Shown piece after piece: positions 1-64,000 of a stretch of DNA of 64,000 nucleotides (positions within the stretch are counted from its first letter, which is position 1; each line of letters starts with the position of its first letter). Location: NCBI RefSeq assembly GCF_020923495.1, contig NZ_CP064048.1, forward strand, positions 1,614,501 to 1,678,500. Reading direction: 5' to 3'. Source of the stretch: Brevibacillus sedimenti (GTDB lineage Bacteria > Bacillota > Bacilli > Brevibacillales > Brevibacillaceae). The notes beneath the pieces were generated by a model. It worked only from the letters and a program-made list of their open reading frames with translations. It was not told where the DNA came from and searched no databases. A program made the position numbers and the translations under genes.

Positions 1-341
1 GCGTGGTCAACAACGACACGCCGTTTACCCGCGACTACGCTGCGGGTGAAGTGATCCGGATTCCCATCGCTCACGGCGAAGGCAACTACTACTGCGACGA
101 CGAGACGCTGGCACGGCTGCAGGCCAACAACCAGATCGTCTTCCGCTACGAAGGGGAAAACCCGAACGGTTCCATAGATGACATCGCCGGCATCTGCAAC
201 GAACGGGGCAACGTGCTCGGCATGATGCCTCACCCGGAGCGGGCCGTGCACGAATGGATGAGTTCCGCCGACGGCCGGCGCCTGTTTACCTCGATTCTGA
301 AGACATGGAGGGAAAAAAACAGTGTCACAGCTCACTCGTAA
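1..341 (+). CDS. purQ: Phosphoribosylformylglycinamidine synthase, glutaminase subunit (3' part)
   Basis: This is the C-terminal third of PurQ; the start lies before the window. PurQ hydrolyses glutamine and passes ammonia to PurL for the fourth step of IMP synthesis. The visible part ends with the segment GMMPHPERA, which carries the His and Glu of the Cys-His-Glu triad of class I glutamine amidotransferases; the nucleophilic Cys is outside the window. Its last 20 bases overlap the start of purL, so the two are probably translationally coupled as in the Bacillus pur operon. Confidence 0.95.
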
Positions 342-2565
342 CGAACCGACCGCTGATCAAATCGCCGACCAGCGCCTGTACCGGGAGATCGGCTTGACTG
401 ACGAAGAATATCAGCGCGTCGTGGACATCCTCGGCCGCAAGCCGAACTGGACGGAGACAGGACTCTACAGCGTGATGTGGTCGGAGCACTGCTCGTACAA
501 AAACTCCAAGCCGGTGCTGCGCCGCTTTCCGACCAGCGGGCCGCGCGTGCTGCAGGGACCGGGCGAAGGGGCCGGGATCGTCGACATCGGCGACAACCAG
601 GCCGTCGTCTTCAAGATCGAAAGCCATAACCATCCCTCCGCCATCGAGCCGTACCAAGGGGCGGCAACCGGGGTGGGCGGCATCATCCGCGACGTCTTTT
701 CGATGGGCGCCCGACCGGTGGCGCTTTTGAACTCGCTGCGCTTTGGGGAATTGACCTCGCCGCGCGTGAAATACCTGTTTGAAAACGTGGTGGCGGGCAT
801 CGCCGGCTACGGCAACTGCATCGGTATCCCGACCGTGGGCGGCGAAGTGAACTTTGACGCCACCTACGAGGGCAACCCGCTGGTGAACGCGATGTGCGTC
901 GGCCTGATCGACCACGACAAGATTCAAAAAGGGGTGGCGACGGGCGTCGGCAACCCGGTTATCTACGTGGGGGCCAGCACCGGCCGGGACGGCATTCACG
1001 GCGCGACATTCGCCTCCGAGGAATTGAACGACGAGTCGGAGAAAAAGCGGCCGGCTGTACAGGTAGGCGACCCGTTCATGGAAAAACTGCTGCTGGAAGC
1101 ATGCCTGGAGCTGATCGACACCGGCATCGTCGTCGGCATTCAGGACATGGGCGCGGCTGGTCTCACCTGCTCCAGCGCGGAGATGGCCTCCAAGGCGGGC
1201 AACGGCATCGAGATGAACCTCGACCTGGTCCCGCAGCGGGAGGCGGGCATGTCCGCTTACGAGATGATGCTCTCCGAATCCCAGGAGCGCATGCTGGTCG
1301 TCGTGGAAAAAGGCAAGGAAGCAGAAGCGATCGCCATTTTTGACAAGTGGGGCCTGGCTTCGGCAGTTGTCGGCCGTGTGACGGACGACGGCATGCTGCG
1401 CCTGCTGCACCACGGCGAAGTAGTGGCGGAAGTGCCGGTCAAGACCCTGGCGGATGACGCGCCGGTCTACCACAGACCGTCGGCTGTGCCGGCGTACTAC
1501 GAAGCGAACGCCAACGTCGATCCGGTGGCGGCCATCCCCGAACCGGCTGACGCCAACGAAACGCTGAAAGCCCTGCTGTCTCAGCCGACGATCGCCAACA
1601 AGGCGTGGGTATACGAACAGTACGACCACATCGTCCGCGCCAATACCGCGGTCAAACCTGGTTCGGACGCGGCCGTGGTAATGATTCGCGGCACCCGCAA
1701 GGCACTGGCGATGAGCACGGATTGCAACGGCCGTTACGTCTACCTCGACCCGCAGGTGGGCGGCGCAATCGCCGTGGCGGAAGCGGCCCGCAACGTGGTA
1801 TGTTCCGGTGCCGAACCGCTGGCGATCACCGACTGCCTCAACTTTGGCAATCCCGAGAAGCCGGAGGTGTTCTGGCAGTTTGAAAAAGCGGTCGACGGCA
1901 TGAGCGAAGCCTGCCTCGCGCTGAACACACCGGTCATCGGCGGTAATGTGTCGTTTTACAACGAACGCAGCGGCGACGCCATTTACCCGACGCCGACCAT
2001 CGGCATGGTTGGTCTGATCGCGGACGTCGATCACATCACCACCCAGGATTTCCAGGCCGAAGGGGACGCGATTATCCTCCTCGGGGAGACCTACGCCGAA
2101 CTGGGCGGCAGCGAGTATCAAAAATGGGCGACAGGCTCCATCTCGGGACGTCCGCCGCACATTGACCTGGCAAAAGAAGCGGCCGTGCAGAAACTGGTGT
2201 ACGACGCCATTCGCCAGGGGCTGGTAAAATCTGCGCACGATCTGTCGGAAGGAGGACTTGGCGTCGCATTGGCGGAATCGTGCTTTGGCAACGAGATCGG
2301 CGCAACCGTTTCGCTTGAGTCCGACCTGCGCAGTGACGTGCTGCTGTTCAGCGAGTCGCAATCGCGCATTCTGCTCAGCGTCGCACAAGAACAAACGGAC
2401 GCCGTGCTGGCGCTGGCAAAAGAACGGGGTGTGCCGGCACAGGTAATTGGAACGACTGGCGGCAAGCGACTGGTGGTGAACGTCAACGGAACGGAAGTGA
2501 TCCATGCGCCGCTTGCCGATTTGAAAGCCGCTTGGAAGGATGCGATTCCATGTTTGATCGGTTGA
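322..2565 (+). CDS. purL: Phosphoribosylformylglycinamidine synthase subunit PurL
   Basis: PurL converts FGAR to FGAM with ATP and ammonia from PurQ, in a complex with PurS. At 747 residues it is the short Gram-positive form that needs separate PurQ and PurS. The N-terminal half has the conserved [18 protein letters not shown] segment (about residues 94-111) of the AIRS/FGAM superfamily ATP site. A second AIRS-like half follows, with GGNVSFYNE near residue 538. The GTG start at 322 is chosen because GGAGGG lies about 10 bases upstream and the protein begins at the family's normal point. The gene overlaps purQ upstream and purF downstream by a few codons each, so it is clearly inside one operon. 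Confidence 0.97.
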
Positions 2566-3968
2566 TCTGGGACAAACTGAACGAAGAATGCGGCGTCTTT
2601 GGCATCTACAACCACCGGGAAGCAGCCCCGCTGACCTATCTGGGGCTGCACGCCCTGCAGCACCGCGGCCAGGAGAGCGCGGGCATCTGCGCCTCCGACG
2701 GTGAAAAGTGGTACAAGCACCGCGGCATGGGGCTGGTCTCGGAGGCGTTTGGCAAGGGCGACCTGGAGAAGTTTCGCGGCCATATCGCCATCGGCCACAC
2801 GCGTTACACCACGGCCGGGGCGAGCAAGATCGAAAACGCGCAGCCGCTCTTTTTCCGCTACGCGCACGGCAGCATGGCCGTCGCCCACAACGGCAACCTG
2901 GTCAACGCCTCTGTGCTGCGAAAAGAGCTGGAGGCCAAGGGTTCCATTTTCCAGACGACGAGCGACACCGAAGTGATCGCCCACCTGATCGCCCGTTCGC
3001 AAAGCCGCGATCTGGCGGAAGCGGTCCGGGAAGCGCTGCAGCACATCAAGGGCGCATATGCGCTTTTGGTGATGAACGAGCGGCAGCTCATTATTGCGCT
3101 CGACCCGAACGGTCTGCGTCCGCTGTCGCTCGGCCGTCTGGGCGACGCCGTCTGCGTAGCCTCCGAGACGTGCGCCTTTGACATCATCGGCGCAGAGTAT
3201 TGGCGCGACGTCCGGCCGGGCGAGCTGATCATCATCGACGAGGACGGCATCCGCGAGACGACGTTTACGGACAAAACCGTCCGTTCCATCTGTACGTTTG
3301 AGTACATTTACTTCGCCCGTCCGGACAGCGACATCGACGGGATCAACGTGCACATGGCCCGCAAGCGGCTGGGCAAGCAGCTCGCGCTGGAGGCGCCGGT
3401 GGAGGCCGACGTGGTGACGGGCGTGCCCGATTCCAGCATCTCGGCGGCCATCGGCTTCGCGGAGGCGACCGGCATTCCTTACGAGATCGGGTTGATTAAA
3501 AACCGCTACGTGGGACGCACCTTTATCCAGCCGACGCAGGAACTGCGGGAACGGGCCGTACACCTGAAGCTGTCCGCCGTGCGCAAGGTGGTGGAAGGCA
3601 AGCGGGTGGTGATGATCGACGATTCGATCGTGCGCGGCACGACCAGCAGCCGCATTGTCCGCATGCTGCGCGAGGCGGGGGCGCGGGAAGTGCACGTGCG
3701 GGTAAGTTCGCCGCCGGTGAAAAATCCCTGCTTCTACGGCATCGACACATCCACCCGGGACGAACTGATCGCCGCCACCAAATCGGTCGAAGAGATTCGC
3801 CGCATCATCGGCGCGGACTCGCTGGCTTTTTTGTCGGTGGAGGGCATGATCGAAGCGATCGGCCGTACGGACGCGGCTCCCAACAACGGCCACTGCCTGG
3901 CCTGCTTCACCGGCCAGTATCCCACGGAGATTGAATTTGAGGCGGCACTGCCGGCAGACAAGTGTTAA
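2550..3968 (+). CDS. purF: Amidophosphoribosyltransferase (glutamine PRPP amidotransferase)
   Basis: PurF makes phosphoribosylamine from PRPP and glutamine, the first committed step of purine synthesis. The ATG at 2550 is preferred over a TTG 18 bases upstream because GGAAGG sits at 2534-2539. This start gives a 13-residue propeptide ending in LNEE before CGVFG, so Cys14 becomes the N-terminal nucleophile after self-cleavage, as in the B. subtilis enzyme. The PRPP loop [13 protein letters not shown] lies near residue 350. Cysteines in SICTFEY, KNPCFYG and GHCLACF fit the four ligands of the 4Fe-4S cluster of Bacillus-type PurF. The start overlaps the purL end by 16 bases. Confidence 0.97.
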
Positions 3969-3980
3969 GAGGGTGAAACC

Positions 3981-5021
3981 ATGAGCGAAGCATACAAGCA
4001 AGCAGGCGTCGACATCGAGGCGGGCAACGAAGCGGTAGAGCGGATGAAAAAGCATGTGAAGCGGACGTTCCGTCCCGAGGTGCTGACTGATTTGGGCGGA
4101 TTTGGCGCGTTGTTTCGCCTGGATGTGTCCCGGTACAAAAAACCGGTGCTCGTCTCGGGCACGGACGGCGTGGGCACCAAGCTGAAGCTCGCGTTTGCCA
4201 TGGACAAACACGACACAATCGGCATCGACGCCGTGGCGATGTGCGTCAACGACGTAGTCGTGCAGGGAGCGGAACCGCTCTTTTTCCTCGATTACCTGGC
4301 CTGCGACAAAGTGATTCCGGAAAAGATCGAGGCAATCGTCAAGGGCATCGCCGACGGCTGCACCCAGGCAGGCTGCTCGCTGATCGGCGGGGAGACGGCG
4401 GAAATGCCGGGCATGTACGCGGAAGGCGAGTACGACATCGCCGGGTTTACCGTCGGTGTCGCGGACGAAGATAAGCTGATCACCGGTGCTGATGTAAAGC
4501 CGGGTGACGTGCTGGTGGGGCTTGCCTCCAGCGGCGTGCACAGCAACGGCTTTTCCCTCGTGCGCAAAGTGCTGCTGGCGGATCGGGGAATGTCGCTACA
4601 CGACCATGTGGACGAGCTCGGCAAAACACTGGGGGAAGAGCTGCTGACGCCGACCCGGATTTACGTCAAGCCGATTCTTTCGCTGCTCCAGTCTTATGAG
4701 ATCAAGGCGATGGCCCACATCACCGGCGGCGGCTTCACGGAAAACATTCCGCGCGTCCTGCCCGAGGGAACGCAGGCGGTGATCGACGTCGGTTCCTGGC
4801 CGGTGCTGCCGATTTTCCGGCTGGTGCAGGAGGCGGGCAGCATCAACCCGGCCGACATGTACCGCACGTTCAACATGGGCATCGGGATGGTGCTGGTCGT
4901 CAAACAGGACGACGTCGTCAACGTGATCGGCACGCTGCAGCAAATGGGCGAACAGCCGTACCTGATCGGTCAAATTCGGGCGGGCGAGCGGCGCGTCGTC
5001 TACAACGGGGTGACGTGGTGA
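3981..5021 (+). CDS. purM: Phosphoribosylformylglycinamidine cyclo-ligase (AIR synthetase)
   Basis: PurM closes the imidazole ring of FGAM to give AIR, using ATP. The 346-residue length is normal. The glycine-rich segment [20 protein letters not shown] near residues 53-72 and [19 protein letters not shown] after it are hallmark ATP-site motifs of the AIRS family. The ATG at 3981 follows AGAGGGTG. It starts 12 bases after purF and overlaps purN by 7 bases, so it is part of the same operon. Confidence 0.97.
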
Positions 5022-5626
5022 AACGGATAGCCATTTTTGCCTCGGGCAGCGGTTCCAATTTTGAAGCAATCGTGCAGGCGACGAAAAGCGGCCGGCTGGA
5101 AGGCGCGGAAGTGGTACTGCTCGTCTGTGACAAGCCGGGAGCCAAAGTGCTGGAGCGGGCGGCGCGATTGGGCGTGGAAGCGTTCGCGTTTGAGCCGAAA
5201 GCGTACCCGGACAAGGCGGCGTTTGAGGCAGAAATCGTCGCCGAGCTGTGCAGGCGGGACGTCGAGCTGGTCGTGCTGGCCGGGTACATGCGGTTGGTGG
5301 GGCCGACGCTCTTGTCCGCCTATGAAGGACAGATCATCAACCTGCATCCCTCGCTGCTGCCGGCCTTTCCCGGCAAGGATGCGATCGGGCAGGCTCTCGC
5401 CTACGGGGTGAAGGTAACGGGAGTAACGGTACATGTCGTCGATGCCGGTCTGGATACCGGACCGATAATCGCGCAGGTTCCCGTGACGGTGCACGAGACG
5501 GATACGGCAGAAAGCCTCGCTGCCCGGATTCATGAAGTGGAGCACGAACTGCTGGTCGACGTGATCGGACGACTGCTGACCGGCCGGATGAGGCTGGAAG
5601 GGCGGCACGTGCGGCTGGAGAAATAA
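5015..5626 (+). CDS. purN: Phosphoribosylglycinamide formyltransferase 1
   Basis: PurN transfers a formyl group from 10-formyl-THF to GAR, the third step of purine synthesis. The N-terminus [16 protein letters not shown] is the phosphate-binding Rossmann start of the family. [12 protein letters not shown] carries the catalytic Asn and His, and [14 protein letters not shown] holds the catalytic Asp. Two adjacent GTG codons (5015 and 5018) could be the start; either overlaps the purM stop. A strong terminator follows directly, so in this strain purN is the last gene of the transcript, unlike B. subtilis where purH and purD follow. Confidence 0.96.
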
Positions 5627-5630
5627 CAGC

Positions 5631-5677
5631 GGCCCTCTGCGACGGGTGTGATTCCCGTGGCGGAGGGCCTTTTTTTG
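5631..5677 (+). terminator. Intrinsic terminator after purN
   Basis: GGCCCTC at 5631-5637 pairs with GAGGGCC at 5663-5669 in a long, nearly perfect stem that includes ACGGG/CCCGT, followed by eight T. It ends the purQLFMN transcript before purH-purD and may also stop the convergent MFS gene. Confidence 0.93.
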
Positions 5678-5698
5678 TTTCGTGCCATAGGGGCCTAC

Positions 5699-6897
5699 TT
5701 AGACGTATTTGTTTCGTCCCGCCCCGACAGCGGCGATCGTCATCAGCAGGCTGACCGCCAGCAGCGTCAGCAGGGGGAACGTCCACGAACCGGTCCAATC
5801 GTAGAAAAGTCCGATCAGGATCGGCCCGACGGCGGCCAGCAAATACCCTACGGATTGCGACATGCCGGACAGCGCGGAAGCCTGATGCGTGTCCGTTGTT
5901 CGCAGGACGATCATCGTCATCGCCAGGCTGATGCTGGCTCCCAGCCCGATGCCGAGCAGCACCAGTGATCCAAACAGCAGCAGGCTGTTTTCACCGACCA
6001 GCAGCCCGCCGAATCCGGCCAGAAAGCACAGACCGATCACCAGGGCCATGCCCATCTGGTTGGTCATGCGGGTGGCCAGCACCGGTGCCAGGAATGTGGC
6101 CGGCAGACTGATAAACTGCAGGATCGAGAGCATCCAACCGGCGGTGGAGGTGCTCATGCCGTGGTGATGGAGGATTTCCGGCAGCCAGGCAATGGTGCAG
6201 TAAAACGCAAACGACTGCAATCCCATGAATACGGTAACCTGCCAGGCCAGCGGTGAACGCCAGAGTCGGCTGCTGTCGGACGCTTTGCCCTGGTCGCTTG
6301 TGATGTGGACGGATGCACGGAGCTGCGGCAGCCACACAACCAGCGCGACGAGGGTCAGCAGGGACCAGCAGGCCAGCGCTCCCTGCCATCCGAGACGCAG
6401 CGCCTGGGCCAGCGGGACGCTAAGACCGGACGCCAGCGCAGCGAGGGTGCCCATCGCCGTGGTGTACACACTCGTCATCAGTCCGATCCTGTCCGGAAAC
6501 CGCCGCTTGACGAGCCCCGGCAGCAGCACGTTGGAAATGGCGATTCCCAAGCCGATCAGGCCCATGCCGGCAAATAACGCGGCAGTCCCCCGAGCGAGCG
6601 GAGGATGATGCCGACGAGCAAGATACACAGTCCCGCCCAGATGGTCCGTTCATTCCCGTAGCGTTCTGCGATCTTTGGAGCGATCGGGGACAGGACGGCA
6701 AAGGCGATGAGCGGCAGCGTGGTCAAAAAACCCGCCATGCTGCCGGACAGGCCTGTATCCGTTCGGATGGAGCCGATCAGCGGCCCTACGGAGGTGAGGG
6801 CGGGGCGCAGGTTGAAGGCGACGAGAATGATGCCCGCGACAAGCAGCATGTTTCCCGTCGGCAGCGGACGGGAAGCGACGTCATCACGATTGGTCAT
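5699..6897 (-). pseudogene. CynX/NimT-type MFS transporter, frameshifted
   Basis: Two reading frames together make one major facilitator of about 398 residues. The N-terminal part starts at the ATG ending at 6897 (GGAGG ahead of it) and contains AFNLRPALTSVGPLIG, typical of the CynX/YeaN/NimT branch (cyanate or nitroimidazole-type transporters). It runs out of frame after ILRSLGG. The C-terminal part continues with GTAALFAGMGLIGLGIAISN in another frame and carries the remaining membrane segments to the stop at 5699. The break falls in a run of five C on the plus strand (6587-6591); adding one base or removing two restores a normal family sequence. It may be a true null allele or a homopolymer sequencing error. 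It lies convergent to purN, inside what is one operon in Bacillus. Confidence 0.82.
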
Positions 6898-7075
6898 GAA
6901 AGGATTCCTCCAGACGTTTCATCTCCGGTACTTCCATTAGTGTACGAAGTAAAAGTTGTTAATTCTTTACGGTATGCACAATTCCCTTCCCGTACACCCA
7001 TGATGCACCCATTACGGACTTTGTCTGCACACCGGGCTATTTTGGAAAAAACGGTCCCCACCCGGGCGTTTGCTA

Positions 7076-7084
7076 CATACAGTA
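7076..7084 (+). promoter_or_regulatory. Possible mother-cell sigma (SigE/SigK) -10 element
   Basis: CATACAGTA matches the -10 consensus shared by the sporulation factors SigE (CATACANT) and SigK (CATANNNTA). It lies 32 bases before the start of the SpoVIF-like gene. No convincing -35 at the usual spacing was found, so this is suggestive only. Confidence 0.4.
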
Positions 7085-7115
7085 GTACGAAAGCGGAAAA
7101 AAGGAGGGGGCCCAC

Positions 7116-7484
7116 ATGGGCGATTTGATATCCGATCTGCTGGGTAAGCTGAGCAAGAAAACAGGACGGAACTGGACGATGGAGGATATCGTGCGGCTGG
7201 CGCAAAAGCTGCCGAAGGGAGGGAATGGAAACCTGGATGATGTGTTTGACGAACTGTCAGACATGGGGCTCAATCTGAGCGAGGAAACGCGGGTGAAGGT
7301 GAAGGAACAGTTGAAGGACGGTAAACCCCCATCGCTCGAATCCATCAGCGCGCTGGCGAACAGGCAGGCACAGGGAACAGACACCCCGAAGAAAGAGGTG
7401 TCGCATGCCAGCGCAAAGGTGAAAAGCGATCCGCTTGCCGAACGATTGAGAAAATGGCAGGACGGGAGAAAGAAAAGGCGATAG
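7116..7484 (+). CDS. SpoVIF-like sporulation protein
   Basis: This 122-residue soluble protein has the pattern KLSKKTGRNWTMEDIVRLAQ, then a helical stretch, then KEQLKDGKPPSLESISALAN. This resembles the small SpoVIF (YjcC) family of mother-cell proteins needed for spore coat assembly, in which a KKTGV...DI..LA motif is typical. The C-terminus is a basic tail (KWQDGRKKRR) not expected in the short Bacillus form. The ATG at 7116 has AAAGGAGGGGG upstream. It is monocistronic, with a terminator behind and a SigE/SigK-like -10 ahead. The assignment rests on recalled family similarity and is moderately sure. Confidence 0.6.
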   Translation: MGDLISDLLGKLSKKTGRNWTMEDIVRLAQKLPKGGNGNLDDVFDELSDMGLNLSEETRVKVKEQLKDGKPPSLESISALANRQAQGTDTPKKEVSHASAKVKSDPLAERLRKWQDGRKKRR

Positions 7485-7497
7485 ACGTGTAATGCAA

Positions 7498-7549
7498 ACG
7501 AAGCGCAGTCTCGCGTGCCTTGGCACGATTCGGCTGCGTTCGTTTTTTT
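7498..7549 (+). terminator. Intrinsic terminator after spoVIF-like gene
   Basis: ACGAA and CGCAG at 7498-7508 pair with CTGCG and TTCGT at 7534-7543 (one bulge). An inner CGTGCC/GGCACG stem extends the hairpin, and a run of seven T ends it. It isolates the purH promoter from upstream transcription. Confidence 0.88.
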
Positions 7550-7565
7550 GGGAGGAAACCTTGAT

Positions 7566-7610
7566 AAATACGTACAATTATGTTTTAATTAACTTATAAT
7601 GTTCGTGTTT
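7566..7610 (+). promoter_or_regulatory. Candidate purHD promoter with two PurR-box-like sites
   Basis: A perfect TATAAT lies at 7595-7600, 48 bases before the purH GTG; its -35 is weak. AAATACGTACAAT (7566-7578) matches 11 of 13 positions of the Bacillus PurBox AWWWCCGAACWWT. AATGTTCGTGTTT (7598-7610) matches the reverse complement at 11 of 13. The two are in opposite orientation with 19 bases between, close to the 16-17 typical of PurR operators. The second overlaps the -10, as a repressor site would. The mismatches in the CCGAAC core of each box keep this tentative. Confidence 0.5.
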
Positions 7611-7647
7611 TCTATATTCTTTCCAATAATATCAGGAGGTTCTATCC

Positions 7648-9195
7648 GTGAGTGTGAAAAAGGCACTGATCAGCGTTTCCGACAAGACAGGGTTGATTCC
7701 GTTTGCGCGCCGTTTGGCTGATGCCGGCGTGGAGATCATCTCCACCGGGGGTACGGCGACCATGCTGAAAGAAGCGGGCATTCCGGTTATCGGCATTTCC
7801 GAAGTGACCGGTTTCCCGGAGATTCTCGACGGGCGCGTCAAAACGCTGCATCCGAACATCCACAGCGGCCTCTTGGCTGTGCGCGACAATGAAGCCCACC
7901 GGAAGCAGCTGAACGACCTGCAGATTGAAACGATTGATCTGGTTGTCGTCAACCTGTATCCTTTTAAGCAGACGATCGCCAAACCGGACGTGACGTTTGC
8001 GGAGGCGATTGAGAATATTGACATCGGCGGGCCGACCATGCTGCGTGCGGCTGCGAAAAACCACCAGTACGTCACTGTAGTGGTGGACGCCGCCGACTAC
8101 GAGCAGGTAGCCACGGAAATCGAGCAGAATGGGGATACGTCCATGGATACGCGCCGCCGTCTGGCCGCCAAGGTGTTCCGCCATACGGCTGCGTACGACG
8201 CGCTGATCTCCCGCTATCTGAGCGAACAGGTGGGCGACTTCCTGCCGGAAAGCTACACAGTGACCTACGAAAAAGCGCAAGATCTGCGTTACGGCGAAAA
8301 TCCGCATCAGCGGGCCGCATTCTACCGCGAGCCGCTGGCAGGCGGAGCCAGCATCGCACGTGCCCAACAGCTTCACGGCAAAGAGCTTTCCTACAACAAC
8401 ATCAACGACGCTGACGCCGCTCTGGCCATCGTGCGCGAGTTTGCCGAACCTGCCGTGGTCGCGGTGAAACACTCCAACCCGTGCGGCGTAGGCATCGGTG
8501 CCGACATTCGCGAAGCCTACCAAAAGGCGTACGAGGCTGATCCCGTTTCCATCTTTGGTGGCATCGTGGCGGCCAATCGTCCGGTGGACCGCGACACTGC
8601 CCTGCTGATGAAAGAAACGTTTTTGGAAATCATCCTCGCGCCTGATTTCACCGAAGAAGCGCTGGCCGTGCTGACCGAGAAGAAAAACCTGCGCCTGCTG
8701 CGCATCCCCTCGCTGAACGAGTCCCGGGAAGCCGCGCAGGGATTCCGCATCGCGCCGGTGGCGGGCGGAGCGCTGGTGCAGGACTACGACGTGAAACAAC
8801 TGGACGATGCCGATATCCGCGTGGTGACCGACAAACAGCCGACCGCCGAAGAACTGGCGCAGCTGAAATTCGCCTGGAAGGTCGTCAAGCACGTCAAGTC
8901 GAACGCCATCGTGCTCGCCAAGGATAACATGACGATCGGCGTGGGCGCTGGCCAGATGAACCGCGTCGGTGCTGCCGGCATTGCCATCGCTCAGGCGGGA
9001 GAAAAAGCGAAAGGGGCTGTGCTGGCCTCCGATGCCTTCTTCCCGATGCCGGACACCGTAGAAGCGGCAGCGAAGGCAGGTATTACAGCGATCATTCAGC
9101 CGGGCGGTTCGGTCCGCGACCAGGACTCCATTGACGCCTGCAACCGCCATGGCATCGCGATGGTGTTTACCGGTGTACGCCATTTCAAACACTAA
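7648..9195 (+). CDS. purH: Bifunctional AICAR formyltransferase / IMP cyclohydrolase
   Basis: PurH does the last two steps to IMP. The N-terminal 200 residues form the methylglyoxal-synthase-like cyclohydrolase domain ([12 protein letters not shown], then [10 protein letters not shown]). The C-terminal part is the AICAR transformylase, with [15 protein letters not shown] and the catalytic [11 protein letters not shown] segment. The 515-residue length is normal. The GTG start at 7648 has AGGAGGT 8 bases upstream. It is followed 70 bases later by purD, with which it probably forms a two-gene operon separate from purQLFMN. Confidence 0.97.
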
Positions 9196-9265
9196 TCGCT
9201 GACGAATTGATGAGAGCGAAAGAGAAAAGCGGATTTGTCAGAACCGCTGACAGGAGGGAGTACGC

Positions 9266-10534
9266 ATGAACGTACTGGTAATCGGCGGCGGGGGCCGCGA
9301 ACACGCCATCGTCTGGAAGTTGGCGCAAAGTCCCAAGGTGAAAAAGATTTTCTGCGCGCCTGGCAACGGCGGTACGGCGCTGTTGGCGGAAAACGTGCCG
9401 ATTCCCGTTGACGATTTTGCCGCCCTGGCCCAGTTTGCCAAAGACGAGGGGGTTGACCTGACAGTGGTCGGTCCGGAAGACCCGCTGTTGGGCGGAATCG
9501 TCGACTTTTTCACGGAGCGCGGCCTGCCGATCTTCGGGCCGACTGCGCAGGCAGCGAAGATCGAAGGCAGCAAAAGTTTTGCCAAGCATCTGATGAAGCG
9601 CTATGGCATCCCGACGGCCCGGTACGAGTCGTTTCTCGACTACGAGTCGGCCCTGGCCTACGTGCGTGAACAGGGGGCGCCGATCGTGGTCAAAGCGGAC
9701 GGACTGGCAGCCGGCAAAGGGGTGGTCGTTGCGGAAACGCTGGAAGCAGCGGAAGCGGCGCTCTACCGGATTATGAAGGAAGGCGTGTTTGGCCAGGCGG
9801 GGGCGCGCGTCGTGATCGAGGAGTGCATGCGCGGCGAAGAGCTGTCCCTGCTGTCGTTTGTCGACGGGGAAACGGTCAAGCCGATGGTGACTTCCCAGGA
9901 CCACAAGCGCGTCTTTGACGGTGACCAGGGCCCCAACACCGGCGGCATGGGCACCTATGCGCCTGTGCCGCACATGTCGGCAGAGCTGGTGGAGCAGATC
10001 GTGGAGACGATCGTCAAACCGATGGCCCGCGGCATGGCACAGGACGGCATCCCGTTTAGGGGCGTGCTTTACACGGGCCTGATGATCACGGACGAGGGGC
10101 CGAAGGTCGTGGAGTTCAACGCCCGCTTCGGCGATCCGGAAACGCAGGTGATCCTGCCGCTTTTGGAGACCGATCTGGTAGACATCTGCACGGCTGCCAT
10201 CCAGGGGGAACTGGCATCGGTCGACGTAAAGTGGAAGCAGGAAAGTGCGGTATGCGTCGTCATGGCCGCTCCCGGGTATCCGGGTGAATACCCCAAGGGC
10301 GAGCTGATCAGCGGCTTGGAAAAGGCGGGCGAGTCCGTCACCGTGTTCCACGCCGGCACCAAACAGACGGAGCAGGGCATCGTCACCAGCGGCGGCCGTG
10401 TCCTCGGCGTGACCGGGACAGGACGAACGCTGGAAGATGCGCGTGCTCGGGCATACGCTGCCGTTGAGCAGATCAGCTTCGCGGGTGCGCATTACCGCCG
10501 GGACATCGCCGACAGGGCGCTGCGCAGACGCTAG
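9266..10534 (+). CDS. purD: Phosphoribosylamine-glycine ligase (GAR synthetase)
   Basis: PurD joins glycine to phosphoribosylamine using ATP, the second purine step. It begins with the phosphate-binding segment VLVIGGGGREHAI. The ATP-grasp core contains VVKADGLAAGKGVVVA and, later, GVLYTGLMITDEGPKVVEFNARFGDPETQ, which binds metal and nucleotide. The length of 422 residues is typical. ACAGGAGGGAG precedes the ATG. A terminator closes the unit just downstream. Confidence 0.97.
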   Translation: MNVLVIGGGGREHAIVWKLAQSPKVKKIFCAPGNGGTALLAENVPIPVDDFAALAQFAKDEGVDLTVVGPEDPLLGGIVDFFTERGLPIFGPTAQAAKIEGSKSFAKHLMKRYGIPTARYESFLDYESALAYVREQGAPIVVKADGLAAGKGVVVAETLEAAEAALYRIMKEGVFGQAGARVVIEECMRGEELSLLSFVDGETVKPMVTSQDHKRVFDGDQGPNTGGMGTYAPVPHMSAELVEQIVETIVKPMARGMAQDGIPFRGVLYTGLMITDEGPKVVEFNARFGDPETQVILPLLETDLVDICTAAIQGELASVDVKWKQESAVCVVMAAPGYPGEYPKGELISGLEKAGESVTVFHAGTKQTEQGIVTSGGRVLGVTGTGRTLEDARARAYAAVEQISFAGAHYRRDIADRALRRR

Positions 10535-10568
10535 ATTTGTGCCAATTGTGACCTGTATGGCAAAAAAA

Positions 10569-10612
10569 GGGAGATCCGTCCGGTTATTGACGGTATCTCC
10601 CTTTCTTCTTGT
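10569..10612. terminator. Terminator after purD, also usable from the minus strand
   Basis: GGGAGAT (10569-10575) pairs with ATCTCCC (10595-10601), extended by CCGTC/GACGG. TTTCTTCTT follows on the plus strand and seven A precede it, giving a T run for minus-strand transcription. The stop codon of the small minus-strand gene lies inside the loop. Confidence 0.83.
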
Positions 10613-10721
10613 TCGCAGCGTACATAAAGTAGCCCATGACGGCGACACAGCCGATGATCAAGGCAAAGACAAACGCATTGTGGGAAAACCATTCGTACAG
10701 CGGAGGTCCGACAAGTGACAT
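10584..10721 (-). CDS. Small single-pass membrane protein, 45 residues
   Basis: An ATG preceded by TAGGAGGGA opens a 45-codon frame (MSLVGPPLYEWF..., ending GRYRQ). It has one strongly hydrophobic segment at about residues 17-35 and a basic tail NKKKGRYR, so the C-terminus should face the cytoplasm. It lies 12 bases behind the DUF2892 gene and so is probably co-transcribed with it. I do not recognise the family. The start site, length and context are good enough to call it a gene. Confidence 0.68.
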   Translation of the reverse strand: MSLVGPPLYEWFSHNAFVFALIIGCVAVMGYFMYAANKKKGRYRQ

Positions 10722-10733
10722 GGGCTGTCCCTC

Positions 10734-11180
10734 CTAGGAATAAGTTGGCTCGAGATGTTCGTCGCGGCTGTGGCGGTCGTCCGTTTTTTTGGCGCGCTCT
10801 TCGTTGCGGGAAGCTTCCTCGGCCTGGCGGTAGGAGACGTACTCCTTAACAGCCGCTTCGAGCTGTTTGTCTTCGGCCGACAGTTTGGTTTGCTCCTGCT
10901 TGGGAGCCGTGCCACTGCGCGGTTTCCCTGCCTGGTTCCTCATGTCCTTTGCTTTGCTGAGCATGTTTTGCATTCCGGCGCCGCAGCTGTTGACACCCAT
11001 CGCGTACAGCATCGGACAAAAGCGGGTGACGCCTTCTGCCACCTTCATGGCTGACAGCGCCATTAACAGCCAGGGAGTGCGGTACGGGCGGCGGCTCATC
11101 CTGCCGACGCCGTAGGCCAGCCCCAACAGGCCGACAGTGATGCGGATCAGAGCATCCACGGTTCCGACGTTTTTTTGCAT
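10734..11180 (-). CDS. DUF2892 (YgaP-type) membrane-domain protein with charged tail
   Basis: The 148-residue protein starts MQKNVGTVDALIRITVGLLG, the typical opening of DUF2892 proteins, which form two short membrane helices. It continues with VTRFCPMLYAMGVNSCG, where the two Cys match the usual C-P-xx-(x)-G-xxxC pattern of the family. Residues after about 85 are a soluble, highly charged tail rich in Lys, Glu and Arg, longer than in standalone DUF2892 proteins. The ATG at 11180 is chosen because AGGAGG precedes it; an upstream ATG in frame lacks a ribosome site. The function is unknown. Confidence 0.75.
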   Translation of the reverse strand: MQKNVGTVDALIRITVGLLGLAYGVGRMSRRPYRTPWLLMALSAMKVAEGVTRFCPMLYAMGVNSCGAGMQNMLSKAKDMRNQAGKPRSGTAPKQEQTKLSAEDKQLEAAVKEYVSYRQAEEASRNEERAKKTDDRHSRDEHLEPTYS

Positions 11181-11395
11181 GGTTGTTCCTCCTGTCCTAA
11201 CAGTTCCTGTTGGTAGTGTGTGCCGGGCGGAAAAAATCACGCGAGGGAATTGTTGTTAACAGAGGGGTTGGATACAGGAGTCCGGCAGGCGAACGGAGAA
11301 GTGTACACAGGAAGTGAGCGAGCGTTCGCTAGGAAACGGCTGCTCTGGCAGAGGATTCTCTATCCGTGCGCCAAACAGGGAAAGGAGTGCATACC

Positions 11396-13156
11396 ATGCG
11401 AGTCCGTCCGATCAACGAAAAGGCTTACCTGCATCTGTTACGGGTGGCGAAGCGGCAGGCCCCTGCCGACATGTGGATCAAGGGAGCGCGGGTGCTGCAG
11501 GTGTATACCAAGGAATGGCGGGAGGTGAATGTCGTCGTCGCCGGAGAGCGGATCGCCTATGTGGGGGAAAAGGAGCCGGAGGTGGCCGAACATACGGTTG
11601 TGGTAGACGCAGCCGGGATGTACGCGGTGCCGGGGTACATGGAGCCGCACGCCCATCCGTTTCAGTGGTACAATCCGTTCTCGCTGGCCGACTTCGCACT
11701 GGAGCGGGGAACGACAACCCTGGTGTCTGACACGATGATGCTGATGAGCCTGCCGTTTGCGCAGGTGGCACAGATCATGGAGCGGCTGTCGGCCCATCCG
11801 GTCAAGCAGTTTTTCTGGGGTCGGCTCGATCCGCAGCGGAGGCGGTCACATGCAGAGCCGCCGTTTGACCGGGCAGGGCTGGCGCGAATGCTGGAGCATC
11901 CGCTGGTCGTCCAGGGCGGGGAACTGACCGACTGGCAAGGCGTGTTGAACGAAGACGAGACCCTGCTGTTTGGACTCAAGCACGCCCGCGATCTTGGCAA
12001 ACGGATCGAAGGACACCATCCGGGAGCGTCGGTGGAGACCCTGAACACAGCGGCTGCCGCCGGGATCACCGCCTGCCACGAGAGCATCACGGCGGAGGAG
12101 TTGTTGCGCCGCCTGCAGTTGGGGATGTATGTCGCACTGCGCCACTCCTCCATCCGGCCGGACCTGCCGGAATTGGTTCGCGGCTGGCTGGAGATGGGAC
12201 TGCCCTGGTCGCCCCGCATGATGCTGACATCGGACGGCAGCACGCCGCCGATGCACCGGCACGGCCTGATGGATTACACGATAAAAGTGGCGATCGAAGC
12301 GGGCATGCCGCCGGAAGAGGCCTACGTGATGGCGACGCTCAATCCTGCCGTCTACTACGGCATGGACGCCGAAATCGGGGGGATTGCCCCAGGTCGACTC
12401 GCCGACGTTCTGCTGCTTACTCGTCCGGAGGAGCCGACGCCCGAGCTGGTCATCGCCAACGGACGGCGGGCGGCGGAAAAAGGGCGGCTGCTGGTGCCCA
12501 CGATGCTGCCTCATTGGGAGCAGTACGAGTTTCCGCCCGTCGACCGGCTGGGCAGGGACGTGGGAGCGGACGCGTTTCGACTTCGCCACACGGGCGGACC
12601 GCTGCCGGTCCTGCACATGCGCAATGCGGTCATTACCACACTGGAGCGGGAGGAACTGCCGGCAGACCGGGATGGCTGCGTTTCGCTGGAGAACGATCCC
12701 GAGCTGGCGGTAATCTGCTGTCTCAATCCTGACCGGGAGCGGCTGACACAGGCGCTGGTAAGGGGATACGGCCGTTCGCTGGAGGCACTGGTCAGCACCT
12801 ACACGGCCTCCGACGACTGGCTGGTCATCGGGCGCAACCCGGAGGCCATGGCGGAATCGCTGCGGCGCGTCCGGCAGATTGGCGGAGGCGTGGTCATGAT
12901 CGACGGGGGACGGGTGATCTGCGAATGTCCGCTGCCGCTCGCCGGAAAGTTTTCTCCCGCGCCGATGGACGACGTCATCCGCATGGCGGAATCGCTGACC
13001 GACCTGTTGCGGGACAAGGGGTACGCGCATTTGGACCCGCTCTATTCGTTGCTGTTTTTTACCGCCACCCATTTGCCGTATGCCCGGCTTACCGCCGAGG
13101 GGATCGTCGATGTGAAGTCGGGGGCCGTTTTGGTGCCGCCCATTCCCCTTCCATGA
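11396..13156 (+). CDS. yerA: Adenine deaminase, YerA type
   Basis: A 586-residue amidohydrolase that probably deaminates adenine to hypoxanthine, feeding purine salvage. It has an N-terminal composite domain (ADMWIKGARVLQVYT). The metal-binding HxH motif lies in YMEPHAHPFQWYNP near residue 86. LTSDGSTPPMHRHGLMD and NPAVYYGMDAEIGGIAPGRLADVLLL follow, and the C-terminal domain is adenine-deaminase-like. The extended HPFQWYNP wording is the YerA subtype, whose activity is less firmly shown than that of AdeC. The ATG at 11396 follows AAAGGAG. Its place behind purD copies B. subtilis, but yerB is about 18 kb further on here. Confidence 0.87.
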   Translation: MRVRPINEKAYLHLLRVAKRQAPADMWIKGARVLQVYTKEWREVNVVVAGERIAYVGEKEPEVAEHTVVVDAAGMYAVPGYMEPHAHPFQWYNPFSLADFALERGTTTLVSDTMMLMSLPFAQVAQIMERLSAHPVKQFFWGRLDPQRRRSHAEPPFDRAGLARMLEHPLVVQGGELTDWQGVLNEDETLLFGLKHARDLGKRIEGHHPGASVETLNTAAAAGITACHESITAEELLRRLQLGMYVALRHSSIRPDLPELVRGWLEMGLPWSPRMMLTSDGSTPPMHRHGLMDYTIKVAIEAGMPPEEAYVMATLNPAVYYGMDAEIGGIAPGRLADVLLLTRPEEPTPELVIANGRRAAEKGRLLVPTMLPHWEQYEFPPVDRLGRDVGADAFRLRHTGGPLPVLHMRNAVITTLEREELPADRDGCVSLENDPELAVICCLNPDRERLTQALVRGYGRSLEALVSTYTASDDWLVIGRNPEAMAESLRRVRQIGGGVVMIDGGRVICECPLPLAGKFSPAPMDDVIRMAESLTDLLRDKGYAHLDPLYSLLFFTATHLPYARLTAEGIVDVKSGAVLVPPIPLP

Positions 13157-13872
13157 GGAAAACATGTTTTCGGCAAAGGAATGTCTTCGCAAACATCAAT
13201 TACTTCACCTTAGTAAAGTATTGATATATTTATTTGGATTTAATACAGCTTCATCTTTACGCTGTTATATGTATAAAAAATATGTTTATTGAAAATACCA
13301 TTATTCATCTCTTGTAAAATTCCTGATATATTTTACAATTAAGAAAGGCCAGACAGGAACGGTCCTGTGAGACGTTTGGCCCATGTCGGGTATCCTCCCT
13401 GGGTGGACGTTTTACGGGCCGCCAAGTGATTTCATGGGTGGCGGTGGACGGGTGGTTCTGATATGATTATGTTAACCTGTCCCGCCGTGGAAGGGGTGCT
13501 TTGCTCGAGAAAAGAATACCTGTGACGGAAAAGGGGACGGTTTCATCGTTGTATTCGTCGATCCAAAATGAGCAGCCGGCTCCGGTATCGCAGGATACGT
13601 TGCTTAAATAGGGCCAGACATCGCAGACTACCGAACAAGCCTCTTTCAACCCGGGGCGACACTCAGGTGTGCGCCCTTTCTGTTTGAGGAGTTGTCCAGT
13701 GCGCGGACAAGCCTTTCGCTGACGGTACGACCGCTCACACATAGACAGCGCGTCAGGCAAAAAAGCAGCGGTTGTCCCGACAGCCGCCGGGCGGCAAGTC
13801 GTTTTTTTGATCGCCGAATACAGAAAATTTACAATTACCGCAAGTTTACAAAGGAATGAGGGATGGGAAAGT
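13157..13872 (+). other. 716-bp intergenic region with two terminator-like hairpins
   Basis: No convincing gene is present. Bases 13196-13340 are strongly AT-rich. GGGCG-A-CAC at 13654-13662 pairs with GTG...CGCCC ending at 13676 and is followed by TTTCTGTTTG. CGAC(A)GCCGC at 13778-13787 pairs with GCGGC(AA)GTCG and is followed by seven T ending about 13808. The second is a strong intrinsic terminator only 65 bases before livH, with no plus-strand gene ahead of it to terminate. This suggests a leader with attenuation, or a small RNA. Confidence 0.55.
13778..13808 (+). terminator. Intrinsic terminator or attenuator upstream of livH
   Basis: CGAC/GTCG and GCCGC/GCGGC stems around a 3-base loop are followed by seven T. 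It lies 65 bases ahead of the livH start codon with no preceding plus-strand gene for over 600 bases. Confidence 0.75.
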
Positions 13873-14826
13873 ATGCTGCTCGACATTTTGCCTCAGGTGT
13901 TGGTTGACGGCTTGACGCTGGGCTTCATGTACGCCGTCGTTGCGCTCGGCTACACCATGGTGTACGGGATTTTGGAGTTCATCAACTTCGCGCACGGTGA
14001 GATTTTCATGGTGGGCGCCTTTGTGGGGACGGAGGTCCTGCTGATTACGGACGCCCTGGGGGCGCTTCAGGGGATGAATCCGTTTGTCGCACTGTTTATA
14101 ACCCTGCTGATCGCGATGGCCATTACCGGAGCCCTCGGCGTCGGGATTGAGCGGGTAGCCTACCGTCCGTTGCGCGGTGCGCCGCGGCTCGTTCCGCTGA
14201 TTTCCGCGATCGGCGTGTCGTTCCTGCTGCAGGACCTCGTCCGGTTTACGGAAGCGATTGCCCGCAACGAATTTTATCTGAACAGTCCCATTCTTTTTTC
14301 AGGTTCCATCCCGTTGGGCAGCATCGCCGCGATTCCGACGAAGGCGTTGATCGTCATCGTGCTCGCCATTGTGATGATGATATCGCTGACCTTGTTCATC
14401 AACAAGACCAAGTGGGGTATCGCCATGCGGGCTGTTGCGCAGGACCAGTCAACAGCGTCGCTGATGACCATTAACGTGGACAAAGTCATTATGCTTACCT
14501 TTTTGATCGGTTCCAGCCTGGGCGGCGCAACCGGGGTACTGTTCGCGCAGAACTACGGCACGATTGACCCCTACATCGGCTTTATTCTCGGTCTCAAGGC
14601 GTTTACCGCAGCCGTTCTCGGCGGTATCGGCAACATCCGCGGCGCGATGGTGGGCGGTGTTCTGCTTGGCTTGCTGGAGTCCCTGTCCGGCGCGTACATG
14701 GGTCCGCTGACCGGCGGAGCGTTTGGCGCCGAGTACAAAGACGTGTTTGCGTTCAGCATTTTGATTCTCGTGCTTCTGTTCAAACCGGAAGGCCTGTTTG
14801 GCGAAGCCGTAAAAGAGAAAGTGTAG
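13873..14826 (+). CDS. livH: Branched-chain amino acid ABC transporter permease LivH
   Basis: The 317-residue protein is an inner-membrane permease of the LivH family, one half of the channel of the high-affinity leucine/isoleucine/valine importer. TLGFMYAVVALGYTMVYGIL followed by INFAHGE near the N-terminus is the family signature. KAFTAAVLGGIGNIRGAMVGG is the cytoplasmic EAA-like loop that contacts the ATPases. The ATG at 13873 is preferred over upstream codons in the same frame because the protein then starts at the family's usual point. It is followed without a gap by livM, livG and livF. Confidence 0.92.
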   Translation: MLLDILPQVLVDGLTLGFMYAVVALGYTMVYGILEFINFAHGEIFMVGAFVGTEVLLITDALGALQGMNPFVALFITLLIAMAITGALGVGIERVAYRPLRGAPRLVPLISAIGVSFLLQDLVRFTEAIARNEFYLNSPILFSGSIPLGSIAAIPTKALIVIVLAIVMMISLTLFINKTKWGIAMRAVAQDQSTASLMTINVDKVIMLTFLIGSSLGGATGVLFAQNYGTIDPYIGFILGLKAFTAAVLGGIGNIRGAMVGGVLLGLLESLSGAYMGPLTGGAFGAEYKDVFAFSILILVLLFKPEGLFGEAVKEKV

Positions 14827-14835
14827 GTGAAACGC

Positions 14836-16125
14836 ATGGCAAACATGGTATGGAAGTCGTTCAAAGGGATTCCGCTTCCGGTTACGCTGATTTGGATCGC
14901 TGGCTTTTCGGCCGCACTGCACTTCTTGGACAAATCGGTCATCGCGTTTCTGGGAATCTTGTCCTCCATTGTTTTGATCTACTACACCAACGCCTCCAGC
15001 AAGGTCCGCATGCTCATCGGAGCACTGGTGCTGCTGGTCATCATTCCGCTGGTGGCGGGGGACAACCGCTACTACATGGAAGTGGCTTCGCAGGTGGGCA
15101 TCTACGTGGCCATGGCGCTCGGCCTGAACATCGTGGTCGGATTTGCCGGACTGCTTGACCTCGGCTACGTCGCCTTTTTCGCCGCCGGTGCGTACGCGTA
15201 CGCGATTTTTTCCACGTCCCAGGCCAACCAGTTCATCCCCGGCGACCTGTTTCCGCTGTCGGGCGAGTGGTTCTGGCCGTTCCTCATCGTCGGCTTGATC
15301 GTGGCGGCAATCTTCGGGATATTGCTCGGTCTGCCGGTCTTGCGGGTAAAAGGGGACTACCTGGCCATTGTTACCCTGGGATTTGGCGAAATTATTCGGA
15401 TTATTTTCAATAACCTGGACAAACCCATCAACATCACCAACGGCCCGCAGGGGATCACTCCGATCCCGCAGCCGGAATTGTTGGGAATGAAGATGGGCAC
15501 GCCGTTCCACTTCTATTTTATCGTGTTAGTCGTCATCGCCTTTATCGTCCTGGCCAACTTCCGCTTTGAAAACTCGCGCATCGGCCGAGCCTGGATCGCG
15601 GTGCGGGAAGACGAACTGGCGGCCCAGTCCATGGGCATCTCCCTGCTGAACACCAAGCTGGCCGCGTTTGCCACGGGCGCTTCCTTCGCCGGTGTGGTCG
15701 GCGTCATCTTTGCCGCCAAGCAGACGTTTATCGATCCGACCTCGTTTACGCTGATGGAGTCGATCGGGATTCTCGTCATGGTCATCCTCGGCGGCAGCGG
15801 AAGCATCCCTGGCGTGGTATTGGGGGCGGCATTCGTCACGGTGCTGCAGGTGCAGCTGCTGAAAGAGCTCTCCAATTTCCTCCACTCGCTGCAACAGGCG
15901 GGCGTCATCAATCTGCCGAACCAGTTGGATCCGTCCAAGTTCCAGCGGTTGATCTTTGGCATCATGTTGATCCTCGTGGCGCTCTACCGTCCCAACGGTT
16001 TGATTCCGGCGAAGCGCAAGAAGACCGATCTCGACGCCATCCGGACAAGCAAATTGGGCGAAAACCGTCTGGGGATCCTGAGCAGGCTGGCGAAAGGCAA
16101 GCTGTCGCAGGGCAACCAGTCGTAG
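14836..16125 (+). CDS. livM: Branched-chain amino acid ABC transporter permease LivM
   Basis: This is the second channel permease of the Liv importer, about 429 residues. It has three extra N-terminal membrane segments and then the family core GLNIVVGFAGLLDLGYVAFFAAGAY. The conserved loop VMVILGGSGSIPGVVLGAA contacts LivG/LivF. A GTG at 14827, directly after the livH stop, is in frame, but the ATG at 14836 has AGGTG at a better distance. The long charged C-terminal tail after YRPNGLIPAKRKK is usual in Bacillales. Confidence 0.91.
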   Translation: MANMVWKSFKGIPLPVTLIWIAGFSAALHFLDKSVIAFLGILSSIVLIYYTNASSKVRMLIGALVLLVIIPLVAGDNRYYMEVASQVGIYVAMALGLNIVVGFAGLLDLGYVAFFAAGAYAYAIFSTSQANQFIPGDLFPLSGEWFWPFLIVGLIVAAIFGILLGLPVLRVKGDYLAIVTLGFGEIIRIIFNNLDKPINITNGPQGITPIPQPELLGMKMGTPFHFYFIVLVVIAFIVLANFRFENSRIGRAWIAVREDELAAQSMGISLLNTKLAAFATGASFAGVVGVIFAAKQTFIDPTSFTLMESIGILVMVILGGSGSIPGVVLGAAFVTVLQVQLLKELSNFLHSLQQAGVINLPNQLDPSKFQRLIFGIMLILVALYRPNGLIPAKRKKTDLDAIRTSKLGENRLGILSRLAKGKLSQGNQS

Positions 16126-16147
16126 CGTACAAGGAGGGAGCATCATT

Positions 16148-16924
16148 ATGGCACTGTTGGAAGCAATCGGCTTGACAAAGCGCTTCGGCGGTCTGGTCGC
16201 CAATCAGGACGTCACCGTCAAGATTGAGAAGGGGACGATTACGGCGGTCATTGGACCGAACGGGGCCGGGAAAACCACGTTTTTCAACATGATCACCGGC
16301 TTTTACGAGCCGGACGAGGGCGATGTCCTGCTGGACGGGAAAAGCATCAAGGGACTGCGGCCGGACCAGATTGCCGAGCGGGGCATCACCCGCACGTTCC
16401 AAAACATCCGCTTGTTCAAGCAGATGACCGCCTTGGAAAACGTGATGGTGGGTACGCACAGCCGGCTGACGGCAGGACTCTTGGGCATCCTGTTCAACGT
16501 CAAGCGGGTGCGCGAAGAGGAAGAGCGGGCCCGCGTCGAGGCCTATCAACTCCTGGAATACGTCGGGATCGCCCACGTCGCCAACGAAGAGGCCGGCAGT
16601 CTGCCGTACGGCTTGCAGCGCCGCCTGGAGATCGCCCGCGCGCTGGCGACCAATCCGCAAATCATTCTGCTGGACGAGCCGGCGGCGGGGATGAATCCGC
16701 GCGAAACGGCAGAGATGACGGAGTTTATCCGCCGGCTGAAAAACGAACTGGAACTGACCATCATCCTGATTGAACACGACATGAAGCTGGTCATGGGCCT
16801 GAGCGAATACATCCACGTGTTGGATTACGGACGCAAAATCGCCGAGGGAACGCCGGAGCAAATCCGCAACAATCCCAGAGTCATCGAGGCGTACCTGGGC
16901 AAAAGCGCGTCGGAAGTGTCGTAA
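16148..16924 (+). CDS. livG: Branched-chain amino acid ABC transporter ATPase LivG
   Basis: This is a cytoplasmic ATPase subunit of 258 residues. Walker A is GPNGAGKTT (near residue 37), followed by the LivG-type switch GITRTFQNIRLF. The ABC signature is the degenerate LPYGLQRRLEIARAL usual for this family, and Walker B is IILLDEPAAGMNP with H-loop IEHDM. AAGGAGGGAG precedes the ATG. It pairs with LivF to power LivHM. Confidence 0.94.
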   Translation: MALLEAIGLTKRFGGLVANQDVTVKIEKGTITAVIGPNGAGKTTFFNMITGFYEPDEGDVLLDGKSIKGLRPDQIAERGITRTFQNIRLFKQMTALENVMVGTHSRLTAGLLGILFNVKRVREEEERARVEAYQLLEYVGIAHVANEEAGSLPYGLQRRLEIARALATNPQIILLDEPAAGMNPRETAEMTEFIRRLKNELELTIILIEHDMKLVMGLSEYIHVLDYGRKIAEGTPEQIRNNPRVIEAYLGKSASEVS

Positions 16925-16942
16925 GCGGGGGAGGAATCACAG

Positions 16943-17650
16943 ATGGCATTGTTGGAACTGCATAACGTACACACCTATTACGGCGGCATCCACGCGTTAA
17001 AGGGGCTGAGCATCCAGGTCAACCAAGGGGAAGTGGTGACGCTGATCGGCTCCAACGGGGCAGGCAAGTCGACCACGCTGAAGACGATCTGCGGCCAGAC
17101 GCGCGCACGGGAAGGCAAAATCCTCTTTGACGGCAAGGACATCACCCAAATGCGCACGCATGAAATCGCCCTGCTGGGTATCGCCCACGTGCCGGAGGGG
17201 CGGCGCATTTTCCCCAAGCTGACCGTGCGGGAGAACCTGGAGATGGGCGCCTTCTCCGTAACGGACAAGAATCTGATCGAGGAAGGAATTGAGCGGGCAT
17301 TTCGCTACTTTCCCCGGCTGAAAGAGCGGATCAACCAAAAGGGCGGCACGATGTCCGGCGGGGAGCAGCAGATGCTGGCCATCGCACGCGGCCTGATGAT
17401 GAAGCCGAAGATTTTGATGCTGGACGAGCCGTCCATGGGGCTGGCGCCGATTCTGGTCGAACAGATTTTTGACATCATCACGGAGCTGAATAAGGAGGGC
17501 ATGACGATCCTGCTCGTGGAGCAAAACGCCAACCAGGCGCTCTCCGTGGCCCATCGCGGCTACGTCATCCAGACGGGAGAGATCATCCTGCAGGATGAGG
17601 CGGCCACCCTGCTGGCAAACCCGCAGGTGCGGGAAGCGTACCTTGCATAG
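16943..17650 (+). CDS. livF: Branched-chain amino acid ABC transporter ATPase LivF
   Basis: This is the second ATPase of the Liv importer, 235 residues. It has Walker A GSNGAGKSTT, signature MSGGEQQMLAIARGL, Walker B ILMLDEPSMGLAP and switch VEQNA. The LivF hallmark VPEGRRIFPKLTVRENLEMGA is present. It ends the operon, with a textbook terminator 9 bases behind the stop. The partner binding protein livJ is not adjacent; a candidate lies on the minus strand about 10 kb away. Confidence 0.94.
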   Translation: MALLELHNVHTYYGGIHALKGLSIQVNQGEVVTLIGSNGAGKSTTLKTICGQTRAREGKILFDGKDITQMRTHEIALLGIAHVPEGRRIFPKLTVRENLEMGAFSVTDKNLIEEGIERAFRYFPRLKERINQKGGTMSGGEQQMLAIARGLMMKPKILMLDEPSMGLAPILVEQIFDIITELNKEGMTILLVEQNANQALSVAHRGYVIQTGEIILQDEAATLLANPQVREAYLA

Positions 17651-17658
17651 AAGTGAAG

Positions 17659-17694
17659 CACCGATGGAGTCTAATGACTCCATCGGTGTTTTTT
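17659..17694 (+). terminator. Intrinsic terminator after livF
   Basis: CACCGATGGAGTC and its exact reverse complement GACTCCATCGGTG flank a TAAT loop and are followed by six T. The 13-bp stem is perfect. Confidence 0.97.
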
Positions 17695-17848
17695 GTAACG
17701 AAATGGAAATTTCTTCGTCTCCTCGTATAGACGCACAGGTTTGCAGGACGATTCGACATCAGAGTTGGAACGTACCTCTCTGCAAACGATGTGAGTCGTG
17801 AGGAATATGGCTGTTCCAAAAACGGTCCACGCGAAAGGGTGCATGCCG

Positions 17849-18448
17849 ATGATGTACCAAAAAACCGTCATGTTGTCTGTGATAGCCGCTGCCAGTGTCG
17901 CTGCCGGCGGATACCTTTACGTAAATGCCAATCAACCTGCATCCGACCAGGCAACTCAATGGCAAGCAAACGTTCACGGGGCTGAACAAAAGGAGAAGGC
18001 GGGAACTGCGGTAGATGTAAGAGGAGATGTTAATGAGAGTTTTTCCAGTATCGAACAGTTGAAGGACAACTCTCAATTGATTGCAGAGGTTGAAATTGAA
18101 AAGGCGGACAGCTTCCAATACAAACACGTTGTGTTTACGTTGAGTGAAGCGAAACTGCTGCATGTCTATAAAGGAGAGGTCCAAAACGGAGAAACCGTCA
18201 AGATTCTCGAAACCGGCGGATATAAGGATGGAAAGGAATACACGTTTGAAGGGAACAAGGCATTTACGGAAAAGGAGACGGCGATTGTCTTTTTGGAAAA
18301 GTACGAAGGGCCGATTGCTGATGACGCTTATGTAATAGCGGGAGTGTATCAAGGGAAATTTGTAACAGACGGTCAGACAGTACAACCGCCCAATGGCGTA
18401 GAAAAGGGGCTGCAGGTAAAAACCATGGAAGAGTTGGGCTTGGAATAG
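17849..18448 (+). CDS. Secreted or membrane-anchored protein of unknown function
   Basis: The 199-residue protein starts MMYQKTVML and has one hydrophobic signal or anchor segment (SVIAAASVAAGGYLYV) at residues 8-23. A polar linker follows, then a mixed alpha/beta domain from about residue 65 (SSIEQLKDNSQLIAEVEIEK), with KLLHVYKGEVQNGETVKILETGG in the middle. No catalytic motif is evident. The ATG at 17849 is one of several starts; AAAGGG lies 9 bases upstream. GC content is lower than in the neighbours. It stands alone between the livF terminator and azlC. I do not recognise a named family. Confidence 0.65.
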   Translation: MMYQKTVMLSVIAAASVAAGGYLYVNANQPASDQATQWQANVHGAEQKEKAGTAVDVRGDVNESFSSIEQLKDNSQLIAEVEIEKADSFQYKHVVFTLSEAKLLHVYKGEVQNGETVKILETGGYKDGKEYTFEGNKAFTEKETAIVFLEKYEGPIADDAYVIAGVYQGKFVTDGQTVQPPNGVEKGLQVKTMEELGLE

Positions 18449-18562
18449 CATGGTATCAGGCGGCCAGCCAGGTGAATACTGGTTGGCCTTGTCGGTGGAG
18501 GAGATGGATGCGGGGCTGCGGCTGCTATACGGAGTGTAAAAGCCGTACATGCACTCCTGCAT

Positions 18563-18591
18563 TTGACAGAACTTACTGACAAGCGTAGAGT
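18563..18591 (+). promoter_or_regulatory. Likely SigA promoter of azlCD
   Basis: A perfect TTGACA (18563-18568) is followed after 17 bases by TAGAGT (18586-18591). Transcription would start near 18598, about 20 bases before the azlC GTG, just before the GGAGGGGG ribosome site. Confidence 0.6.
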
Positions 18592-18617
18592 ATAGCAGTG
18601 TATGGAGGGGGAAGCGA

Positions 18618-19301
18618 GTGAACTCTGCGCGCACGTTGTTTGTCACAGGCATGATTCAAATTATCCCGGTCGCCGCCGCAGGGATCGTGGACGGGCTTGT
18701 GTTTGGCATCCTCGCCCGGCAGGCAGGTCTCGGCATCGCGGAAGCCTTGCTGTTTTCACTCCTCGTCAACGCAGGGTCGTCGCAGTTTGCCGCCGTCGGC
18801 CTGATCTCGCAGGGGATTGTGGGCTGGCCCATTCTGGTCTCCGCGGCTTTGCTGAACGCCCGTCACCTGCTGTACGGCCTGTCGCTCGGGCCCCACTTTC
18901 GCGGGACGCCACCGTGGAAGCTGTCGTTGATGGCGGCTGGCCTGAACGACGAGACGTACGCCCTGACATCCACCTATCTGGCGTCCGGCCAAAAGCCCAG
19001 CCTCTCCTTTTTTGCCGGTGCGAGCGCGGTCGACTATCTGATCTGGAACGCCAGCACGCTGGCCGGCGCCTGGTTTGGCGCGGTGTTTACGGAAACGGAG
19101 GCGTACGGCCTGGACTTTGCGTTTGTGGCCACGTTCCTTGGCTTTCTCGCAATTAATCTGCTCTCCCCGTTTCATGTGAAGGTGGCGGCCGGCGCTGCGG
19201 CTGTCGCCTGCCTCGCGTACTGGGGAGGCGGCGGGACGGCGGCGGTGATTGCCGGAACGCTGACGGCAGTGGTGATGGGAGCGGTGATCCGTGAACGATA
19301 A
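18618..19301 (+). CDS. azlC: AzlC family branched-chain amino acid exporter, large subunit
   Basis: A 227-residue, highly hydrophobic protein of the AzlC (LIV-E) family, which exports branched-chain amino acids or their analogues together with AzlD. NAGSSQFAAVGL and LLNARHLLYGLSLGPHF are the family signatures. The GTG start has GGAGGGGG 7 bases upstream. The last 11 bases overlap azlD, as usual for this pair. Having an exporter next to the Liv importer suggests balancing of the intracellular pool; this is inferred from position only. Confidence 0.92.
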   Translation: MNSARTLFVTGMIQIIPVAAAGIVDGLVFGILARQAGLGIAEALLFSLLVNAGSSQFAAVGLISQGIVGWPILVSAALLNARHLLYGLSLGPHFRGTPPWKLSLMAAGLNDETYALTSTYLASGQKPSLSFFAGASAVDYLIWNASTLAGAWFGAVFTETEAYGLDFAFVATFLGFLAINLLSPFHVKVAAGAAAVACLAYWGGGGTAAVIAGTLTAVVMGAVIRER

Positions 19302-19605
19302 GGTGCTGCTGATCATTGTCTTGATGGCCGTGATTACCTATCTGACGCGGTTTCCCATGCTGCTGATCAGCTCGCGCTGGGAGATCCCCGACTGGCTCCG
19401 GCGCGGACTGGCCATGGTCCCGGTGGGGGTGTTCAGTTCGCTGACCGTGCCGCCCATTCTCTTTTATGGGAAAGACGGGCAGTGGAGTCCGGAGTACCTC
19501 GCGGCGGGGGTGGTTTCACTCGCCGTCGGCCTGTGGAGAAAGCAGGTCGTCTGGGCGCTGTTGGCCGGGGTGGGGGCGATTGTGCTGTGGCGGGCCCTTT
19601 TCTGA
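19291..19605 (+). CDS. azlD: AzlD family branched-chain amino acid exporter, small subunit
   Basis: A 104-residue membrane protein with the AzlD pattern AVITYLTRFPMLLIS near the N-terminus and three to four hydrophobic segments. It overlaps azlC by 11 bases, so translation is coupled. A terminator shared with the convergent MFS gene follows. Confidence 0.9.
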   Translation: MNDKVLLIIVLMAVITYLTRFPMLLISSRWEIPDWLRRGLAMVPVGVFSSLTVPPILFYGKDGQWSPEYLAAGVVSLAVGLWRKQVVWALLAGVGAIVLWRALF

Positions 19606-19623
19606 AGATCGGGAAGAGCGTGT

Positions 19624-19672
19624 AAAAAAAGGCGAGCTTGCGCATCAATGCAGGCTCGCCAGTTGTTTTTTG
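19624..19672. terminator. Bidirectional terminator between azlD and MFS gene
   Basis: GGCGAGC (19631-19637) pairs with GCTCGCC (19654-19660), extended by TGC/GCA. AAAAAAA stands before it and TTGTTTTTT after, so it serves both strands. The stop codon of the minus-strand MFS gene (19645-19647) is in the loop. Confidence 0.9.
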
Positions 19673-20820
19673 CCGGCGTACAGCGCCATCATGCTGAACA
19701 GAACGGCCAGCGCGCCCGCGTAAAACGGGACGTGCGGCGAGTACCACTCGGCCAGCTTGCCCGCCAGCCAGGGCGCGATCGCGCCGCCGACAAAACGGAC
19801 GAAGCTGTAGGCGGAAGACGCGACGGCACGCTCCACCGGCGCGACGTCCATCACCGATGCGGTCAGGACGGTGTTGATAATGCCCAAAATCGCGCCGGCC
19901 AGGACGATAGCCAGCACCAGCGTCACTTGCGACGATACGCCCAATCCCATGGCCGTCAGGTCTGCGGACAACAGCAGCAGCATGGCGAACAGCGTGGGGA
20001 CGGACCCGCAGCGCTCCTGCAGTTTCGGCGCCACGATCACCGAGGTGATGGCGAGCATCACGCCCCAGAAGAAAAACACGTATCCCAGGCTGTGTTCGTC
20101 CATGTGCAGCACAAACGGAGAAAACGCCAGCAGCGTAAAAAACCCGAAGTTGTACAGAAGCGCCGTCAGCGCCATGGTAAACAGGCCGCGGTGCCGCAAC
20201 GCGCGGAACGGATCAAGGAGCGAGCTGCGCCGCTTCGGCTTGGGCACGTCGCTGAGCAGTACGAAGACAGCAAGCAGCGCGATCGCCATCAGCACGGCGA
20301 CGCCGAAAAACGGCCCGCGCCAACTGATGCCCCCGAGCAGCCCGCCAAGCAGCGGCCCCACGGACATCCCCAGACCGATGGCCGCTTCGTACAGGACGAT
20401 CGCTCCCGCCGTGCCGCCGCTGGCCACGCTGACAATCACCGCCAGGGCGGTGGAGATGAAAAAGGCGTTGCCCATTCCCCAGCCGGCGCGGAACCAGACG
20501 ATTTGCATCACCGAGTCGGACATGCCGCCGAGAAAGGAAAACAGGATGATGCCGGCCAGGCCGACCAGGAGCGTCGCCTTGGGTCCGATCCGGCTGGAGA
20601 CCCATCCTGTGACCAGCATGGTCAAGCCGGTCATCAGCATGTAGCTGGTGAACAACAGGGATACTTCACTGGGCGTGGCATTCAGTTGGCTCGCAATCGC
20701 GGGCAGGATCGGGTCGACCAATCCGATCCCCATGAAAGCGACCACACAGGCAAACGCGACAGCCCAGGCTGATTTTGGCTGCTGCATGATGATGCGCCAG
20801 GCATGCGCGTGACTTTCCAT
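19645..20820 (-). CDS. MFS multidrug-type efflux transporter
   Basis: A 391-residue major facilitator with about 12 membrane segments. FMGIGLVDPILPAIASQLNATPSEVSLLFTSYML spans the start of the first two helices, and the cytoplasmic loop has the motif-A-like GWVSSRIGPKATLLVG. Proline- and glycine-rich helix 5 (YEAAIGLGMSVGPLLGGLLG) resembles motif C of drug:H+ antiporters, so it probably exports a toxic compound. Its ATG shares one base with the stop of the upstream MerR gene, so the two are translationally coupled. The substrate is unknown. Confidence 0.84.
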   Translation of the reverse strand: MESHAHAWRIIMQQPKSAWAVAFACVVAFMGIGLVDPILPAIASQLNATPSEVSLLFTSYMLMTGLTMLVTGWVSSRIGPKATLLVGLAGIILFSFLGGMSDSVMQIVWFRAGWGMGNAFFISTALAVIVSVASGGTAGAIVLYEAAIGLGMSVGPLLGGLLGGISWRGPFFGVAVLMAIALLAVFVLLSDVPKPKRRSSLLDPFRALRHRGLFTMALTALLYNFGFFTLLAFSPFVLHMDEHSLGYVFFFWGVMLAITSVIVAPKLQERCGSVPTLFAMLLLLSADLTAMGLGVSSQVTLVLAIVLAGAILGIINTVLTASVMDVAPVERAVASSAYSFVRFVGGAIAPWLAGKLAEWYSPHVPFYAGALAVLFSMMALYAGKKQLASLH

Positions 20821-21266
20821 TAGGAATCCTCCTTTTTGATTTCGATTTCTGTCTGCAGTTCCTGTTTTTTTCTGGCAATGCGGGTCAGCTTCTCATCGTA
20901 GTCGGCCAGCAGCTCCGAGAGTTTGTTCAGTTTGTCCTGCAGGAAGCCGCGCTTGGCCAGGAGCGTCCGTTCCAGTTCGGTCAGCAGGTTCAGCTTATCT
21001 TCGGTGGACACTTCCTGGTAATAGCCCTGCTTCAACAGCTCGTATTTGTGGGACAGGTCCATCATGTCCTTGATTTCCTGCAGCGACGCTCCCAACAGGT
21101 CGCGGGTGTTTTTGACGTGCAGGATGTGGGCGATGTCCTCGTCCGTGTACATGCGGTATCCGCTCTCCGTTCGCCCGGACGGATTGACCAGCCCTAATTC
21201 CTCGTAATAGCGAAGCGCTCTTTTCGTAAGGCCGGTTTTTTTGGCTGCCTCCTCAATGCGGTACAA
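20820..21266 (-). CDS. MerR family transcriptional regulator
   Basis: The N-terminal winged helix reads YRIEEAAKKTGLTKRALRYYEELGLVNPSGRTESGYRMYTDEDI, a classic MerR domain. A dimerising coiled coil fills the C-terminal half (about residues 75-145). No cysteine cluster is seen, so a metal sensor is unlikely and a drug-binding or multidrug type is more plausible. The TTG start at 21266 is preferred because GGGAGGG lies 6 bases upstream; an in-frame ATG 15 bases earlier has no ribosome site. It likely controls itself and the coupled MFS gene through the palindrome at 21333-21350. Confidence 0.86.
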   Translation of the reverse strand: MYRIEEAAKKTGLTKRALRYYEELGLVNPSGRTESGYRMYTDEDIAHILHVKNTRDLLGASLQEIKDMMDLSHKYELLKQGYYQEVSTEDKLNLLTELERTLLAKRGFLQDKLNKLSELLADYDEKLTRIARKKQELQTEIEIKKEDS

Positions 21267-21332
21267 CGGGCTCCCTCCCATACGCGTGTGTAATGGCACG
21301 ACGACAAACAGACAAGGTTTATGATACAAAAC

Positions 21333-21350
21333 GGTAACGTTAACGTAAAC
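21333..21350. promoter_or_regulatory. Palindrome upstream of the MerR-MFS operon, likely MerR operator
   Basis: GGTAACGTT and AACGTAAAC form an 18-bp inverted repeat with two mismatched positions, centred on ACGTTAACGT. A further AACGTT copy follows at 21349-21354. It lies 67 bases upstream of the MerR start. On the minus strand a TTTACG/TATCAT promoter could run through it. Confidence 0.55.
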
Positions 21351-21388
21351 GTTATTGTTTTCCGCTTATATGGGCCAGCCGCGTGCAC

Positions 21389-21425
21389 AAAAAAGCCCGG
21401 ACCAGACCAAATGGCTGATCCGGGC
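21389..21425 (-). terminator. Intrinsic terminator after the IclR gene
   Basis: Read on the minus strand, GCCCGGATCAG pairs with CTGGTCCGGGC and is followed by TTTTTT. It ends the IclR gene transcript. Confidence 0.9.
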
Positions 21426-21441
21426 ACAGCATCGGCAGTGC

Positions 21442-22197
21442 TCACGGACGGTACCCCAATTCTGCAGACATCTCTCGCACGGTCTCCAGCAGTTCCCTGA
21501 GGATCGCATCCTTCTGGGGAAGAACGCGGTCGGACGGGCCGATCACGCTGACCGATGCGGCTACTTCACCGGTGGAATCAAACAGCGGCGCCGCCATCCC
21601 GGTAACGCCCACGTTGCGCCGGTCGGAGCTGAATTCGTAGCCCCGTTCCCTGATCTCCTGCAGCGCCCGCTTGATCTCGTCGGCTGACGTGTACGAGTAG
21701 GGCGTGTATGTCCGGATTCCCTCCGCCAGCACCTCGTCCTGAAACGATTCCGGTTTGTAGGCCAACAGCACGCGGGACGCGGAGGTGGAATAAAGGGGGA
21801 AGCGGCGGTGCGTCTCGACCGTAAAGCGGATCGGGTGAGGCGAATCCACCTTGGTGACGTAGATGGCGTCGGTGACGTCCTGCAGGCACAGCACGACCAG
21901 CTCCTGCGTGCGAGATACCAGGCGGTTGATATAGGGAGCGGCAAAGTCGACGATGTCGTGGTTTTTCAGCACCTTGTTGCCCAGCTCCAGCAGCGTGTAG
22001 CCGAGTGTGTACTGCCTGGTTTTTTCGTTTTGGCGGATAAATCCTTCCGCCTCCAGCGTCGCCAGCAGCTTGTGCACCGCTCCCTTGGAGAGCTGCAGCC
22101 GCTTGCTCAATTCCGTCACGCCGAGCTCCTTGGGCGCGTCGAGGAAGATTTTCAAGAGCCGGCAGCTGTTGCGTACGGAAGACAGAAAATGATCCAT
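21442..22197 (-). CDS. IclR family transcriptional regulator
   Basis: A 251-residue regulator with an N-terminal winged helix (ELGVTELSKRLQLSKGAVHKLLATLEAEGFI) and a C-terminal effector domain with LPQKDAILRELLETVREMSAELGY at the end. The middle segment RRNVGVTGMAAPLFDSTGEV is typical of the ligand pocket of this family. The ATG at 22197 follows GGAGGAG; a frame extension of 8 codons upstream is not needed. It is divergent from the five-gene transporter and peptidase operon, and a 35-bp palindrome lies between, so it very likely controls that operon. Confidence 0.92.
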   Translation of the reverse strand: MDHFLSSVRNSCRLLKIFLDAPKELGVTELSKRLQLSKGAVHKLLATLEAEGFIRQNEKTRQYTLGYTLLELGNKVLKNHDIVDFAAPYINRLVSRTQELVVLCLQDVTDAIYVTKVDSPHPIRFTVETHRRFPLYSTSASRVLLAYKPESFQDEVLAEGIRTYTPYSYTSADEIKRALQEIRERGYEFSSDRRNVGVTGMAAPLFDSTGEVAASVSVIGPSDRVLPQKDAILRELLETVREMSAELGYRP

Positions 22198-22302
22198 GGA
22201 TACGACTCCTCCAAAGCTCACATTTAGAATTAGTCTACCATAACCGGGAAGACTTTACGGTTCGAAAAGAGATAATCATCCCTTTACTCAGACTACCTTG
22301 AA

Positions 22303-22330
22303 TTGTCAGTCTCCTTTATGATAGTATATC
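22303..22330 (+). promoter_or_regulatory. Candidate promoter of the polyamine-type ABC operon
   Basis: TTGTCA (22303-22308) and TATATC (22325-22330) are 16 bases apart. Transcription would start near 22337, at the edge of the IclR-type palindrome, which fits repression by road-block or promoter occlusion. Confidence 0.45.
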
Positions 22331-22337
22331 ACTATAG

Positions 22338-22372
22338 TTCTCGAATAGGAAACTGTGTTTTCTATTCGTGAA
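22338..22372. promoter_or_regulatory. 35-bp near-perfect palindrome, likely IclR operator
   Basis: TTCTCGAATAGGAAAC and GTTTTCTATTCGTGAA are 16-base arms around a 3-base centre (TGT) with only two mismatches. It sits between the divergent IclR gene and the binding-protein gene, 41 bases before the latter's GTG. As RNA it would also form a hairpin, but it has no T tract, so a DNA operator is more likely. Confidence 0.72.
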
Positions 22373-22412
22373 CGATTTGCCAATAAACATACACATAGCG
22401 GGGGATGAACAC

Positions 22413-23528
22413 GTGAAGAAACAGGCATTATCGGTACTGTCCATTCTTGCTTTAACCGGTTCATTGCTCGCCGGCTGTGGGTCTTCCGCCGGGCAGTCAA
22501 CCGCGTCCGGCCAGCCTGTGGGGCAGGGCGGCAGCCAGGCACAGGCGCAGTTGGAGGACACGCTGGTCGTGGCGGGCAACGGCGCCACCGTCGAACAGCT
22601 AATGAAAGACGAGATTTTCAAGAAGTTCAACGAGAAGTACCCGAACGTGAAGCTGACCTACGTCTCCGGCGTCTCGACCGATATCGTGGCCAAGGTAAAA
22701 GCGCAGAAAAACGCGCCGCAGATCGACGTCACCATCGTCGAGGGAGGCGAACAGGAAAAAGGGCGCCAGGAAGGGCTGTGGGAGGCGCTTTCCGAGACGG
22801 ACATTCCCAACATGAAAAACGTTCCGCAGGACCTGCGCGTCGCGGAAAACAGCGGAGTAACCGTCAACTTTACGCCGATGGGCATCTCGTACAACGCGGA
22901 GCTCGTCAAGGAAAAAGGCCTGCCGGTGCCCAAGTCATGGAACGACTTGACCAGACCGGAAGTGAAGGGCTATATAACAATGACCGACGTGGCCAGCAAC
23001 TTCGGCCGCTCCACGATGATCATGCTGGCCTACGCCAACGGCGGTTCGGAGAAAAACATCGAGCCCGGCTTTGAAAAAATGAAAACGATTGCGAGCTACA
23101 TGCCGACGTTTGCCAAGAGCGCGGCCCAACTCCAACAAAACCTGCAAAACAAAAGTGCAGCCTACACCACCTGGACGATGGCCCGCAGCCTGACGCAAAA
23201 AGAGACGGGCCTGCCGTTGGAATTCGTCTTCCCGGAAGAGGGCGGAAACATCGTGCCGAACGTCGCCACGCTGGTCAAAGGGGCCAAGCACCCCAACGCC
23301 GCCAAAGCGTTTATCGACTTCCTGCTGAGCGACGAGGTGCAGATCATGTACGCGACCAAGCTCTACTACAACCCGGCCACGGCCGTGAAGCTGCCGGAAG
23401 ACGTGGCCAAGCAGTTGGAGTTTGACCGCAGTAAAGTGGTGAACTTCGACTACGACACGATCAGCAAGGAAATGTCCGCGTGGCTCGATCGCTTCAACAA
23501 AGAGATCGCGCCGCTGACAGGAAAGTAG
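22413..23528 (+). CDS. Polyamine/iron-type ABC transporter substrate-binding lipoprotein
   Basis: A 371-residue binding protein with a lipoprotein signal (ALTGSLLAGCGSS; the Cys would be lipidated). After a Ser/Gly/Gln-rich linker, the mature domain (LVVAGNGATVEQLMKDEIFKKF) is of the type that binds polyamines, opines, 2-aminoethylphosphonate or ferric iron. SYNAELVKEKGLPVPKSWNDL is a common segment in this cluster. The GTG at 22413 is chosen because GGGGGATG precedes it and the signal peptide then starts correctly. It is the first gene of an operon with ATPase, two permeases and an M20 peptidase. Confidence 0.85.
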   Translation: MKKQALSVLSILALTGSLLAGCGSSAGQSTASGQPVGQGGSQAQAQLEDTLVVAGNGATVEQLMKDEIFKKFNEKYPNVKLTYVSGVSTDIVAKVKAQKNAPQIDVTIVEGGEQEKGRQEGLWEALSETDIPNMKNVPQDLRVAENSGVTVNFTPMGISYNAELVKEKGLPVPKSWNDLTRPEVKGYITMTDVASNFGRSTMIMLAYANGGSEKNIEPGFEKMKTIASYMPTFAKSAAQLQQNLQNKSAAYTTWTMARSLTQKETGLPLEFVFPEEGGNIVPNVATLVKGAKHPNAAKAFIDFLLSDEVQIMYATKLYYNPATAVKLPEDVAKQLEFDRSKVVNFDYDTISKEMSAWLDRFNKEIAPLTGK

Positions 23529-23536
23529 GTGTCCCT

Positions 23537-24631
23537 TTGAGCAAGGTAATTGACGTCGAACTGTGCAACATCATGAAGAAGTTCCAGAATAACGTCGTGG
23601 TTCGGGATTTCAACCTGCAGGTGGAGCAGGGAGAGTTTGTCTCGTTTCTCGGGCCGTCCGGCTGCGGCAAGACGACCACGCTGAACATGATCGCCGGATT
23701 TCTGGACCCGGACGAAGGGGAGCTCTTGATCAAAGGGCGGCGCATGAACGGCGTCCCCCCTTACAAGCGCGAACTGGGCATGGTGTTTCAAACCTATTCG
23801 CTGTTTCCGCACATGACGGTGGCGGAAAACGTCGCCTACGGGCTGAAGCTGCGCAAGGTGGGCAAAGCCGAGATGCAGGAGCGGGTGAAGCGGGTGCTGG
23901 AATTGGTCAAGCTGCCGCATGTGGCCGACCGCTATCCCAAGCAGTTGTCCGGCGGTCAGCGGCAGCGGATTGCGATCGCCCGCGCACTGGTGATCGAGCC
24001 GTCGCTGCTTCTTTTGGACGAGCCGCTCAGCAACCTGGACGCCAAGCTGCGCGAAGAACTGCGCGACGAACTGAAGCGGCTGCACCAGGAGATCGGCGTG
24101 ACCACCATTTTCGTTACCCATGACCAGGAAGAAGCGCTCTCTTTGTCGGATCGAATCGTCGTGCTGAACCACGGCCGCGTCGAGCAGATCGGCACGCCTG
24201 AGGAGATCTACAACCGTCCCGCCTCCGAGTTCGTCCACACCTTCATCGGCAAGACCAATCGCCTGGAAGGAGTCGTACTCGCTCAGGACGGAGAGAGTCT
24301 CACCGTGAAAACGATGGGCGGCCTCATCGTCAGGGCGGCCCGGCAGCAGCGGGTGTTTGTTCCTGGCGAAAGAGTGGCGATGTTTGTGCGGCCGGAAAAA
24401 ATCCGAATGGCGGACGGAGCGGCAGCGAGTGAGGTCAATCACGTCAGCGGCCAGTTGATGATTGCCTCATTTTTGGGCGCCTTTACCGAGTGCGAGGTGA
24501 AGGTGGGAGGTCATACCCTGTCCGTTAAGGTGCAGATGGACGGGCAGGGGATGCCGCTTACCCCCGGCAGGGCGGTCAACTGCCGCTGGGAGAGCGAAGA
24601 CGTGCTGGTCATGCCGGCGGAGAGGGGATAG
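23537..24631 (+). CDS. ABC transporter ATPase, PotA-like
   Basis: A 364-residue ATPase of the polyamine/iron (CUT1-like) group. It has Walker A GPSGCGKTTT, signature QLSGGQRQRIAIARAL, Walker B LLLLDEPLSNLDAKL, H-loop VTHDQEEA and a C-terminal TOBE domain from about residue 240. The likely start is the TTG at 23537, 8 bases after the binding-protein stop; a longer frame overlaps the previous gene and is unlikely. Confidence 0.88.
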   Translation: MSKVIDVELCNIMKKFQNNVVVRDFNLQVEQGEFVSFLGPSGCGKTTTLNMIAGFLDPDEGELLIKGRRMNGVPPYKRELGMVFQTYSLFPHMTVAENVAYGLKLRKVGKAEMQERVKRVLELVKLPHVADRYPKQLSGGQRQRIAIARALVIEPSLLLLDEPLSNLDAKLREELRDELKRLHQEIGVTTIFVTHDQEEALSLSDRIVVLNHGRVEQIGTPEEIYNRPASEFVHTFIGKTNRLEGVVLAQDGESLTVKTMGGLIVRAARQQRVFVPGERVAMFVRPEKIRMADGAAASEVNHVSGQLMIASFLGAFTECEVKVGGHTLSVKVQMDGQGMPLTPGRAVNCRWESEDVLVMPAERG

Positions 24632-24634
24632 CCG

Positions 24635-25477
24635 ATGAGCAAGCGTATCTCCATTCTGCTGCTGACGGCGCCGAGCATGATCGTGCTCCTGGGCGTGTTT
24701 CTGATTCCGATGCTGCTGATGCTCCTGTTGAGTTTTCAGGACGACACGCAGGCGTTCAGCTTGCAAAACTACCTGTTGTTCATCCAGGACCCATTTTACC
24801 TGGAGATTCTGTGGCGGACCATCCGCATCAGCCTCTGGACGGTGCTGTGCACGCTCCTGCTCGGCTTTCCCGTGGCCATGTTCATGGCGCAGGCTTCAGG
24901 CCGGATGCGGGGCGTCGTCACCATACTGATTCTGGCGCCGCATCTGATCAGCGTGGTGATCCGCAACTTCGGCTGGGTGGTTGTACTCGGTGAAAAGGGC
25001 TGGATCAACGAAACGCTGCTGAGGCTGGGCGTGATCGACCAACCGCTGCGCCTGATGTACAACGAGCTGGGCGTGGTCATTGGCCTGACCGATTCATTTA
25101 TCGCCTACATGGTGCTGGCGATCGCCACCAGCCTGTATGCGATTGATCCGTCGCTGTCCAAGGCGGCGTCCATTTTGGGAGCGTCTCGCTTGCGGACGTT
25201 TTTCACCGTGACGCTGCCGCTCACCCTGCCGGGTATTATCGCCGGTACGACACTGGTGTTCAGCTTGTCGATGAGCGCGTTTGTGACGCCGGCGCTGATG
25301 GGGGGCACCTCTGTGAAAGTAATGCCGGTCATCGCCTACGAACAGATTATGTCGACGCTCAACTGGCCGCTGGGAGCGGCACTGTCCTTCCTGCTGCTGG
25401 GCAGCACGATCCTGCTGGTCACTCTGTACACGCGGTTGATTGAAACCAAGCGATACAAAGAGGTGTTTGCGTCATGA
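24635..25477 (+). CDS. ABC transporter permease, PotB-like
   Basis: A 280-residue inner-membrane permease with six predicted segments and the cytoplasmic EAA loop DPSLSKAASILGASRLRTFFTVTLPLTLPGI. The sequence resembles PotB-type permeases of spermidine/putrescine-like systems. It starts 3 bases after the ATPase stop with GGAGAGGGG upstream, and overlaps the next permease by 4 bases. Confidence 0.88.
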   Translation: MSKRISILLLTAPSMIVLLGVFLIPMLLMLLLSFQDDTQAFSLQNYLLFIQDPFYLEILWRTIRISLWTVLCTLLLGFPVAMFMAQASGRMRGVVTILILAPHLISVVIRNFGWVVVLGEKGWINETLLRLGVIDQPLRLMYNELGVVIGLTDSFIAYMVLAIATSLYAIDPSLSKAASILGASRLRTFFTVTLPLTLPGIIAGTTLVFSLSMSAFVTPALMGGTSVKVMPVIAYEQIMSTLNWPLGAALSFLLLGSTILLVTLYTRLIETKRYKEVFAS

Positions 25478-26274
25478 AAAAGCTGAACGGGTTCGGACTG
25501 ATCACCTTCTTTGTGCTGCTTCTGGTCAACCTGCCGTTTCTGGTTATCATCCCCAGCTCGTTTACCGCGGCCGGATACCTGTCGTTTCCGCCGGATGGCT
25601 TTTCCTGGCAGTGGTACGACAAGATTCTGGATCGGCCGGAGTTTATCGAGTCGTTCTGGTTCAGCCTGCAGCTTGCCGCGATTACGGCCGTGCTGGCGAC
25701 GCTGATCGGCACGTTGGCGGCCTTTGCCTTGAGCAAGTACAAATTCCGCGGCAGCGGGGTCATCAACGGCCTGCTGCTGTCGCCGCTGACCGTGCCGTCG
25801 CTGATCATCGGGATCGCCGCGCTGCTGTTCTTTACGCGGATCGGCATTGCCGGCACGTTTACCGGCCTGCTCCTGGCCCACACGCTGATCTCCATTCCGT
25901 ACGTGGTGCGGCTGGTGCTGACCGGCCTCAGCACGTTCGACTACACCCTGGAAAAGGCGGGCTACATGCTGGGAGCCCGGCCGCTGCGGGTGTTTTGGGA
26001 CGTCACACTGCCGCTTTTGCGGCCGGCCATCGTGTCGGGTATGATCTTTTCGTTTCTGACCTCGTTTGACAACGTGACGGTGTCGCTCTTCTTGGTGGCG
26101 CCCGACACGACAACGCTGCCGCTGGCTATTTTCACCTACATGCAGGAGACGCTGGACCCGCTGGTGGCCTCCATCTCCGCGGTCGTCATCCTACTCAGCC
26201 TGGTGTTTATCGTCCTGCTGGAAAAGGTGTACGGGCTGGAGCGCCTGTTTGGACTCAATTCCCAATCCCATTAA
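25474..26274 (+). CDS. ABC transporter permease, PotC-like
   Basis: A 266-residue permease paired with the PotB-like protein. The EAA loop is TLEKAGYMLGARPLRVFWDVTLPLLRPAI. Strong hydrophobic segments include FGLITFFVLLLVNLPFLVII at the N-terminus. ATGA overlap with the previous gene shows tight coupling. Confidence 0.88.
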   Translation: MKKLNGFGLITFFVLLLVNLPFLVIIPSSFTAAGYLSFPPDGFSWQWYDKILDRPEFIESFWFSLQLAAITAVLATLIGTLAAFALSKYKFRGSGVINGLLLSPLTVPSLIIGIAALLFFTRIGIAGTFTGLLLAHTLISIPYVVRLVLTGLSTFDYTLEKAGYMLGARPLRVFWDVTLPLLRPAIVSGMIFSFLTSFDNVTVSLFLVAPDTTTLPLAIFTYMQETLDPLVASISAVVILLSLVFIVLLEKVYGLERLFGLNSQSH

Positions 26275-26286
26275 GGAAGAGGCACG

Positions 26287-27423
26287 ATGTCAATTCACTC
26301 GTATTTGCAACAACATCACCAACACCTGATCCAGCTCTTGGAAGCCTGCGTCAACATGGATTCCCCCTCACGCGACAAGGAGGCGGGGGATCGGATGGCG
26401 GAGTGGTTTGCCCGCTGCTTCGAGGAACTGACCGGAGGCAGGGCGGAGCGAATCCCCAACAGCGTCTACGGCGACCAGGTCCGCTGCGTGCTGGGAAGCG
26501 GCAGCAGACAAGTCCTGTTGATTGGCCACTACGACACGGTCTGGCCGCGAGGGGAAGCAGCCCGTCGTCCGTTTTTCATCCGGGAGGGAAAAGCATACGG
26601 CCCGGGCGTCTACGACATGAAGGCGGGCGTGCTGCAGGCGATGTTTGCGCTGCGCTCGCTGGCGGAGCTGAACCGTCTGCCGGCTGACAAGCAGGTGGTG
26701 CTTTTGCTCAACAGCGACGAAGAAATCGGCAGCCCTACCTCGCGGGCACTCGTCGAACGGGAGGCGTCCCGTTCCCTGGCCGGCTTCGTGCTGGAGCCGC
26801 CGATGGAGCCGGACGGCGCGCTGAAGACGTGGCGCAAAGGCAGCGCCCACTTTACTCTGCACGTCCACGGCGTTTCCGCCCACGCCGGGGTGGACCACGA
26901 CAAAGGAGTGTCGGCGATTGAGGAGCTGTCCCGGCTGGTGCAGTACCTGCACGGACTGACCGACTATGCGAGCGGGACGACCGTCAACGTGGGGCTGGTC
27001 AAAGGGGGAATCGGCTCCAATGTGGTGGCCGATTACGCCGAAGCAGAAGTGGACGTCCGGGTGAGGACGCTGGAGGAAGCGCGGCGAATTGAGCGGCTGT
27101 TTGCGGGACTGACGCCCAGCCTGTCCGGCGCGCGGCTGACGGTGTCCGGCGGCATCCGCCGTCCGCCGATGGAACGGACGGAGCAGGTCGCCGCCCTGTT
27201 TGCCCTGGCCCGGAAGATTGGGGCAGAGGAGTTGGGTATGTCGCTGCGGGAGTCGGGCACCGGCGGCGTCAGCGACGGAAACTTCGCCGCCGCCTGCGGT
27301 CTCCCTACCCTTGACGGGCTGGGGGCAAAAGGCGGGTTTGCCCACTCGCCGGAGGAATTTGTGGAGCTGGACGAGATTCCCAGACGCGCTGCCCTGCTGG
27401 CTCGGTTGATCGAAGAGGTGTAG
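26287..27423 (+). CDS. M20 family metallopeptidase (carboxypeptidase G2-like)
   Basis: A 378-residue two-domain zinc hydrolase of the M20A/CPG2 type. Metal ligands and catalytic residues are visible in LIGHYDTVWPRG (His and Asp), VYDMKAG (bridging Asp), NSDEEIGS (catalytic Glu and Glu ligand) and GGFAHSPEEF (last His). The dimerisation domain is inserted at about residues 180-290. It is the last gene of the IclR-linked operon, 12 bases behind the permease and with no signal peptide, so it should act in the cytoplasm on the imported compound. A likely substrate is an amide such as an N-acylated amino acid or glutamyl conjugate; this is inference. Confidence 0.88.
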   Translation: MSIHSYLQQHHQHLIQLLEACVNMDSPSRDKEAGDRMAEWFARCFEELTGGRAERIPNSVYGDQVRCVLGSGSRQVLLIGHYDTVWPRGEAARRPFFIREGKAYGPGVYDMKAGVLQAMFALRSLAELNRLPADKQVVLLLNSDEEIGSPTSRALVEREASRSLAGFVLEPPMEPDGALKTWRKGSAHFTLHVHGVSAHAGVDHDKGVSAIEELSRLVQYLHGLTDYASGTTVNVGLVKGGIGSNVVADYAEAEVDVRVRTLEEARRIERLFAGLTPSLSGARLTVSGGIRRPPMERTEQVAALFALARKIGAEELGMSLRESGTGGVSDGNFAAACGLPTLDGLGAKGGFAHSPEEFVELDEIPRRAALLARLIEEV

Positions 27424-27539
27424 CACATGTCGAGGAACAAGCCTGTTTGTTGATGGACAACCCTTTTGCGCAGCGTCTGCCGGCTATGTCAGGCTGCGAG
27501 CGCAAAGGGGTATTTTGCTGTGTGCAAGCCGACAGAGGC

Positions 27540-27569
27540 AAAAAAAATGCGCCTGCTGTGCGCAGGCGC
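27540..27569 (-). terminator. Intrinsic terminator after livJ
   Basis: On the minus strand GCGCCTGC and GCAGGCGC form a perfect 8-bp stem followed by ATTTTTTTT. It lies about 10 bases after the livJ stop. Confidence 0.93.
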
Positions 27570-27580
27570 CGGAAAGCGGG

Positions 27581-28783
27581 TTATTGTCCCGCTTCGCCGA
27601 TAAACTCGGCTTTCTCTTTGCCGAACTTGTAGATATACACCTGGGAGTGCTTGTTGTCTCCCTTTTCGTCAAAGCTCACTTTGGTAAACAAACCGTTGAA
27701 TTCGCTTGTGGCGCGGATGGCGTTCATCACCTGTTCGCGCGTCGGCTTTTTGCCGCCGTTTTCCTTGATCGCCTGCTCGATGCCGTTCAGAGCGACCAGG
27801 GTTGCGTCATAGGCAAACGGAGAAAATGCGCCCGGTTCCTTGTTGAATGCCGATTTGAACCGTTCCACCCACTTCTTGCCTTCCTCCTGGGAGCGGATGT
27901 CGCTGACCACGGTTGCGTAGACGATGCCTTCTGCGGCAGGTCCGGCGATTTTGTACATGTCGTTCGACTCCAGCCCTTCACCGCCCATGAATTGGCCCGT
28001 GTAGCCCTTCTCGCGGGCCTGCTTGGCGATGATTCCCAGCTCGGCGTACATGCCGCCGTAGAAGACGAGGTCGGGCTTGTGTGCCACCAGTTGGTTCACG
28101 ATTGCGCTGTAGTCTTTTTCGCCGGGGTTGATGCCTTCATAGGCCACCTCTTTCACACCCAGCTCTTTGAACGCCTTGCGCACCTCATCGGCCAGCCCCT
28201 GTCCGTACGCGGTCTTGTCGTGGGCGATGTAGACGGTGGTAATGCCCATCTTTTCCTTGGCGTATTTGGCTGCTGCCGGCGCGATCTGGTCGTTGCGCGC
28301 CACCAGGCGGTTTACGCTCTTTTTGCCTGCTTCCGTCAGTTCAACGCCGGTGTTGGCCGGAGAGATCATCGCAAGTTTGCCTTCCTCGTACTTGACGGAC
28401 GAGGGGATGGCGACACCGGTGTTGTAGTGGCCGATCACGGCGTATACATCCGGGTCGGCGATCAGCATTTCCGCATTGGAGACGCCGATTTTCGGGTCTG
28501 CCTGGTCGTCCTGCGGGAAGAGCTGCAGGTCAAAGCCCAGCTTTTTGAAGTCTTCCATGCGGTCCTGGACGGCCAACTGCGCCCCCAGCTTGATCCCGTC
28601 GCCCTCCAGCGACTGCGTGCCGGACAGCGGGCTTTGCGTGGCGATTTTGATAACGTTGGAGCCGGCGTTTCCGCCGCTGCCTTCATTGCCTCCCGAAGAA
28701 GTGGAATTGCCCCCGCCGCAGCCAGCAACGAGCGAACCTGCCAGCAATCCGGCAAGCAACAAGCGAACGGTTTGTGATTTCAT
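27581..28783 (-). CDS. livJ: Branched-chain amino acid ABC transporter binding lipoprotein LivJ
   Basis: A 400-residue type I periplasmic-binding-fold lipoprotein. The signal ends in GLLAGSLVAGCGGG, and a Gly/Ser/Asn-rich linker follows. The mature domain IKIATQSPLSGTQSLEGDGIKLGAQLAV is typical of LivJ/LivK. ISPANTGVELTEAGKKSVNRLVARND and the YDATLVALNGIEQAIKE end are also family features. It is monocistronic, on the opposite strand and 10 kb from livHMGF, but it is the only LivJ-type protein in the window and is the likely partner of that importer. Confidence 0.9.
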   Translation of the reverse strand: MKSQTVRLLLAGLLAGSLVAGCGGGNSTSSGGNEGSGGNAGSNVIKIATQSPLSGTQSLEGDGIKLGAQLAVQDRMEDFKKLGFDLQLFPQDDQADPKIGVSNAEMLIADPDVYAVIGHYNTGVAIPSSVKYEEGKLAMISPANTGVELTEAGKKSVNRLVARNDQIAPAAAKYAKEKMGITTVYIAHDKTAYGQGLADEVRKAFKELGVKEVAYEGINPGEKDYSAIVNQLVAHKPDLVFYGGMYAELGIIAKQAREKGYTGQFMGGEGLESNDMYKIAGPAAEGIVYATVVSDIRSQEEGKKWVERFKSAFNKEPGAFSPFAYDATLVALNGIEQAIKENGGKKPTREQVMNAIRATSEFNGLFTKVSFDEKGDNKHSQVYIYKFGKEKAEFIGEAGQ

Positions 28784-28915
28784 GACGTAACCCCCATATC
28801 ATTTGTGAGAAATATATTTTTCTCTAACATATCAGGATATAGCATATACGTCAATGAATATTCCGTATTGTGTGAAAATGGAAATTGTTTTGGACATAAA
28901 CGGTCGGCGCGCAGC

Positions 28916-28941
28916 AAAAAAGTCCCGGGATGACCGGGACT
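28916..28941 (-). terminator. Intrinsic terminator after the two-component operon
   Basis: On the minus strand AGTCCCGG and CCGGGACT form a perfect stem with a 5-base loop, followed by TTTTTT. The histidine kinase stop is about 20 bases upstream. Confidence 0.92.
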
Positions 28942-28959
28942 TCAATTCATTCCGGAAGT

Positions 28960-30372
28960 CTATTTTCTGTCAACCGGCAGCGTCACCGTAAAACAGGGGC
29001 CGTCCGCCTCATTTCGCACGGAAATGCTTCCGCCGTGGGCTTCGAAGACGGCGCGGGCGATGGCCAGACCGAGGCCGTGCTTGCCCGATTTGCCTTTGCG
29101 AAAACGCTGGAACAGATGGGGCAGCAGGGCTTCCTCGATGGGCGGCCCGTCATTGGAGATGGTGACGGTCACCGTATCGCCCGTCTGGGTACCGGTGATC
29201 GTCAGCCGGCTGTTTGCGTAGCGGAGTTGATTTTCCAGGATGTTGACGAACGCCGTGCTGAGCTGTTCGCCGTCTCCTTCCAGCACCAGCGCAGCAGGCA
29301 GGCGCAGTTCCCAGTTGACGGCCGGGTTGAGCACAGAGAGGCGCTGCTGCAGGAGGCTGAACATTTCCGCCAAATCGACGCGCCCCATCTGCATCATCTG
29401 GGAGACCGACTCGATCTTCGTCAGGTAGAGGAGCTGACCCACTACCTTTTCCAGCCGCTTGCTCTCTTCCATGATGATCTCCAGCCCTTTTTCCGCCTGC
29501 GGGCCTTTAAACACGCCTTCCAGCAGGCCGTGGGCATACCCCTGTATCGCCATGATCGGTGTCTTCAACTCGTGCGAGATGTTTTGGATAAAGTGGCGCT
29601 GCGACTCGTCGTATTCCTTCAGTTGGCTTTTCATCGACTCAAACGAGCGGGCCAGCTGGCCAATCTCGTCCTCCCGGTCCATCGTCAGCGGGATGTCGAA
29701 CTGCCGGCGGGCAATCTTTTGGCACGACTCGTCCAAGGTACGCAGCGGTTTGCTCAGATAGCGGCTGAACCAGACAGCCAACAGCCAGCTCACCAGCAGC
29801 AGAATAATGAAGATGATCATAAACTGGCGGGTCAAGAGCGCATTGATCTGGTTCAGTTCCCGCTCCTTGGAGAAGAGGACGAGGTAGTAGGGAAAGCCGT
29901 GGTAATCCATCAGCTTGCTGACAAACAGGTAGTCCTCCCCGCCCCGTTCGAGCGTGCCGTGCTGCAGTCGGTTCCGGGGAAAGGAGGACGCCCCCCTGAA
30001 CAGGTCGACTGTGTCCTCGTAGGAGAGATTGTCTGTCAAGCGCTTGCCCAGCACATGGCCGTCCGCGGAAAAGACGATCATGTCAAACGAGTATTCATAG
30101 CGCGACAGGAGCAATTGCAAAAAGTAGGGAGCGGCCGCGGGAACGGGGAGCAGCTCGTTGTGCTCGTTGAAGGCGATGTGTTCCGACAGGGTGTAGAACT
30201 CTTCCTCCAAAAGGGCATACGTGTTGTTGACCAGATAATGCTTGACGGCAAAGGGATAGACGATGCCCACGCCGATCCCCAGCACGCTGGTCAGCAGCAT
30301 GAACAAGATCAATATCTGCCGGGAGAGCGGCAGGTTTTTCAAACGGAATTTATTCATCATGGGATTCATCAC
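28960..30372 (-). CDS. Two-component sensor histidine kinase
   Basis: A 470-residue membrane kinase. TM1 is about residues 17-38 (SRQILILFMLLTSVLGIGVGI), followed by an extracellular sensing domain of about 125 residues, and TM2 is near 167-187 (FMIIFIILLLVSWLLAVWFS). HAMP follows (SRYLSKPLRTLDESCQKIARR), then HisKA with the phosphoacceptor His in FIQNISHELKTPIMAIQGY. The HATPase has an N box (FVNILENQLRYA) and G boxes (ISNDGPPI, GKHGLGLAIAR). It overlaps the response regulator by 4 bases. The stimulus is unknown; nearby transporters or envelope stress are possible. Confidence 0.92.
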   Translation of the reverse strand: MMNPMMNKFRLKNLPLSRQILILFMLLTSVLGIGVGIVYPFAVKHYLVNNTYALLEEEFYTLSEHIAFNEHNELLPVPAAAPYFLQLLLSRYEYSFDMIVFSADGHVLGKRLTDNLSYEDTVDLFRGASSFPRNRLQHGTLERGGEDYLFVSKLMDYHGFPYYLVLFSKERELNQINALLTRQFMIIFIILLLVSWLLAVWFSRYLSKPLRTLDESCQKIARRQFDIPLTMDREDEIGQLARSFESMKSQLKEYDESQRHFIQNISHELKTPIMAIQGYAHGLLEGVFKGPQAEKGLEIIMEESKRLEKVVGQLLYLTKIESVSQMMQMGRVDLAEMFSLLQQRLSVLNPAVNWELRLPAALVLEGDGEQLSTAFVNILENQLRYANSRLTITGTQTGDTVTVTISNDGPPIEEALLPHLFQRFRKGKSGKHGLGLAIARAVFEAHGGSISVRNEADGPCFTVTLPVDRK

Positions 30373-31073
30373 GGCCGGGTCAAACGGTAGCCGAAGCCAT
30401 AGACGGTCTCCAGCGGGAATTTGGGCATTTTTTTGCGGATGCGTTTGACCAGGTCATCCACCGCCCGGTCCGATCCGATGTAATCCTCTCCCCAGATGGC
30501 CGTCAAGATTTGTTCCCGGTTCAGGGCAAGCCCCTGGTTGTGCAGGAGGTAGATGATCAGTTCAAACTCCTTGGTGGTCAACTCGATCAGGTTGTCCCCT
30601 TCCTTGACCAGCCGGCCTTTCTCCGAAATCAGGTACGGCCCTACCGCGACCCAATCCTGGTACGCCTGCGGCTGGGCTGCTGCGAGGACTGGCCCTTTTT
30701 CGTACGTGCGCTGCAGCAATTTTTGCACCCGGATGACCAGTTCCCTGGGCAAAAACGGTTTGGCCAGATAGTCGTCGCTGCCCAGCTCCAGCCCGATGAT
30801 TTTGTCGATGTCCTGATCCCGGGCGGAGATGAAAATGATCGGCACGTCCGATTTGCTGCGTATCAACCGCAGGAGCTCGTATCCGTCAATGTCGGGCAGC
30901 ATGATGTCCAAAATCCAGATGTGGGGCTGTTCCGGCTCGTCCAGCACCGGCAGCACGTCGGCCCCGCTGGAAAACGCCCTGACCCGGAAACCGGCGCTTT
31001 CCAGGTAGGACTGCAAAAGCCCCAGCAGATTGGTTTCGTCGTCCACGAGATAGACGAGGTAGGGAGTCTGCAT
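30369..31073 (-). CDS. OmpR/PhoB-type response regulator
   Basis: A 234-residue regulator. The receiver domain has the acidic pair in YLVDDETNLLGLL and the phosphoacceptor Asp in IWILDIMLPDIDGYELL (near residue 55), with FISARD and LAKPFLPREL further on. The C-terminal winged helix (ELTTKEFELIIYLLHNQGLALNREQIL, ending TVYGFGYRL) is the OmpR/PhoB type. GAGGAATG precedes the ATG. It is the first gene of the pair and probably controls this operon or a neighbour. Confidence 0.93.
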   Translation of the reverse strand: MQTPYLVYLVDDETNLLGLLQSYLESAGFRVRAFSSGADVLPVLDEPEQPHIWILDIMLPDIDGYELLRLIRSKSDVPIIFISARDQDIDKIIGLELGSDDYLAKPFLPRELVIRVQKLLQRTYEKGPVLAAAQPQAYQDWVAVGPYLISEKGRLVKEGDNLIELTTKEFELIIYLLHNQGLALNREQILTAIWGEDYIGSDRAVDDLVKRIRKKMPKFPLETVYGFGYRLTRP

Positions 31074-31242
31074 GGTTCATTCCTCGCTTTGCCTCAGTCG
31101 TTTGGTAACATTGTAGCACAGCGCCGTTGGTGATGTGTGGGAGGGGCGTATGAGAATCGTGCAAAACGTGTGGAAGCAGGATTCTCCTGTCACGCGCAGA
31201 AAAGAGAGGAAGGCAATGAGAAAACTGGAAAGGAGCGCTCCC

Positions 31243-32289
31243 ATGCGAAGACGCACACCATTCATGTTGACGCTGCTGACTCTGGCGCTGCTCACGGCGT
31301 GTACCGGAAAACCGGGCGACACCACGCCCCAGCCGGAGCAACCGCCCGCTCCCCATGTAGAAACACCTCCGACCGAACAGCCGAAATACGCTTACACCGC
31401 CCCGTTTACCGGTCTGGGAAGCCCGGTGAAGCTGGAACAGCGGCCGATCATGGTGATGATCAACAACGCGCCGGCTGCGCGTCCGCAGTCCGGGTTGAAT
31501 CAGGCAGACCTGGTGTACGAGGTGCTGGCGGAGGGGGAAATGACCCGTTTTCTCGCTGTCTTTCACAGCCAGCGGCCGGACGTGATCGGCCCGGTACGCA
31601 GCATTCGCCAGTATTTTATCGAGATTGGCGTCGGCCTGGACGCCGTGCTCGTACACGCGGGCGGCAGCCCGGAAGCACTGGCGACGCTGGCACGTTCCGA
31701 CTACAGTCATCTGGACGAGATTCCCAACGGCCGTTATTTTTGGCGGGAAACGTTTCGCAACCCGCCGCATAATCTCTACACCAAGCCCGACCTGATCGAG
31801 CAGGCGATCCGCGACAAGGGCATGCGGACGAACAGCGATCTGCCGCGGATGTCCTTTTTGCCGGCTGATGCTGAGATTACCGGGGGAGAGCCGGCCAGTC
31901 AGATCGACATCACGTTCCATCGCCTGAACAAGGCAGCTTTTCAGTACGACAATGAAAAGAAAAAATACCTGCGTCTGACCGACGGCAAGCCGCACCTCGA
32001 CCTGACAACCGGCGAGCAGTTATCCGCCACCAACGTGCTGGTTATCGCCGCCCGACACCGCGTGCTGGACAAGGAAGGACGGCGCCAGGTGGATGTAGTC
32101 GGCCCGGGTGACGGCTATCTGTTTGAACAGGGAATGGCGCGCAAGATCAAGTGGAAGCGGCAGGGCGGCATCATTCGCGCGTATGAGGACGCGGCCATGA
32201 CCAAGGAACTGCCGCTGCTGCCGGGCAACACGTGGGTGGAGATCGTCCCCAACGCACCATCGCTGTCCCACTATGTGAAATACCAATAA
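31243..32289 (+). CDS. yerB: YerB family lipoprotein (DUF3048)
   Basis: A 348-residue lipoprotein. The signal TLLTLALLTACTGK gives a lipid-modified Cys, and a Pro-rich linker (TTPQPEQPPAPHVETPPTEQP) follows. The DUF3048 domain has PIMVMINNAPAARPQSGLNQADLVYE, GEMTRFLAVFH and GPVRSIRQYFIEIG, all hallmarks. The ATG at 31243 is chosen because AAAGGAG lies 7 bases upstream; a longer frame begins 108 bases earlier without a ribosome site. It heads the yerB-yerC-pcrB cluster as in B. subtilis. The function is unknown. Confidence 0.9.
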   Translation: MRRRTPFMLTLLTLALLTACTGKPGDTTPQPEQPPAPHVETPPTEQPKYAYTAPFTGLGSPVKLEQRPIMVMINNAPAARPQSGLNQADLVYEVLAEGEMTRFLAVFHSQRPDVIGPVRSIRQYFIEIGVGLDAVLVHAGGSPEALATLARSDYSHLDEIPNGRYFWRETFRNPPHNLYTKPDLIEQAIRDKGMRTNSDLPRMSFLPADAEITGGEPASQIDITFHRLNKAAFQYDNEKKKYLRLTDGKPHLDLTTGEQLSATNVLVIAARHRVLDKEGRRQVDVVGPGDGYLFEQGMARKIKWKRQGGIIRAYEDAAMTKELPLLPGNTWVEIVPNAPSLSHYVKYQ

Positions 32290-32399
32290 GGGCTTGCGAA
32301 GTGGCGCCATATCTTCTAAGATTAGAATAGCCTTAGGGCTTTAGTGCTTGAAAATTTTACAGTGAAAAACATTCCCTGCGAAATGATGGGGTGATTGTG

Positions 32400-32690
32400 A
32401 TGCAATTGGAAAAATTGAAAGGCAAAGGGATCGAGCAGCTTTTTGAAGCGATTCTCTCCCTGGAAACCATCGAGGAGTGCTATCGCTTTTTCGACGATCT
32501 CTGTACCGTGAACGAAATGCAGTCGCTGGCGCAGCGCCTGGAAGTGGCCCGCATGCTGCGCAAGGGGTACACGTACAACCAGATCGAAGCGGAGACAGGA
32601 GCGAGCACGGCGACCATCTCCCGTGTGAAGCGCTGTCTGAACTACGGCAACGACGGCTACCAACTGGCGCTGGAGCGGATCGGCAAGTAG
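32400..32690 (+). CDS. yerC: YerC/TrpR-like DNA-binding protein
   Basis: A 96-residue helical protein of the TrpR-like YerC/YecD family. MQSLAQRLEVARMLRKGYTYNQIEAETGASTATISRVKRCLNYG contains the helix-turn-helix and matches the TrpR fold. The start may be the ATG at 32400 or a GTG at 32391. Conserved place between yerB and pcrB supports orthology. Its target is not known. Confidence 0.9.
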   Translation: MQLEKLKGKGIEQLFEAILSLETIEECYRFFDDLCTVNEMQSLAQRLEVARMLRKGYTYNQIEAETGASTATISRVKRCLNYGNDGYQLALERIGK

Positions 32691-32708
32691 AGTGGGAGGC
32701 AGACATCG

Positions 32709-33410
32709 GTGATTGACTATCGTGGCTGGCGCCATACCTTCAAACTGGACCCGGACAAAACGATTGGCGACGAGGCATTGGAAGCGTTGTGCGAGTCGGG
32801 GACGGATGCGATCATCGTCGGCGGCACCTATGGCGTGACGTACGACAACACGCTGGAGTTGATGGCACGGGTCCGCCGCTACGCGGTCCCGGCCGTGTTG
32901 GAAATCTCCTCGCTGGATGCGGTAGTGCCCGGCTTTGACGCCTATTTCATACCACTGGTGCTCAACGCGGGCGATCCGGACTGGATCTTTGCGCCGCATG
33001 TCTCCGGCCTGAAGGCGTACGGTTCCTACATCCACTGGGAAGAGATCTTCACGGAAGGCTACCTGATCGCCAACCCCGAGGCTAGCGTGGCGCAGTTGAC
33101 CAAGGCCCGCCCAATCGCAGACAGCGACGAGGCCAAAGCATATGCCCAGGTGGCGGCAAACATTTGCCGCCTGCCCATCGTCTATGTGGAGTACAGCGGC
33201 ACCTACGGCGACCCGGAACTGGTCCGGGCGTGCCGGGCGGGAGCCGAAGGGGCGCATCTGTTTTACGGCGGCGGCATCCGCACACCGCAGCAGGCGGCGG
33301 AGATGGCGGCGATCGCCGACACGGTCGTGGTGGGCAACGTGATCTACGACGACTTGCAGGCGGCGCTCGCGACGGTTGCCGCTGTCAAAGGCGTGCAGAA
33401 GCAGCGGTAA
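32709..33410 (+). CDS. pcrB: Heptaprenylglyceryl phosphate synthase
   Basis: PcrB is a TIM-barrel prenyltransferase that links heptaprenyl diphosphate to sn-glycerol-1-phosphate, giving an archaea-like ether lipid. The protein is 233 residues. It has the N-terminal HTFKLDPDKTI, VGGTYGVTYDNT, YVEYSGTYGD and FYGGGIRTPQQA, which bind the phosphate of G1P. The GTG at 32709 follows GGGAGG. It ends the yerBC-pcrB unit with a strong terminator behind. In B. subtilis pcrA follows directly; here three small transcription units intervene. Confidence 0.93.
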   Translation: MIDYRGWRHTFKLDPDKTIGDEALEALCESGTDAIIVGGTYGVTYDNTLELMARVRRYAVPAVLEISSLDAVVPGFDAYFIPLVLNAGDPDWIFAPHVSGLKAYGSYIHWEEIFTEGYLIANPEASVAQLTKARPIADSDEAKAYAQVAANICRLPIVYVEYSGTYGDPELVRACRAGAEGAHLFYGGGIRTPQQAAEMAAIADTVVVGNVIYDDLQAALATVAAVKGVQKQR

Positions 33411-33417
33411 GGGAAAA

Positions 33418-33445
33418 GGAGACTCATTGATGAGTCTCCTTTCAG
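33418..33445 (+). terminator. Intrinsic terminator after pcrB
   Basis: GGAGACTCA and TGAGTCTCC form a perfect 9-bp stem with a TTGA loop, followed by TTTCAGTTT. Confidence 0.88.
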
Positions 33446-33537
33446 TTTGTAGACAAAGTCCATGGCGCATGGGTGATCGGGCCCGCTCGCTCTCTTGACG
33501 CCCAGCAAAGAAGTGGATGATGTCCGCTCCAAGACGT

Positions 33538-33608
33538 GACGCGGGCAGGGGGCAAACATCTGGGTGTTTCGACGAAGTGAGACTTGTGCCCCCTGTTTTT
33601 CCCGCGTC
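33538..33608. other. Long imperfect hairpin in the pcrB downstream gap
   Basis: GACGCGGG and AGGGGGCA on the left pair with TGCCCCCT and CCCGCGTC on the right, separated by a 32-base loop. On the plus strand GTTTTT lies inside the right arm. It could be a terminator for either side or a structured RNA; no family was recognised. Confidence 0.4.
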
Positions 33609-33633
33609 TTTCGTTTTTCCGCTGGGCAGGTCG

Positions 33634-34009
33634 TCAAAGGAGCTCATCGTAACCCGCTCGGTCTATTTCAAAGTCCAGTGACCCTTCGACAAATCGGTAA
33701 CCGCCCGCCAATACTTCCGGAATCTCTGCAAACAGGCCCAACTGGTCCTGGAATGCGGACAAATCGGCAATGACCAGGCTCTTTTGTTGGTAGTAATGGG
33801 ATTCCATATCCGGACGATCCGTTCGTTGATAGACAAGGTAAGCCGTTCCTGGCGAAAATTGCTTTTCCGGTTCGACCAATTCCTGATCAGCCTTTGTCAT
33901 CGCGGTCTGCATGCGCTCTTCCTTGCCGACGATCCGGGCCTGTTCGATTTTGTACGAGAAACGTCCGCTCACCATCTCCTTTTTTTGCCTTCTCGATGAA
34001 ATCTGTCAT
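33634..34009 (-). pseudogene. Small hypothetical protein, frameshifted at an A7 run
   Basis: The longest intact frame (113 codons from an ATG at 33975) has no usable ribosome site. An excellent AGGAAGGAGG lies just ahead of another ATG at 34009. That frame reads MTDFIEKAKK and then hits a run of seven A (minus strand, 33980-33986). Deleting one A joins it to KEMVSGRFSYKIEQARIVGKEE and gives one smooth 124-residue protein. The product is soluble, acidic at the C-terminus (YRFVEGSLDFEIDRAGYDELL) and contains YLVYQRTDRPDMESHYYQQ. I do not recognise the family. It could be a broken gene, slippage-decoded, or a sequencing error. Confidence 0.6.
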
Positions 34010-34207
34010 CTCGTTGCCTCCTTCCTCCCATTTATTAGATAGCCGGACTCGCGAAATGGTTTTTTATTTCACCTGAAAATGTGGAAAAAATTCCAATAAT
34101 CAACAAACTTTTGTGTTACGATGTTGGTAAACGGCAAACGGCCAAAATCTGTGTGTTTCCATTGGGGAAGTGCCGATTATGAACTAGACAAAATGCCGTC
34201 CGGCACC

Positions 34208-34241
34208 AAAAAAAGGGCGCCCGTATTCCGTGGGGCGACCC
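34208..34241 (-). terminator. Intrinsic terminator after glpQ
   Basis: On the minus strand GGGTCGCCC pairs with GGGCGCCC (one bulge), followed by TTTTTTT. Confidence 0.82.
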
Positions 34242-34281
34242 TTTGTCTGCTTTGCCCGACGCCGGGTGTGGCAGATGGCGC

Positions 34282-35118
34282 TTATCTGCGATGGCTGGAG
34301 GGCACATAATCCGGAAAGTCGGTAATGATGCCGTCAACGCCCGCAATCAGCAGCGGATTCACCTCGGCCCGTTTGCGCACGGTCCAGGCGAAGACCTGCA
34401 TGCCGCGTTCGTGGATGCGGTCGGTCAGATCGGCGGTCACCAGATTGCGGCTGGGGTTCACGTAGTTGGCGTAGGTCGCAAACTCGTCCAGCATCGCGTC
34501 TGTCAAATGACTCGCCTTGTTGGTCAGCACACCGATCGGTATGTCCGGCAGGAGCTTGTGAAACCGTTTCAGCGATTCAAAATGGAAGGACTGCACGATA
34601 ACCTTTGCGCTGCGTGCCTTATCCATGCCGCGCTTCTGCAGGGCGTCGGCCACCTTGCTTTCTACACCGGGATACAGCTCCGGCGACTTCAGCTCGATCA
34701 GGATGCCGATTTTGCCGCGGAATTCGTCCAGCACCTGGTCAAGGGTAGGGATCGGTTCCCCGGCAAAGGCGGAGTGGAAGAAACGGCCCGCATCCAGCCT
34801 GAGCATCTCCTTGAGGGTGAGGGCGCCTACGCGGCCGGTGCCGTTGGTCGTCCGATCGACCGTATTGTCGTGGATGACCACGAGATGACCGTCCTTGCTG
34901 ACGTGCACGTCAAGCTCGATGTAATCCGCCTTCATCTCCACCGCCTTGCGAAACGCGGCCATGGTGTTCTCCGGTGCGTAGCCGGAAGCCCCCCGGTGTG
35001 CGATCGTTTCCGTCCGGTGGTACGAAAAATCGGATGCGACGGTCAAAACGGCAGCCGGCTGAAGCAGCGCCGTCAACAGGGTGGCGGACAAGGTGATTCC
35101 CGTGCGAAACATGCGCAT
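34282..35118 (-). CDS. glpQ: Secreted glycerophosphodiester phosphodiesterase
   Basis: A 278-residue GDPD enzyme, which splits glycerophosphodiesters into glycerol-3-phosphate and an alcohol. An N-terminal hydrophobic segment (ITLSATLLTALLQPAAVLTVAS) predicts secretion. The core begins TIAHRGASGYAPENTMAAF, with catalytic His and Arg. YIELDVHVSKDGHLVVIHDNTVDRTTNG follows, with the metal-binding Glu and Asp and the second catalytic His. The C-terminal WTVRKRAEVNPLLIAGVDGIITDFPD is standard. It is monocistronic. Confidence 0.91.
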   Translation of the reverse strand: MRMFRTGITLSATLLTALLQPAAVLTVASDFSYHRTETIAHRGASGYAPENTMAAFRKAVEMKADYIELDVHVSKDGHLVVIHDNTVDRTTNGTGRVGALTLKEMLRLDAGRFFHSAFAGEPIPTLDQVLDEFRGKIGILIELKSPELYPGVESKVADALQKRGMDKARSAKVIVQSFHFESLKRFHKLLPDIPIGVLTNKASHLTDAMLDEFATYANYVNPSRNLVTADLTDRIHERGMQVFAWTVRKRAEVNPLLIAGVDGIITDFPDYVPSSHRR

Positions 35119-35256
35119 CTCCTCCCTAGATTATCAGTATGTGAATGTGCGGGTCTTTGGTTGCAGGGGGAAGAAATGTATCGCCCATTCTGTTCACACA
35201 CGAATCCGTAATCGTGTGTGCATGATCCAAAGAGTTGCCGGAAAGGAAGGTAGCAA

Positions 35257-36071
35257 ATGAGACCTGTTGCGCGAAGTCGGTTGCGGCTGGCGGCGGGAGT
35301 GTGCTTCTACCGCCTGAAACGGTACGCAGAGTGGCTGCTGGGGGGAAAGCAGTATTCGCGTGAAAAGCAAAGCGAACTCTTGCCCCATCTGCACATCCGT
35401 CATCAGACGCCGCTCCTGCGTCGGCTCAAGAATGTGGACATGTGGATGCAGCACAACAAAATCATCAATCTGCGCCTGGCTGCCGAACGGCTGAACGGGG
35501 TGATCGTTCGTCCCGGGGAAACCTTTTCCTATTGGCTTGGCGGCTGATCGGCAAGCCGACGCGTAGGAAAGGGTACGTGGAGGGCATGCTGTTGTCACAC
35601 GGCCGCGTCATATCCGGTGTGGGGGGAGGACTGTGCCAGCTGTCCAACCTTGTATACTGGATGACCCTGCACACTCCGCTGACGGTCACGGAGCGGCATC
35701 GGCACGGCTATGACGTGTTTCCCGACGCCAACCGGACCCAGCCGTTCGGCAGCGGGGCCACCTGTTTTTACAACTACCTCGATCTGCAAATCGCCAACCA
35801 GACTCAGCAATCGTTCCAGCTGCACGTGTTTCTCACCGACACTCACCTCGTCGGCGAGTGGAGAGCCGAATACCCTCCCACGCGGCGGTACGAAGTGTAC
35901 GAAAAGGAGCATGCCATTACCCCGGCCATCTGGGGAGGCTACGAGCGAACCAATGTCCTGCACCGCCGGGTGTACACGCTGGACGGAGAATGGCTCGATG
36001 ACGAATTTATCGCGGAAAATCGCGCGATGATGATGTACGAACCGCTGCTGTCGTCCCAGCAATCCCGCTGA
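35257..36071 (+). pseudogene. VanW family protein, disrupted by a 5-bp tandem duplication
   Basis: The ATG at 35257 (AAGGAAGG upstream) opens a VanW-type protein. Its first half ends IVRPGETFSYW and then stops early. The second half continues in another frame: RLIGKPTRRKGYVEGM, ISGVGGGLCQLSNLVYW and HRHGYDVFPDANRTQPFGSGAT, all VanW hallmarks. At the junction the sequence TTGGC occurs twice in tandem (35532-35536 and 35537-35541); removing one copy restores YWRLIG and an open frame of about 269 residues. This is a slippage duplication and not a homopolymer miscall. VanW-type proteins accompany some glycopeptide-resistance clusters but their role is unknown. No other van genes are nearby. Confidence 0.88.
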
Positions 36072-36127
36072 CAGCGATGCGAGGGGACGTTATGGACTGC
36101 CGGTGATATTGGATGCGCCATGAAAAG

Positions 36128-36165
36128 GACCGCCGCTGCTCCTGCGCGGGTACGGCGGTCTTTCC
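36128..36165 (+). terminator. Terminator-like hairpin before pcrA
   Basis: GACCGCCG (36128-36135) pairs with CGGCGGTC (36153-36160), followed by a short TTTCCGTT. It ends the vanW unit. Confidence 0.65.
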
Positions 36166-36291
36166 GTTGGCAGGGATTGCATGAGCGAGGGATCGGATTC
36201 AACTGGAACTTGCCTTCGATCTGTGCGAAAATAGGAACATATGCTTTCGTTCGGGAGCGCTTTGACAGGCAAGAAAGGTGGACGTATACAT

Positions 36292-38595
36292 ATGGCAACA
36301 ATTGACCGAATTTTAGCTGGACTGAATCCGCAGCAGCGGGAAGCGGTCCTGACCACGGAGGGGCCGGTGCTGATTCTGGCGGGTGCGGGCAGCGGCAAGA
36401 CCAAGGTGCTGACCCAGCGCATCGCCTACCTGATCAGCGAAAAACAGGTGGCGCCGTGGAGCATCCTCGCCATTACCTTCACCAACAAGGCGGCGCGGGA
36501 AATGCAGAGCCGCGTGGCGTCCATCGTCGGCGCGGGAGCGGAGGACATCTGGATCTCGACGTTCCACTCGCTGTGCGTGCGGATATTGCGGCGGGACATC
36601 GACCGCCTGGGGATCAGCCGCAGCTTCTCCATTCTTGACGCGGGCGACCAGCTGTCCGTCATCAAGCAATGCCTCAAGGAATTGAATCTCGATCCGAAGA
36701 AATACGAACCGCGCGCCATCCTGGCGGCAATCAGCGGAGCGAAAAACGAGCTGACGGACCCGGCGGCGTACGCCAAACGGGCGGCCGATCCGTACAGCCA
36801 GGTCGTGGCCAGGGTGTACGAGGCGTACCAGAAAAAGCTGAAGAGCAACCAGTCGCTGGACTTCGACGACCTGATCATGACGACGGTCCGGTTGTTCAAG
36901 GAAGTGCCGGAAGTGCTGGAATACTACCAGAAAAAGTTCCGCTACATCCATGTGGACGAGTACCAGGACACCAACCGGGCCCAGTACATGCTGATTTCCA
37001 TGCTGGCCGACCGCTACCGCAACGTCTGCTGCGTCGGGGACGCCGACCAGAGCATTTACAAGTGGCGCGGCGCGGACATTTCCATCATTTTGAACTTTGA
37101 AAAGGACTATCCGGAAGCGAAAATGATCAAACTGGAGCAAAACTACCGCTCCACCAAGACGATTTTGCAGGCGGCCAACCAGGTAATCGCCCACAATGTC
37201 ATGCGCAAGGAGAAAAAGCTCTGGACGGAAAATCCGACCGGGGAAAAGATCGGCTGCTATCAGGGTGATTCCGAGCACGACGAGGCGTACTTCATCGTGG
37301 ACACGATCAACAAGCTGATGCCCGCCTACAAGCGCTACGACAAGTTCGCCGTGCTCTACCGGACCAACGCCCAGTCCCGCGTGGTCGAGGAAGTGTTTAT
37401 CAAATCGAACATTCCGTACACGATCGTGGGCGGCACGAAATTCTACGATCGCAAGGAAATCAAGGACATTCTCGCCTATCTGCGGGTCATCTCCAACCCC
37501 GACGATGACATCAGCCTGGCGCGGATCATCAATGTGCCAAAGCGCAACATCGGGGAGACGACCGTGGAAAAACTGCAGAACTACGCCAGCGCGCACGGCC
37601 TGTCGCTTTACGGTGCGATTCAGGAAGTGGGCTACATGGGGCTGCCGACGCGCACGACCAACGCCATCCTCGCCTTTAACGAGCTGATCACCAACCTGAT
37701 GCAGATGACCGATTACCTGACGGTGACAGAGCTGGTGGAAGAGGTGCTGAAGCGGACCGGCTACCGGGAGGCTTTGAAAGAGGAGAAGACGCTGGAGGCG
37801 ACCGCCCGTCTGGAAAACATTGAGGAGCTGTTGTCCGTTACCCAGGAGTTTGAGCGGAAAAACGACGACAAGAGCCTGCTCGCCTTCCTCACCGACCTGG
37901 CGCTGATTGCCGACATTGACACGCTGACGGAGGACGGGACAGCAGAAGAAGACCCCTCCGCGGAAGGCCAGGTCGTGCTGATGACCCTGCACAGCGCCAA
38001 GGGGCTGGAGTTCCCCGTGGTCTTTCTGGTCGGCATGGAGGAAGGGGTGTTTCCGCACAGCCGGGCGCTGTTTGACGAAGGGGAAATGGAGGAGGAGCGC
38101 CGCCTCGCCTACGTCGGCATCACCCGGGCGGAAGAGCGCCTCTACCTGACCTGCGCCCGGATGCGCACCCTGTTTGGCCGGACCACGAACAATCCCCCTT
38201 CCCGCTTTTTGCAGGAAATTTCCGCAGAACTATTGGACGGCAGCCCGGTGATCGAGGGACGCTTTGCCCGTATCGGGGTGTTCGGCCAGCGGGAAGCGGC
38301 TGGTCGGCCGTTTGGCGCGCAGACACAGACGGGGCTGCGATCCGCGACAGGCATGCGGACGGGTGCCTCGCCGTTTGGCCGGCCTGCGCAGTCTGCGGCC
38401 AAGCTGCCGGGTCACGGCGCGGCCGCAGGTATCGACTGGAAAGTGGGCGAAAAGGTGAAGCACGGAAAATGGGGCATCGGAACAGTGGTCAAGGTGAAGG
38501 GAAGCGGAGACGACATGGAGCTGGACATCGCCTTCCCCAGCCCGATCGGCATCAAGAAACTGCTGGCTAAGTTTGCCCCGATTGAACGAGCTTAA
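36292..38595 (+). CDS. pcrA: ATP-dependent DNA helicase PcrA
   Basis: An essential SF1A 3'-5' helicase in repair and rolling-circle replication. The protein is 767 residues. Helicase motif I is [15 protein letters not shown], Ia is [14 protein letters not shown] is [15 protein letters not shown] is [17 protein letters not shown] is [13 protein letters not shown] is [19 protein letters not shown] and VI is [14 protein letters not shown]. The flexible C-terminal tail ends in a Tudor-like domain ([20 protein letters not shown]) that binds RNA polymerase. The ATG at 36292 follows AAAGGTGG; a longer frame of 17 extra codons is not supported. ligA follows 42 bases later. Confidence 0.97.
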
Positions 38596-38622
38596 CAAAA
38601 AGTGAAATATGAAACGGTATAG

Positions 38623-40656
<2,034 letters not shown>

Positions 40657-40704
40657 CCATACAGCGGCCACCTGTGTTTGAGAACGGGAAAGGGTGTGGT
40701 AAGC

Positions 40705-41586
40705 ATGTATCGCTTGCTGCGTGCGGGAATGGTCATAACGGCGCTGGCGCTTCTGGCAGGCTGCAGCGAGAACGAGCGGAGCAAGCCGGTGACCCCTGCA
40801 GTGACAGCGGCCGCCATACCGGGTGACTTGACCTACCAAGACGTTCTGCAAAAAGGGGAAGTGGTGCACAACCTGGCGATGACAGCGGATGCCCGGCAGG
40901 TCTGGGTGGGGACCCACTCCGGTCTGTACAGCTCGGCCGGCGGCGGTTTGTGGGGACTTCTCTTCCCGCAGTTGGAGCAGGAGGACGTAGCGGGCTGGTA
41001 TGTCGATCCGCAGAACCCACGGCAGATCTTCATGGCCGGAAGTGACGGGGTCATGCGCTCCACAGACGGGGGAGAGACGTGGAATCGGGCGGACGAAGGG
41101 CTTCCCAAGCCGGCCAATATTCGCAGTTTTATCGGCACACGTGAGGGTGACCAGATCCGGTTGTTTGCCTTTGTCACCGGCGAGGGCATTTACCAGTCGT
41201 CTGACGAGGGTGACCAGTGGAAGATGTGGCTGCCGCTGGATCAGGAAGTGTACGCGATGGATTACAATCCGCTGGAAGACCGCCTGTACGTGGCTGCGCA
41301 ATACAATCTGCTCTATCACGAGAGCGGGCAGTGGTACACGGAAACGGTACCGAATGTGCAGCAGATTTACTGTCTGGCCGTCGACCGGACGACGGGGATA
41401 CTGGCGGTAGCCACCGAACAGGGCATCATGGAAAAAGAGGACGGAGAGTGGCGACCGCTTGCGGCCAAGGCTCCGGAAAAGCTGATCGTGGTTGCGCCCG
41501 GAGCAGGCCCGTACAGGTGGGTGGGCATCGGCGAATCTGCCTTTGTGTACGCACTCACTGATGACAAGTGGACGAAGTGGAACTGA
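40705..41586 (+). CDS. Lipoprotein with BNR/YCF48-type beta-propeller repeats
   Basis: A 293-residue lipoprotein; the signal ends TALALLAGCSEN. The mature part has Asp-box-like repeats such as SDGVMRSTDGGETWNRADEGLP and GEGIYQSSDEGDQWKMWLPL, plus related strands (VGTHSGLYSSAGGGLWGLLF). This predicts a beta-propeller exposed outside the membrane. No sialidase catalytic residues are obvious, so it is probably a binding or assembly factor. The ATG at 40705 follows AAAGGGTG. It is positioned between ligA and camS. Confidence 0.78.
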   Translation: MYRLLRAGMVITALALLAGCSENERSKPVTPAVTAAAIPGDLTYQDVLQKGEVVHNLAMTADARQVWVGTHSGLYSSAGGGLWGLLFPQLEQEDVAGWYVDPQNPRQIFMAGSDGVMRSTDGGETWNRADEGLPKPANIRSFIGTREGDQIRLFAFVTGEGIYQSSDEGDQWKMWLPLDQEVYAMDYNPLEDRLYVAAQYNLLYHESGQWYTETVPNVQQIYCLAVDRTTGILAVATEQGIMEKEDGEWRPLAAKAPEKLIVVAPGAGPYRWVGIGESAFVYALTDDKWTKWN

Positions 41587-41645
41587 CCACCCAGGCGAGA
41601 AACAAGGGCGTTATGCCTGTTTGCAAATACAAGGGAGTACTGGTT

Positions 41646-42716
41646 ATGAAAATGAAAAAACAGTCCAAGTTCTATTCACTGGCGTTGACGGCACTCCTGT
41701 CGGTTGTCACAGCGGGCTGCTCGTTTTGGCCCGGGGGCGGCCAGAAAAACAACCTGCCGCCCAATCCCACCATCACTTCGGTGGTGGCGGTGTCGGAAGA
41801 TTACTACGGGAGCATCGTTCCTTACAAACCCAACCAGACACGCGGCATGCTGGCAGGAAACAGCTACCGGATCGATTTCAGCCGTCTGGAGCTGGGGTTG
41901 ATGGAAATTGCCCGTGATACGTTTCCCACGGACGAGTACCTGTTTCAGGAAGGGCAGCAGATAAAAGCGGAACAGGTCAGCGAATGGATTGCGCAGTACA
42001 ATATCAAAGCCCCGGACGGAAAAAAGAAGACGGGCTTGCTCGTCAATGTGCTGGAGCACGACTATCTGGAGAAGCAGCAGAAGCAGTTGGCCGGCATGGT
42101 GCTCGGCATCTCCCTGTCGCCGATCTACATGGACGCGACGGGCAAGGAGAAGACCTACAATACGGATGAACTGCGCGCCAAAGGGCAGCAGGTGGCCGCC
42201 CGCATCGTGCAGGCGGTCCGCGCAGACAATCCGCAGATCCCGATCGTGCTCGCGCTCTACCAGGTGCCGGACAAAAACTCGACGCTGGTGCCGGGCCATT
42301 TCATCATGTCGGGAACCGTAAACGCCAATGAGACTGCCATTTCCAAATGGCAGCCCATTAACGAGGAATACTTCCTGTTCCCCAGCGATGTTGCGGAGAA
42401 AAATTATGCACAGCAATCGCTGCAGTTCGACAAGTTTAAGCGGCAAACGCAAAACTTCTTCGGAGAATACATCGGCATGACCGGACTTGGTCGATTCATG
42501 GGCGGCAAGTTGACGGAACTCACCATTACCGCAACAGCCGAGTACGATTCACGAACAGAGGTGCTGCAGTTCACACAATTTGCTGCAGCTGCGATTGATG
42601 AGGCGTTTGACAAAAGCGTGCACGTCAATCTGTACGTGCAGTCGATCAACCGGCCGTTGGCGATTTACATCCGGCCGGCCAGCGGAGAGCCGTACATGCA
42701 CATCTATCGTCAGTAA
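41646..42716 (+). CDS. yerH: CamS family sex-pheromone lipoprotein (YerH)
   Basis: A 356-residue lipoprotein of the CamS family, whose signal peptide can be a pheromone precursor in staphylococci and enterococci. The signal ends LLSVVTAGCSFWPGG. Family segments include VVAVSEDYYGSIVPYKPNQTRGMLA, HDYLEKQQKQLAGMVLGISLSP and the C-terminal LYVQSINRPLAIYIRP. The ATG at 41646 follows AAGGGAG. It matches yerH behind ligA in B. subtilis. Confidence 0.91.
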   Translation: MKMKKQSKFYSLALTALLSVVTAGCSFWPGGGQKNNLPPNPTITSVVAVSEDYYGSIVPYKPNQTRGMLAGNSYRIDFSRLELGLMEIARDTFPTDEYLFQEGQQIKAEQVSEWIAQYNIKAPDGKKKTGLLVNVLEHDYLEKQQKQLAGMVLGISLSPIYMDATGKEKTYNTDELRAKGQQVAARIVQAVRADNPQIPIVLALYQVPDKNSTLVPGHFIMSGTVNANETAISKWQPINEEYFLFPSDVAEKNYAQQSLQFDKFKRQTQNFFGEYIGMTGLGRFMGGKLTELTITATAEYDSRTEVLQFTQFAAAAIDEAFDKSVHVNLYVQSINRPLAIYIRPASGEPYMHIYRQ

Positions 42717-42771
42717 AAACGTCCTGTCTATTGGCAAGAAAGCGAGAAATACTTCATATATGAAAATGAAA

Positions 42772-42816
42772 AAGCCGGTTTTCCCGCGTATACGGGGATG
42801 ACCGGCTTCTGTTTTC
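42772..42816 (+). terminator. Intrinsic terminator after camS
   Basis: AAGCCGGT and ACCGGCTT, with inner CCC/GGG pairing, form a stem followed by CTGTTTT. Confidence 0.8.
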
Positions 42817-42895
42817 GCAAGCAGCAACTTCATCATGATGAAGATATCAAGTGAAGTAAATAAGGAGACACTTTTGTCTACGTGTGTTCAGATAA

Positions 42896-42957
42896 TTGCA
42901 CATTTTTGTTCATATCCAATTCCATTTACGGACTGTTGCTTTTCGGTAAAAATGCAA
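42896..42957 (+). promoter_or_regulatory. Candidate upstream activator sites for rocA
   Basis: TTGCACATTTTT (42896-42907) and AAAAATGCAA (42948-42957) are inverted copies of one A/T-flanked TGCA motif, separated by 40 bases. They lie about 30-110 bases upstream of the sigma-54 core. This is where a RocR-type enhancer-binding protein would act. The assignment to RocR is inferred. Confidence 0.4.
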
Positions 42958-42987
42958 ACACTATAGTGGTCTGCAGGTCGTACAAGG

Positions 42988-43004
42988 TTGGTATGATCCT
43001 TGCA
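42988..43004 (+). promoter_or_regulatory. Sigma-54 (SigL) promoter of rocA
   Basis: TTGGTATGATCCTTGCA fits the -24/-12 consensus YTGGCACGRNNNTTGCW with only two changes (C to T at each of two positions). The invariant GG (42990-42991) and GC (43002-43003) are separated by exactly 10 bases. The start of transcription would be near 43015, with AAGGAGG and the rocA ATG downstream. Confidence 0.82.
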
Positions 43005-43052
43005 TATAATTTGTGATGACAATTTGGAGAACATGATAAGGAGGCGTCACAG

Positions 43053-44600
43053 ATGCAAGTGGAATTCAAAAACGAGCCGTTTACCAATTTTAGCTTGCCG
43101 GAGAACAAGAAGGCGTTTGAAGAAGCGCTTGCCAAAGTGGAAAGCGAGCTGGGCCGCGAGTACGATCTGATCATCGGCGGCGAGCGCATCAAAACGGAAA
43201 AGAAATCCAGCTCCATCAACCCTTCCAATAAAGAACAAGTGATCGGGATCGTTTCCCAGGCCGATCAGGCCCTGGCGGAAAAAGCGATTCAGGTTGCCGC
43301 TCAAACCTTTGAGAGCTGGAAAGCTGTTCCGGCGGAAGCGCGTTCCCGCTACCTCTACAAAGCAGCTGCCATTCTGCGCCGCCGCAAACACGAATTTTCT
43401 GCGTGGCTGGTCAAGGAAGCAGGCAAGAGTTGGGCAGAAGCCGACGCTGACACGGCGGAAGCGATCGACTTCATGGAATACTACGGACGCCAAATGGACA
43501 AACTGGCTCAACGCCATCCGCTGACCCGCATTCCGGACGAAGACAACGAACTGTACTACATCCCGCTGGGCGTTGGCATCGTGATCCCGCCGTGGAACTT
43601 CCCGCTGGCGATCATGGTGGGCATGACCACGGCTGCAATCGTAGCGGGCAACACGGTTGTGCTGAAGCCGGCATCCACCACGCCGGTCATCGCTGCGAAG
43701 TTCATGGAAATCCTGGAAGACGCAGGCGTTCCGGCGGGTGTCGTCAACTTCGTGCCTGGTTCCGGCAGCGAAATCGGCGATTTCCTCGTGGAGCATCCGC
43801 TGACCCGCTTCATCAGCTTTACCGGTTCCCGCGATGTGGGCCTGCGCATTAATGAACTGGCGGCCAAACACCGTCCGGGCCAAAAATGGATCAAGCGCCT
43901 CGTTGCCGAGATGGGCGGTAAAGACTCCATCATCGTAGACAACGACTGCGATCTGGAACTGGCGGCGCAAGCCATCGTGACATCCGCGTTTGGCTTCTCC
44001 GGTCAAAAATGTTCCGCATGCTCCCGGGCGATCGTTCACCAGGATGTATATGACCAGGTGCTGAACCGCGTCGTGGAGCTGACGAAACAGCTCACCGTCG
44101 GCGATGTTCGCAATCCGGAATTCTTCACCGGTCCGGTTGTTGACGAAAAAGCATACAACAAGATTCTCGAATACATCGAGATCGGTAAACAGGAAGGCAA
44201 GCTGATGGTCGGCGGCGAAAAAGGACCGGACAGCGGCTACTTCATCATGCCGACCGTATTTGCCGATGTTGATCCGCAGGCGCGCATCATGCAGGAAGAA
44301 ATCTTCGGTCCGGTGGTGGCCTTTACCAAGGCACGTGACTTTGACCACGCGCTGGAAATCGCCAACAACACCGAGTACGGCCTGACCGGCTCCGTAATCA
44401 GCCGCAATCGCGCGCATCTGGAAAAAGCACGCACCGAATTCCACGTGGGCAACCTGTACTTCAACCGCAAGTGCACTGGTGCTCTGGTTGGCGTGCATCC
44501 GTTCGGCGGCTTCAACATGTCCGGTACGGACTCCAAAGCGGGCGGTCCGGACTACCTGCTGCTGTTTACGCAGGCCAAACTTGTTTCCGAAAAACTGTAA
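43053..44600 (+). CDS. rocA: 1-pyrroline-5-carboxylate dehydrogenase
   Basis: RocA oxidises glutamate semialdehyde (P5C) to glutamate in arginine, ornithine and proline breakdown. At 515 residues it is the Bacillus type of the aldehyde dehydrogenase superfamily. The N-terminus [25 protein letters not shown] is typical. [30 protein letters not shown] binds [18 protein letters not shown] holds the catalytic Glu, and [12 protein letters not shown] has the catalytic Cys near residue 320. [14 protein letters not shown] is at the C-terminal end. AAGGAGG precedes the ATG. The sigma-54 promoter fits the SigL/RocR control known for roc genes. It is monocistronic. Confidence 0.94.
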
Positions 44601-44615
44601 TCAACGAGACGACAA

Positions 44616-44645
44616 AGGCTGCCCCCATACGGGGCAGCCTTTTTG
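44616..44645 (+). terminator. Intrinsic terminator after rocA
   Basis: AGGCTGCCCC and GGGGCAGCCT form a perfect 10-bp stem followed by TTTT. Confidence 0.92.
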
Positions 44646-44782
44646 CTGCTCCAGCCGCTCTTTTCGCCCGCAAATAAAACAAGCCCGTTGAAAAACGGAC
44701 GAAAGAGTGGCTGGTGACCATTTATTTTGCATAGATGCCAAAAATTTTGGCATTTTCAATGATGTCTCTGTGATTGTTCATG

Positions 44783-45694
44783 TTACTTTTTGGATGGGGA
44801 GTAGAAGCGATAGTTGTTTCGCCCGCTGCTCTTGGCCTTGTACAGAGCCTGGTCCGCGTGGCGCAGCAGTTGATCCGTGTCAGTGCCGTCGTGGGGAAAG
44901 AAGGCGATACCGATGCTGGTGGTGATGGAAAACTGTTGCTTGGCAATCAACCACGGCTGCTGGAGCACGTCCAGGATGCGGGCTGCCACTTTGGCCGCCT
45001 CTGTCTCCGATTCCAGGGATGTCAGCAGGATAACGAATTCATCGCCGCCGAGGCGGGCGACCGTGTCCACATCCCGTACGCACGATGTCAGGCGTTTGGC
45101 CATCACCTGCAAAAACTGGTCGCCGACGTCGTGGCCCCAGGTGTCGTTGATATCCTTGAAGTTGTCACAGTCGAGGAACAAGACGGCCAGGAGTTGATTC
45201 GAACGCTTTGCCTTGGCGATGGCCTGCTGCATGCGATCCAGCAGCAAGCGTCGGTTGGGAAGGCCGGTGAGCATGTCGTGGTACGCCATGTGCGCCAGCT
45301 GTGATTCCAGTTTTTTGCGTTCAGTGATGTCCCGCGTCACGGCAAACACGTGGGTGCAAACGCCATTGCTGTCGCAGATCGGGGTGAGGATGGTTTCACC
45401 GACGAGTTCGCCGTAGGTGGTGAAATGGGTTGCCGTTCCGCTCGCCACCGCCTGCCGGTACATGCTGTTGAGGACGGCTGCCTTTTCTTCCGGATTGACC
45501 TCTTCGATCAGCTTTCCGTATGCCGCTTCCGTCAGACCAGCCGCCTGCATGGCGGCCGGGTTCATCAGCACGTAGCGAAAACGTGGTCCTTCTTCGACTG
45601 CCATGAGAAATACCATATCGGACATATGTTCAAAAAAACGGGTCAGCACGCTGCCGTACTGATTGATCAGCACCTCAATGTCTTGTTGTCCCAT
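44783..45694 (-). CDS. PAS-GGDEF diguanylate cyclase
   Basis: A 303-residue soluble protein with a PAS domain (about residues 15-125, ending VTRDITERKKLESQL) and a GGDEF domain (about 135-300). The active site is intact: RLGGDEFVILL at about 215-224. The inhibitory I-site RxxD is present as RDVD five residues before GGDEF, so it should make cyclic di-GMP with product inhibition. There is no EAL domain and no membrane segment. The signal for PAS is unknown. It is monocistronic, between rocA and psd. Confidence 0.93.
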   Translation of the reverse strand: MGQQDIEVLINQYGSVLTRFFEHMSDMVFLMAVEEGPRFRYVLMNPAAMQAAGLTEAAYGKLIEEVNPEEKAAVLNSMYRQAVASGTATHFTTYGELVGETILTPICDSNGVCTHVFAVTRDITERKKLESQLAHMAYHDMLTGLPNRRLLLDRMQQAIAKAKRSNQLLAVLFLDCDNFKDINDTWGHDVGDQFLQVMAKRLTSCVRDVDTVARLGGDEFVILLTSLESETEAAKVAARILDVLQQPWLIAKQQFSITTSIGIAFFPHDGTDTDQLLRHADQALYKAKSSGRNNYRFYSPSKK

Positions 45695-45856
45695 GCCCCG
45701 GTCTCTCCTGTAGGTAAGCTTGTACCGCCATTATAGTATAGCAATCGCCCACCTCAAAATGATGAGACCATGGTCGGAGTCCGGGCTTTACGGCCCGTGT
45801 AAAGAAATGGTACAGTAGGGTTATGACCTTTGAACGGAACCATGAGGAGTTGTCAT

Positions 45857-46705
45857 ATGCGTAAGAAGCTGCTTCCCGGCTTGATACACCGCCTGCCGCA
45901 GAATGCGCTGTCGCGGACGATGGGGAAAATCACCGCATCCCGTTTCAGCCGGCTGGCGATTCGCCATTACATCCGCCATTACAAGATCGATCCGACCATT
46001 ATGGAAAAGCCGGTTCATGAATATCGCACGCTGAAGGAATTTTTTACGCGCCGCCTGAAACCGGGGGCCCGTCCGATTGCTCCGGGAACGGATGTCGTCA
46101 TCAGCCCCGTGGACGGAACGGTATCGCAAATGGGGGACATTCGCGAGGGGACGCTGATTCAGGCCAAAGGCAAGCAGTACAGCCTTGCCGAGCTGTTGGG
46201 CGACGCTCCGGAAATGGCGGAACGCTTCTACGGCGGCAGGTTCATCACGATCTACTTGAGTCCGCGTGACTATCACCGCATCCACATGCCGGTGACAGGC
46301 AAACTGCTCCGCTACACGTACGTGCCGGGGCGCCTGTATCCGGTCAACCAACTGGGGATTGAACACGTCGACAGGCTGTTCGCCCGCAACGAGCGCCTCG
46401 TCACCTACATGAAGACGGAACAGATGGGCTGCGTCGCGCTGGTCAAGGTGGGTGCCCTGTTTGTCGGCAGCGTAAAAGTCGTGTACAACACCGCCACGAC
46501 CAACGTCAAACACGGCCGGCAGACGAGCGGTCCGATCCAGGGAGAGCCCTGTCTCGACAAGGGAGACGAACTGGGCTGGTTTGAATTCGGGTCCACCGTC
46601 ATCCTGCTGTTTGAATCCAGACAGCTGGAATGGGCGGACAACGTTTCCATCGGCAGCACGGTGCTGATGGGACAAAAGCTGGCACAACTGAAAGCAAGCG
46701 AATAA
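45857..46705 (+). CDS. psd: Phosphatidylserine decarboxylase
   Basis: Psd makes phosphatidylethanolamine from phosphatidylserine. The proenzyme is 282 residues and self-cleaves at the Gly-Ser in GWFEFGSTVILLF (residues 244-247) to give the pyruvoyl group. HRIHMPVTGKLL and PVDGTVSQMG are the conserved catalytic segments. RTLKEFFTRRLKPGARPI near the N-terminus is standard. The ATG at 45857 follows GAGGAG; an in-frame extension of 9 codons is unlikely. No pssA is adjacent. Confidence 0.94.
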   Translation: MRKKLLPGLIHRLPQNALSRTMGKITASRFSRLAIRHYIRHYKIDPTIMEKPVHEYRTLKEFFTRRLKPGARPIAPGTDVVISPVDGTVSQMGDIREGTLIQAKGKQYSLAELLGDAPEMAERFYGGRFITIYLSPRDYHRIHMPVTGKLLRYTYVPGRLYPVNQLGIEHVDRLFARNERLVTYMKTEQMGCVALVKVGALFVGSVKVVYNTATTNVKHGRQTSGPIQGEPCLDKGDELGWFEFGSTVILLFESRQLEWADNVSIGSTVLMGQKLAQLKASE

Positions 46706-46730
46706 CCAGGCAGTGAATGCTAAACGCAAG

Positions 46731-46760
46731 CCCGAGAGCACGCTCTCGGGTTTGTTTGTC
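46731..46760 (+). terminator. Intrinsic terminator after psd
   Basis: CCCGAGAG and CTCTCGGG flank a CACG loop, followed by TTTGTTTGT. Confidence 0.88.
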
Positions 46761-46804
46761 TTTTCATATGATCTCCGCTCATAATCGAAAAATCCCGGCT
46801 GAAA

Positions 46805-46834
46805 TTGACTGAACCTGCTCTTTTCAAGTAAGAT
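46805..46834 (+). promoter_or_regulatory. Likely SigA promoter of gatCAB
   Basis: TTGACT (46805-46810) and TAAGAT (46829-46834) are 18 bases apart. The gatC ATG lies 34 bases downstream. Confidence 0.6.
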
Positions 46835-46867
46835 CAAAGTTATGTGATAGTTTCGGAGGTGGAATGG

Positions 46868-47158
46868 ATGAGCGCCATTACCCGCAGGGAAGTGGAGCAT
46901 GTAGCCAACCTCGCCCGCTTGAAGCTGACCGAAGAAGAAGCGGAGCGATACACGAAAGACCTGAACGCCATTTTGGAATTCGCCGCCAAGCTGAACGAGC
47001 TGGACACGTCCAGCGTTGAGCCGACCAGCCACGCGACCGACGTGAAGAATGTCATGCGCGAGGACGTGAACCGTCCGTCCCTCTCGCGCGAAGATGCGCT
47101 GAAAAACGCGCCCGACCACGAAGACGGCCAGTTCAAGGTACCGGCTGTATTTGAATAA
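46868..47158 (+). CDS. gatC: Glutamyl-tRNA(Gln) amidotransferase subunit C
   Basis: A 96-residue scaffold subunit of the GatCAB complex, which converts Glu-tRNA(Gln) or Asp-tRNA(Asn) to the amide form. [21 protein letters not shown] and the C-terminal [14 protein letters not shown] are the family signatures. The ATG at 46868 follows CGGAGG at 8 bases. Confidence 0.95.
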
Positions 47159-47191
47159 CCGCAGACATACAGGAGAAGGGAGGACACCATT

Positions 47192-48664
47192 GTGTCGCTG
47201 TTTGACAAGCGATTGTCGGAAATACATAGCGCTCTGCGCAAAAAAGAGCTGTCCGTCACCGACCTGGTGCAGGCGTCCATCGCCAGCGTCAAGGAGCACG
47301 ACGAAGACATCCGTTCCGTTCTGTACGTGGACGAAGAAGGGGCCCTGGCTCAAGCCAAAGCATTGGACGAGCGTCTGGCCAAGGGAGGAGAGGAGCTGGG
47401 CCTGCTCTACGGCCTGCCTGCCGGTTTGAAGGACAACATCGTCACCAAAGGCGTGCGCACCACTTGTGCCAGCAAGTTCCTGTCCAACTACGACCCGATT
47501 TACGACGCCACCGTCACGAAAAAGCTGAAGGAAGCGGACGCGGTGATTGTGGCCAAGCTGAACATGGACGAGTTCGCCATGGGCGGCTCCAACGAAAACT
47601 CCGGCTTTTACCCGGTGAAAAACCCGTGGAATACCGAGTACGTGCCGGGCGGTTCCAGCGGCGGTTCGGCTGCCGCCATGGCATCCCGCCACTTCTTTTT
47701 CACGCTCGGCTCTGACACCGGCGGCTCCATCCGCCAACCGGCCGCTTTCTGCGGTGTCGTCGGACTGAAGCCGACATATGGCCGCGTCTCCCGTTTCGGG
47801 CTGGTGGCGTTTGCGTCGTCGCTGGACCAGATCGGACCGATTACGAAAAACGTGGAAGACGCCGCCTACGTGCTGCAGGCGATTGCCGGCCACGACGAGT
47901 ACGACTCCACGTCGGCCAGCGTCGAGGTGCCTGACTACCTTTCCGCATTGACCGGCGAGGTGAAAGGACTGCGCATCGGCGTGCCCAAGGAGCTGATCGG
48001 CGAGGGCATCGACCCCGAGGTGCGCGAAGCAGTGCTGGCTGCACTGAAGCAGTTGGAGAGCATGGGCGCCACCTGGAGTGAAGTCTCCATGCCGCACACC
48101 GAGTACGCCGTGCCGGCCTACTACCTGCTCGCGTCCTCGGAGGCGTCGTCCAACCTGGCCCGCTTTGACGGGGTGCGCTACGGCGTGCGCGCCGAAAACG
48201 CCGACAACCTGATCGAGTTGTACAAGGAGTCGCGCAGCCAGGGCTTCGGACCGGAAGTGAAGCGGCGCATCATGCTGGGAACCTACGCGCTCTCGTCGGG
48301 CTACTACGACGCCTACTACAAAAAAGCGCAGCAGGTTCGCACCCTGATTATCCAGGACTTCACCAACGTGTTTGCCGATTTTGACGTGATTTTGCACCCG
48401 ACCACACCGACCACGGCCTTCAAGATCGGGGAAAACATCGACGATCCGGTCAAAATGTACCTGGAAGACATCTGCACCGTACCGGTCAACCTGGCAGGGC
48501 TGCCGGCCATCAGCGTGCCGTGCGGATTTGCCCAAAACGGCCTGCCGATCGGCATGCAGATCGTCGGCAAGGCGTTTGACGAATCCACCGTGCTGCGCGT
48601 GGCCCACGCTTACGAACAGGCTGCCGGCCATTATCTGCGCAAGCCGGAACGGGTGAGGGGGTAA
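47192..48664 (+). CDS. gatA: Glutamyl-tRNA(Gln) amidotransferase subunit A
   Basis: The glutaminase subunit, 490 residues, of the amidase-signature family. The catalytic Lys is in [14 protein letters not shown], the cis-Ser in [15 protein letters not shown] and the nucleophilic Ser in [14 protein letters not shown]. It releases ammonia from glutamine and channels it to GatB. The GTG at 47192 follows GGGAGG. It lies between gatC and gatB with short gaps. Confidence 0.97.
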
Positions 48665-48669
48665 GAGAG

Positions 48670-50103
48670 ATGAGCCAGTTTGAAACCGTCATCGGCCTGG
48701 AAGTACACGCCGAGCTTTCCACCAACAGCAAAATCTTCTGCGGCTGCCCGACAGAGTTCGGTGCGCCGCCGAATACCCATACCTGCCCGATCTGCCTGGG
48801 GCATCCCGGCGTCCTGCCCGTCACCAACAAGCAGGCCGTGGAGTTCGCGATGAAGGCAGCGCTTGCGCTCAACTGCGAAATTTCCCGCGAAACCAAGTTT
48901 GACCGGAAAAACTACTTCTACCCGGACCTGCCCAAGGCGTATCAGATCTCCCAATTTGACCAGCCGATCGGCAAAAACGGCTGGATCGAGATCGAAGTCA
49001 ACGGGGAGAAAAAGCGGATCGGCATCACCCGCCTGCATCTGGAAGAGGACGCGGGCAAACTGACTCACAGCGACTTCGGCGATACGCTGGTCGACTTTAA
49101 CCGCGTCGGCGTGCCGCTGGTGGAGATTGTCTCCGAACCGGACATCCGCTCGCCTGAAGAGGCAAAGGCGTATCTAGAAAAGCTGAAGGCCATCCTGCAG
49201 TACACCGGCGTGTCGGACGTGCGCATGGAGCAGGGCTCGCTGCGCTGTGACGCCAACGTCTCCATCCGTCCGGTGGGCCAAAAGGAATTCGGCACCAAGA
49301 CGGAATTGAAAAACATGAACTCGTTCCGCAACGTGCAGGCGGCACTGGAGTACGAAGTGGAGCGGCAGAAGCAGGTCGTTCTCTCCGGCGGCACGGTCGT
49401 GCAGGAAACCCGCCGCTGGGACGAAACCAACCGGAAGACCCTCTCCATGCGGTCCAAGGAAGAGGCGCACGACTACCGCTACTTCCCGGACCCGGACCTG
49501 GTGCGGATGCAGATTTCCGAAGAGTGGATTGAAGCCGTGCGGGCTTCCATTCCGGAGCTGCCTGACGCTCGCCAGGCTCGCTACGTGAACGAATACGGCC
49601 TTCCGCAAAGCGACGCCGCCGTCATCACCATGTCCAAGGAAACGGCCGACTTCTTTGACGAAACCGTCAAGACGGGCGCTGATCCCAAAGCGGCCGCCAA
49701 CTGGCTGATGGTGGAACTGCTGGGCTATTTGAACGCCAACAACTTGACGTTGGCCGACGTGAAAATTACGCCGCACGGACTGGGCGAGATGATCAAGCTG
49801 ATCGAAAACGGCACGATTTCCTCCAAGATCGCCAAGACCGTCTTCAAGGAGATGGTGGAGACCGGCAAGGAGCCGAAACAGATCGTCGAGGAAAAAGGGC
49901 TGGTGCAGATCAGCGACGAAGGCGCCCTGCGCCAGATCGTCCAGGACGTGGTCAACGCCAACCCGCAGGCTGTCGCCGACTACAAGGCCGGCAACGAGAA
50001 GGCCGTCGCCTTTTTCGTCGGTCAGGTAATGAAGCAGACCCGCGGCAAAGCAAACCCGCCGATGGTCAACAAGCTCTTGCGGGAAGTGCTGCAAAACGCG
50101 TAA
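48670..50103 (+). CDS. gatB: Aspartyl/glutamyl-tRNA amidotransferase subunit B
   Basis: The kinase and tRNA-binding subunit, 477 residues. It starts with [27 protein letters not shown]. The Cys cluster with [13 protein letters not shown] binds zinc. [21 protein letters not shown] is the phosphorylation site region, and the C-terminal YqeY-like helical domain ends [16 protein letters not shown]. It starts 5 bases after gatA and ends the operon. Confidence 0.97.
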
Positions 50104-50122
50104 GATACAGACGGACAAAACA

Positions 50123-50159
50123 GGGACACGCTTTCTCATTGAGGAGCGTGTCCCTTTTT
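50123..50159 (+). terminator. Intrinsic terminator after gatB
   Basis: GGGACACGCT and AGCGTGTCCC form a perfect 10-bp stem followed by TTTTT. Confidence 0.93.
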
Positions 50160-50322
50160 GTTGCGCGGGAACAGAGATCCGCTCCTGGTATTTTGTCAGC
50201 GACCGATGGGCATTTTGCACCTGGGCAGAAGTAGTTAATCGTAGGATAAAGGTGAAAACCATTATGTATATCATCGGGACCCTGTCGGTGTGCAACGCTT
50301 TGGAATCCAACAGTATTCACCC

Positions 50323-50355
50323 AAAAAAATAACACCCGTTAATTGGGTGCTTTTT
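50323..50355. terminator. Bidirectional terminator at the edge of the AT-rich islet
   Basis: CACCC (50333-50337) and GGGTG (50345-50349) form a short stem with AAAAAAAT on the left and CTTTTT on the right. It could end the bacteriocin-like transcript, whose stop is about 90 bases away on the minus strand. Confidence 0.65.
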
Positions 50356-50444
50356 AATCAAATCGAGCGACGGGTAAACAAATCATAAATCAAGGGCATG
50401 CATGGACCTTCTCGTTCATTTACAGATGAACCTATTATTTGATG

Positions 50445-51032
50445 CTAAAAACAGTTAGCAACTACATTCGTGAGATTAAAGAAATCTAATAATGCATCCT
50501 TCACAGATTTAGATAATCCTTCAGAAGCTTTGTCCAAAGCTTTTGAAATTGATTTCTTTCTGGAAAAACCATTGTACCGGAATTCATCATAATATTTTTT
50601 TATCGTCTTTACTGCTTTTGTAGTTCCCCCAAGAGCTTTGATAGCTGATTTAATTTTTGTTATTTTAGTGAATGAAAATGCATTGGTTACCAAAGCTATT
50701 CCCACTGCAGCAATACATCCTGCAACGCTTCTGGAAACTTTAAGATTTGGTTTTACCTCGCTAAAGTGTAAATTATCTTCACTGTCTACAGTAACGTATA
50801 GTCCGGTTGTTTCCTGGAACCATATCGCAGTTGCTTGAGGGCCTTGATCCAAAACACTTTGTGGAATATCTTCAATCGCTTGAAGAATAACAGTGGTTTG
50901 ATCAAAGACTTCATTATCAATTAACTGTTCTGCTGGCAGGTTTTCATTCTCATCCGCATTGGCAACGTTAGGAACTACAGTAACAAAGAGACAAAATGAC
51001 AAGAAACACAACAGAAACTTTTTAACCTGCAA
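50445..51032 (-). CDS. Secreted bacteriocin-like precursor (closticin 574-like)
   Basis: A 195-residue precursor. Residues 1-26 form a Sec signal with a likely cut after NVANA. Residues 27-95 are acidic (ENENLPAEQ, IEDIPQSVLDQG, VDSEDNLHF). Residues 96-195 are basic and partly hydrophobic, with a Gly/Ala-rich segment (VAGCIAAVGIALVTNAFSF), then KITKIKSAIKALGGTTKAVKTI, and an exact Asn-Cys-Phe end. Only Cys106 and Cys194 lie in this C-terminal domain and could form a disulfide. This layout, the GG-x-xKA helix and the NCF terminus recall closticin 574 from Clostridium, an 82-residue bacteriocin cut from a larger Sec-exported precursor. The similarity is from memory and was not searched. TTG start with GAAGG 5 bases ahead. 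GC content is far below the neighbours, suggesting transfer. Confidence 0.65.
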   Translation of the reverse strand: MQVKKFLLCFLSFCLFVTVVPNVANADENENLPAEQLIDNEVFDQTTVILQAIEDIPQSVLDQGPQATAIWFQETTGLYVTVDSEDNLHFSEVKPNLKVSRSVAGCIAAVGIALVTNAFSFTKITKIKSAIKALGGTTKAVKTIKKYYDEFRYNGFSRKKSISKALDKASEGLSKSVKDALLDFFNLTNVVANCF

Positions 51033-51116
51033 AAGCCTTCTCTCCCTTACTAAAAATTATTACTCTGCGTAACTTAAACATATCAATAAAAATAGAATTT
51101 TTTCAAGAGTTTTTCG

Positions 51117-51122
51117 TATAAT
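51117..51122 (+). promoter_or_regulatory. -10 element of the small membrane protein gene
   Basis: A perfect TATAAT lies 28 bases before the ATG at 51150; the -35 region is weak. The transcript leader would be very short, starting just before the ribosome site. Confidence 0.45.
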
Positions 51123-51149
51123 ATTATACAGAAAAGGAGGATATTTGTA

Positions 51150-51323
51150 ATGAAAGACAATTTATCCCTGGTAGGCGCCATATGCCTGTTAATCGTGACG
51201 ATCGTTAATTTTTCGACTGACAATCAACTGATTACAGGAACAGTCGGCGGAATTCTATTTCTGTTTGTGTTGATTCTTAACATAAAATCAAGGCTGGATA
51301 ATAAAAAAGCAAACAAAAAGTAA
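51150..51323 (+). CDS. Small two-helix membrane protein, candidate immunity protein
   Basis: A 57-residue protein with GAAAAGGAGG 7 bases before its ATG. It has two hydrophobic segments (LVGAICLLIVTIVNF at about 7-21 and TGTVGGILFLFVLILNI at about 29-45) and a basic tail KSRLDNKKANKK, so both ends should be cytoplasmic. It is divergent from the bacteriocin-like gene, 117 bases away, and shares its low GC. Small membrane proteins with two to four helices often give self-immunity to class II-type bacteriocins, but no specific family was recognised. The role is inferred from position. Confidence 0.65.
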   Translation: MKDNLSLVGAICLLIVTIVNFSTDNQLITGTVGGILFLFVLILNIKSRLDNKKANKK

Positions 51324-51421
51324 CGAGGAGCGTTTTCAATCCTGAGAAGCATCTCTGACAGACCGGCTGCTGTTGTGTTGATACAAGCGTTTGCCGTCAA
51401 GGCAGGAAGTCCTTGTTTGAA

Positions 51422-51450
51422 TTGTAAGATTGTGCCCGCTCCCCTATAAT
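51422..51450 (+). promoter_or_regulatory. SigA-type promoter of the hypothetical gene at 51481
   Basis: TTGTAA (51422-51427), a 17-base spacer and a perfect TATAAT (51445-51450), with GGAGGAGG and an ATG at 51481 downstream. Confidence 0.65.
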
Positions 51451-51480
51451 GAAAAGGGACAATGTGTGGAGGAGGAGGGC

Positions 51481-51837
51481 ATGGAAATGAACATCGTGTC
51501 CGTCACGGGAGAAAGCGTGCCGCCGAGCAAAGGTGGGTCGCCTGCCGATACATTTGAACGATCCATCGCGACCTGTGAGGTGAACGGACAGCAGAGAACG
51601 GTCACCGTCACCTACGTTCGCTACTTTGAAAAGGTGCTGGCCGAGCGGGGCATCTACGATCAGGATGCGGAGGGCATTCCGGTCAACCGGCTGGTGGCCG
51701 TGCTCTTCTTGGAAAAACACCCGGATGAGCGGGGAAACCGCCACTACATCAACGACACCGACAAGTTTCTGTCGCTGTTTGCCGGATTTTCGCTGGAAGA
51801 TTTCAAACGAAAACACGTTGGATTATCCCTTGCGTAA
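51481..51837 (+). CDS. Hypothetical protein, 118 residues
   Basis: A soluble protein with no signal or membrane segment. It begins MEMNIVSVTGESVPPSKGG, and has a strand-rich region with ATCEVNGQQRTVTVTYVRYFEKVLAERGI, then INDTDKFLSLFAGFSLEDFKRKHVG. GGAGGAGG precedes the ATG at 51481. The composition is that of the host backbone, not the AT-rich islet. I do not recognise the family. It is followed by the NatA-type gene, which has its own ribosome site 133 bases later. Confidence 0.6.
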   Translation: MEMNIVSVTGESVPPSKGGSPADTFERSIATCEVNGQQRTVTVTYVRYFEKVLAERGIYDQDAEGIPVNRLVAVLFLEKHPDERGNRHYINDTDKFLSLFAGFSLEDFKRKHVGLSLA

Positions 51838-51970
51838 CTTGCAAGGGTTTTCTTTTATTTGTCCGTATACCGTACTCTCAGGGGACATCGGCCAGTTGAT
51901 TTCATATATAATGGATGATAAGCCAAATATTCTCGTGGTGTTGCTAGTGGATCAGAAAGGAGAGCAGTCA

Positions 51971-52699
51971 GTGATCGAAGTAGATCAGGTCAGCAAACGA
52001 TTTGGCAACGTCGCGGCAGTGCGGAACGTGACGTTTTCCGTCTCCTCCGGCGAAGTGTACGGGCTGCTCGGTGAAAACGGCGCAGGCAAAACGACGACGA
52101 TGCGCATGATGGCGACCATCCTGCAGCCAACCGAGGGAGATATTCGAATCGGGGGATATTCTGTCCGCACCCAGCCGGTGGAAGTTCGCCGGCGTATCGG
52201 CATTCTGTTCGGGGGTGACGTGGGCCTGTACAACCGGCTGACGGCGCGGGAAAACATCGCCTATTTCGGCAGGCTGTACGGTCTGACGGGGCCGCGCCTG
52301 GACCAACGCATCGATCAGTTGAGCCGGATGCTTCAAATGGAGGCGTTTATCGATCGGCGGGTCGGCGGGTTTTCCCGGGGGATGAAGCAAAAAGTAGCGA
52401 TCGCCCGCACACTGGTGCACGATCCTGACGTGATACTGCTGGACGAACCGACGACCGGACTGGATGTGACGGCGGCCAACATGTTTCGGCGCATGGTGAC
52501 GATGCTCCGGGAAGAGGGAAAGACTATCCTGTTCTCCAGCCACAATATGGGGGAAATTGAAAAGCTGTGCAGCCGCATCGCGATCATTCACAAGGGAAGC
52601 ATCCGCTATGCGGGTACGGTGGCAGCGCTTCGAGAGCGCTGCGGCATGAATGACTTGGACGATATCTTCATGGCGATGGTCGAGGAGGGCAGACATTGA
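51971..52699 (+). CDS. natA: ABC transporter ATPase, NatA-like
   Basis: A 242-residue ATPase of the exporter (DrrA/NatA) class. Walker A is GENGAGKTTTMRMM, with VGGFSRGMKQKVAIARTLVHDP as signature (GFSRGMKQK), Walker B VILLDEPTTGLD and H-loop FSSHNMGE. NatA partners NatB to expel Na+ or small cations in Bacillus. The GTG at 51971 follows AAAGGAG. It shares one base with the natB start. Confidence 0.85.
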   Translation: MIEVDQVSKRFGNVAAVRNVTFSVSSGEVYGLLGENGAGKTTTMRMMATILQPTEGDIRIGGYSVRTQPVEVRRRIGILFGGDVGLYNRLTARENIAYFGRLYGLTGPRLDQRIDQLSRMLQMEAFIDRRVGGFSRGMKQKVAIARTLVHDPDVILLDEPTTGLDVTAANMFRRMVTMLREEGKTILFSSHNMGEIEKLCSRIAIIHKGSIRYAGTVAALRERCGMNDLDDIFMAMVEEGRH

Positions 52700-53877
52700 T
52701 GGACAAAAATGTCGTGTGGACCATATTCGCCAAGGAGATGCTCGATCTGCTGCGTGACCGCAAGACCTTGATCGGCACGTTTCTCATACCGCTTGTCGTG
52801 ATACCGTTTGTGTTCTTTTTGCTCAGCATGTCGTACAGCAACGTGGAAAAGGAAGCGCGCTCCTACGTACCGATCGCCGTTGAAGGCACGTCGAAACTGG
52901 TGGATCATCTCCGCTCTCAGCCAGGCGTCCGCATCCTGTCGCCGGACAGACCGATGGAGGCGCTGAAGGCGGGAGAACTGCGGGCAATTGTGACCATCCC
53001 TGATCATTTCGACCAGGTACTGCGGAGCGGGGGGAGAGTCCAGCTGCATGTCGCCTACGACAACACCAACCAAAAGTCGGTGTACGCAAAAAGCGTGATC
53101 GACAGCGCAGTGCAGCAGTACAGCTCCGACATCGTCAGCATGCGGCTCAGGCAGGCGGGTTTGTCTGTGGAAGCGATCGAGCCAATTGAAACGACGTACG
53201 AAAACGCTGCGTCCGACGAACGGCAGACCGGCGGCATTCTGGCCGGGATCATTCCCCTGATGGTGGTGCTGTCGCTCGCTTCCGGCGGGGTGGCGGCCGC
53301 CACCGATCTGGTCGCCGGCGAAAAAGAGCGGGGCACGCTGGAATCGCTGTTGACCACTCCGATTGCTGCCAACCAGATCCTGACGGCCAAGCTGCTGGCG
53401 GTCATGGTGATGAGCTGCATCAGCGCCACCGCCTCGCTGCTGTCCCTCTCGTTTGTGTTTCGGTGGGGACCTCTGAAGGTGGACGGGACCGACCTTTCTT
53501 TCGGCTTTTTGTCCCCGGCCTCACTTGCAGTGCTGGCGGCGACCATTGTGCTGCTGGCCGCCTTGTTCGCTGGGCTGGAGCTGACGCTCAGCACCGTCGC
53601 CAAATCGTTTAAGGAGGGGCAGACCTACATGACCGGCGTCGTCATCCTGGCGATGATTCCGTCCTACATGTTGATGCCCATCCACCCTGTAGACATTCCT
53701 GCGCTGTACTACGTCTTGCCGGTCTTCAACGGGGTGGCCTTGTGCAAGGAGGCGTTTTACGGTGAGGTCGATCCCTTGCACACCTTGATCGGACTGGGGA
53801 CGTCGCTGCTCTACGTGACCGCCATCATCGCCGCGACCGCCCGTCTGTTCCGCCGGGAAGGAGCGGTCGTGAGATAG
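52699..53877 (+). CDS. natB: ABC-2 type permease, NatB-like
   Basis: A 392-residue ABC-2 permease. The N-terminal KEMLDLLRDRKTLIGTFLIPLVVIPFVFFLLS contains TM1. A large extracellular domain of about 130 residues follows, with five more membrane segments after residue 175. LVAGEKERGTLESLLTTPIAANQILTAKL is the conserved cytoplasmic segment after TM2. It resembles NatB (Na+ extrusion), but other ABC-2 exporters cannot be excluded. The ATG overlaps the natA stop (TGATG). Confidence 0.83.
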   Translation: MDKNVVWTIFAKEMLDLLRDRKTLIGTFLIPLVVIPFVFFLLSMSYSNVEKEARSYVPIAVEGTSKLVDHLRSQPGVRILSPDRPMEALKAGELRAIVTIPDHFDQVLRSGGRVQLHVAYDNTNQKSVYAKSVIDSAVQQYSSDIVSMRLRQAGLSVEAIEPIETTYENAASDERQTGGILAGIIPLMVVLSLASGGVAAATDLVAGEKERGTLESLLTTPIAANQILTAKLLAVMVMSCISATASLLSLSFVFRWGPLKVDGTDLSFGFLSPASLAVLAATIVLLAALFAGLELTLSTVAKSFKEGQTYMTGVVILAMIPSYMLMPIHPVDIPALYYVLPVFNGVALCKEAFYGEVDPLHTLIGLGTSLLYVTAIIAATARLFRREGAVVR

Positions 53878-53892
53878 TTCGTGAGATATTGA

Positions 53893-53951
53893 CGCCGGGC
53901 GGCGGATGCCGTTCAATGTCGGCAGTTCGCTTGGCCCGGCGCACCTTTTTT
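53893..53951 (+). terminator. Terminator after natB
   Basis: CGCCGGGC (53893-53900) pairs with GCCCGGCG (53934-53941) across a long loop, followed by CACCTTTTTT. Confidence 0.7.
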
Positions 53952-54001
53952 GTCTTCGCCGTTCAGCAGCAGTTGCGGTGAGAGGGGATACGGCATGCTG
54001 C

Positions 54002-54991
54002 CTACTTAACCACGGAGTCGCTTATCACCAGGGAGTCGCGAATCAGCCAACCGGCGCCGATTACACCGGCATCGTTGCCCAACGTTGCGGGCAGGATTTC
54101 GGTCGACTCCGCTACGTGAGAGAACGGAACAAACCGGCGGAACGACTCGCGCACCCGGGAAAAGAGAAACTCGCCGGCTGCCGCGACGCCGCCCCCGATA
54201 ATGAACTTGGCCGGGTTGAGTGTAGCCGCCAGATGGGAGAGGGCCAGACCCAGATAGAAAGCGACTTGGTCGGTGATCGCCAGGGCGGCAGCATCTCCCG
54301 CCTTGGCAGCATCCAAGACGTCCTTGGCCTTGATGTCGCCTTGGCGGGCGAGTGTTTCTGCCAGGAGCGGGCTTGTCCCCTCTTGCGCGGCTTTTAGGCC
54401 TTCACGGATGATCGCGGTGGCGGAGGCGTACGTCTCCAGACAGCCGGTCTTGCCGCAGTTGCAGGCCGGACCTCCCTCGGGCACCATCGTGATGTGGCCG
54501 ATTTCACCGCCTACGCCATGGATGCCGTTGACCACCTTGCCGTGCAGGATCACGCCGCCGCCAACGCCAGTGCCCAGTGTGATCAGAACCATATCTTTGG
54601 CACCCTGTCCGGACCCCCGCCACATCTCGCCAAGCGCGGCAGTGTTGGCGTCGTTGTCGACAGCCACCGGCAGGCCGATGAGCGCTTGCAGTTTGTCGCG
54701 CAGCGGTACGGGGCGCTTCCAGTGCAGGTTTACCGCTTGATAGACGATGCCGTTGGCCGCGTCGACCGGACCGGGAATCCCTACGCCGATGCCGGCCACC
54801 TGTTCCTTGGAAAAGCCATGCTGGTGCAACATGCTCGTTGCCATGTCCACCACTTTTTGCAGGACGCTGTCTTCGCCGTCCGCCACGGGTGTCGGCTCCT
54901 GGGTTTTGGCAAGGATGTTGCCCTCCGTGTCGAGCAGGGCCATTTTGATTGCTGTTCCTCCTACGTCAACGCCTACGATGATGGGTTTCAC
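54002..54991 (-). CDS. glcK: ROK family glucokinase
   Basis: A 329-residue cytoplasmic sugar kinase that phosphorylates glucose. The N-terminal phosphate loop is VGVDVGGTAIKMALLD. AVDNDANTAALGE has the catalytic Asp, and GEIGHITMVPEGGPACNCGKTGCLETYAS is the ROK zinc motif with three Cys and one His. The C-terminal half has GGGVAAAGEFLFS. The GTG start follows GGAGGAG. The Bacillus glcK type is the closest match; it is convergent to natB. Confidence 0.92.
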   Translation of the reverse strand: MKPIIVGVDVGGTAIKMALLDTEGNILAKTQEPTPVADGEDSVLQKVVDMATSMLHQHGFSKEQVAGIGVGIPGPVDAANGIVYQAVNLHWKRPVPLRDKLQALIGLPVAVDNDANTAALGEMWRGSGQGAKDMVLITLGTGVGGGVILHGKVVNGIHGVGGEIGHITMVPEGGPACNCGKTGCLETYASATAIIREGLKAAQEGTSPLLAETLARQGDIKAKDVLDAAKAGDAAALAITDQVAFYLGLALSHLAATLNPAKFIIGGGVAAAGEFLFSRVRESFRRFVPFSHVAESTEILPATLGNDAGVIGAGWLIRDSLVISDSVVK

Positions 54992-55141
54992 ACAAGCTCC
55001 TCCTATCTCCTCCGATTGTAATCTTTTCCTATCCTCTTATGATAACATGTCGGGTACAGCATAGCGATTCCCAAAAATGGCTATACAGGATATGATGAAA
55101 AGAGAGAAGCCATGAGCGAGTACAGGAAGAAGGGACATGCG

Positions 55142-56032
55142 TTGAAACGTGCCAGATTGATTTACAACCCCAGCTCCGGCCGGGAAATCGTGCGCCGGCG
55201 GCTGCCGGACATTCTGGAACTGCTGGAGTCTGCCGGCTACGAGACGTCGTGCTACGCGACAAAAGGGGAAGACGACGCCACCGAAGAAGCGGAACGGGCG
55301 GTCAAGCGCGGCTTTGACGTGATCATCGCCGCCGGCGGAGACGGCACCATCTACGAGGTGGTGAACGGCATGGCCGGAAAGCCCGCACGGCCCGCTCTCG
55401 GCATCATCCCCTGCGGAACGAGCAACGATTTTGCGCGTGCTCTCGGCATTCCCAAATCAATTACTCGTTCCTGCAAGATCATCGCAGCAGGAAAGCGGAA
55501 GCGGGTGGACGTCGGCCGCATCAACAACCGGTATTTTATCAACATCGCCGGCGGCGGGTCGCTGACCAACCTGACCTACGAAGTGCCCAGCAAGCTGAAA
55601 ACCCTTCTGGGCCAATTGGCTTACTATGTCAAGGGACTGGAAAAGCTGCCGTCGCTTCATCCCATCCGCGTCAAACTGGAGACGCGGGACAAAGTGCTGG
55701 TCGACGAAGAAATCATGATTTTCCTGATCACCAACAGCCATTCGGTCGGCGGTTTCGACCGGCTTGCCCCCAACGCCGACATCTCCGACGGCAAGCTGGA
55801 TTTGATCGTCGTCAAAAAAGTTGGCCTGGGCGATTTTATCCGCCTGGCGGCACAGGCTATACGAGGGGAGCATGTAAAAGACCCCAACCTGCTGTATTTT
55901 CAAACCGACTACATCAAGGCGACATCCCCGTCAGGCGAGACGGTTCAGCTCAATCTGGACGGGGAACTGGGCGGCGAGCTTCCGTGCGTATGCGAAGCGC
56001 TGCCAGGGCATCTCGAATTGTTTGTACCGTGA
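55142..56032 (+). CDS. dgkB: Diacylglycerol kinase DgkB
   Basis: DgkB phosphorylates diacylglycerol from lipoteichoic acid synthesis back to phosphatidic acid. The sequence KRARLIYNPSSGRE, the nucleotide motif AAGGDGTIYEVVNG and PCGTSNDFARALG define the family, and the C-terminal NLDGELGGELPC is typical. The TTG at 55142 is preferred because AAGGG lies 7 bases ahead and the B. subtilis protein also starts at KRAR; an ATG at 55112 would add ten residues. It lies next to rlmCD, as dgkB (yerQ)-yefA does in B. subtilis. Confidence 0.93.
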   Translation: MKRARLIYNPSSGREIVRRRLPDILELLESAGYETSCYATKGEDDATEEAERAVKRGFDVIIAAGGDGTIYEVVNGMAGKPARPALGIIPCGTSNDFARALGIPKSITRSCKIIAAGKRKRVDVGRINNRYFINIAGGGSLTNLTYEVPSKLKTLLGQLAYYVKGLEKLPSLHPIRVKLETRDKVLVDEEIMIFLITNSHSVGGFDRLAPNADISDGKLDLIVVKKVGLGDFIRLAAQAIRGEHVKDPNLLYFQTDYIKATSPSGETVQLNLDGELGGELPCVCEALPGHLELFVP

Positions 56033-56125
56033 GCCAGTGAGGTCAGGCCCCTCGCCATGACGCGGTCAAAGGCGGCGGGGAACCCCTTCTGTTTTTCAGT
56101 ATGAAAGTGAAAAGGAGCAACAGTA

Positions 56126-57562
56126 GTGGCCAAGACAGCAAAGAAGCGACGCGGAACGGCGGTCAAGCCGGAGCTTGACCTGCCGGTCCGCGTCGGACAA
56201 ACCGTAGAAGTGGAGATAACCGGACTCAATCACGAAGGTGCAGGCGTCGGCCGGGTGGACGGCTACACCCTGTTCGTGCAGGGAGCGCTGGCCGGAGAGC
56301 GGGTGCGTGCACGGATAGAGCACGTGAAAAAAAGCTACGGCTTTGCCTCGCTGCTGGACGTGATCGAAGCCAGTCCGCACCGCGCCCAGCCGCCCTGTCC
56401 GGTGTATGACCGTTGCGGCGGCTGTTCGCTGCAGCACCTCGCCTATGAGGAGCAGATCCGGCACAAGCAGCAGATCGTCAAAGACAACCTGCGCCGGATT
56501 GGCGGCTTTCCCGTGGACGGGGAAGGAGCGGTCGTCGTCCATCCGACGATCGGGATGAGCGATCCGTGGCGCTACCGCAACAAAGCCCAGGTGCCGATCG
56601 GCGAGCAGAATGGGGCGCTGGTGGGCGGCTTTTACGCCGAGCGCTCCCACGAGATTGTCGACATGGACGAATGCCTGATCCAGCACCCGGCCAACGACGA
56701 AGCGGTCGCCGCCGTCAAGCGGATCGCCGCCCGGCTGGGCATCCAGCCGTATGATGAAGTGCGCCATACCGGCCTCCTGCGCCATGTGGTGGCCAAGGTG
56801 GGGGCGCGTACAGGCGAAGTGATGGTGGTGCTGGTGACGACAGAGGAATTCATCCCGCAGCGAGAGATGCTGATCGAGTCCATCCGCGCCCAGGTGCCGG
56901 GTGTGACCAGCATCGTGCAAAACATCAACCCGGACAAGACCAATGTCATTTTCGGCAAAACGTCGATTACGCTTTGGGGCAGCGACGTGATCTACGACTA
57001 CATTGGCCCGATCAAATTTGCCATCTCTACCCGCTCGTTCTACCAGGTGAATCCGGTGCAGACGGAAGTGCTGTACAACAAAACACTGGAGTACGTCGGC
57101 GCCACCGGGACAGAAACGGTGATCGACGCCTATTGCGGCATCGGGACAATTTCGCTCTTTCTGGCGCAAAAATCCCGTCACGTCTACGGCGTGGAGATCG
57201 TGCCGGAAGCGATCGCCGACGCCAAGCGCAATGCCGAACTGAACGGCATCGCCAACGTCACCTTTGAAACCGGCCCGGCCGAGGTGGTCATCCCTGCGTG
57301 GAAAGACCAGGGCATCCGCCCCGACGTGATCGTCGTCGACCCGCCGCGCAAAGGCTGCGACGAGGCGCTGTTGACAACCATTTTGCAGATGAAACCGCAG
57401 CGGGTGGTGTACGTCTCCTGCAACCCGTCGACGCTGGCCCGGGATTTGAAGGTGCTGGCGGAGCTGTACGAGCTGAAGGAAGTGCAGCCGGTGGATATGT
57501 TCCCGCATACGGGGCATGTGGAGGTGATAGTAAAACTTGAAAGAAAAGATACAGTCAACTAA
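56126..57562 (+). CDS. rlmCD: 23S rRNA (uracil-C5) methyltransferase RlmCD
   Basis: A 478-residue RNA methyltransferase that makes m5U in 23S rRNA (both sites in Bacillus). An N-terminal TRAM domain (LPVRVGQTVEVEITGLNHEGAGVGRVDGY) is followed by an Fe-S cluster motif (CPVYDRCGGCSLQH). The AdoMet fold has VIDAYCGIGTISLFLA and DPPRKGCDEALL. The catalytic Cys is in VVYVSCNPSTLARDL. GTG start with AAAGGAGC ahead. Its stop lies inside a short inverted repeat that appears to be the attachment site of the mobile element downstream. Confidence 0.95.
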   Translation: MAKTAKKRRGTAVKPELDLPVRVGQTVEVEITGLNHEGAGVGRVDGYTLFVQGALAGERVRARIEHVKKSYGFASLLDVIEASPHRAQPPCPVYDRCGGCSLQHLAYEEQIRHKQQIVKDNLRRIGGFPVDGEGAVVVHPTIGMSDPWRYRNKAQVPIGEQNGALVGGFYAERSHEIVDMDECLIQHPANDEAVAAVKRIAARLGIQPYDEVRHTGLLRHVVAKVGARTGEVMVVLVTTEEFIPQREMLIESIRAQVPGVTSIVQNINPDKTNVIFGKTSITLWGSDVIYDYIGPIKFAISTRSFYQVNPVQTEVLYNKTLEYVGATGTETVIDAYCGIGTISLFLAQKSRHVYGVEIVPEAIADAKRNAELNGIANVTFETGPAEVVIPAWKDQGIRPDVIVVDPPRKGCDEALLTTILQMKPQRVVYVSCNPSTLARDLKVLAELYELKEVQPVDMFPHTGHVEVIVKLERKDTVN

Positions 57563-57568
57563 ACTGTA
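57550..57568. other. Candidate attachment site (attL) of the integrated element
   Basis: TACAGT and ACTGTA form a 6-bp inverted repeat with a 7-base centre that holds the rlmCD stop codon. The serine recombinase gene ends 2 bases beyond it. Small dyads of this kind are typical crossover sites for large serine recombinases, and the 3' end of rumA/rlmCD-type genes is a known integration site for several conjugative elements. The matching right site is outside the window. Confidence 0.5.
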
Positions 57569-58053
57569 CCTAATTTAAGGGGAGAGGGTGGGAAAGATTG
57601 TAGTGAATCTTAATCTTTCCGCCCTCGAATACTTCAATTTTGTGGATAAGCCTTTGCAGAACCTGCTTTAATACTTGTTCATCATCAATGTCAAGCTTAA
57701 TGAAGCGTTCAACTTCTTTCATAAAGGCTTGCAACTGTTCATTAAAGTCTTTTCTTGATTCTAAAGCGGATTTCAGTTCAGCCTTCTTGTTCGCTAGGGC
57801 TTGCTGTTGTTTGGAAATACGTTCATTTTGCTGTTTGAATTGTTCTGTAGTTATCGCCCCCTCAACATGAAGACCTAACAACTTGTCAAAGCGTTTGTCT
57901 AGTTCAACTAACTGTTTGTCAATCCGCTTCAGTTCTCTTCTGATAGAGGACTGTAAAATGTTAGCTTTTTCCTCAGCCAGTCCGTAAAAGCGTTCTATTC
58001 TTACACTGTCCTGTATTAACGCTCTGAGGTCATTTTTGACCGCTTGTAATAAG

Positions 58054-58061
58054 GCTTGTTC
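58054..58061. repeat. Target-site duplication, left copy (IS256-type)
   Basis: GCTTGTTC is repeated exactly at 59405-59412. Both copies are within the recombinase gene and their reading frame agrees across the insertion. Confidence 0.9.
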
Positions 58062-59404
58062 GGGTCTGTCAATGATTTTGTGTAAACTCCAATAGCCGTT
58101 AGGCTCAGCGGAGATATGGTTGAACTCGCTCCGGAAACTGAACGGACAGTTGTAACAGAATTTGGCCCCAGTTCTGAACTCTCCCCGTCCACTTTCGTAA
58201 CACATCCATGGTTGCCAGGTAGAGCATTTTGAGCAGGGCTTCGTCTGTAGGGAAAATGGCTTTTCCTTTGGTGACTTTTCTCAGTTGGCGATGGTAGCTC
58301 TCAATGACATTGGTTGTGTAGATCAGTTTGCGAATTTCGGGTGAGTACTTGAAGAAGGTGGAGATTTCCGCCCAGTTCGTACGCCAGGAACGGACAATAA
58401 GGGGGTACTTTTGTCCCCACGTCTGCTCGAATTGATTCAGTTCTTCCAAGGCGGCCTCTTCCGTGGCCGCTTTATAAATCGGCTGCAGGGCCGACGTGAT
58501 CTTCTTGATGTCTTTGTAGGAAACGTATTTGATCGAGTTGCGAATCTGGTGGATGATGCACTTCTGGATTTCCGTGATGGGATAGCAAGCGGAAATGGCC
58601 TCGGAGAAGCCGCGAAGATTGTCCACACAGGTAATGAGGATGTCTTGCACGCCCCGGTTTTTCAACTCGTTTACGACATGAAGCCAGAACTTTGCCGATT
58701 CATTTTCCCCGATCCAGATGCCAAGTACATCTTTGTGGCCTTCCAAGTCAATGCCAATGGCCATGTAGGCGGCTTTGTTGACGATGGCACCGTCTTGTTT
58801 CACCTTGAAGTGAATGGCATCCAGGAACACGACCGCATATACAGCCTGCAAAGGACGGTTTTGCCATTCTTTGATCAGCGGGACGATCTTGTTGGTCACG
58901 TTGGAGATGAGGGTAGGAGAAACCTCGATGCCGTAGAGCTGCTGCAGGTGATCCTGAATGTCGCGGGTAGAAACACCCTTGGCATACATGGCAATGATTT
59001 GGTCTTCGATACCCGTCACGTTCGTTTGGTTCTTTTTGACGATGGTCGGCTCAAACTCACCGGCCCGGTCACGCGGAACCTGAATGTCCACATCGCCGTA
59101 CTCGGAACGCACCTTTTTCTTGCTGTAGCCGTTCCGGCTGTTGGTGGTTTTCTTGTTTTTCGTGTCGTGCTTGGCGTAGCCAAGAGATGTCTCCAGTTCG
59201 GCTTCCAGCATCTCTTGAAGGGTGTCGGCAAACAACTCCTTCAGGGCCGATTGGACGTCTTCCACCGATTGCATGTTCTTTTCCTTGATCCACTGCTTGA
59301 GTTGCTCTTTGGTCATCAGGCTCATGGGCTCTCCCAACCTTTCTTAGAATTCATTGTACTCTATTTTGAAGGTTAGGAGTTTACACAAAATAGTTTATAG
59401 ACTC
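58062..59404 (-). mobile_element. IS256-family insertion sequence, 1343 bp
   Basis: The ends are imperfect inverted repeats of about 29 bp that share ATTTTGTGTAAACTCC (58075-58090 and the complement at 59376-59391). The outer ends begin GGGTCTGTC and GAGTCTATA. It carries a single transposase gene and is bracketed by 8-bp direct repeats. This matches the IS256 family (1.3 kb, 8-9 bp duplications). Confidence 0.93.
58105..59325 (-). CDS. IS256-family (mutator type) transposase
   Basis: A 406-residue DDE transposase, apparently intact. RDRAGEFEPTIVKKNQ and GIEDQIIAMYAKGVSTRDIQDHLQQLYGIEVSPTLISNVTNKI are typical of the mutator-type N-terminal half. The first catalytic Asp is in VYAVVFLDAIHFKV and the second in ILITCVDNLRGF. 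The Glu is near TTNVIESYHRQLRKVTK. The ATG at 59325 follows GGGAG; an upstream TTG in frame would add four residues. Confidence 0.95.
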   Translation of the reverse strand: MSLMTKEQLKQWIKEKNMQSVEDVQSALKELFADTLQEMLEAELETSLGYAKHDTKNKKTTNSRNGYSKKKVRSEYGDVDIQVPRDRAGEFEPTIVKKNQTNVTGIEDQIIAMYAKGVSTRDIQDHLQQLYGIEVSPTLISNVTNKIVPLIKEWQNRPLQAVYAVVFLDAIHFKVKQDGAIVNKAAYMAIGIDLEGHKDVLGIWIGENESAKFWLHVVNELKNRGVQDILITCVDNLRGFSEAISACYPITEIQKCIIHQIRNSIKYVSYKDIKKITSALQPIYKAATEEAALEELNQFEQTWGQKYPLIVRSWRTNWAEISTFFKYSPEIRKLIYTTNVIESYHRQLRKVTKGKAIFPTDEALLKMLYLATMDVLRKWTGRVQNWGQILLQLSVQFPERVQPYLR

Positions 59405-59412
59405 GCTTGTTC
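59405..59412. repeat. Target-site duplication, right copy (IS256-type)
   Basis: Exact second copy of GCTTGTTC. Confidence 0.9.
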
Positions 59413-60456
59413 TTCGATGATATGGGAGGAACAATATAAGGAAGTGTATTTTACATAGCCCCCGCACACATATGCCCCATTACGTCTATCAGGTTTGAAG
59501 TGCATACCGCTTTTACAGTCAGCACACTTAGCAATATGAGCAAACAGGCTTTCTTTCCCGTTACTTTTACGCTCGCCTTTCTTTTTCATTAGTTCCTGAA
59601 CGGCTTGAAAGTCATCCTCTGTAATAATGGCAGGGTGGGCATTTTCAATGACAATCTGTTTGTCAGGCTCAACTTTACGTCTAATCTTGTAAAGTTCAGA
59701 TTCAGCTAGAATACCTGTAGTTTCTTCTCGATGGAAGACAAGTTTACCGGTATATACAGGATTAGACAAGATGCCCTTAATAGTATTTTGATGCCATTTT
59801 GTTCCCGCATTAGCCGCCCCGGAAACTGTTCTAGGAGTGGGAACACCTTTCCTCATCAGGTAGTTGCTGATTTTAAACATACCCCAACCTTCATGTAGGT
59901 AGAGTCTGAATATCTCCTTTACTATTGGAGCGGTGGTTTCATCGACTTCTAGCCGTTTGGTAACAGGATTAACAGTGTAACCGTACGGGGGTAATGATAC
60001 TATACGTTTACCTTGTCTAGCACTGGACTGTAAGCCTAGTTTAATCCGTTCAGACAGTTTAGAGTTTTCTTCTTCGGCTAGGATTGCCTTCAAATTAAAC
60101 ATCAGTCTACTTTTGCTTGTTTCAGTGTCGTAGTTATCTTCGGGCAATATCAAACGGATGGAAGTGCTCTCCAATTGATAGGCTATTTCCATACCTTTTC
60201 GAGTGTCTCGCGCTAGACGTGAAACGGATTTAGCAATAACAACGTCAAATTTTTTCTTCTTCGCGTCATCCAATAAGCGTAAAATCTCATTACGATTTTT
60301 CAAACCTGAACCGCTTATTCCATTATCAATGTACTGACCAACAACCGTAAAACCGTTTTCCCTAGCTATGCTTTCTGCAAGGGCAATTTGATTTTGCAGA
60401 CTGTTCTGCTGTTCCTCCCTCCGTGTACTGACACGTGCATAGATAGCACACCTCAT

Positions 60457-60609
60457 CTATTTCGCCACTCCTTTCGTTTCAGAAGGAATGGCATTTGCTC
60501 TATCCTCATCGTAGGGATTCATGATAATTTTGTCAATTTGACCACTTAGTATGGATAGTAAAATGTCCTCAAGGTTAGCTGTTCCCGTAAAGTTTCGTTC
60601 AATTATCAT
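60457..60609 (-). CDS. Small protein coupled to the serine recombinase, 50 residues
   Basis: The frame MIIERNFTGTANLEDILLSILSGQIDKI...TKGVAK ends with a TAG directly followed by the recombinase ATG, so the two are translationally coupled. GGGGGGATG lies ahead of its start. It is soluble and helical in the middle. Small proteins of this shape often sit upstream of large serine recombinases in Firmicute elements, and may be directionality or accessory factors; that role is inferred. Confidence 0.65.
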   Translation of the reverse strand: MIIERNFTGTANLEDILLSILSGQIDKIIMNPYDEDRANAIPSETKGVAK

Positions 60610-61345
60610 TCTTTCATCCCCCCTACAGGGAGTGGTCGTTCCATGTCGGAGAAAAGTTGCGGCAACGAAAAAAGGGAAGGATGTAGTTTTTTGGTGCTTT
60701 ATTCCTATGTATTCTTACAGTCAGTAAGGTAGGTTAAAGTGTGCAACGTGCTACTTAAACAACAACCAATCAAGCTACCATACAGTTAGCAGTCCGTATT
60801 GAAGTACTAGCATTGATTCATCATTTTCCCCACCTTCGGTGGGGGCGCTTATTTTGACTTTTCAAATGGTGGGGTAGCCCTCCGCTTCGCTCCGGTCTAC
60901 ACCCACGGGTTTCGCTTCGCTCACCCAATATCTCTTCTCTGGGCTTTATTTATGATCAAACAAGAGAAAAGGTGGTTTAGGAAACTTTAACTCCCCCCAT
61001 TTTAGGGGGAGAGTAAGGAAACAGGTGGTTTGAGGTTTCCTACATGACATCTGACGTGCCCAGGTACGGCTTTACCACGTGTGTACGGTAAAGTACACTC
61101 TGTCATGACTCCCTCGCCTTTCGACGACCGTGACGGGGCTACAAATGTAGAATCTGGGATAATTTATTTAGCCCTGTACCGTGTGGTATTAAAAGTATTA
61201 AAACCAGTAGTACAGGGACATGCTCCTCTAACGAGCGACACATCGGCAGATTGATGCCGAGACGGTTATTTTACGTGTGCTACCGTAAAACCACGGGGAA
61301 TTTGATATGTTGTTTTTAGTATTCGCCACTCGAAGGCGTTCTCTT
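60610..61345. other. 736-bp non-coding, hairpin-rich region of the mobile element
   Basis: No convincing gene was found on either strand. It contains a UUCG-loop hairpin (CCCCACC TTCG GTGGGGG at 60827-60844). It also has GTGTAC/GTACAC around CGGTAAA (61080-61098), related TACGGTAAA and TACCGTAAA copies near 61085 and 61282, and two GGTGGTTT direct repeats (60971 and 61024). The dense dyads suggest a control, replication or transfer-origin region. Nothing decisive was identified. Confidence 0.5.
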
Positions 61346-61555
61346 TTATCGGTTTAACCGCTTAAACTGTTCAACAGTGTCACAATTAAAGAATTTTAGT
61401 AAATCCGCTTCTTTTACCCTGTAAGAATAAATAGACCTAAGCCTATCATTTGACTCCTTGTAGCTAGGCAATTTATCCAAAACACATAATCTATGAATTT
61501 GTTGAACTGAGCAACCTAAAGACCGCGCAATTTGTTCTAATGTCCATACCTTCAT
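61346..61555 (-). CDS. Small excisionase-like HTH protein, 69 residues
   Basis: The protein MKVWTLEQIARSLGCSVQQIHRLC...SYRVKEADLLKFFNCDTVEQFKRLNR has a winged MerR/excisionase-type fold: a recognition helix (QIARSLGCSVQQIHRLC) and a wing ending YRVKEADLLKFF. The ATG at 61555 follows GGAGTGGAG. Such proteins steer excision (Xis) or regulate element genes. It lies between the recombinase region and the IS21 element, whose insertion is about 90 bases upstream of it and may alter its promoter. Confidence 0.7.
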   Translation of the reverse strand: MKVWTLEQIARSLGCSVQQIHRLCVLDKLPSYKESNDRLRSIYSYRVKEADLLKFFNCDTVEQFKRLNR

Positions 61556-61640
61556 TTTCTCCACTCCAAACGAATGCGATTGCATAGAATAGTAAATTAG
61601 TTCTTTCTCAGCAATCCAAATGACTGAACCGCCCAATTTG

Positions 61641-61645
61641 CAGAG
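61641..61645. repeat. Target-site duplication, left copy (IS21-type)
   Basis: CAGAG, repeated at 63817-63821. Confidence 0.8.
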
Positions 61646-61716
61646 TGTCAACGCCGACTTTATTTTGACCCACCATCGCCGGTTTAGAATTGACCCACCC
61701 GGCGATTTTTTGTTGG

Positions 61717-62484
61717 TTAGGTGGTAGAGGGGGAGCCGTAGGCTCCAGTCCTCATCTTCTCACGAAGTCGGTAACTATTCCCCCTAATATTGACGATGTG
61801 GGAATGGTGTAAGAGCCGATCCAGGATAGCCGTAGCAAGTATCGGATCGCCCATCAGTTCCCCCCATTCACCGAAACTCTTGTTGCTGGTCAACAGAATA
61901 CTCCCTCTCTCGTATCTTGCACTTACTACCTGGAAAAAGAGGTTAGCTGCCAAACTGTCAAACGGTAAGTAACCAATTTCGTCAATAATCAGGAGCTTTG
62001 GTCGAATATAGATGCGTAGGCGTTTATCCAGCCTGTTTTCCGTGTAAGCTTTTCGCAGATCTTCGATGAGTTGCGAGAGACTGACAAAGTAAACGGATAT
62101 CCCTTGCGAGATGGCTTCTACAGCCAACGCCACCGCCAGATGACTTTTTCCTACTCCGGGAGGCCCTAAGAACAAGACATTCTCGTGTCGGGTTACAAAA
62201 GTCATCGTGGCCAGCTCTCGAATCAACCGTTCGTCAATGCTGGGTTGGAAAGCAAAATCGAACTCCTCCAGCGTTTTTCGGTAAGGCAAGTGTGCGAGTT
62301 TGGTGCGTACCTCCATATTCCGTTTTTGACGTTCCGCTATCTCTGCATCTAGAAGCATGTTGAGAAAGGACAGATAGGTGGGCTGTCCATGACTTGCCGC
62401 TTCCAAATGGGCATCCAAGAGTAGAGCCGCTTGCTGAAGCCCAAGTTCCTCAAGACGTAGCCGTGCCTGTTCCAGTTCAATCAT
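61717..62484 (-). CDS. istB: IS21 helper ATPase IstB
   Basis: A 255-residue AAA+ (DnaC-like) ATPase that aids target capture. Walker A is FLGPPGVGKSHLAVAL, Walker B is LLIIDEIGYLPF, and LLTSNKSFGEWGE is the sensor region. The start overlaps the istA stop by 4 bases, typical of IS21. Confidence 0.95.
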   Translation of the reverse strand: MIELEQARLRLEELGLQQAALLLDAHLEAASHGQPTYLSFLNMLLDAEIAERQKRNMEVRTKLAHLPYRKTLEEFDFAFQPSIDERLIRELATMTFVTRHENVLFLGPPGVGKSHLAVALAVEAISQGISVYFVSLSQLIEDLRKAYTENRLDKRLRIYIRPKLLIIDEIGYLPFDSLAANLFFQVVSARYERGSILLTSNKSFGEWGELMGDPILATAILDRLLHHSHIVNIRGNSYRLREKMRTGAYGSPSTT

Positions 62485-63704
62485 GCTCCCACCCCCGTCA
62501 GCTGCTCATAGACATCCAGCGAACGCACTTCCACTTGCTGCGATGAAATCTGTCGGGCTTGCGGACGTGGATAGGCATATCCTTGAGCAGTCGTAAGACC
62601 TGCATACTGGTTTTCACAAAAAACAGTTGCACGGGATCGATAGACCTTTTGGTGTCGAGCAATACATGTGCCGTCGGCCCAGATTTCCACCCACCCATTC
62701 ACTTCTCGCACGGTACCCTCACGTCCACTGTACCTCCATGGAACCCCATATCGTACACCATCGTAGCTAACAAATCCGTCTCGGCTGACCTGTCTCGGTT
62801 CATGCAAGTATTTTTCCCATCGTTCAGCTGAAGGGATAGGCGACAGATTTTCCTCACGGAGTCGGTCGATGGGACGTTCGCCGGTTGTTCCATGAATACG
62901 GCGGTTAATCCGCTCGCACCAGTGTAGGGCTTGTTGATTGAGATCCTGTAAATCAACGAAGCGTTTGCCAGGAAGAAAGTTGTTTTTTACGTATTGAACG
63001 CCTCGTTCCACTTTTCCCTTTGTTTCGGGGCGTCGAACTTTGCATACTTTTGGAACAAGCCCAATCGCTGCAGCAAAGTCGGCAAAAAGCGGATGCCAGC
63101 GAGGTTTTCGATCATCTCCCATGCCCAGTACGACGGTTTTCATCTGGTCGGTCAGCATTACCTTTGGGATGCCCCCAAAATATTCAAAAGCATGAATCAA
63201 GCAACGAAGAAAGCTGTGAATGTCACAACGCTTAGTGAACTCTATATAGGTGGAACGAGAGTACCCCAATACCATGACAAATACCGGCACTTTTCGGACT
63301 GTACCGTCCAAATCTACGTAATCACACAGTCCCCAGTCGACCTGTGCATATTCACCAGGTTTCGTCTCGTAACGAAGAACAGCGGGAACTTGTTTGGGAG
63401 GACGGAAGTCCTTCACATAGTCTTTCAAGATGGTACGTCCCCCGGTATACCCCTTTTCTCGTAGAAGATCGAATAAAACCTCGCAGTTATAGATACCTTC
63501 TTGAAGACGTTCCTGCAGGAACGGTTTATACGGATCAAGCTTGGAACCACGAGATTTACGGGTTCCCTTTTCGGGGGAGAATTCACCCCGGAGATATCGG
63601 CGAACTGTATTTCGAGAATGCCCCGTTAGACGGGCAATTTCACGAATACTCTTGCCTTCTGCCCTCATGGTATGTAACGATATCACTATCCCACTCCTTA
63701 GCAT
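62481..63704 (-). CDS. istA: IS21 transposase IstA
   Basis: A 407-residue DDE transposase. The N-terminal HTH is SIREIARLTGHSRNTVRRYLRGE. The catalytic residues are Asp in EYAQVDWGLCDYV, Asp in MLTDQMKTVVLG and Glu in ETKGKVERGVQYVKNNF. The C-terminal part is a small beta-rich domain (GVRYGVPWRYSGREGTVREV). Confidence 0.94.
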   Translation of the reverse strand: MLRSGIVISLHTMRAEGKSIREIARLTGHSRNTVRRYLRGEFSPEKGTRKSRGSKLDPYKPFLQERLQEGIYNCEVLFDLLREKGYTGGRTILKDYVKDFRPPKQVPAVLRYETKPGEYAQVDWGLCDYVDLDGTVRKVPVFVMVLGYSRSTYIEFTKRCDIHSFLRCLIHAFEYFGGIPKVMLTDQMKTVVLGMGDDRKPRWHPLFADFAAAIGLVPKVCKVRRPETKGKVERGVQYVKNNFLPGKRFVDLQDLNQQALHWCERINRRIHGTTGERPIDRLREENLSPIPSAERWEKYLHEPRQVSRDGFVSYDGVRYGVPWRYSGREGTVREVNGWVEIWADGTCIARHQKVYRSRATVFCENQYAGLTTAQGYAYPRPQARQISSQQVEVRSLDVYEQLTGVGA

Positions 63705-63816
63705 GTGTCTCCCTCCGAAGATTAACTTGGCCGTTAATTACGAAGGGGATATATTCGCTATGGGTGGGTCATTTTCTTTCCGGCGAACCTGGGTCAATTA
63801 TATCCCGGCGGTGACA

Positions 63817-63821
63817 CAGAG
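63817..63821. repeat. Target-site duplication, right copy (IS21-type)
   Basis: CAGAG, identical to 61641-61645. Confidence 0.8.
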
Positions 63822-63828
63822 GGAGAGT

Positions 63829-64000
63829 TTACCGTCCCGAATCCATCGTTGTTAGCCCTCCCCCCTGCTTATGTTGTAGAGGATTATTGCGGCGGGCGTA
63901 CTTCTCTATGCTGTGGAGGGCTATCCTTGTTTTTCCGTTTAAAGTCTTTGACTGTTCTAAATAACCGTATTGACTGAGACGCAATACTTCGGTTTCTGGT
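63829..64000 (-). CDS. Partial excisionase/HTH-like protein (C-terminal end)
   Basis: A minus-strand frame is open from the window end to a TAA at 63829-63831. It reads TEVLRLSQYGYLEQSKTLNGKTRIALHSIEKYARRNN and ends TTMDSGR. The middle (QSKTLNGKTRIALHSIEKY) looks like the wing and last helix of excisionase-type HTH proteins. The N-terminal part is beyond the window. It probably stood directly upstream of the other small HTH gene before the IS21 insertion. Confidence 0.5.
   Translation of the reverse strand, partial: PETEVLRLSQYGYLEQSKTLNGKTRIALHSIEKYARRNNPLQHKQGGGLTTMDSGR

Follow-up and report, generated by a model that had tools for sequence, protein, structure and literature searches.

A conserved tandem GTT-N11-AAC element as the predicted operator of an IclR-family regulator and a divergent importer-peptidase operon in Brevibacillaceae

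INTRODUCTION

What is the role of a large palindrome that lies between a divergent IclR-family gene and an operon for a putative importer and a peptidase in Brevibacillus sedimenti, and which protein would bind it? The locus was followed up in a stretch of 64,000 nucleotides (hereafter, the window), in which an earlier note, made from the letters alone, had described a 35-bp palindrome and had predicted from it a strong dimer-of-dimers operator. Here, we describe the element and its gene neighborhood, follow both through the bacterial family and the phylum, and weigh the operator reading against a chance palindrome, an RNA hairpin, a site for another regulator and a site used for activation. 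A search of the literature on Brevibacillus and IclR, with subscription journals mostly outside its scope, found no paper naming this regulator.

RESULTS

The palindrome in the window

The palindrome at 22338 to 22372 reads TTCTCGAATAGGAAAC-TGT-GTTTTCTATTCGTGAA, and 14 of the 16 arm positions are complementary, so the arms of 16 bases with two mismatches described before are indeed present. Extending it by one pair on each side gives a 37-bp element (22337 to 22373) with 15 of 17 positions complementary, and an alternative palindrome measurement of the same element returned 20-nt arms that are 85% complementary. No other place in the 64-kb window combines arms of 16 bases and a 3-base loop with 14 or more matches, and the same criteria yielded a mean of 0.03 places in 100 first-order Markov sequences. 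When loops of 0 to 8 bases were allowed, the window contained 6 overlapping matches at 3 places. The Markov sequences then gave a mean of 0.26, the largest value being 4, and this rate of 0.26 per 64 kb is what speaks for a chance palindrome or a functionless terminator. That reading was rejected and has a practically nil probability, given the position-specific conservation of the element in 32 of 32 loci (see below). No T run was found right after the palindrome, and no terminator-like site was listed in 22190 to 22440. The palindrome per se is uncommon, not astonishing; the proof comes from its conservation.

Two other palindromes of the window deserve a description of their own. Another of the three places mentioned above (17655 to 17692) forms a hairpin with a T run after the stem, behind an ABC transporter ATPase gene (16943 to 17650), and probably serves as an intrinsic terminator of the usual kind. 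A further large but imperfect palindrome, AAAACGGTAACGTTAACGTAAACGTTATTGTTTT (21328 to 21361), lies at the 5' end of a MerR-family gene (20820 to 21329, TTG start) and looks like a MerR-type promoter/operator. A similar stretch precedes the MerR gene of locus L004.

The regulator and the operon

The features of the locus are collected in Table 1. The divergent gene encodes an IclR-family transcription factor by its domain content, with 49.0 bits for PF09339 (HTH_IclR; cut-off 22) and 116.1 bits for PF01614 (IclR_C; cut-off 24). Its probable start is an ATG at 22197 behind GGAGGA, and an alternative GTG lies at 22221. In the recognition helix, LSKGAVHKLL, the S, K, H and K are invariant across 32 orthologues; the equivalence of these residues to DNA-contacting positions comes from our own alignment to a table in PMC8222616.

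TABLE 1 Coordinates of the regulator gene, the predicted control region and the operon
Feature	Coordinates	Strand	Remarks
IclR-family regulator gene	21442..22197	-	HTH_IclR and IclR_C domains
Predicted operon promoter	22298..22327	+	TTGAAT, 18 nt, TAGTAT, upstream TG; kept in 29-row alignment
Upstream unit, predicted site of IclR dimer 1	22337..22353	+	GTTCTC-GAATA-GGAAAC; GTT-N11-AAC in 32/32 loci
Spacer	22354..22356	+	3 nt in 32/32 loci, variable sequence
Downstream unit, predicted site of IclR dimer 2	22357..22373	+	GTTTTC-TATTC-GTGAAC; 32/32 orthologous loci
Extracellular solute-binding protein, first operon gene	22413..23528	+	Lipoprotein-like LAGC signal; GTG start behind GGGGG
ABC transporter ATPase, PotA-like	23537..24631	+	TIGR01187, 369.3 bits (cut-off 355.6)
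ABC transporter permease, PotB-like	24635..25477	+	Nearest NCBIfam models under cut-offs
ABC transporter permease, PotC-like	25474..26274	+	Nearest NCBIfam models under cut-offs
M20 family metallopeptidase	26287..27423	+	Nearest solved relative carboxypeptidase G2

For the solute-binding protein, the best NCBIfam models (PhnS2, PhnS, PotD and others) scored far under their cut-offs, and proteins that bind iron, polyamines and pyridoxal phosphate are among its PDB relatives. The gene order, with the IclR gene divergent from the genes for the solute-binding protein, PotA, PotB, PotC and M20, was kept in 28 of 28 relatives (loci of 13 to 15 kb), all of which carried the six proteins. No plasmid relatives of the region were found at blastn sensitivity. 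A second M20 gene, 51% identical to that of the operon, is present in the genome of the window itself (G000:C1:3687472-3688548).

Conservation and specificity of the element

A search for the IclR protein covered 60 genomes, 36 of them in the family, and 3 further family genomes, which gives 39 family genomes. An orthologue was found in 32 of these, namely, the genome of the window, 28 others and all 3 further ones, and the remaining matches listed, at most 40% identical, were counted as paralogues. Identity in the relatives ranged from 57 to 98%, with the upper value in Brevibacillus thermoruber 423 (G022); B. borstelensis NRRL NRS 818 (G024) was also among the relatives compared. In every orthologue-bearing genome, two GTT-N11-AAC units with a 3-bp spacer lie between the IclR gene and the divergent operon (29/29 for the window and the 28 relatives, plus G060, G062 and G061); the site of G061 is one base off a stricter pattern. 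The intergenic placement between regulator and operon that had been noted in the window is thus the same in 32 of 32 orthologous loci, and the palindrome's conservation in homologous loci, on which the earlier proposal hung, is borne out by an element at the same place.

The strict pattern occurred in 31 of the 39 family genomes at one place each, with 0 matches for reversed-pattern controls, and all 31 places are on the divergent side of the IclR match, at a distance of 110 to 184 bp. The genome of the window was the single one with the pattern among 398 genomes from across the phylum. The suggestion to search for the motif elsewhere was likewise followed in the 3.93-Mb genome of the window, where the site is unique: the skeleton of 12 fixed bases occurs once, and a tighter pattern allowing up to 3 mismatches recovered the same single place. 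A looser pattern with 2 mismatches also matched this place alone, but 3 matches for its reversed control make that search weak evidence on further targets. Since the 12-base skeleton is unique in this genome, the regulator looks local.

In the 7 family genomes lacking the IclR orthologue, neither the site nor a close PotC relative was found (the best PotC matches were 32 to 39% identical), and none of the 39 family genomes had the site without the orthologue. Relatives of M20 do exist in these genomes, with identities of 47 to 50% in six of them and 30% in G034, values similar to the 51% of the second M20 gene in the window's genome. One of the seven, G008, contains at locus L121 (about 3571 to 4288) the C-terminal half of M20 (73% identity) abutting the last 39 residues of an IclR gene; examination of 6 kb there revealed neither the operator nor the transporter nor anything else of the gene set. 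A single deletion seems to have taken out the operator, the importer and the DNA-binding domain at once.

Four boxes in two units

The conserved element, GTT-N11-AAC-N3-GTT-N11-AAC, consists of four GTT/AAC boxes at fixed spacing, in which each 17-bp unit is formed by two GTT boxes face to face and the two centers are 20 bp apart. The centers fall at 22345 and 22365, respectively 68 and 48 nt ahead of the start codon. In Brevibacillus (genus g1, 24 genomes with the site), the long palindrome has 13 to 15 of 17 matches because the 5-bp centers of the units, GAATA and TATTC in the window, are largely inverted copies. Genus g2, represented by one genome, retains 13 of 17 matches. Palindromy falls to 8 to 12 of 17 in genera g3 (3 genomes) and g5 (4 genomes), where GTT and AAC remain invariant; the upstream unit of all three g3 loci (L055, L056 and L058) is a perfect GTTTCC-N5-GGAAAC, and one box of g5 reads GTTATC. 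The near-perfect symmetry highlighted in the earlier note therefore holds in the window but not as the common feature of the element, since what the 32 loci share is four boxes and not the 35-bp symmetry.

According to the survey by Suvorova and Gelfand (2021; PMC8222616), the GTT-11-AAC subgroup of IclR motifs is over-represented in Firmicutes, and tandem sites 18 to 22 nt apart, a spacing that agrees with the binding of a tetramer whose dimers share one DNA face, are predicted for 94 of 181 orthologous groups. By that count, the size of the palindrome, previously called unusual, is not so for an IclR operator. Both units have the GTT and AAC of this subgroup 11 bases apart in 32 of 32 loci, and the center-to-center distance is 20 nt in all of them. 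In a hand comparison with the published consensus GTTYCRYW3RYGRAAC, the upstream unit matches at 13 of 17 positions and the downstream unit at 12 of 17, with deviations in the inner letters. Two GTT-N11-AAC sites 20 bp apart reproduce the published tandem architecture, and the dimer-of-dimers operator proposed from the sequence of the window is consequently well supported as a prediction.

Symmetry statistics and the hairpin alternative

The same sequence could act as RNA and not as an operator, by forming a 5'-terminal hairpin in the mRNA that stabilizes the transcript or tunes its translation. A transcription start is predicted directly upstream of the element, the sense strand in the window genome folds at -17.2 kcal/mol (z -7.1), and in 29 of 32 loci, the sense fold beats shuffles with a z of -2.0 or below. 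However, folding is a property of any DNA palindrome, and the fold of the opposite strand is about equally good (the sense fold is stronger in 18 of 32 loci and weaker in 14, by hand count). Moreover, the boxes persist where the fold does not: in genus g5, three of four genomes are near shuffles (z -0.8, -1.3 and -0.9, versus -3.2 in the fourth), and g3, with three genomes, shows two small hairpins instead. Among 27 distinct sequences, column pair 5/33 is unpaired in 26, pair 13/25 in 16 and pair 14/24 in 25. An Rfam search of the element gave two matches, both far under gathering scores.

Covariation was compared for the two possible pairings, with counts of two-sided changes that are inflated by related sequences. 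Pairing within the two units showed 1 cell changed on both sides, a value reached by 500 of 500 shuffles, and 81.5% pairing versus a shuffled mean of 83.1. The long palindrome showed 10 cells changed on both sides, reached by 0 of 500 shuffles, and 81.9% pairing versus 79.6 in shuffles (2 of 500 shuffles). As these two-sided changes in the long stem, which count in favor of a hairpin, exceed those of shuffles, the symmetry about the global center is partly kept too, a feature equally compatible with a hairpin and with a two-fold symmetric tetramer. Consequently, it is the published motif and genus g3, and not covariation, that justify treating the boxes as 17-bp units.

The boxes also changed unevenly, with C-to-T in 15 cells (columns 4, 6, 24 and 26) versus G-to-A in 1 cell (columns 12, 32 and 34), by a hand count of the 27 distinct rows of alignment A1 that excluded column 14 (A in 23, T in 4). 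This excess was counted for the hairpin because such changes would keep G-U pairs. The C-to-T changes affect plus-strand boxes and the G-to-A changes minus-strand boxes. The counts are mixed, and the hairpin is not taken as the conserved feature; as a replacement for the operator, we consider it very unlikely. There is also a slim chance that the two sites of Brevibacillus merged into one 37-bp palindrome because it has two roles, as the operator of an IclR tetramer and as a transcribed 5' hairpin that would stabilize the operon mRNA; the two-sided changes about the global center are compatible with this.

Promoter and position of the element

The earlier placement of the palindrome after a candidate promoter agrees with a predicted promoter directly upstream, with a -35 TTGAAT at 22298 to 22303 and a -10 TAGTAT at 22322 to 22327. 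It has 8 of 12 consensus bases by hand count, below the 9 of 12 needed by our consensus promoter scan, in which it was not listed; TTGA and the extended -10 TG-N-TA are kept in the 29-row alignment. At 18 nt, the promoter spacer of the window (22304 to 22321) is one base longer than that of its closest relative, B. thermoruber (L032; 17 nt). Transcription would start near 22334, placing the putative operator at about +4 to +40.

As the site follows the promoter, we infer that the bound IclR protein likely represses the operon. A pair of IclR dimers would occupy one face of the DNA, their units being 20 bp (about two helical turns) apart, and would probably form a cooperative tetramer. Directly downstream of the -10, they would block transcription of the operon from the solute-binding protein gene through PotA, PotB and PotC to M20, and a ligand, probably tied to the imported substrate, would release IclR from the operator. 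Use of the same site for activation, or both ways, is an unlikely variant of the operator reading and overlaps with the confidence placed in it. Some members of the IclR family, PobR and PcaU among them, activate transcription, and the weak -35 and -10 (8 of 12, absent from the scan list) also count for this variant; the site, however, is downstream of the -10, where a bound protein would block the polymerase.

DISCUSSION

We hold with high confidence, from comparative sequence evidence, that the element is the operator of the divergent IclR-family regulator. What can be read directly from the genomes is the element, the spacing of its boxes, its conservation, its uniqueness in the genome and its exclusive link, within the family, to this regulator and operon. 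Because the regulator, the operon and the site are either all retained or all missing, their co-occurrence suits an IclR site and a promoter element of the operon alike. For the same reason, co-occurrence with the operon does not by itself name the protein, and the site could serve another regulator, for example, a global one, while the divergent IclR protein binds elsewhere. We regard this as highly improbable, since the motif is of the type described for IclR proteins in PMC8222616, it occupies one place per genome in the 31 strict-pattern genomes, unlike the site of a global regulator, and 0 of 39 genomes have it without the IclR orthologue.

The predicted IclR operator thus belongs to a set of regulator, site and operon that is conserved across a bacterial family, with a single predicted binding site in each genome. 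This set could help to identify the substrate of the importer and the peptidase and could supply Brevibacillus with a ligand-responsive switch. It leaves general views of gene regulation as they are; the site is real, well conserved and ordinary in type.

Among known systems, the element resembles most of all the tandem GTT-11-AAC sites of PMC8222616, with which it has in common GTT and AAC 11 apart, an A/T-rich center, the 20-nt tandem and the occurrence in Firmicutes, as well as unit centers within the zone of 20 to 80 nt ahead of the start codon. It differs from those sites in several bases between box and center that are off the consensus and in the Brevibacillus centers, which are inverted copies and produce one long palindrome. 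The TtgV operator of Pseudomonas putida (PDB 2XRO), as cited in PMC8222616, is likewise bound by an IclR-family tetramer, whereas TtgV controls efflux transporters and the similarity between the regulators is low (E 1.6e-11). The PcaU and PobR operators of Acinetobacter also have GTTC- or GTCC-type boxes in inverted repeats, but theirs are three boxes in alternating direction, while the element described here has four in two inverted pairs (PMC8222616). Compared with these systems, the Brevibacillus element is very probably a two-dimer IclR operator of known design, linked to one operon.

Follow-up and report, generated by a model that had tools for sequence, protein, structure and literature searches.

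A putative closticin 574-related bacteriocin precursor and its candidate membrane immunity protein in an AT-rich islet of Brevibacillus sedimenti

Within a 64,000-nucleotide stretch of Brevibacillus sedimenti DNA (contig NZ_CP064048.1, referred to here as the window) lies a recently acquired AT-rich islet of two divergent genes, the products of which are most likely a secreted toxin against related bacteria and a membrane protein that shields the producer from it. The explanation that best accounts for the islet as a whole, and in which we have considerable confidence, is that it is a transferred two-gene cassette encoding a Sec-secreted, processed bacteriocin and its membrane immunity protein. 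An earlier note, made from the letters of the window alone, had suggested a transferred pair of this kind resembling closticin 574, and the comparisons described below bear this out in most respects and revise it in some.

Alignment of the window with the sister species G022 (L112) by blastn defines the islet. Homology at 91–95% identity ends at position 50174 and restarts at 51365, placing the islet, to which no strand is assigned, at about 50175–51364; it is thus real, but wider than the interval 50320–51330 first proposed. The GC content of that interval is 35.0% as against 57.1% for the whole window, consistent with the earlier remark that it falls far below the flanks, and the precursor and small membrane genes are at 35.7% and 35.6% respectively; the lowest-GC kilobase of the window is 50301–51300. 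G022 is the closest relative as judged by flanking genes (GatB is 99% identical and the gene after the islet 94%), and there the space separating gatB from the following gene is taken up by an ECF sigma gene, encoding a protein of about 600 amino acids with sigma-70 regions 2 and 4. A similar ECF sigma-type ORF occupies this site in G024. The roughly 1.2-kb islet thus replaced a resident gene, and the genome from which the window comes encodes only distant ECF paralogues of the G022 protein. A genome search of 25 other species of the genus finds the precursor in none. The absence from these species, the different gene at the sister site and the plasmid-borne relatives described below all support the islet being the product of transfer, as had been supposed. 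We find neither mobility genes within the islet nor direct repeats or a target duplication at its ends; no plasmid matches it at the nucleotide level as donor DNA would, and Rfam has no match in it. The sigma gene itself (minus strand, 739–2589 in L112 of G022, presented in gene direction, and 700–2649 in L113) encodes a long C-terminal part in addition to regions 2 and 4, and is conserved in other species of the genus between gatB and a 118-aa gene, although it is missing from the window genome.

The position of the islet next to gatB is as originally described, but its right neighbour is the conserved 118-aa gene (51481–51837, outside the islet) and not the NatAB-type exporter genes, which sit beyond it. 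Both continue at the conserved site in the sister species, which lacks the islet, and are therefore ancestral rather than parts of it, and for the same reason we do not count the NatAB-type genes as a circular-bacteriocin transporter belonging to the islet. A circular bacteriocin of the circularin or AS-48 type is rejected, as the islet has two genes only and includes no SpoIIM/DUF95 protein or ABC transporter. A class II bacteriocin with a double-glycine leader is rejected as well, as there is a Sec signal and a long pro-part instead and no exporter in the islet.

The putative bacteriocin precursor of 195 amino acids is encoded on the minus strand at 50445–51032, an assignment supported by the ORF, an alignment of 28 members and a match to PHROG_25631 (E 3e-57). 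Its TTG start aligns with the ATG of a 57%-identical relative in Bacillus sp. CH30_1T (L023) and lies 9 nt from an upstream ribosome site, AAGGGAG (51042–51048, minus), while 94 nt past the stop there is a terminator-like hairpin with a T-run (50331–50351, minus). Residues 1–26 (50955–51032, minus) form a Sec signal peptide, recognised by eye from a KK pair, a hydrophobic core and A-N-A before D27; here and elsewhere signal peptides and transmembrane (TM) segments were judged by composition and inspection, and cleavage would be expected at VANA/DE. An acidic propeptide of about residues 27–98 (50739–50954, minus; net charge about −12) follows in the alignment, and we infer its junction with a basic C-terminal domain, the putative mature part, of about residues 99–195 (50448–50738, minus; net charge about +11), which is delineated by alignments, profile matches and AlphaFold2. 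Cysteines occur at positions 9 and 14 in the signal, 106 (50715–50717, minus) and 194 (50451–50453, minus), so that the C-terminal domain has exactly two, and the protein ends in VVANCF. The order of signal, acidic and basic parts, the cysteine pair and the NCF end are as read in the earlier note, and nearly all family members have the same three parts. Pro57, Cys106, Lys126, Gly135, Gly136 and Cys194 are invariant in the 28 aligned precursors.

AlphaFold2, working from only two sequences, models the C-terminal domain as five helices (residues 104–115, 121–133, 137–152, 158–169 and 175–192), with fair confidence between residues 120 and 185 and poor confidence at both cysteines. As the model has little to say about the cysteines, it is their invariance that points to a disulfide, and Cys106 and Cys194 would then probably join the two ends of the domain. 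A structure search with this weak two-sequence model finds no PDB or viral fold match, and a sequence search of the PDB with a profile finds nothing.

The relation to closticin 574 emerges from the C-terminal domain. A profile of 22 such domains (A2), none of them from a closticin-type member, matches a closticin-574-like protein of 304 amino acids in genome G338 (L038) at E 5.4e-9. Closticin 574 itself was represented by its published 34-residue fragment (PMC7690686) together with the data on the closticin-574-like bacteriocin CLB; the G338 domain is 56% identical to the fragment over the shared part, and PMC10888436 gives a CLB primer that encodes PDWSKIAA, the mature start of the G338 protein. 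Comparison by hhalign of A2 with the G338 gene and the closticin 574 fragment gives a probability of 96.5% and E 8e-10 over 45 columns. Adding bridge proteins brings this to 98.2% and E 4e-14 over the whole domain, the window type having 16 extra columns, although direct similarity to closticin is limited to about the first 45 residues of the C-terminal domain. The bridge-type proteins of G080, G286 and G368 have a domain of 82–85 residues behind a window-like acidic pro-part, and the window query and the closticin-like query each retrieve, independently of one another, those of G080, G286 and G315. Sequence comparison thus supports homology of the window domain with closticin 574-type bacteriocins.

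Like closticin 574 from Clostridium tyrobutyricum and CLB from Bacillus altitudinis, the window protein is a Sec-type precursor whose C-terminal domain has a Cys near its start, a K-x-x-K-x-K motif, a Gly-Gly pair and a Cys near its end. There are also clear differences. The window precursor has 195 amino acids and closticin 574 has 309; the domain, with its extra basic stretch, is about 96 residues long as against 82, or about 14 longer; and the window type, unlike closticin 574 and CLB, is accompanied by a small two-TM partner gene of its own. Its propeptide has no relation to the closticin-like one, which resembles actinobacterial DNRLRE-type proteins: searches with a CLB-type pro-part find actinobacterial plasmid proteins only, and the pro-part of the window protein can be aligned with no family but its own. 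We conclude that the toxin domain is common and the propeptides differ, and that the route of processing may differ accordingly. The likeness to closticin 574 first noticed therefore holds for the C-terminal domain but not for the propeptide or for a mature length of about 82 residues. In the G338 protein, residues 77–234 are a propeptide common to actinobacterial plasmid proteins annotated with DNRLRE, DUF4258 and TNT, as though different C-terminal toxins shared this one pre-toxin domain. The G338 gene has a divergent neighbour with a ribosome site, encoding a membrane protein of 115 amino acids, a candidate partner which the closticin literature searched does not link to closticin.

On the basis of this anatomy and of the closticin 574 precedent, we propose that the precursor would be exported by the Sec pathway and cut by signal peptidase after Ala26, and that an extracellular or wall-located protease would then remove the acidic propeptide, which may keep the basic domain inactive or soluble until that point. 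The released domain of about 96 residues, with five amphipathic helices and its ends probably joined by the Cys106–Cys194 disulfide, would act on the membrane of related Gram-positive bacteria, and the divergent 57-aa two-helix membrane protein would protect the producer. The removal of the propeptide deserves particular consideration, as the whole secreted protein (residues 27–195) might instead be active uncut, in the manner of a class III bacteriocin, with the acidic part serving in targeting or stabilisation. The acidic part does have a conserved motif of its own in the alignment (invariant Pro57, I-E-x-(I/L/M)-P and W/Y71), no protease gene is present in the islet, and geobacillin 26-type proteins, which are Sec-secreted, about 240 amino acids long and of narrow spectrum against relatives, act as long secreted proteins (PMC13176240). 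We nevertheless consider an uncut protein unlikely: the closticin 574 pre-protein of 309 amino acids gives an 82-aa peptide that is a short C-terminal part of it (PMC10888436), the bridge proteins combine a short closticin-like domain with the acidic pro-part, suggesting that the pro-part is removable, and a subtilase gene is found directly beside the precursor in L012 and in its vicinity in L024. With no protease in the islet and these subtilases at other loci, maturation of the processed bacteriocin that we favour is most likely the work of a protease of the cell wall or of the host. In plasmid p5 of P. megaterium (L024, 1776–2654), genes for an S8 peptidase and for a 'SAR2788 family putative toxin' come just upstream of the closticin-related precursor and form with it a cluster of secreted toxins. 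Against the proposed killing, the CLB mature part made cell-free was inactive on two indicator strains, for which its authors suggest insensitive indicators or a protein that is non-functional or different (PMC10888436); a missing disulfide is another possibility.

Several other assignments were rejected. The window family is like geobacillin 26 and alicyclobacillin 24 in being Sec-secreted and plasmid-borne (theirs in Alicyclobacillus), but is unrelated to them in sequence, with E 21 by BLASTP and a probability of 0.05% by hhalign against alicyclobacillin 24, and the NCBIfam model NF035925 finds alicyclobacillin 24 and not the window precursor. The Alicyclobacillus plasmid pDSM3922.1 carries, along with alicyclobacillin 24, a gene annotated as the Cas9 inhibitor AcrIIA9 (L127, region 18203–18919; L126, 31448–31954). 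Three relatives match the BLB8/JUQZ-1 family (NF053514) weakly, at E 0.01 or weaker, and in the one detailed (L027) the match covers residues 1–51 only, scores 13 of 40 bits and amounts to signal-peptide similarity. DUF4179 (E 0.03) is far under the cut-off and a chance helix match, and the PADLOC matches to LeoBC and GajB are weak and partial. PHROG_25631 is the only model that recognises the precursor, over its full length, but it is a mere sequence cluster of unknown function; Pfam and NCBIfam have no model for the family. Notwithstanding the PHROG match, an origin in a phage or prophage is rejected, as neither phage records nor IMG/VR contigs contain relatives.

Precursor homologues are patchy in Bacilli and are often found on plasmids; they are not conserved core proteins. 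A precursor search gives a match at E <= 0.01 in 21 of 400 Bacilli genomes, and a plasmid search gives 53 records from Bacillus, Staphylococcus, Priestia, Macrococcus/Macrococcoides, Paenibacillus and Stenotrophomonas, the plasmid-borne relatives including those on B. subtilis pBS32 and in B. pumilus, Staphylococcus and Macrococcus. In the pBS32 record the homologue is at 9865–10488 and its 57-aa neighbour at 10572–10745. Among the matches listed, every annotated relative is called a hypothetical protein. The smallest arrangement is that of the 2.26-kb S. agnetis plasmid p908_2260 (L034, NZ_CP051853.1), which holds only a rep-like ORF of 292 amino acids, the precursor and the small gene. One gene is annotated in this record and the rep-like ORF is not; parts of the plasmid recur in larger plasmids at 99.6% over 1.1 kb (L033) and 98.7% over 2.1 kb (L037). 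In a Stenotrophomonas rhizophila plasmid record (L036, CP031730.1), an unannotated precursor of Gram-positive type is present at 3860–4552 with the small membrane gene upstream, possibly through contamination of a Gram-negative assembly.

The many plasmid-borne relatives, down to one of 2.26 kb, and the lack of mobility genes of its own in the islet would also be in keeping with a plasmid-style module for addiction or competitor exclusion, directed at plasmid-free siblings, of which the chromosomal copy was left behind by a lost plasmid. We think this quite improbable, since the homologues are chromosomal in many genomes as well, and a secreted toxin with its immunity protein is a bacteriocin whatever benefit it brings, which makes such a module a variation on the bacteriocin cassette rather than an alternative to it.

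The candidate immunity gene encodes a two-helix membrane protein of 57 amino acids on the plus strand at 51150–51323, an assignment based on the ORF and on homologous small genes beside other precursors. As described in the earlier note, it is preceded by a ribosome site, AGGAGG, and is divergent from the precursor with 117 nt between their starts; the ribosome site lies at 51135–51140 (plus) with a 9-nt spacer. The model of the small protein is a helical hairpin (residues 2–23 and 26–56, pLDDT 81). The pair recurs well beyond the window, with a small two-TM gene adjoining the precursor at 27 of 29 homologous loci. At 22 of the 29 it is a divergent ORF of 48–85 codons that has a ribosome site and encodes two TM segments and a basic tail, where dinucleotide shuffles lead us to expect 0.017 divergent two-TM ORFs with a ribosome site, and the precursor homologues of 28 loci share invariant residues, so that chance is not a sufficient explanation. 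It lies upstream on the same strand in three further loci (L003, L006 and L036) and downstream of the precursor in two (L015 and L028); the remaining two loci have no matching small gene. Profiles built by leaving out each member and its near relatives recover the small gene at its own locus in 13 of 15 cases, that of the window at E 1.3e-7. In relatives, dN between small genes is 0.07–0.41 and dS runs from 1.6 to saturation (for example 0.07 against 2.3), and this low dN relative to dS argues for purifying selection at the protein level. Over 20 pairs, the distances among toxins are correlated with those among small proteins (Mantel r 0.52, p 0.0001), and more weakly so without near duplicates (r 0.22, p 0.045). 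Small membrane gene and precursor gene are thus linked across relatives, as is expected of a bacteriocin and its immunity protein.

No family model calls the precursor a bacteriocin, and one might envisage a secreted signal or surface protein that kills nothing, with the small membrane protein as its receptor, regulator or chaperone. That seems to us very unlikely given a basic, helical C-terminal domain homologous to closticin-type toxins, and given the spread on plasmids with a small membrane partner in varied orientations, which is usual for toxin and immunity pairs. The small-gene profile also matches genes away from precursors, the best of them in G370 (L121), where it is chromosomal beside prfB (named by eye) with no precursor within 10.5 kb. 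Such an orphan would fit immunity without production, but could have another function; the weaker matches may be unrelated two-helix proteins.

These results assign closticin 574, so far an isolated and odd class II bacteriocin, to a larger family, that of Sec-exported precursors accompanied by a conserved membrane partner; its members on Bacillus, Priestia, Macrococcus and Staphylococcus plasmids were so far annotated only as hypothetical proteins. The analysis names a candidate immunity gene and a minimal natural plasmid with just the pair. As the same unnamed pair occurs, plasmid-borne or chromosomal, in many relatives from Bacillus and Staphylococcus, an overlooked family is now testable, and B. 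subtilis NCIB 3610 with pBS32 opens killing, processing, the disulfide and immunity to direct test. A broader proposal, which we rate only somewhat better than even, is that of an unnamed two-gene bacteriocin family that is widespread in Bacilli and is disseminated on plasmids, pBS32 among them. Its closticin-related helical domain would be tied together at the two ends by the invariant disulfide, a non-enzymatic counterpart to the head-to-tail circular bacteriocins, and would have been exchanged as a toxin domain between unrelated propeptides, with the two-TM immunity gene travelling along.

Two other features of the window, identified by eye from translations, lie on the minus strand. At 57570–60456 a large serine recombinase is apparently split (59395–60456 and 57570–58205) by an IS256-type transposase ORF (58105–59337), with a 23S rRNA methyltransferase-like gene adjoining, and this region is the remains of an integrated element. 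An IstA/IstB-like pair at 61717–63704 belongs to an IS21-type element.
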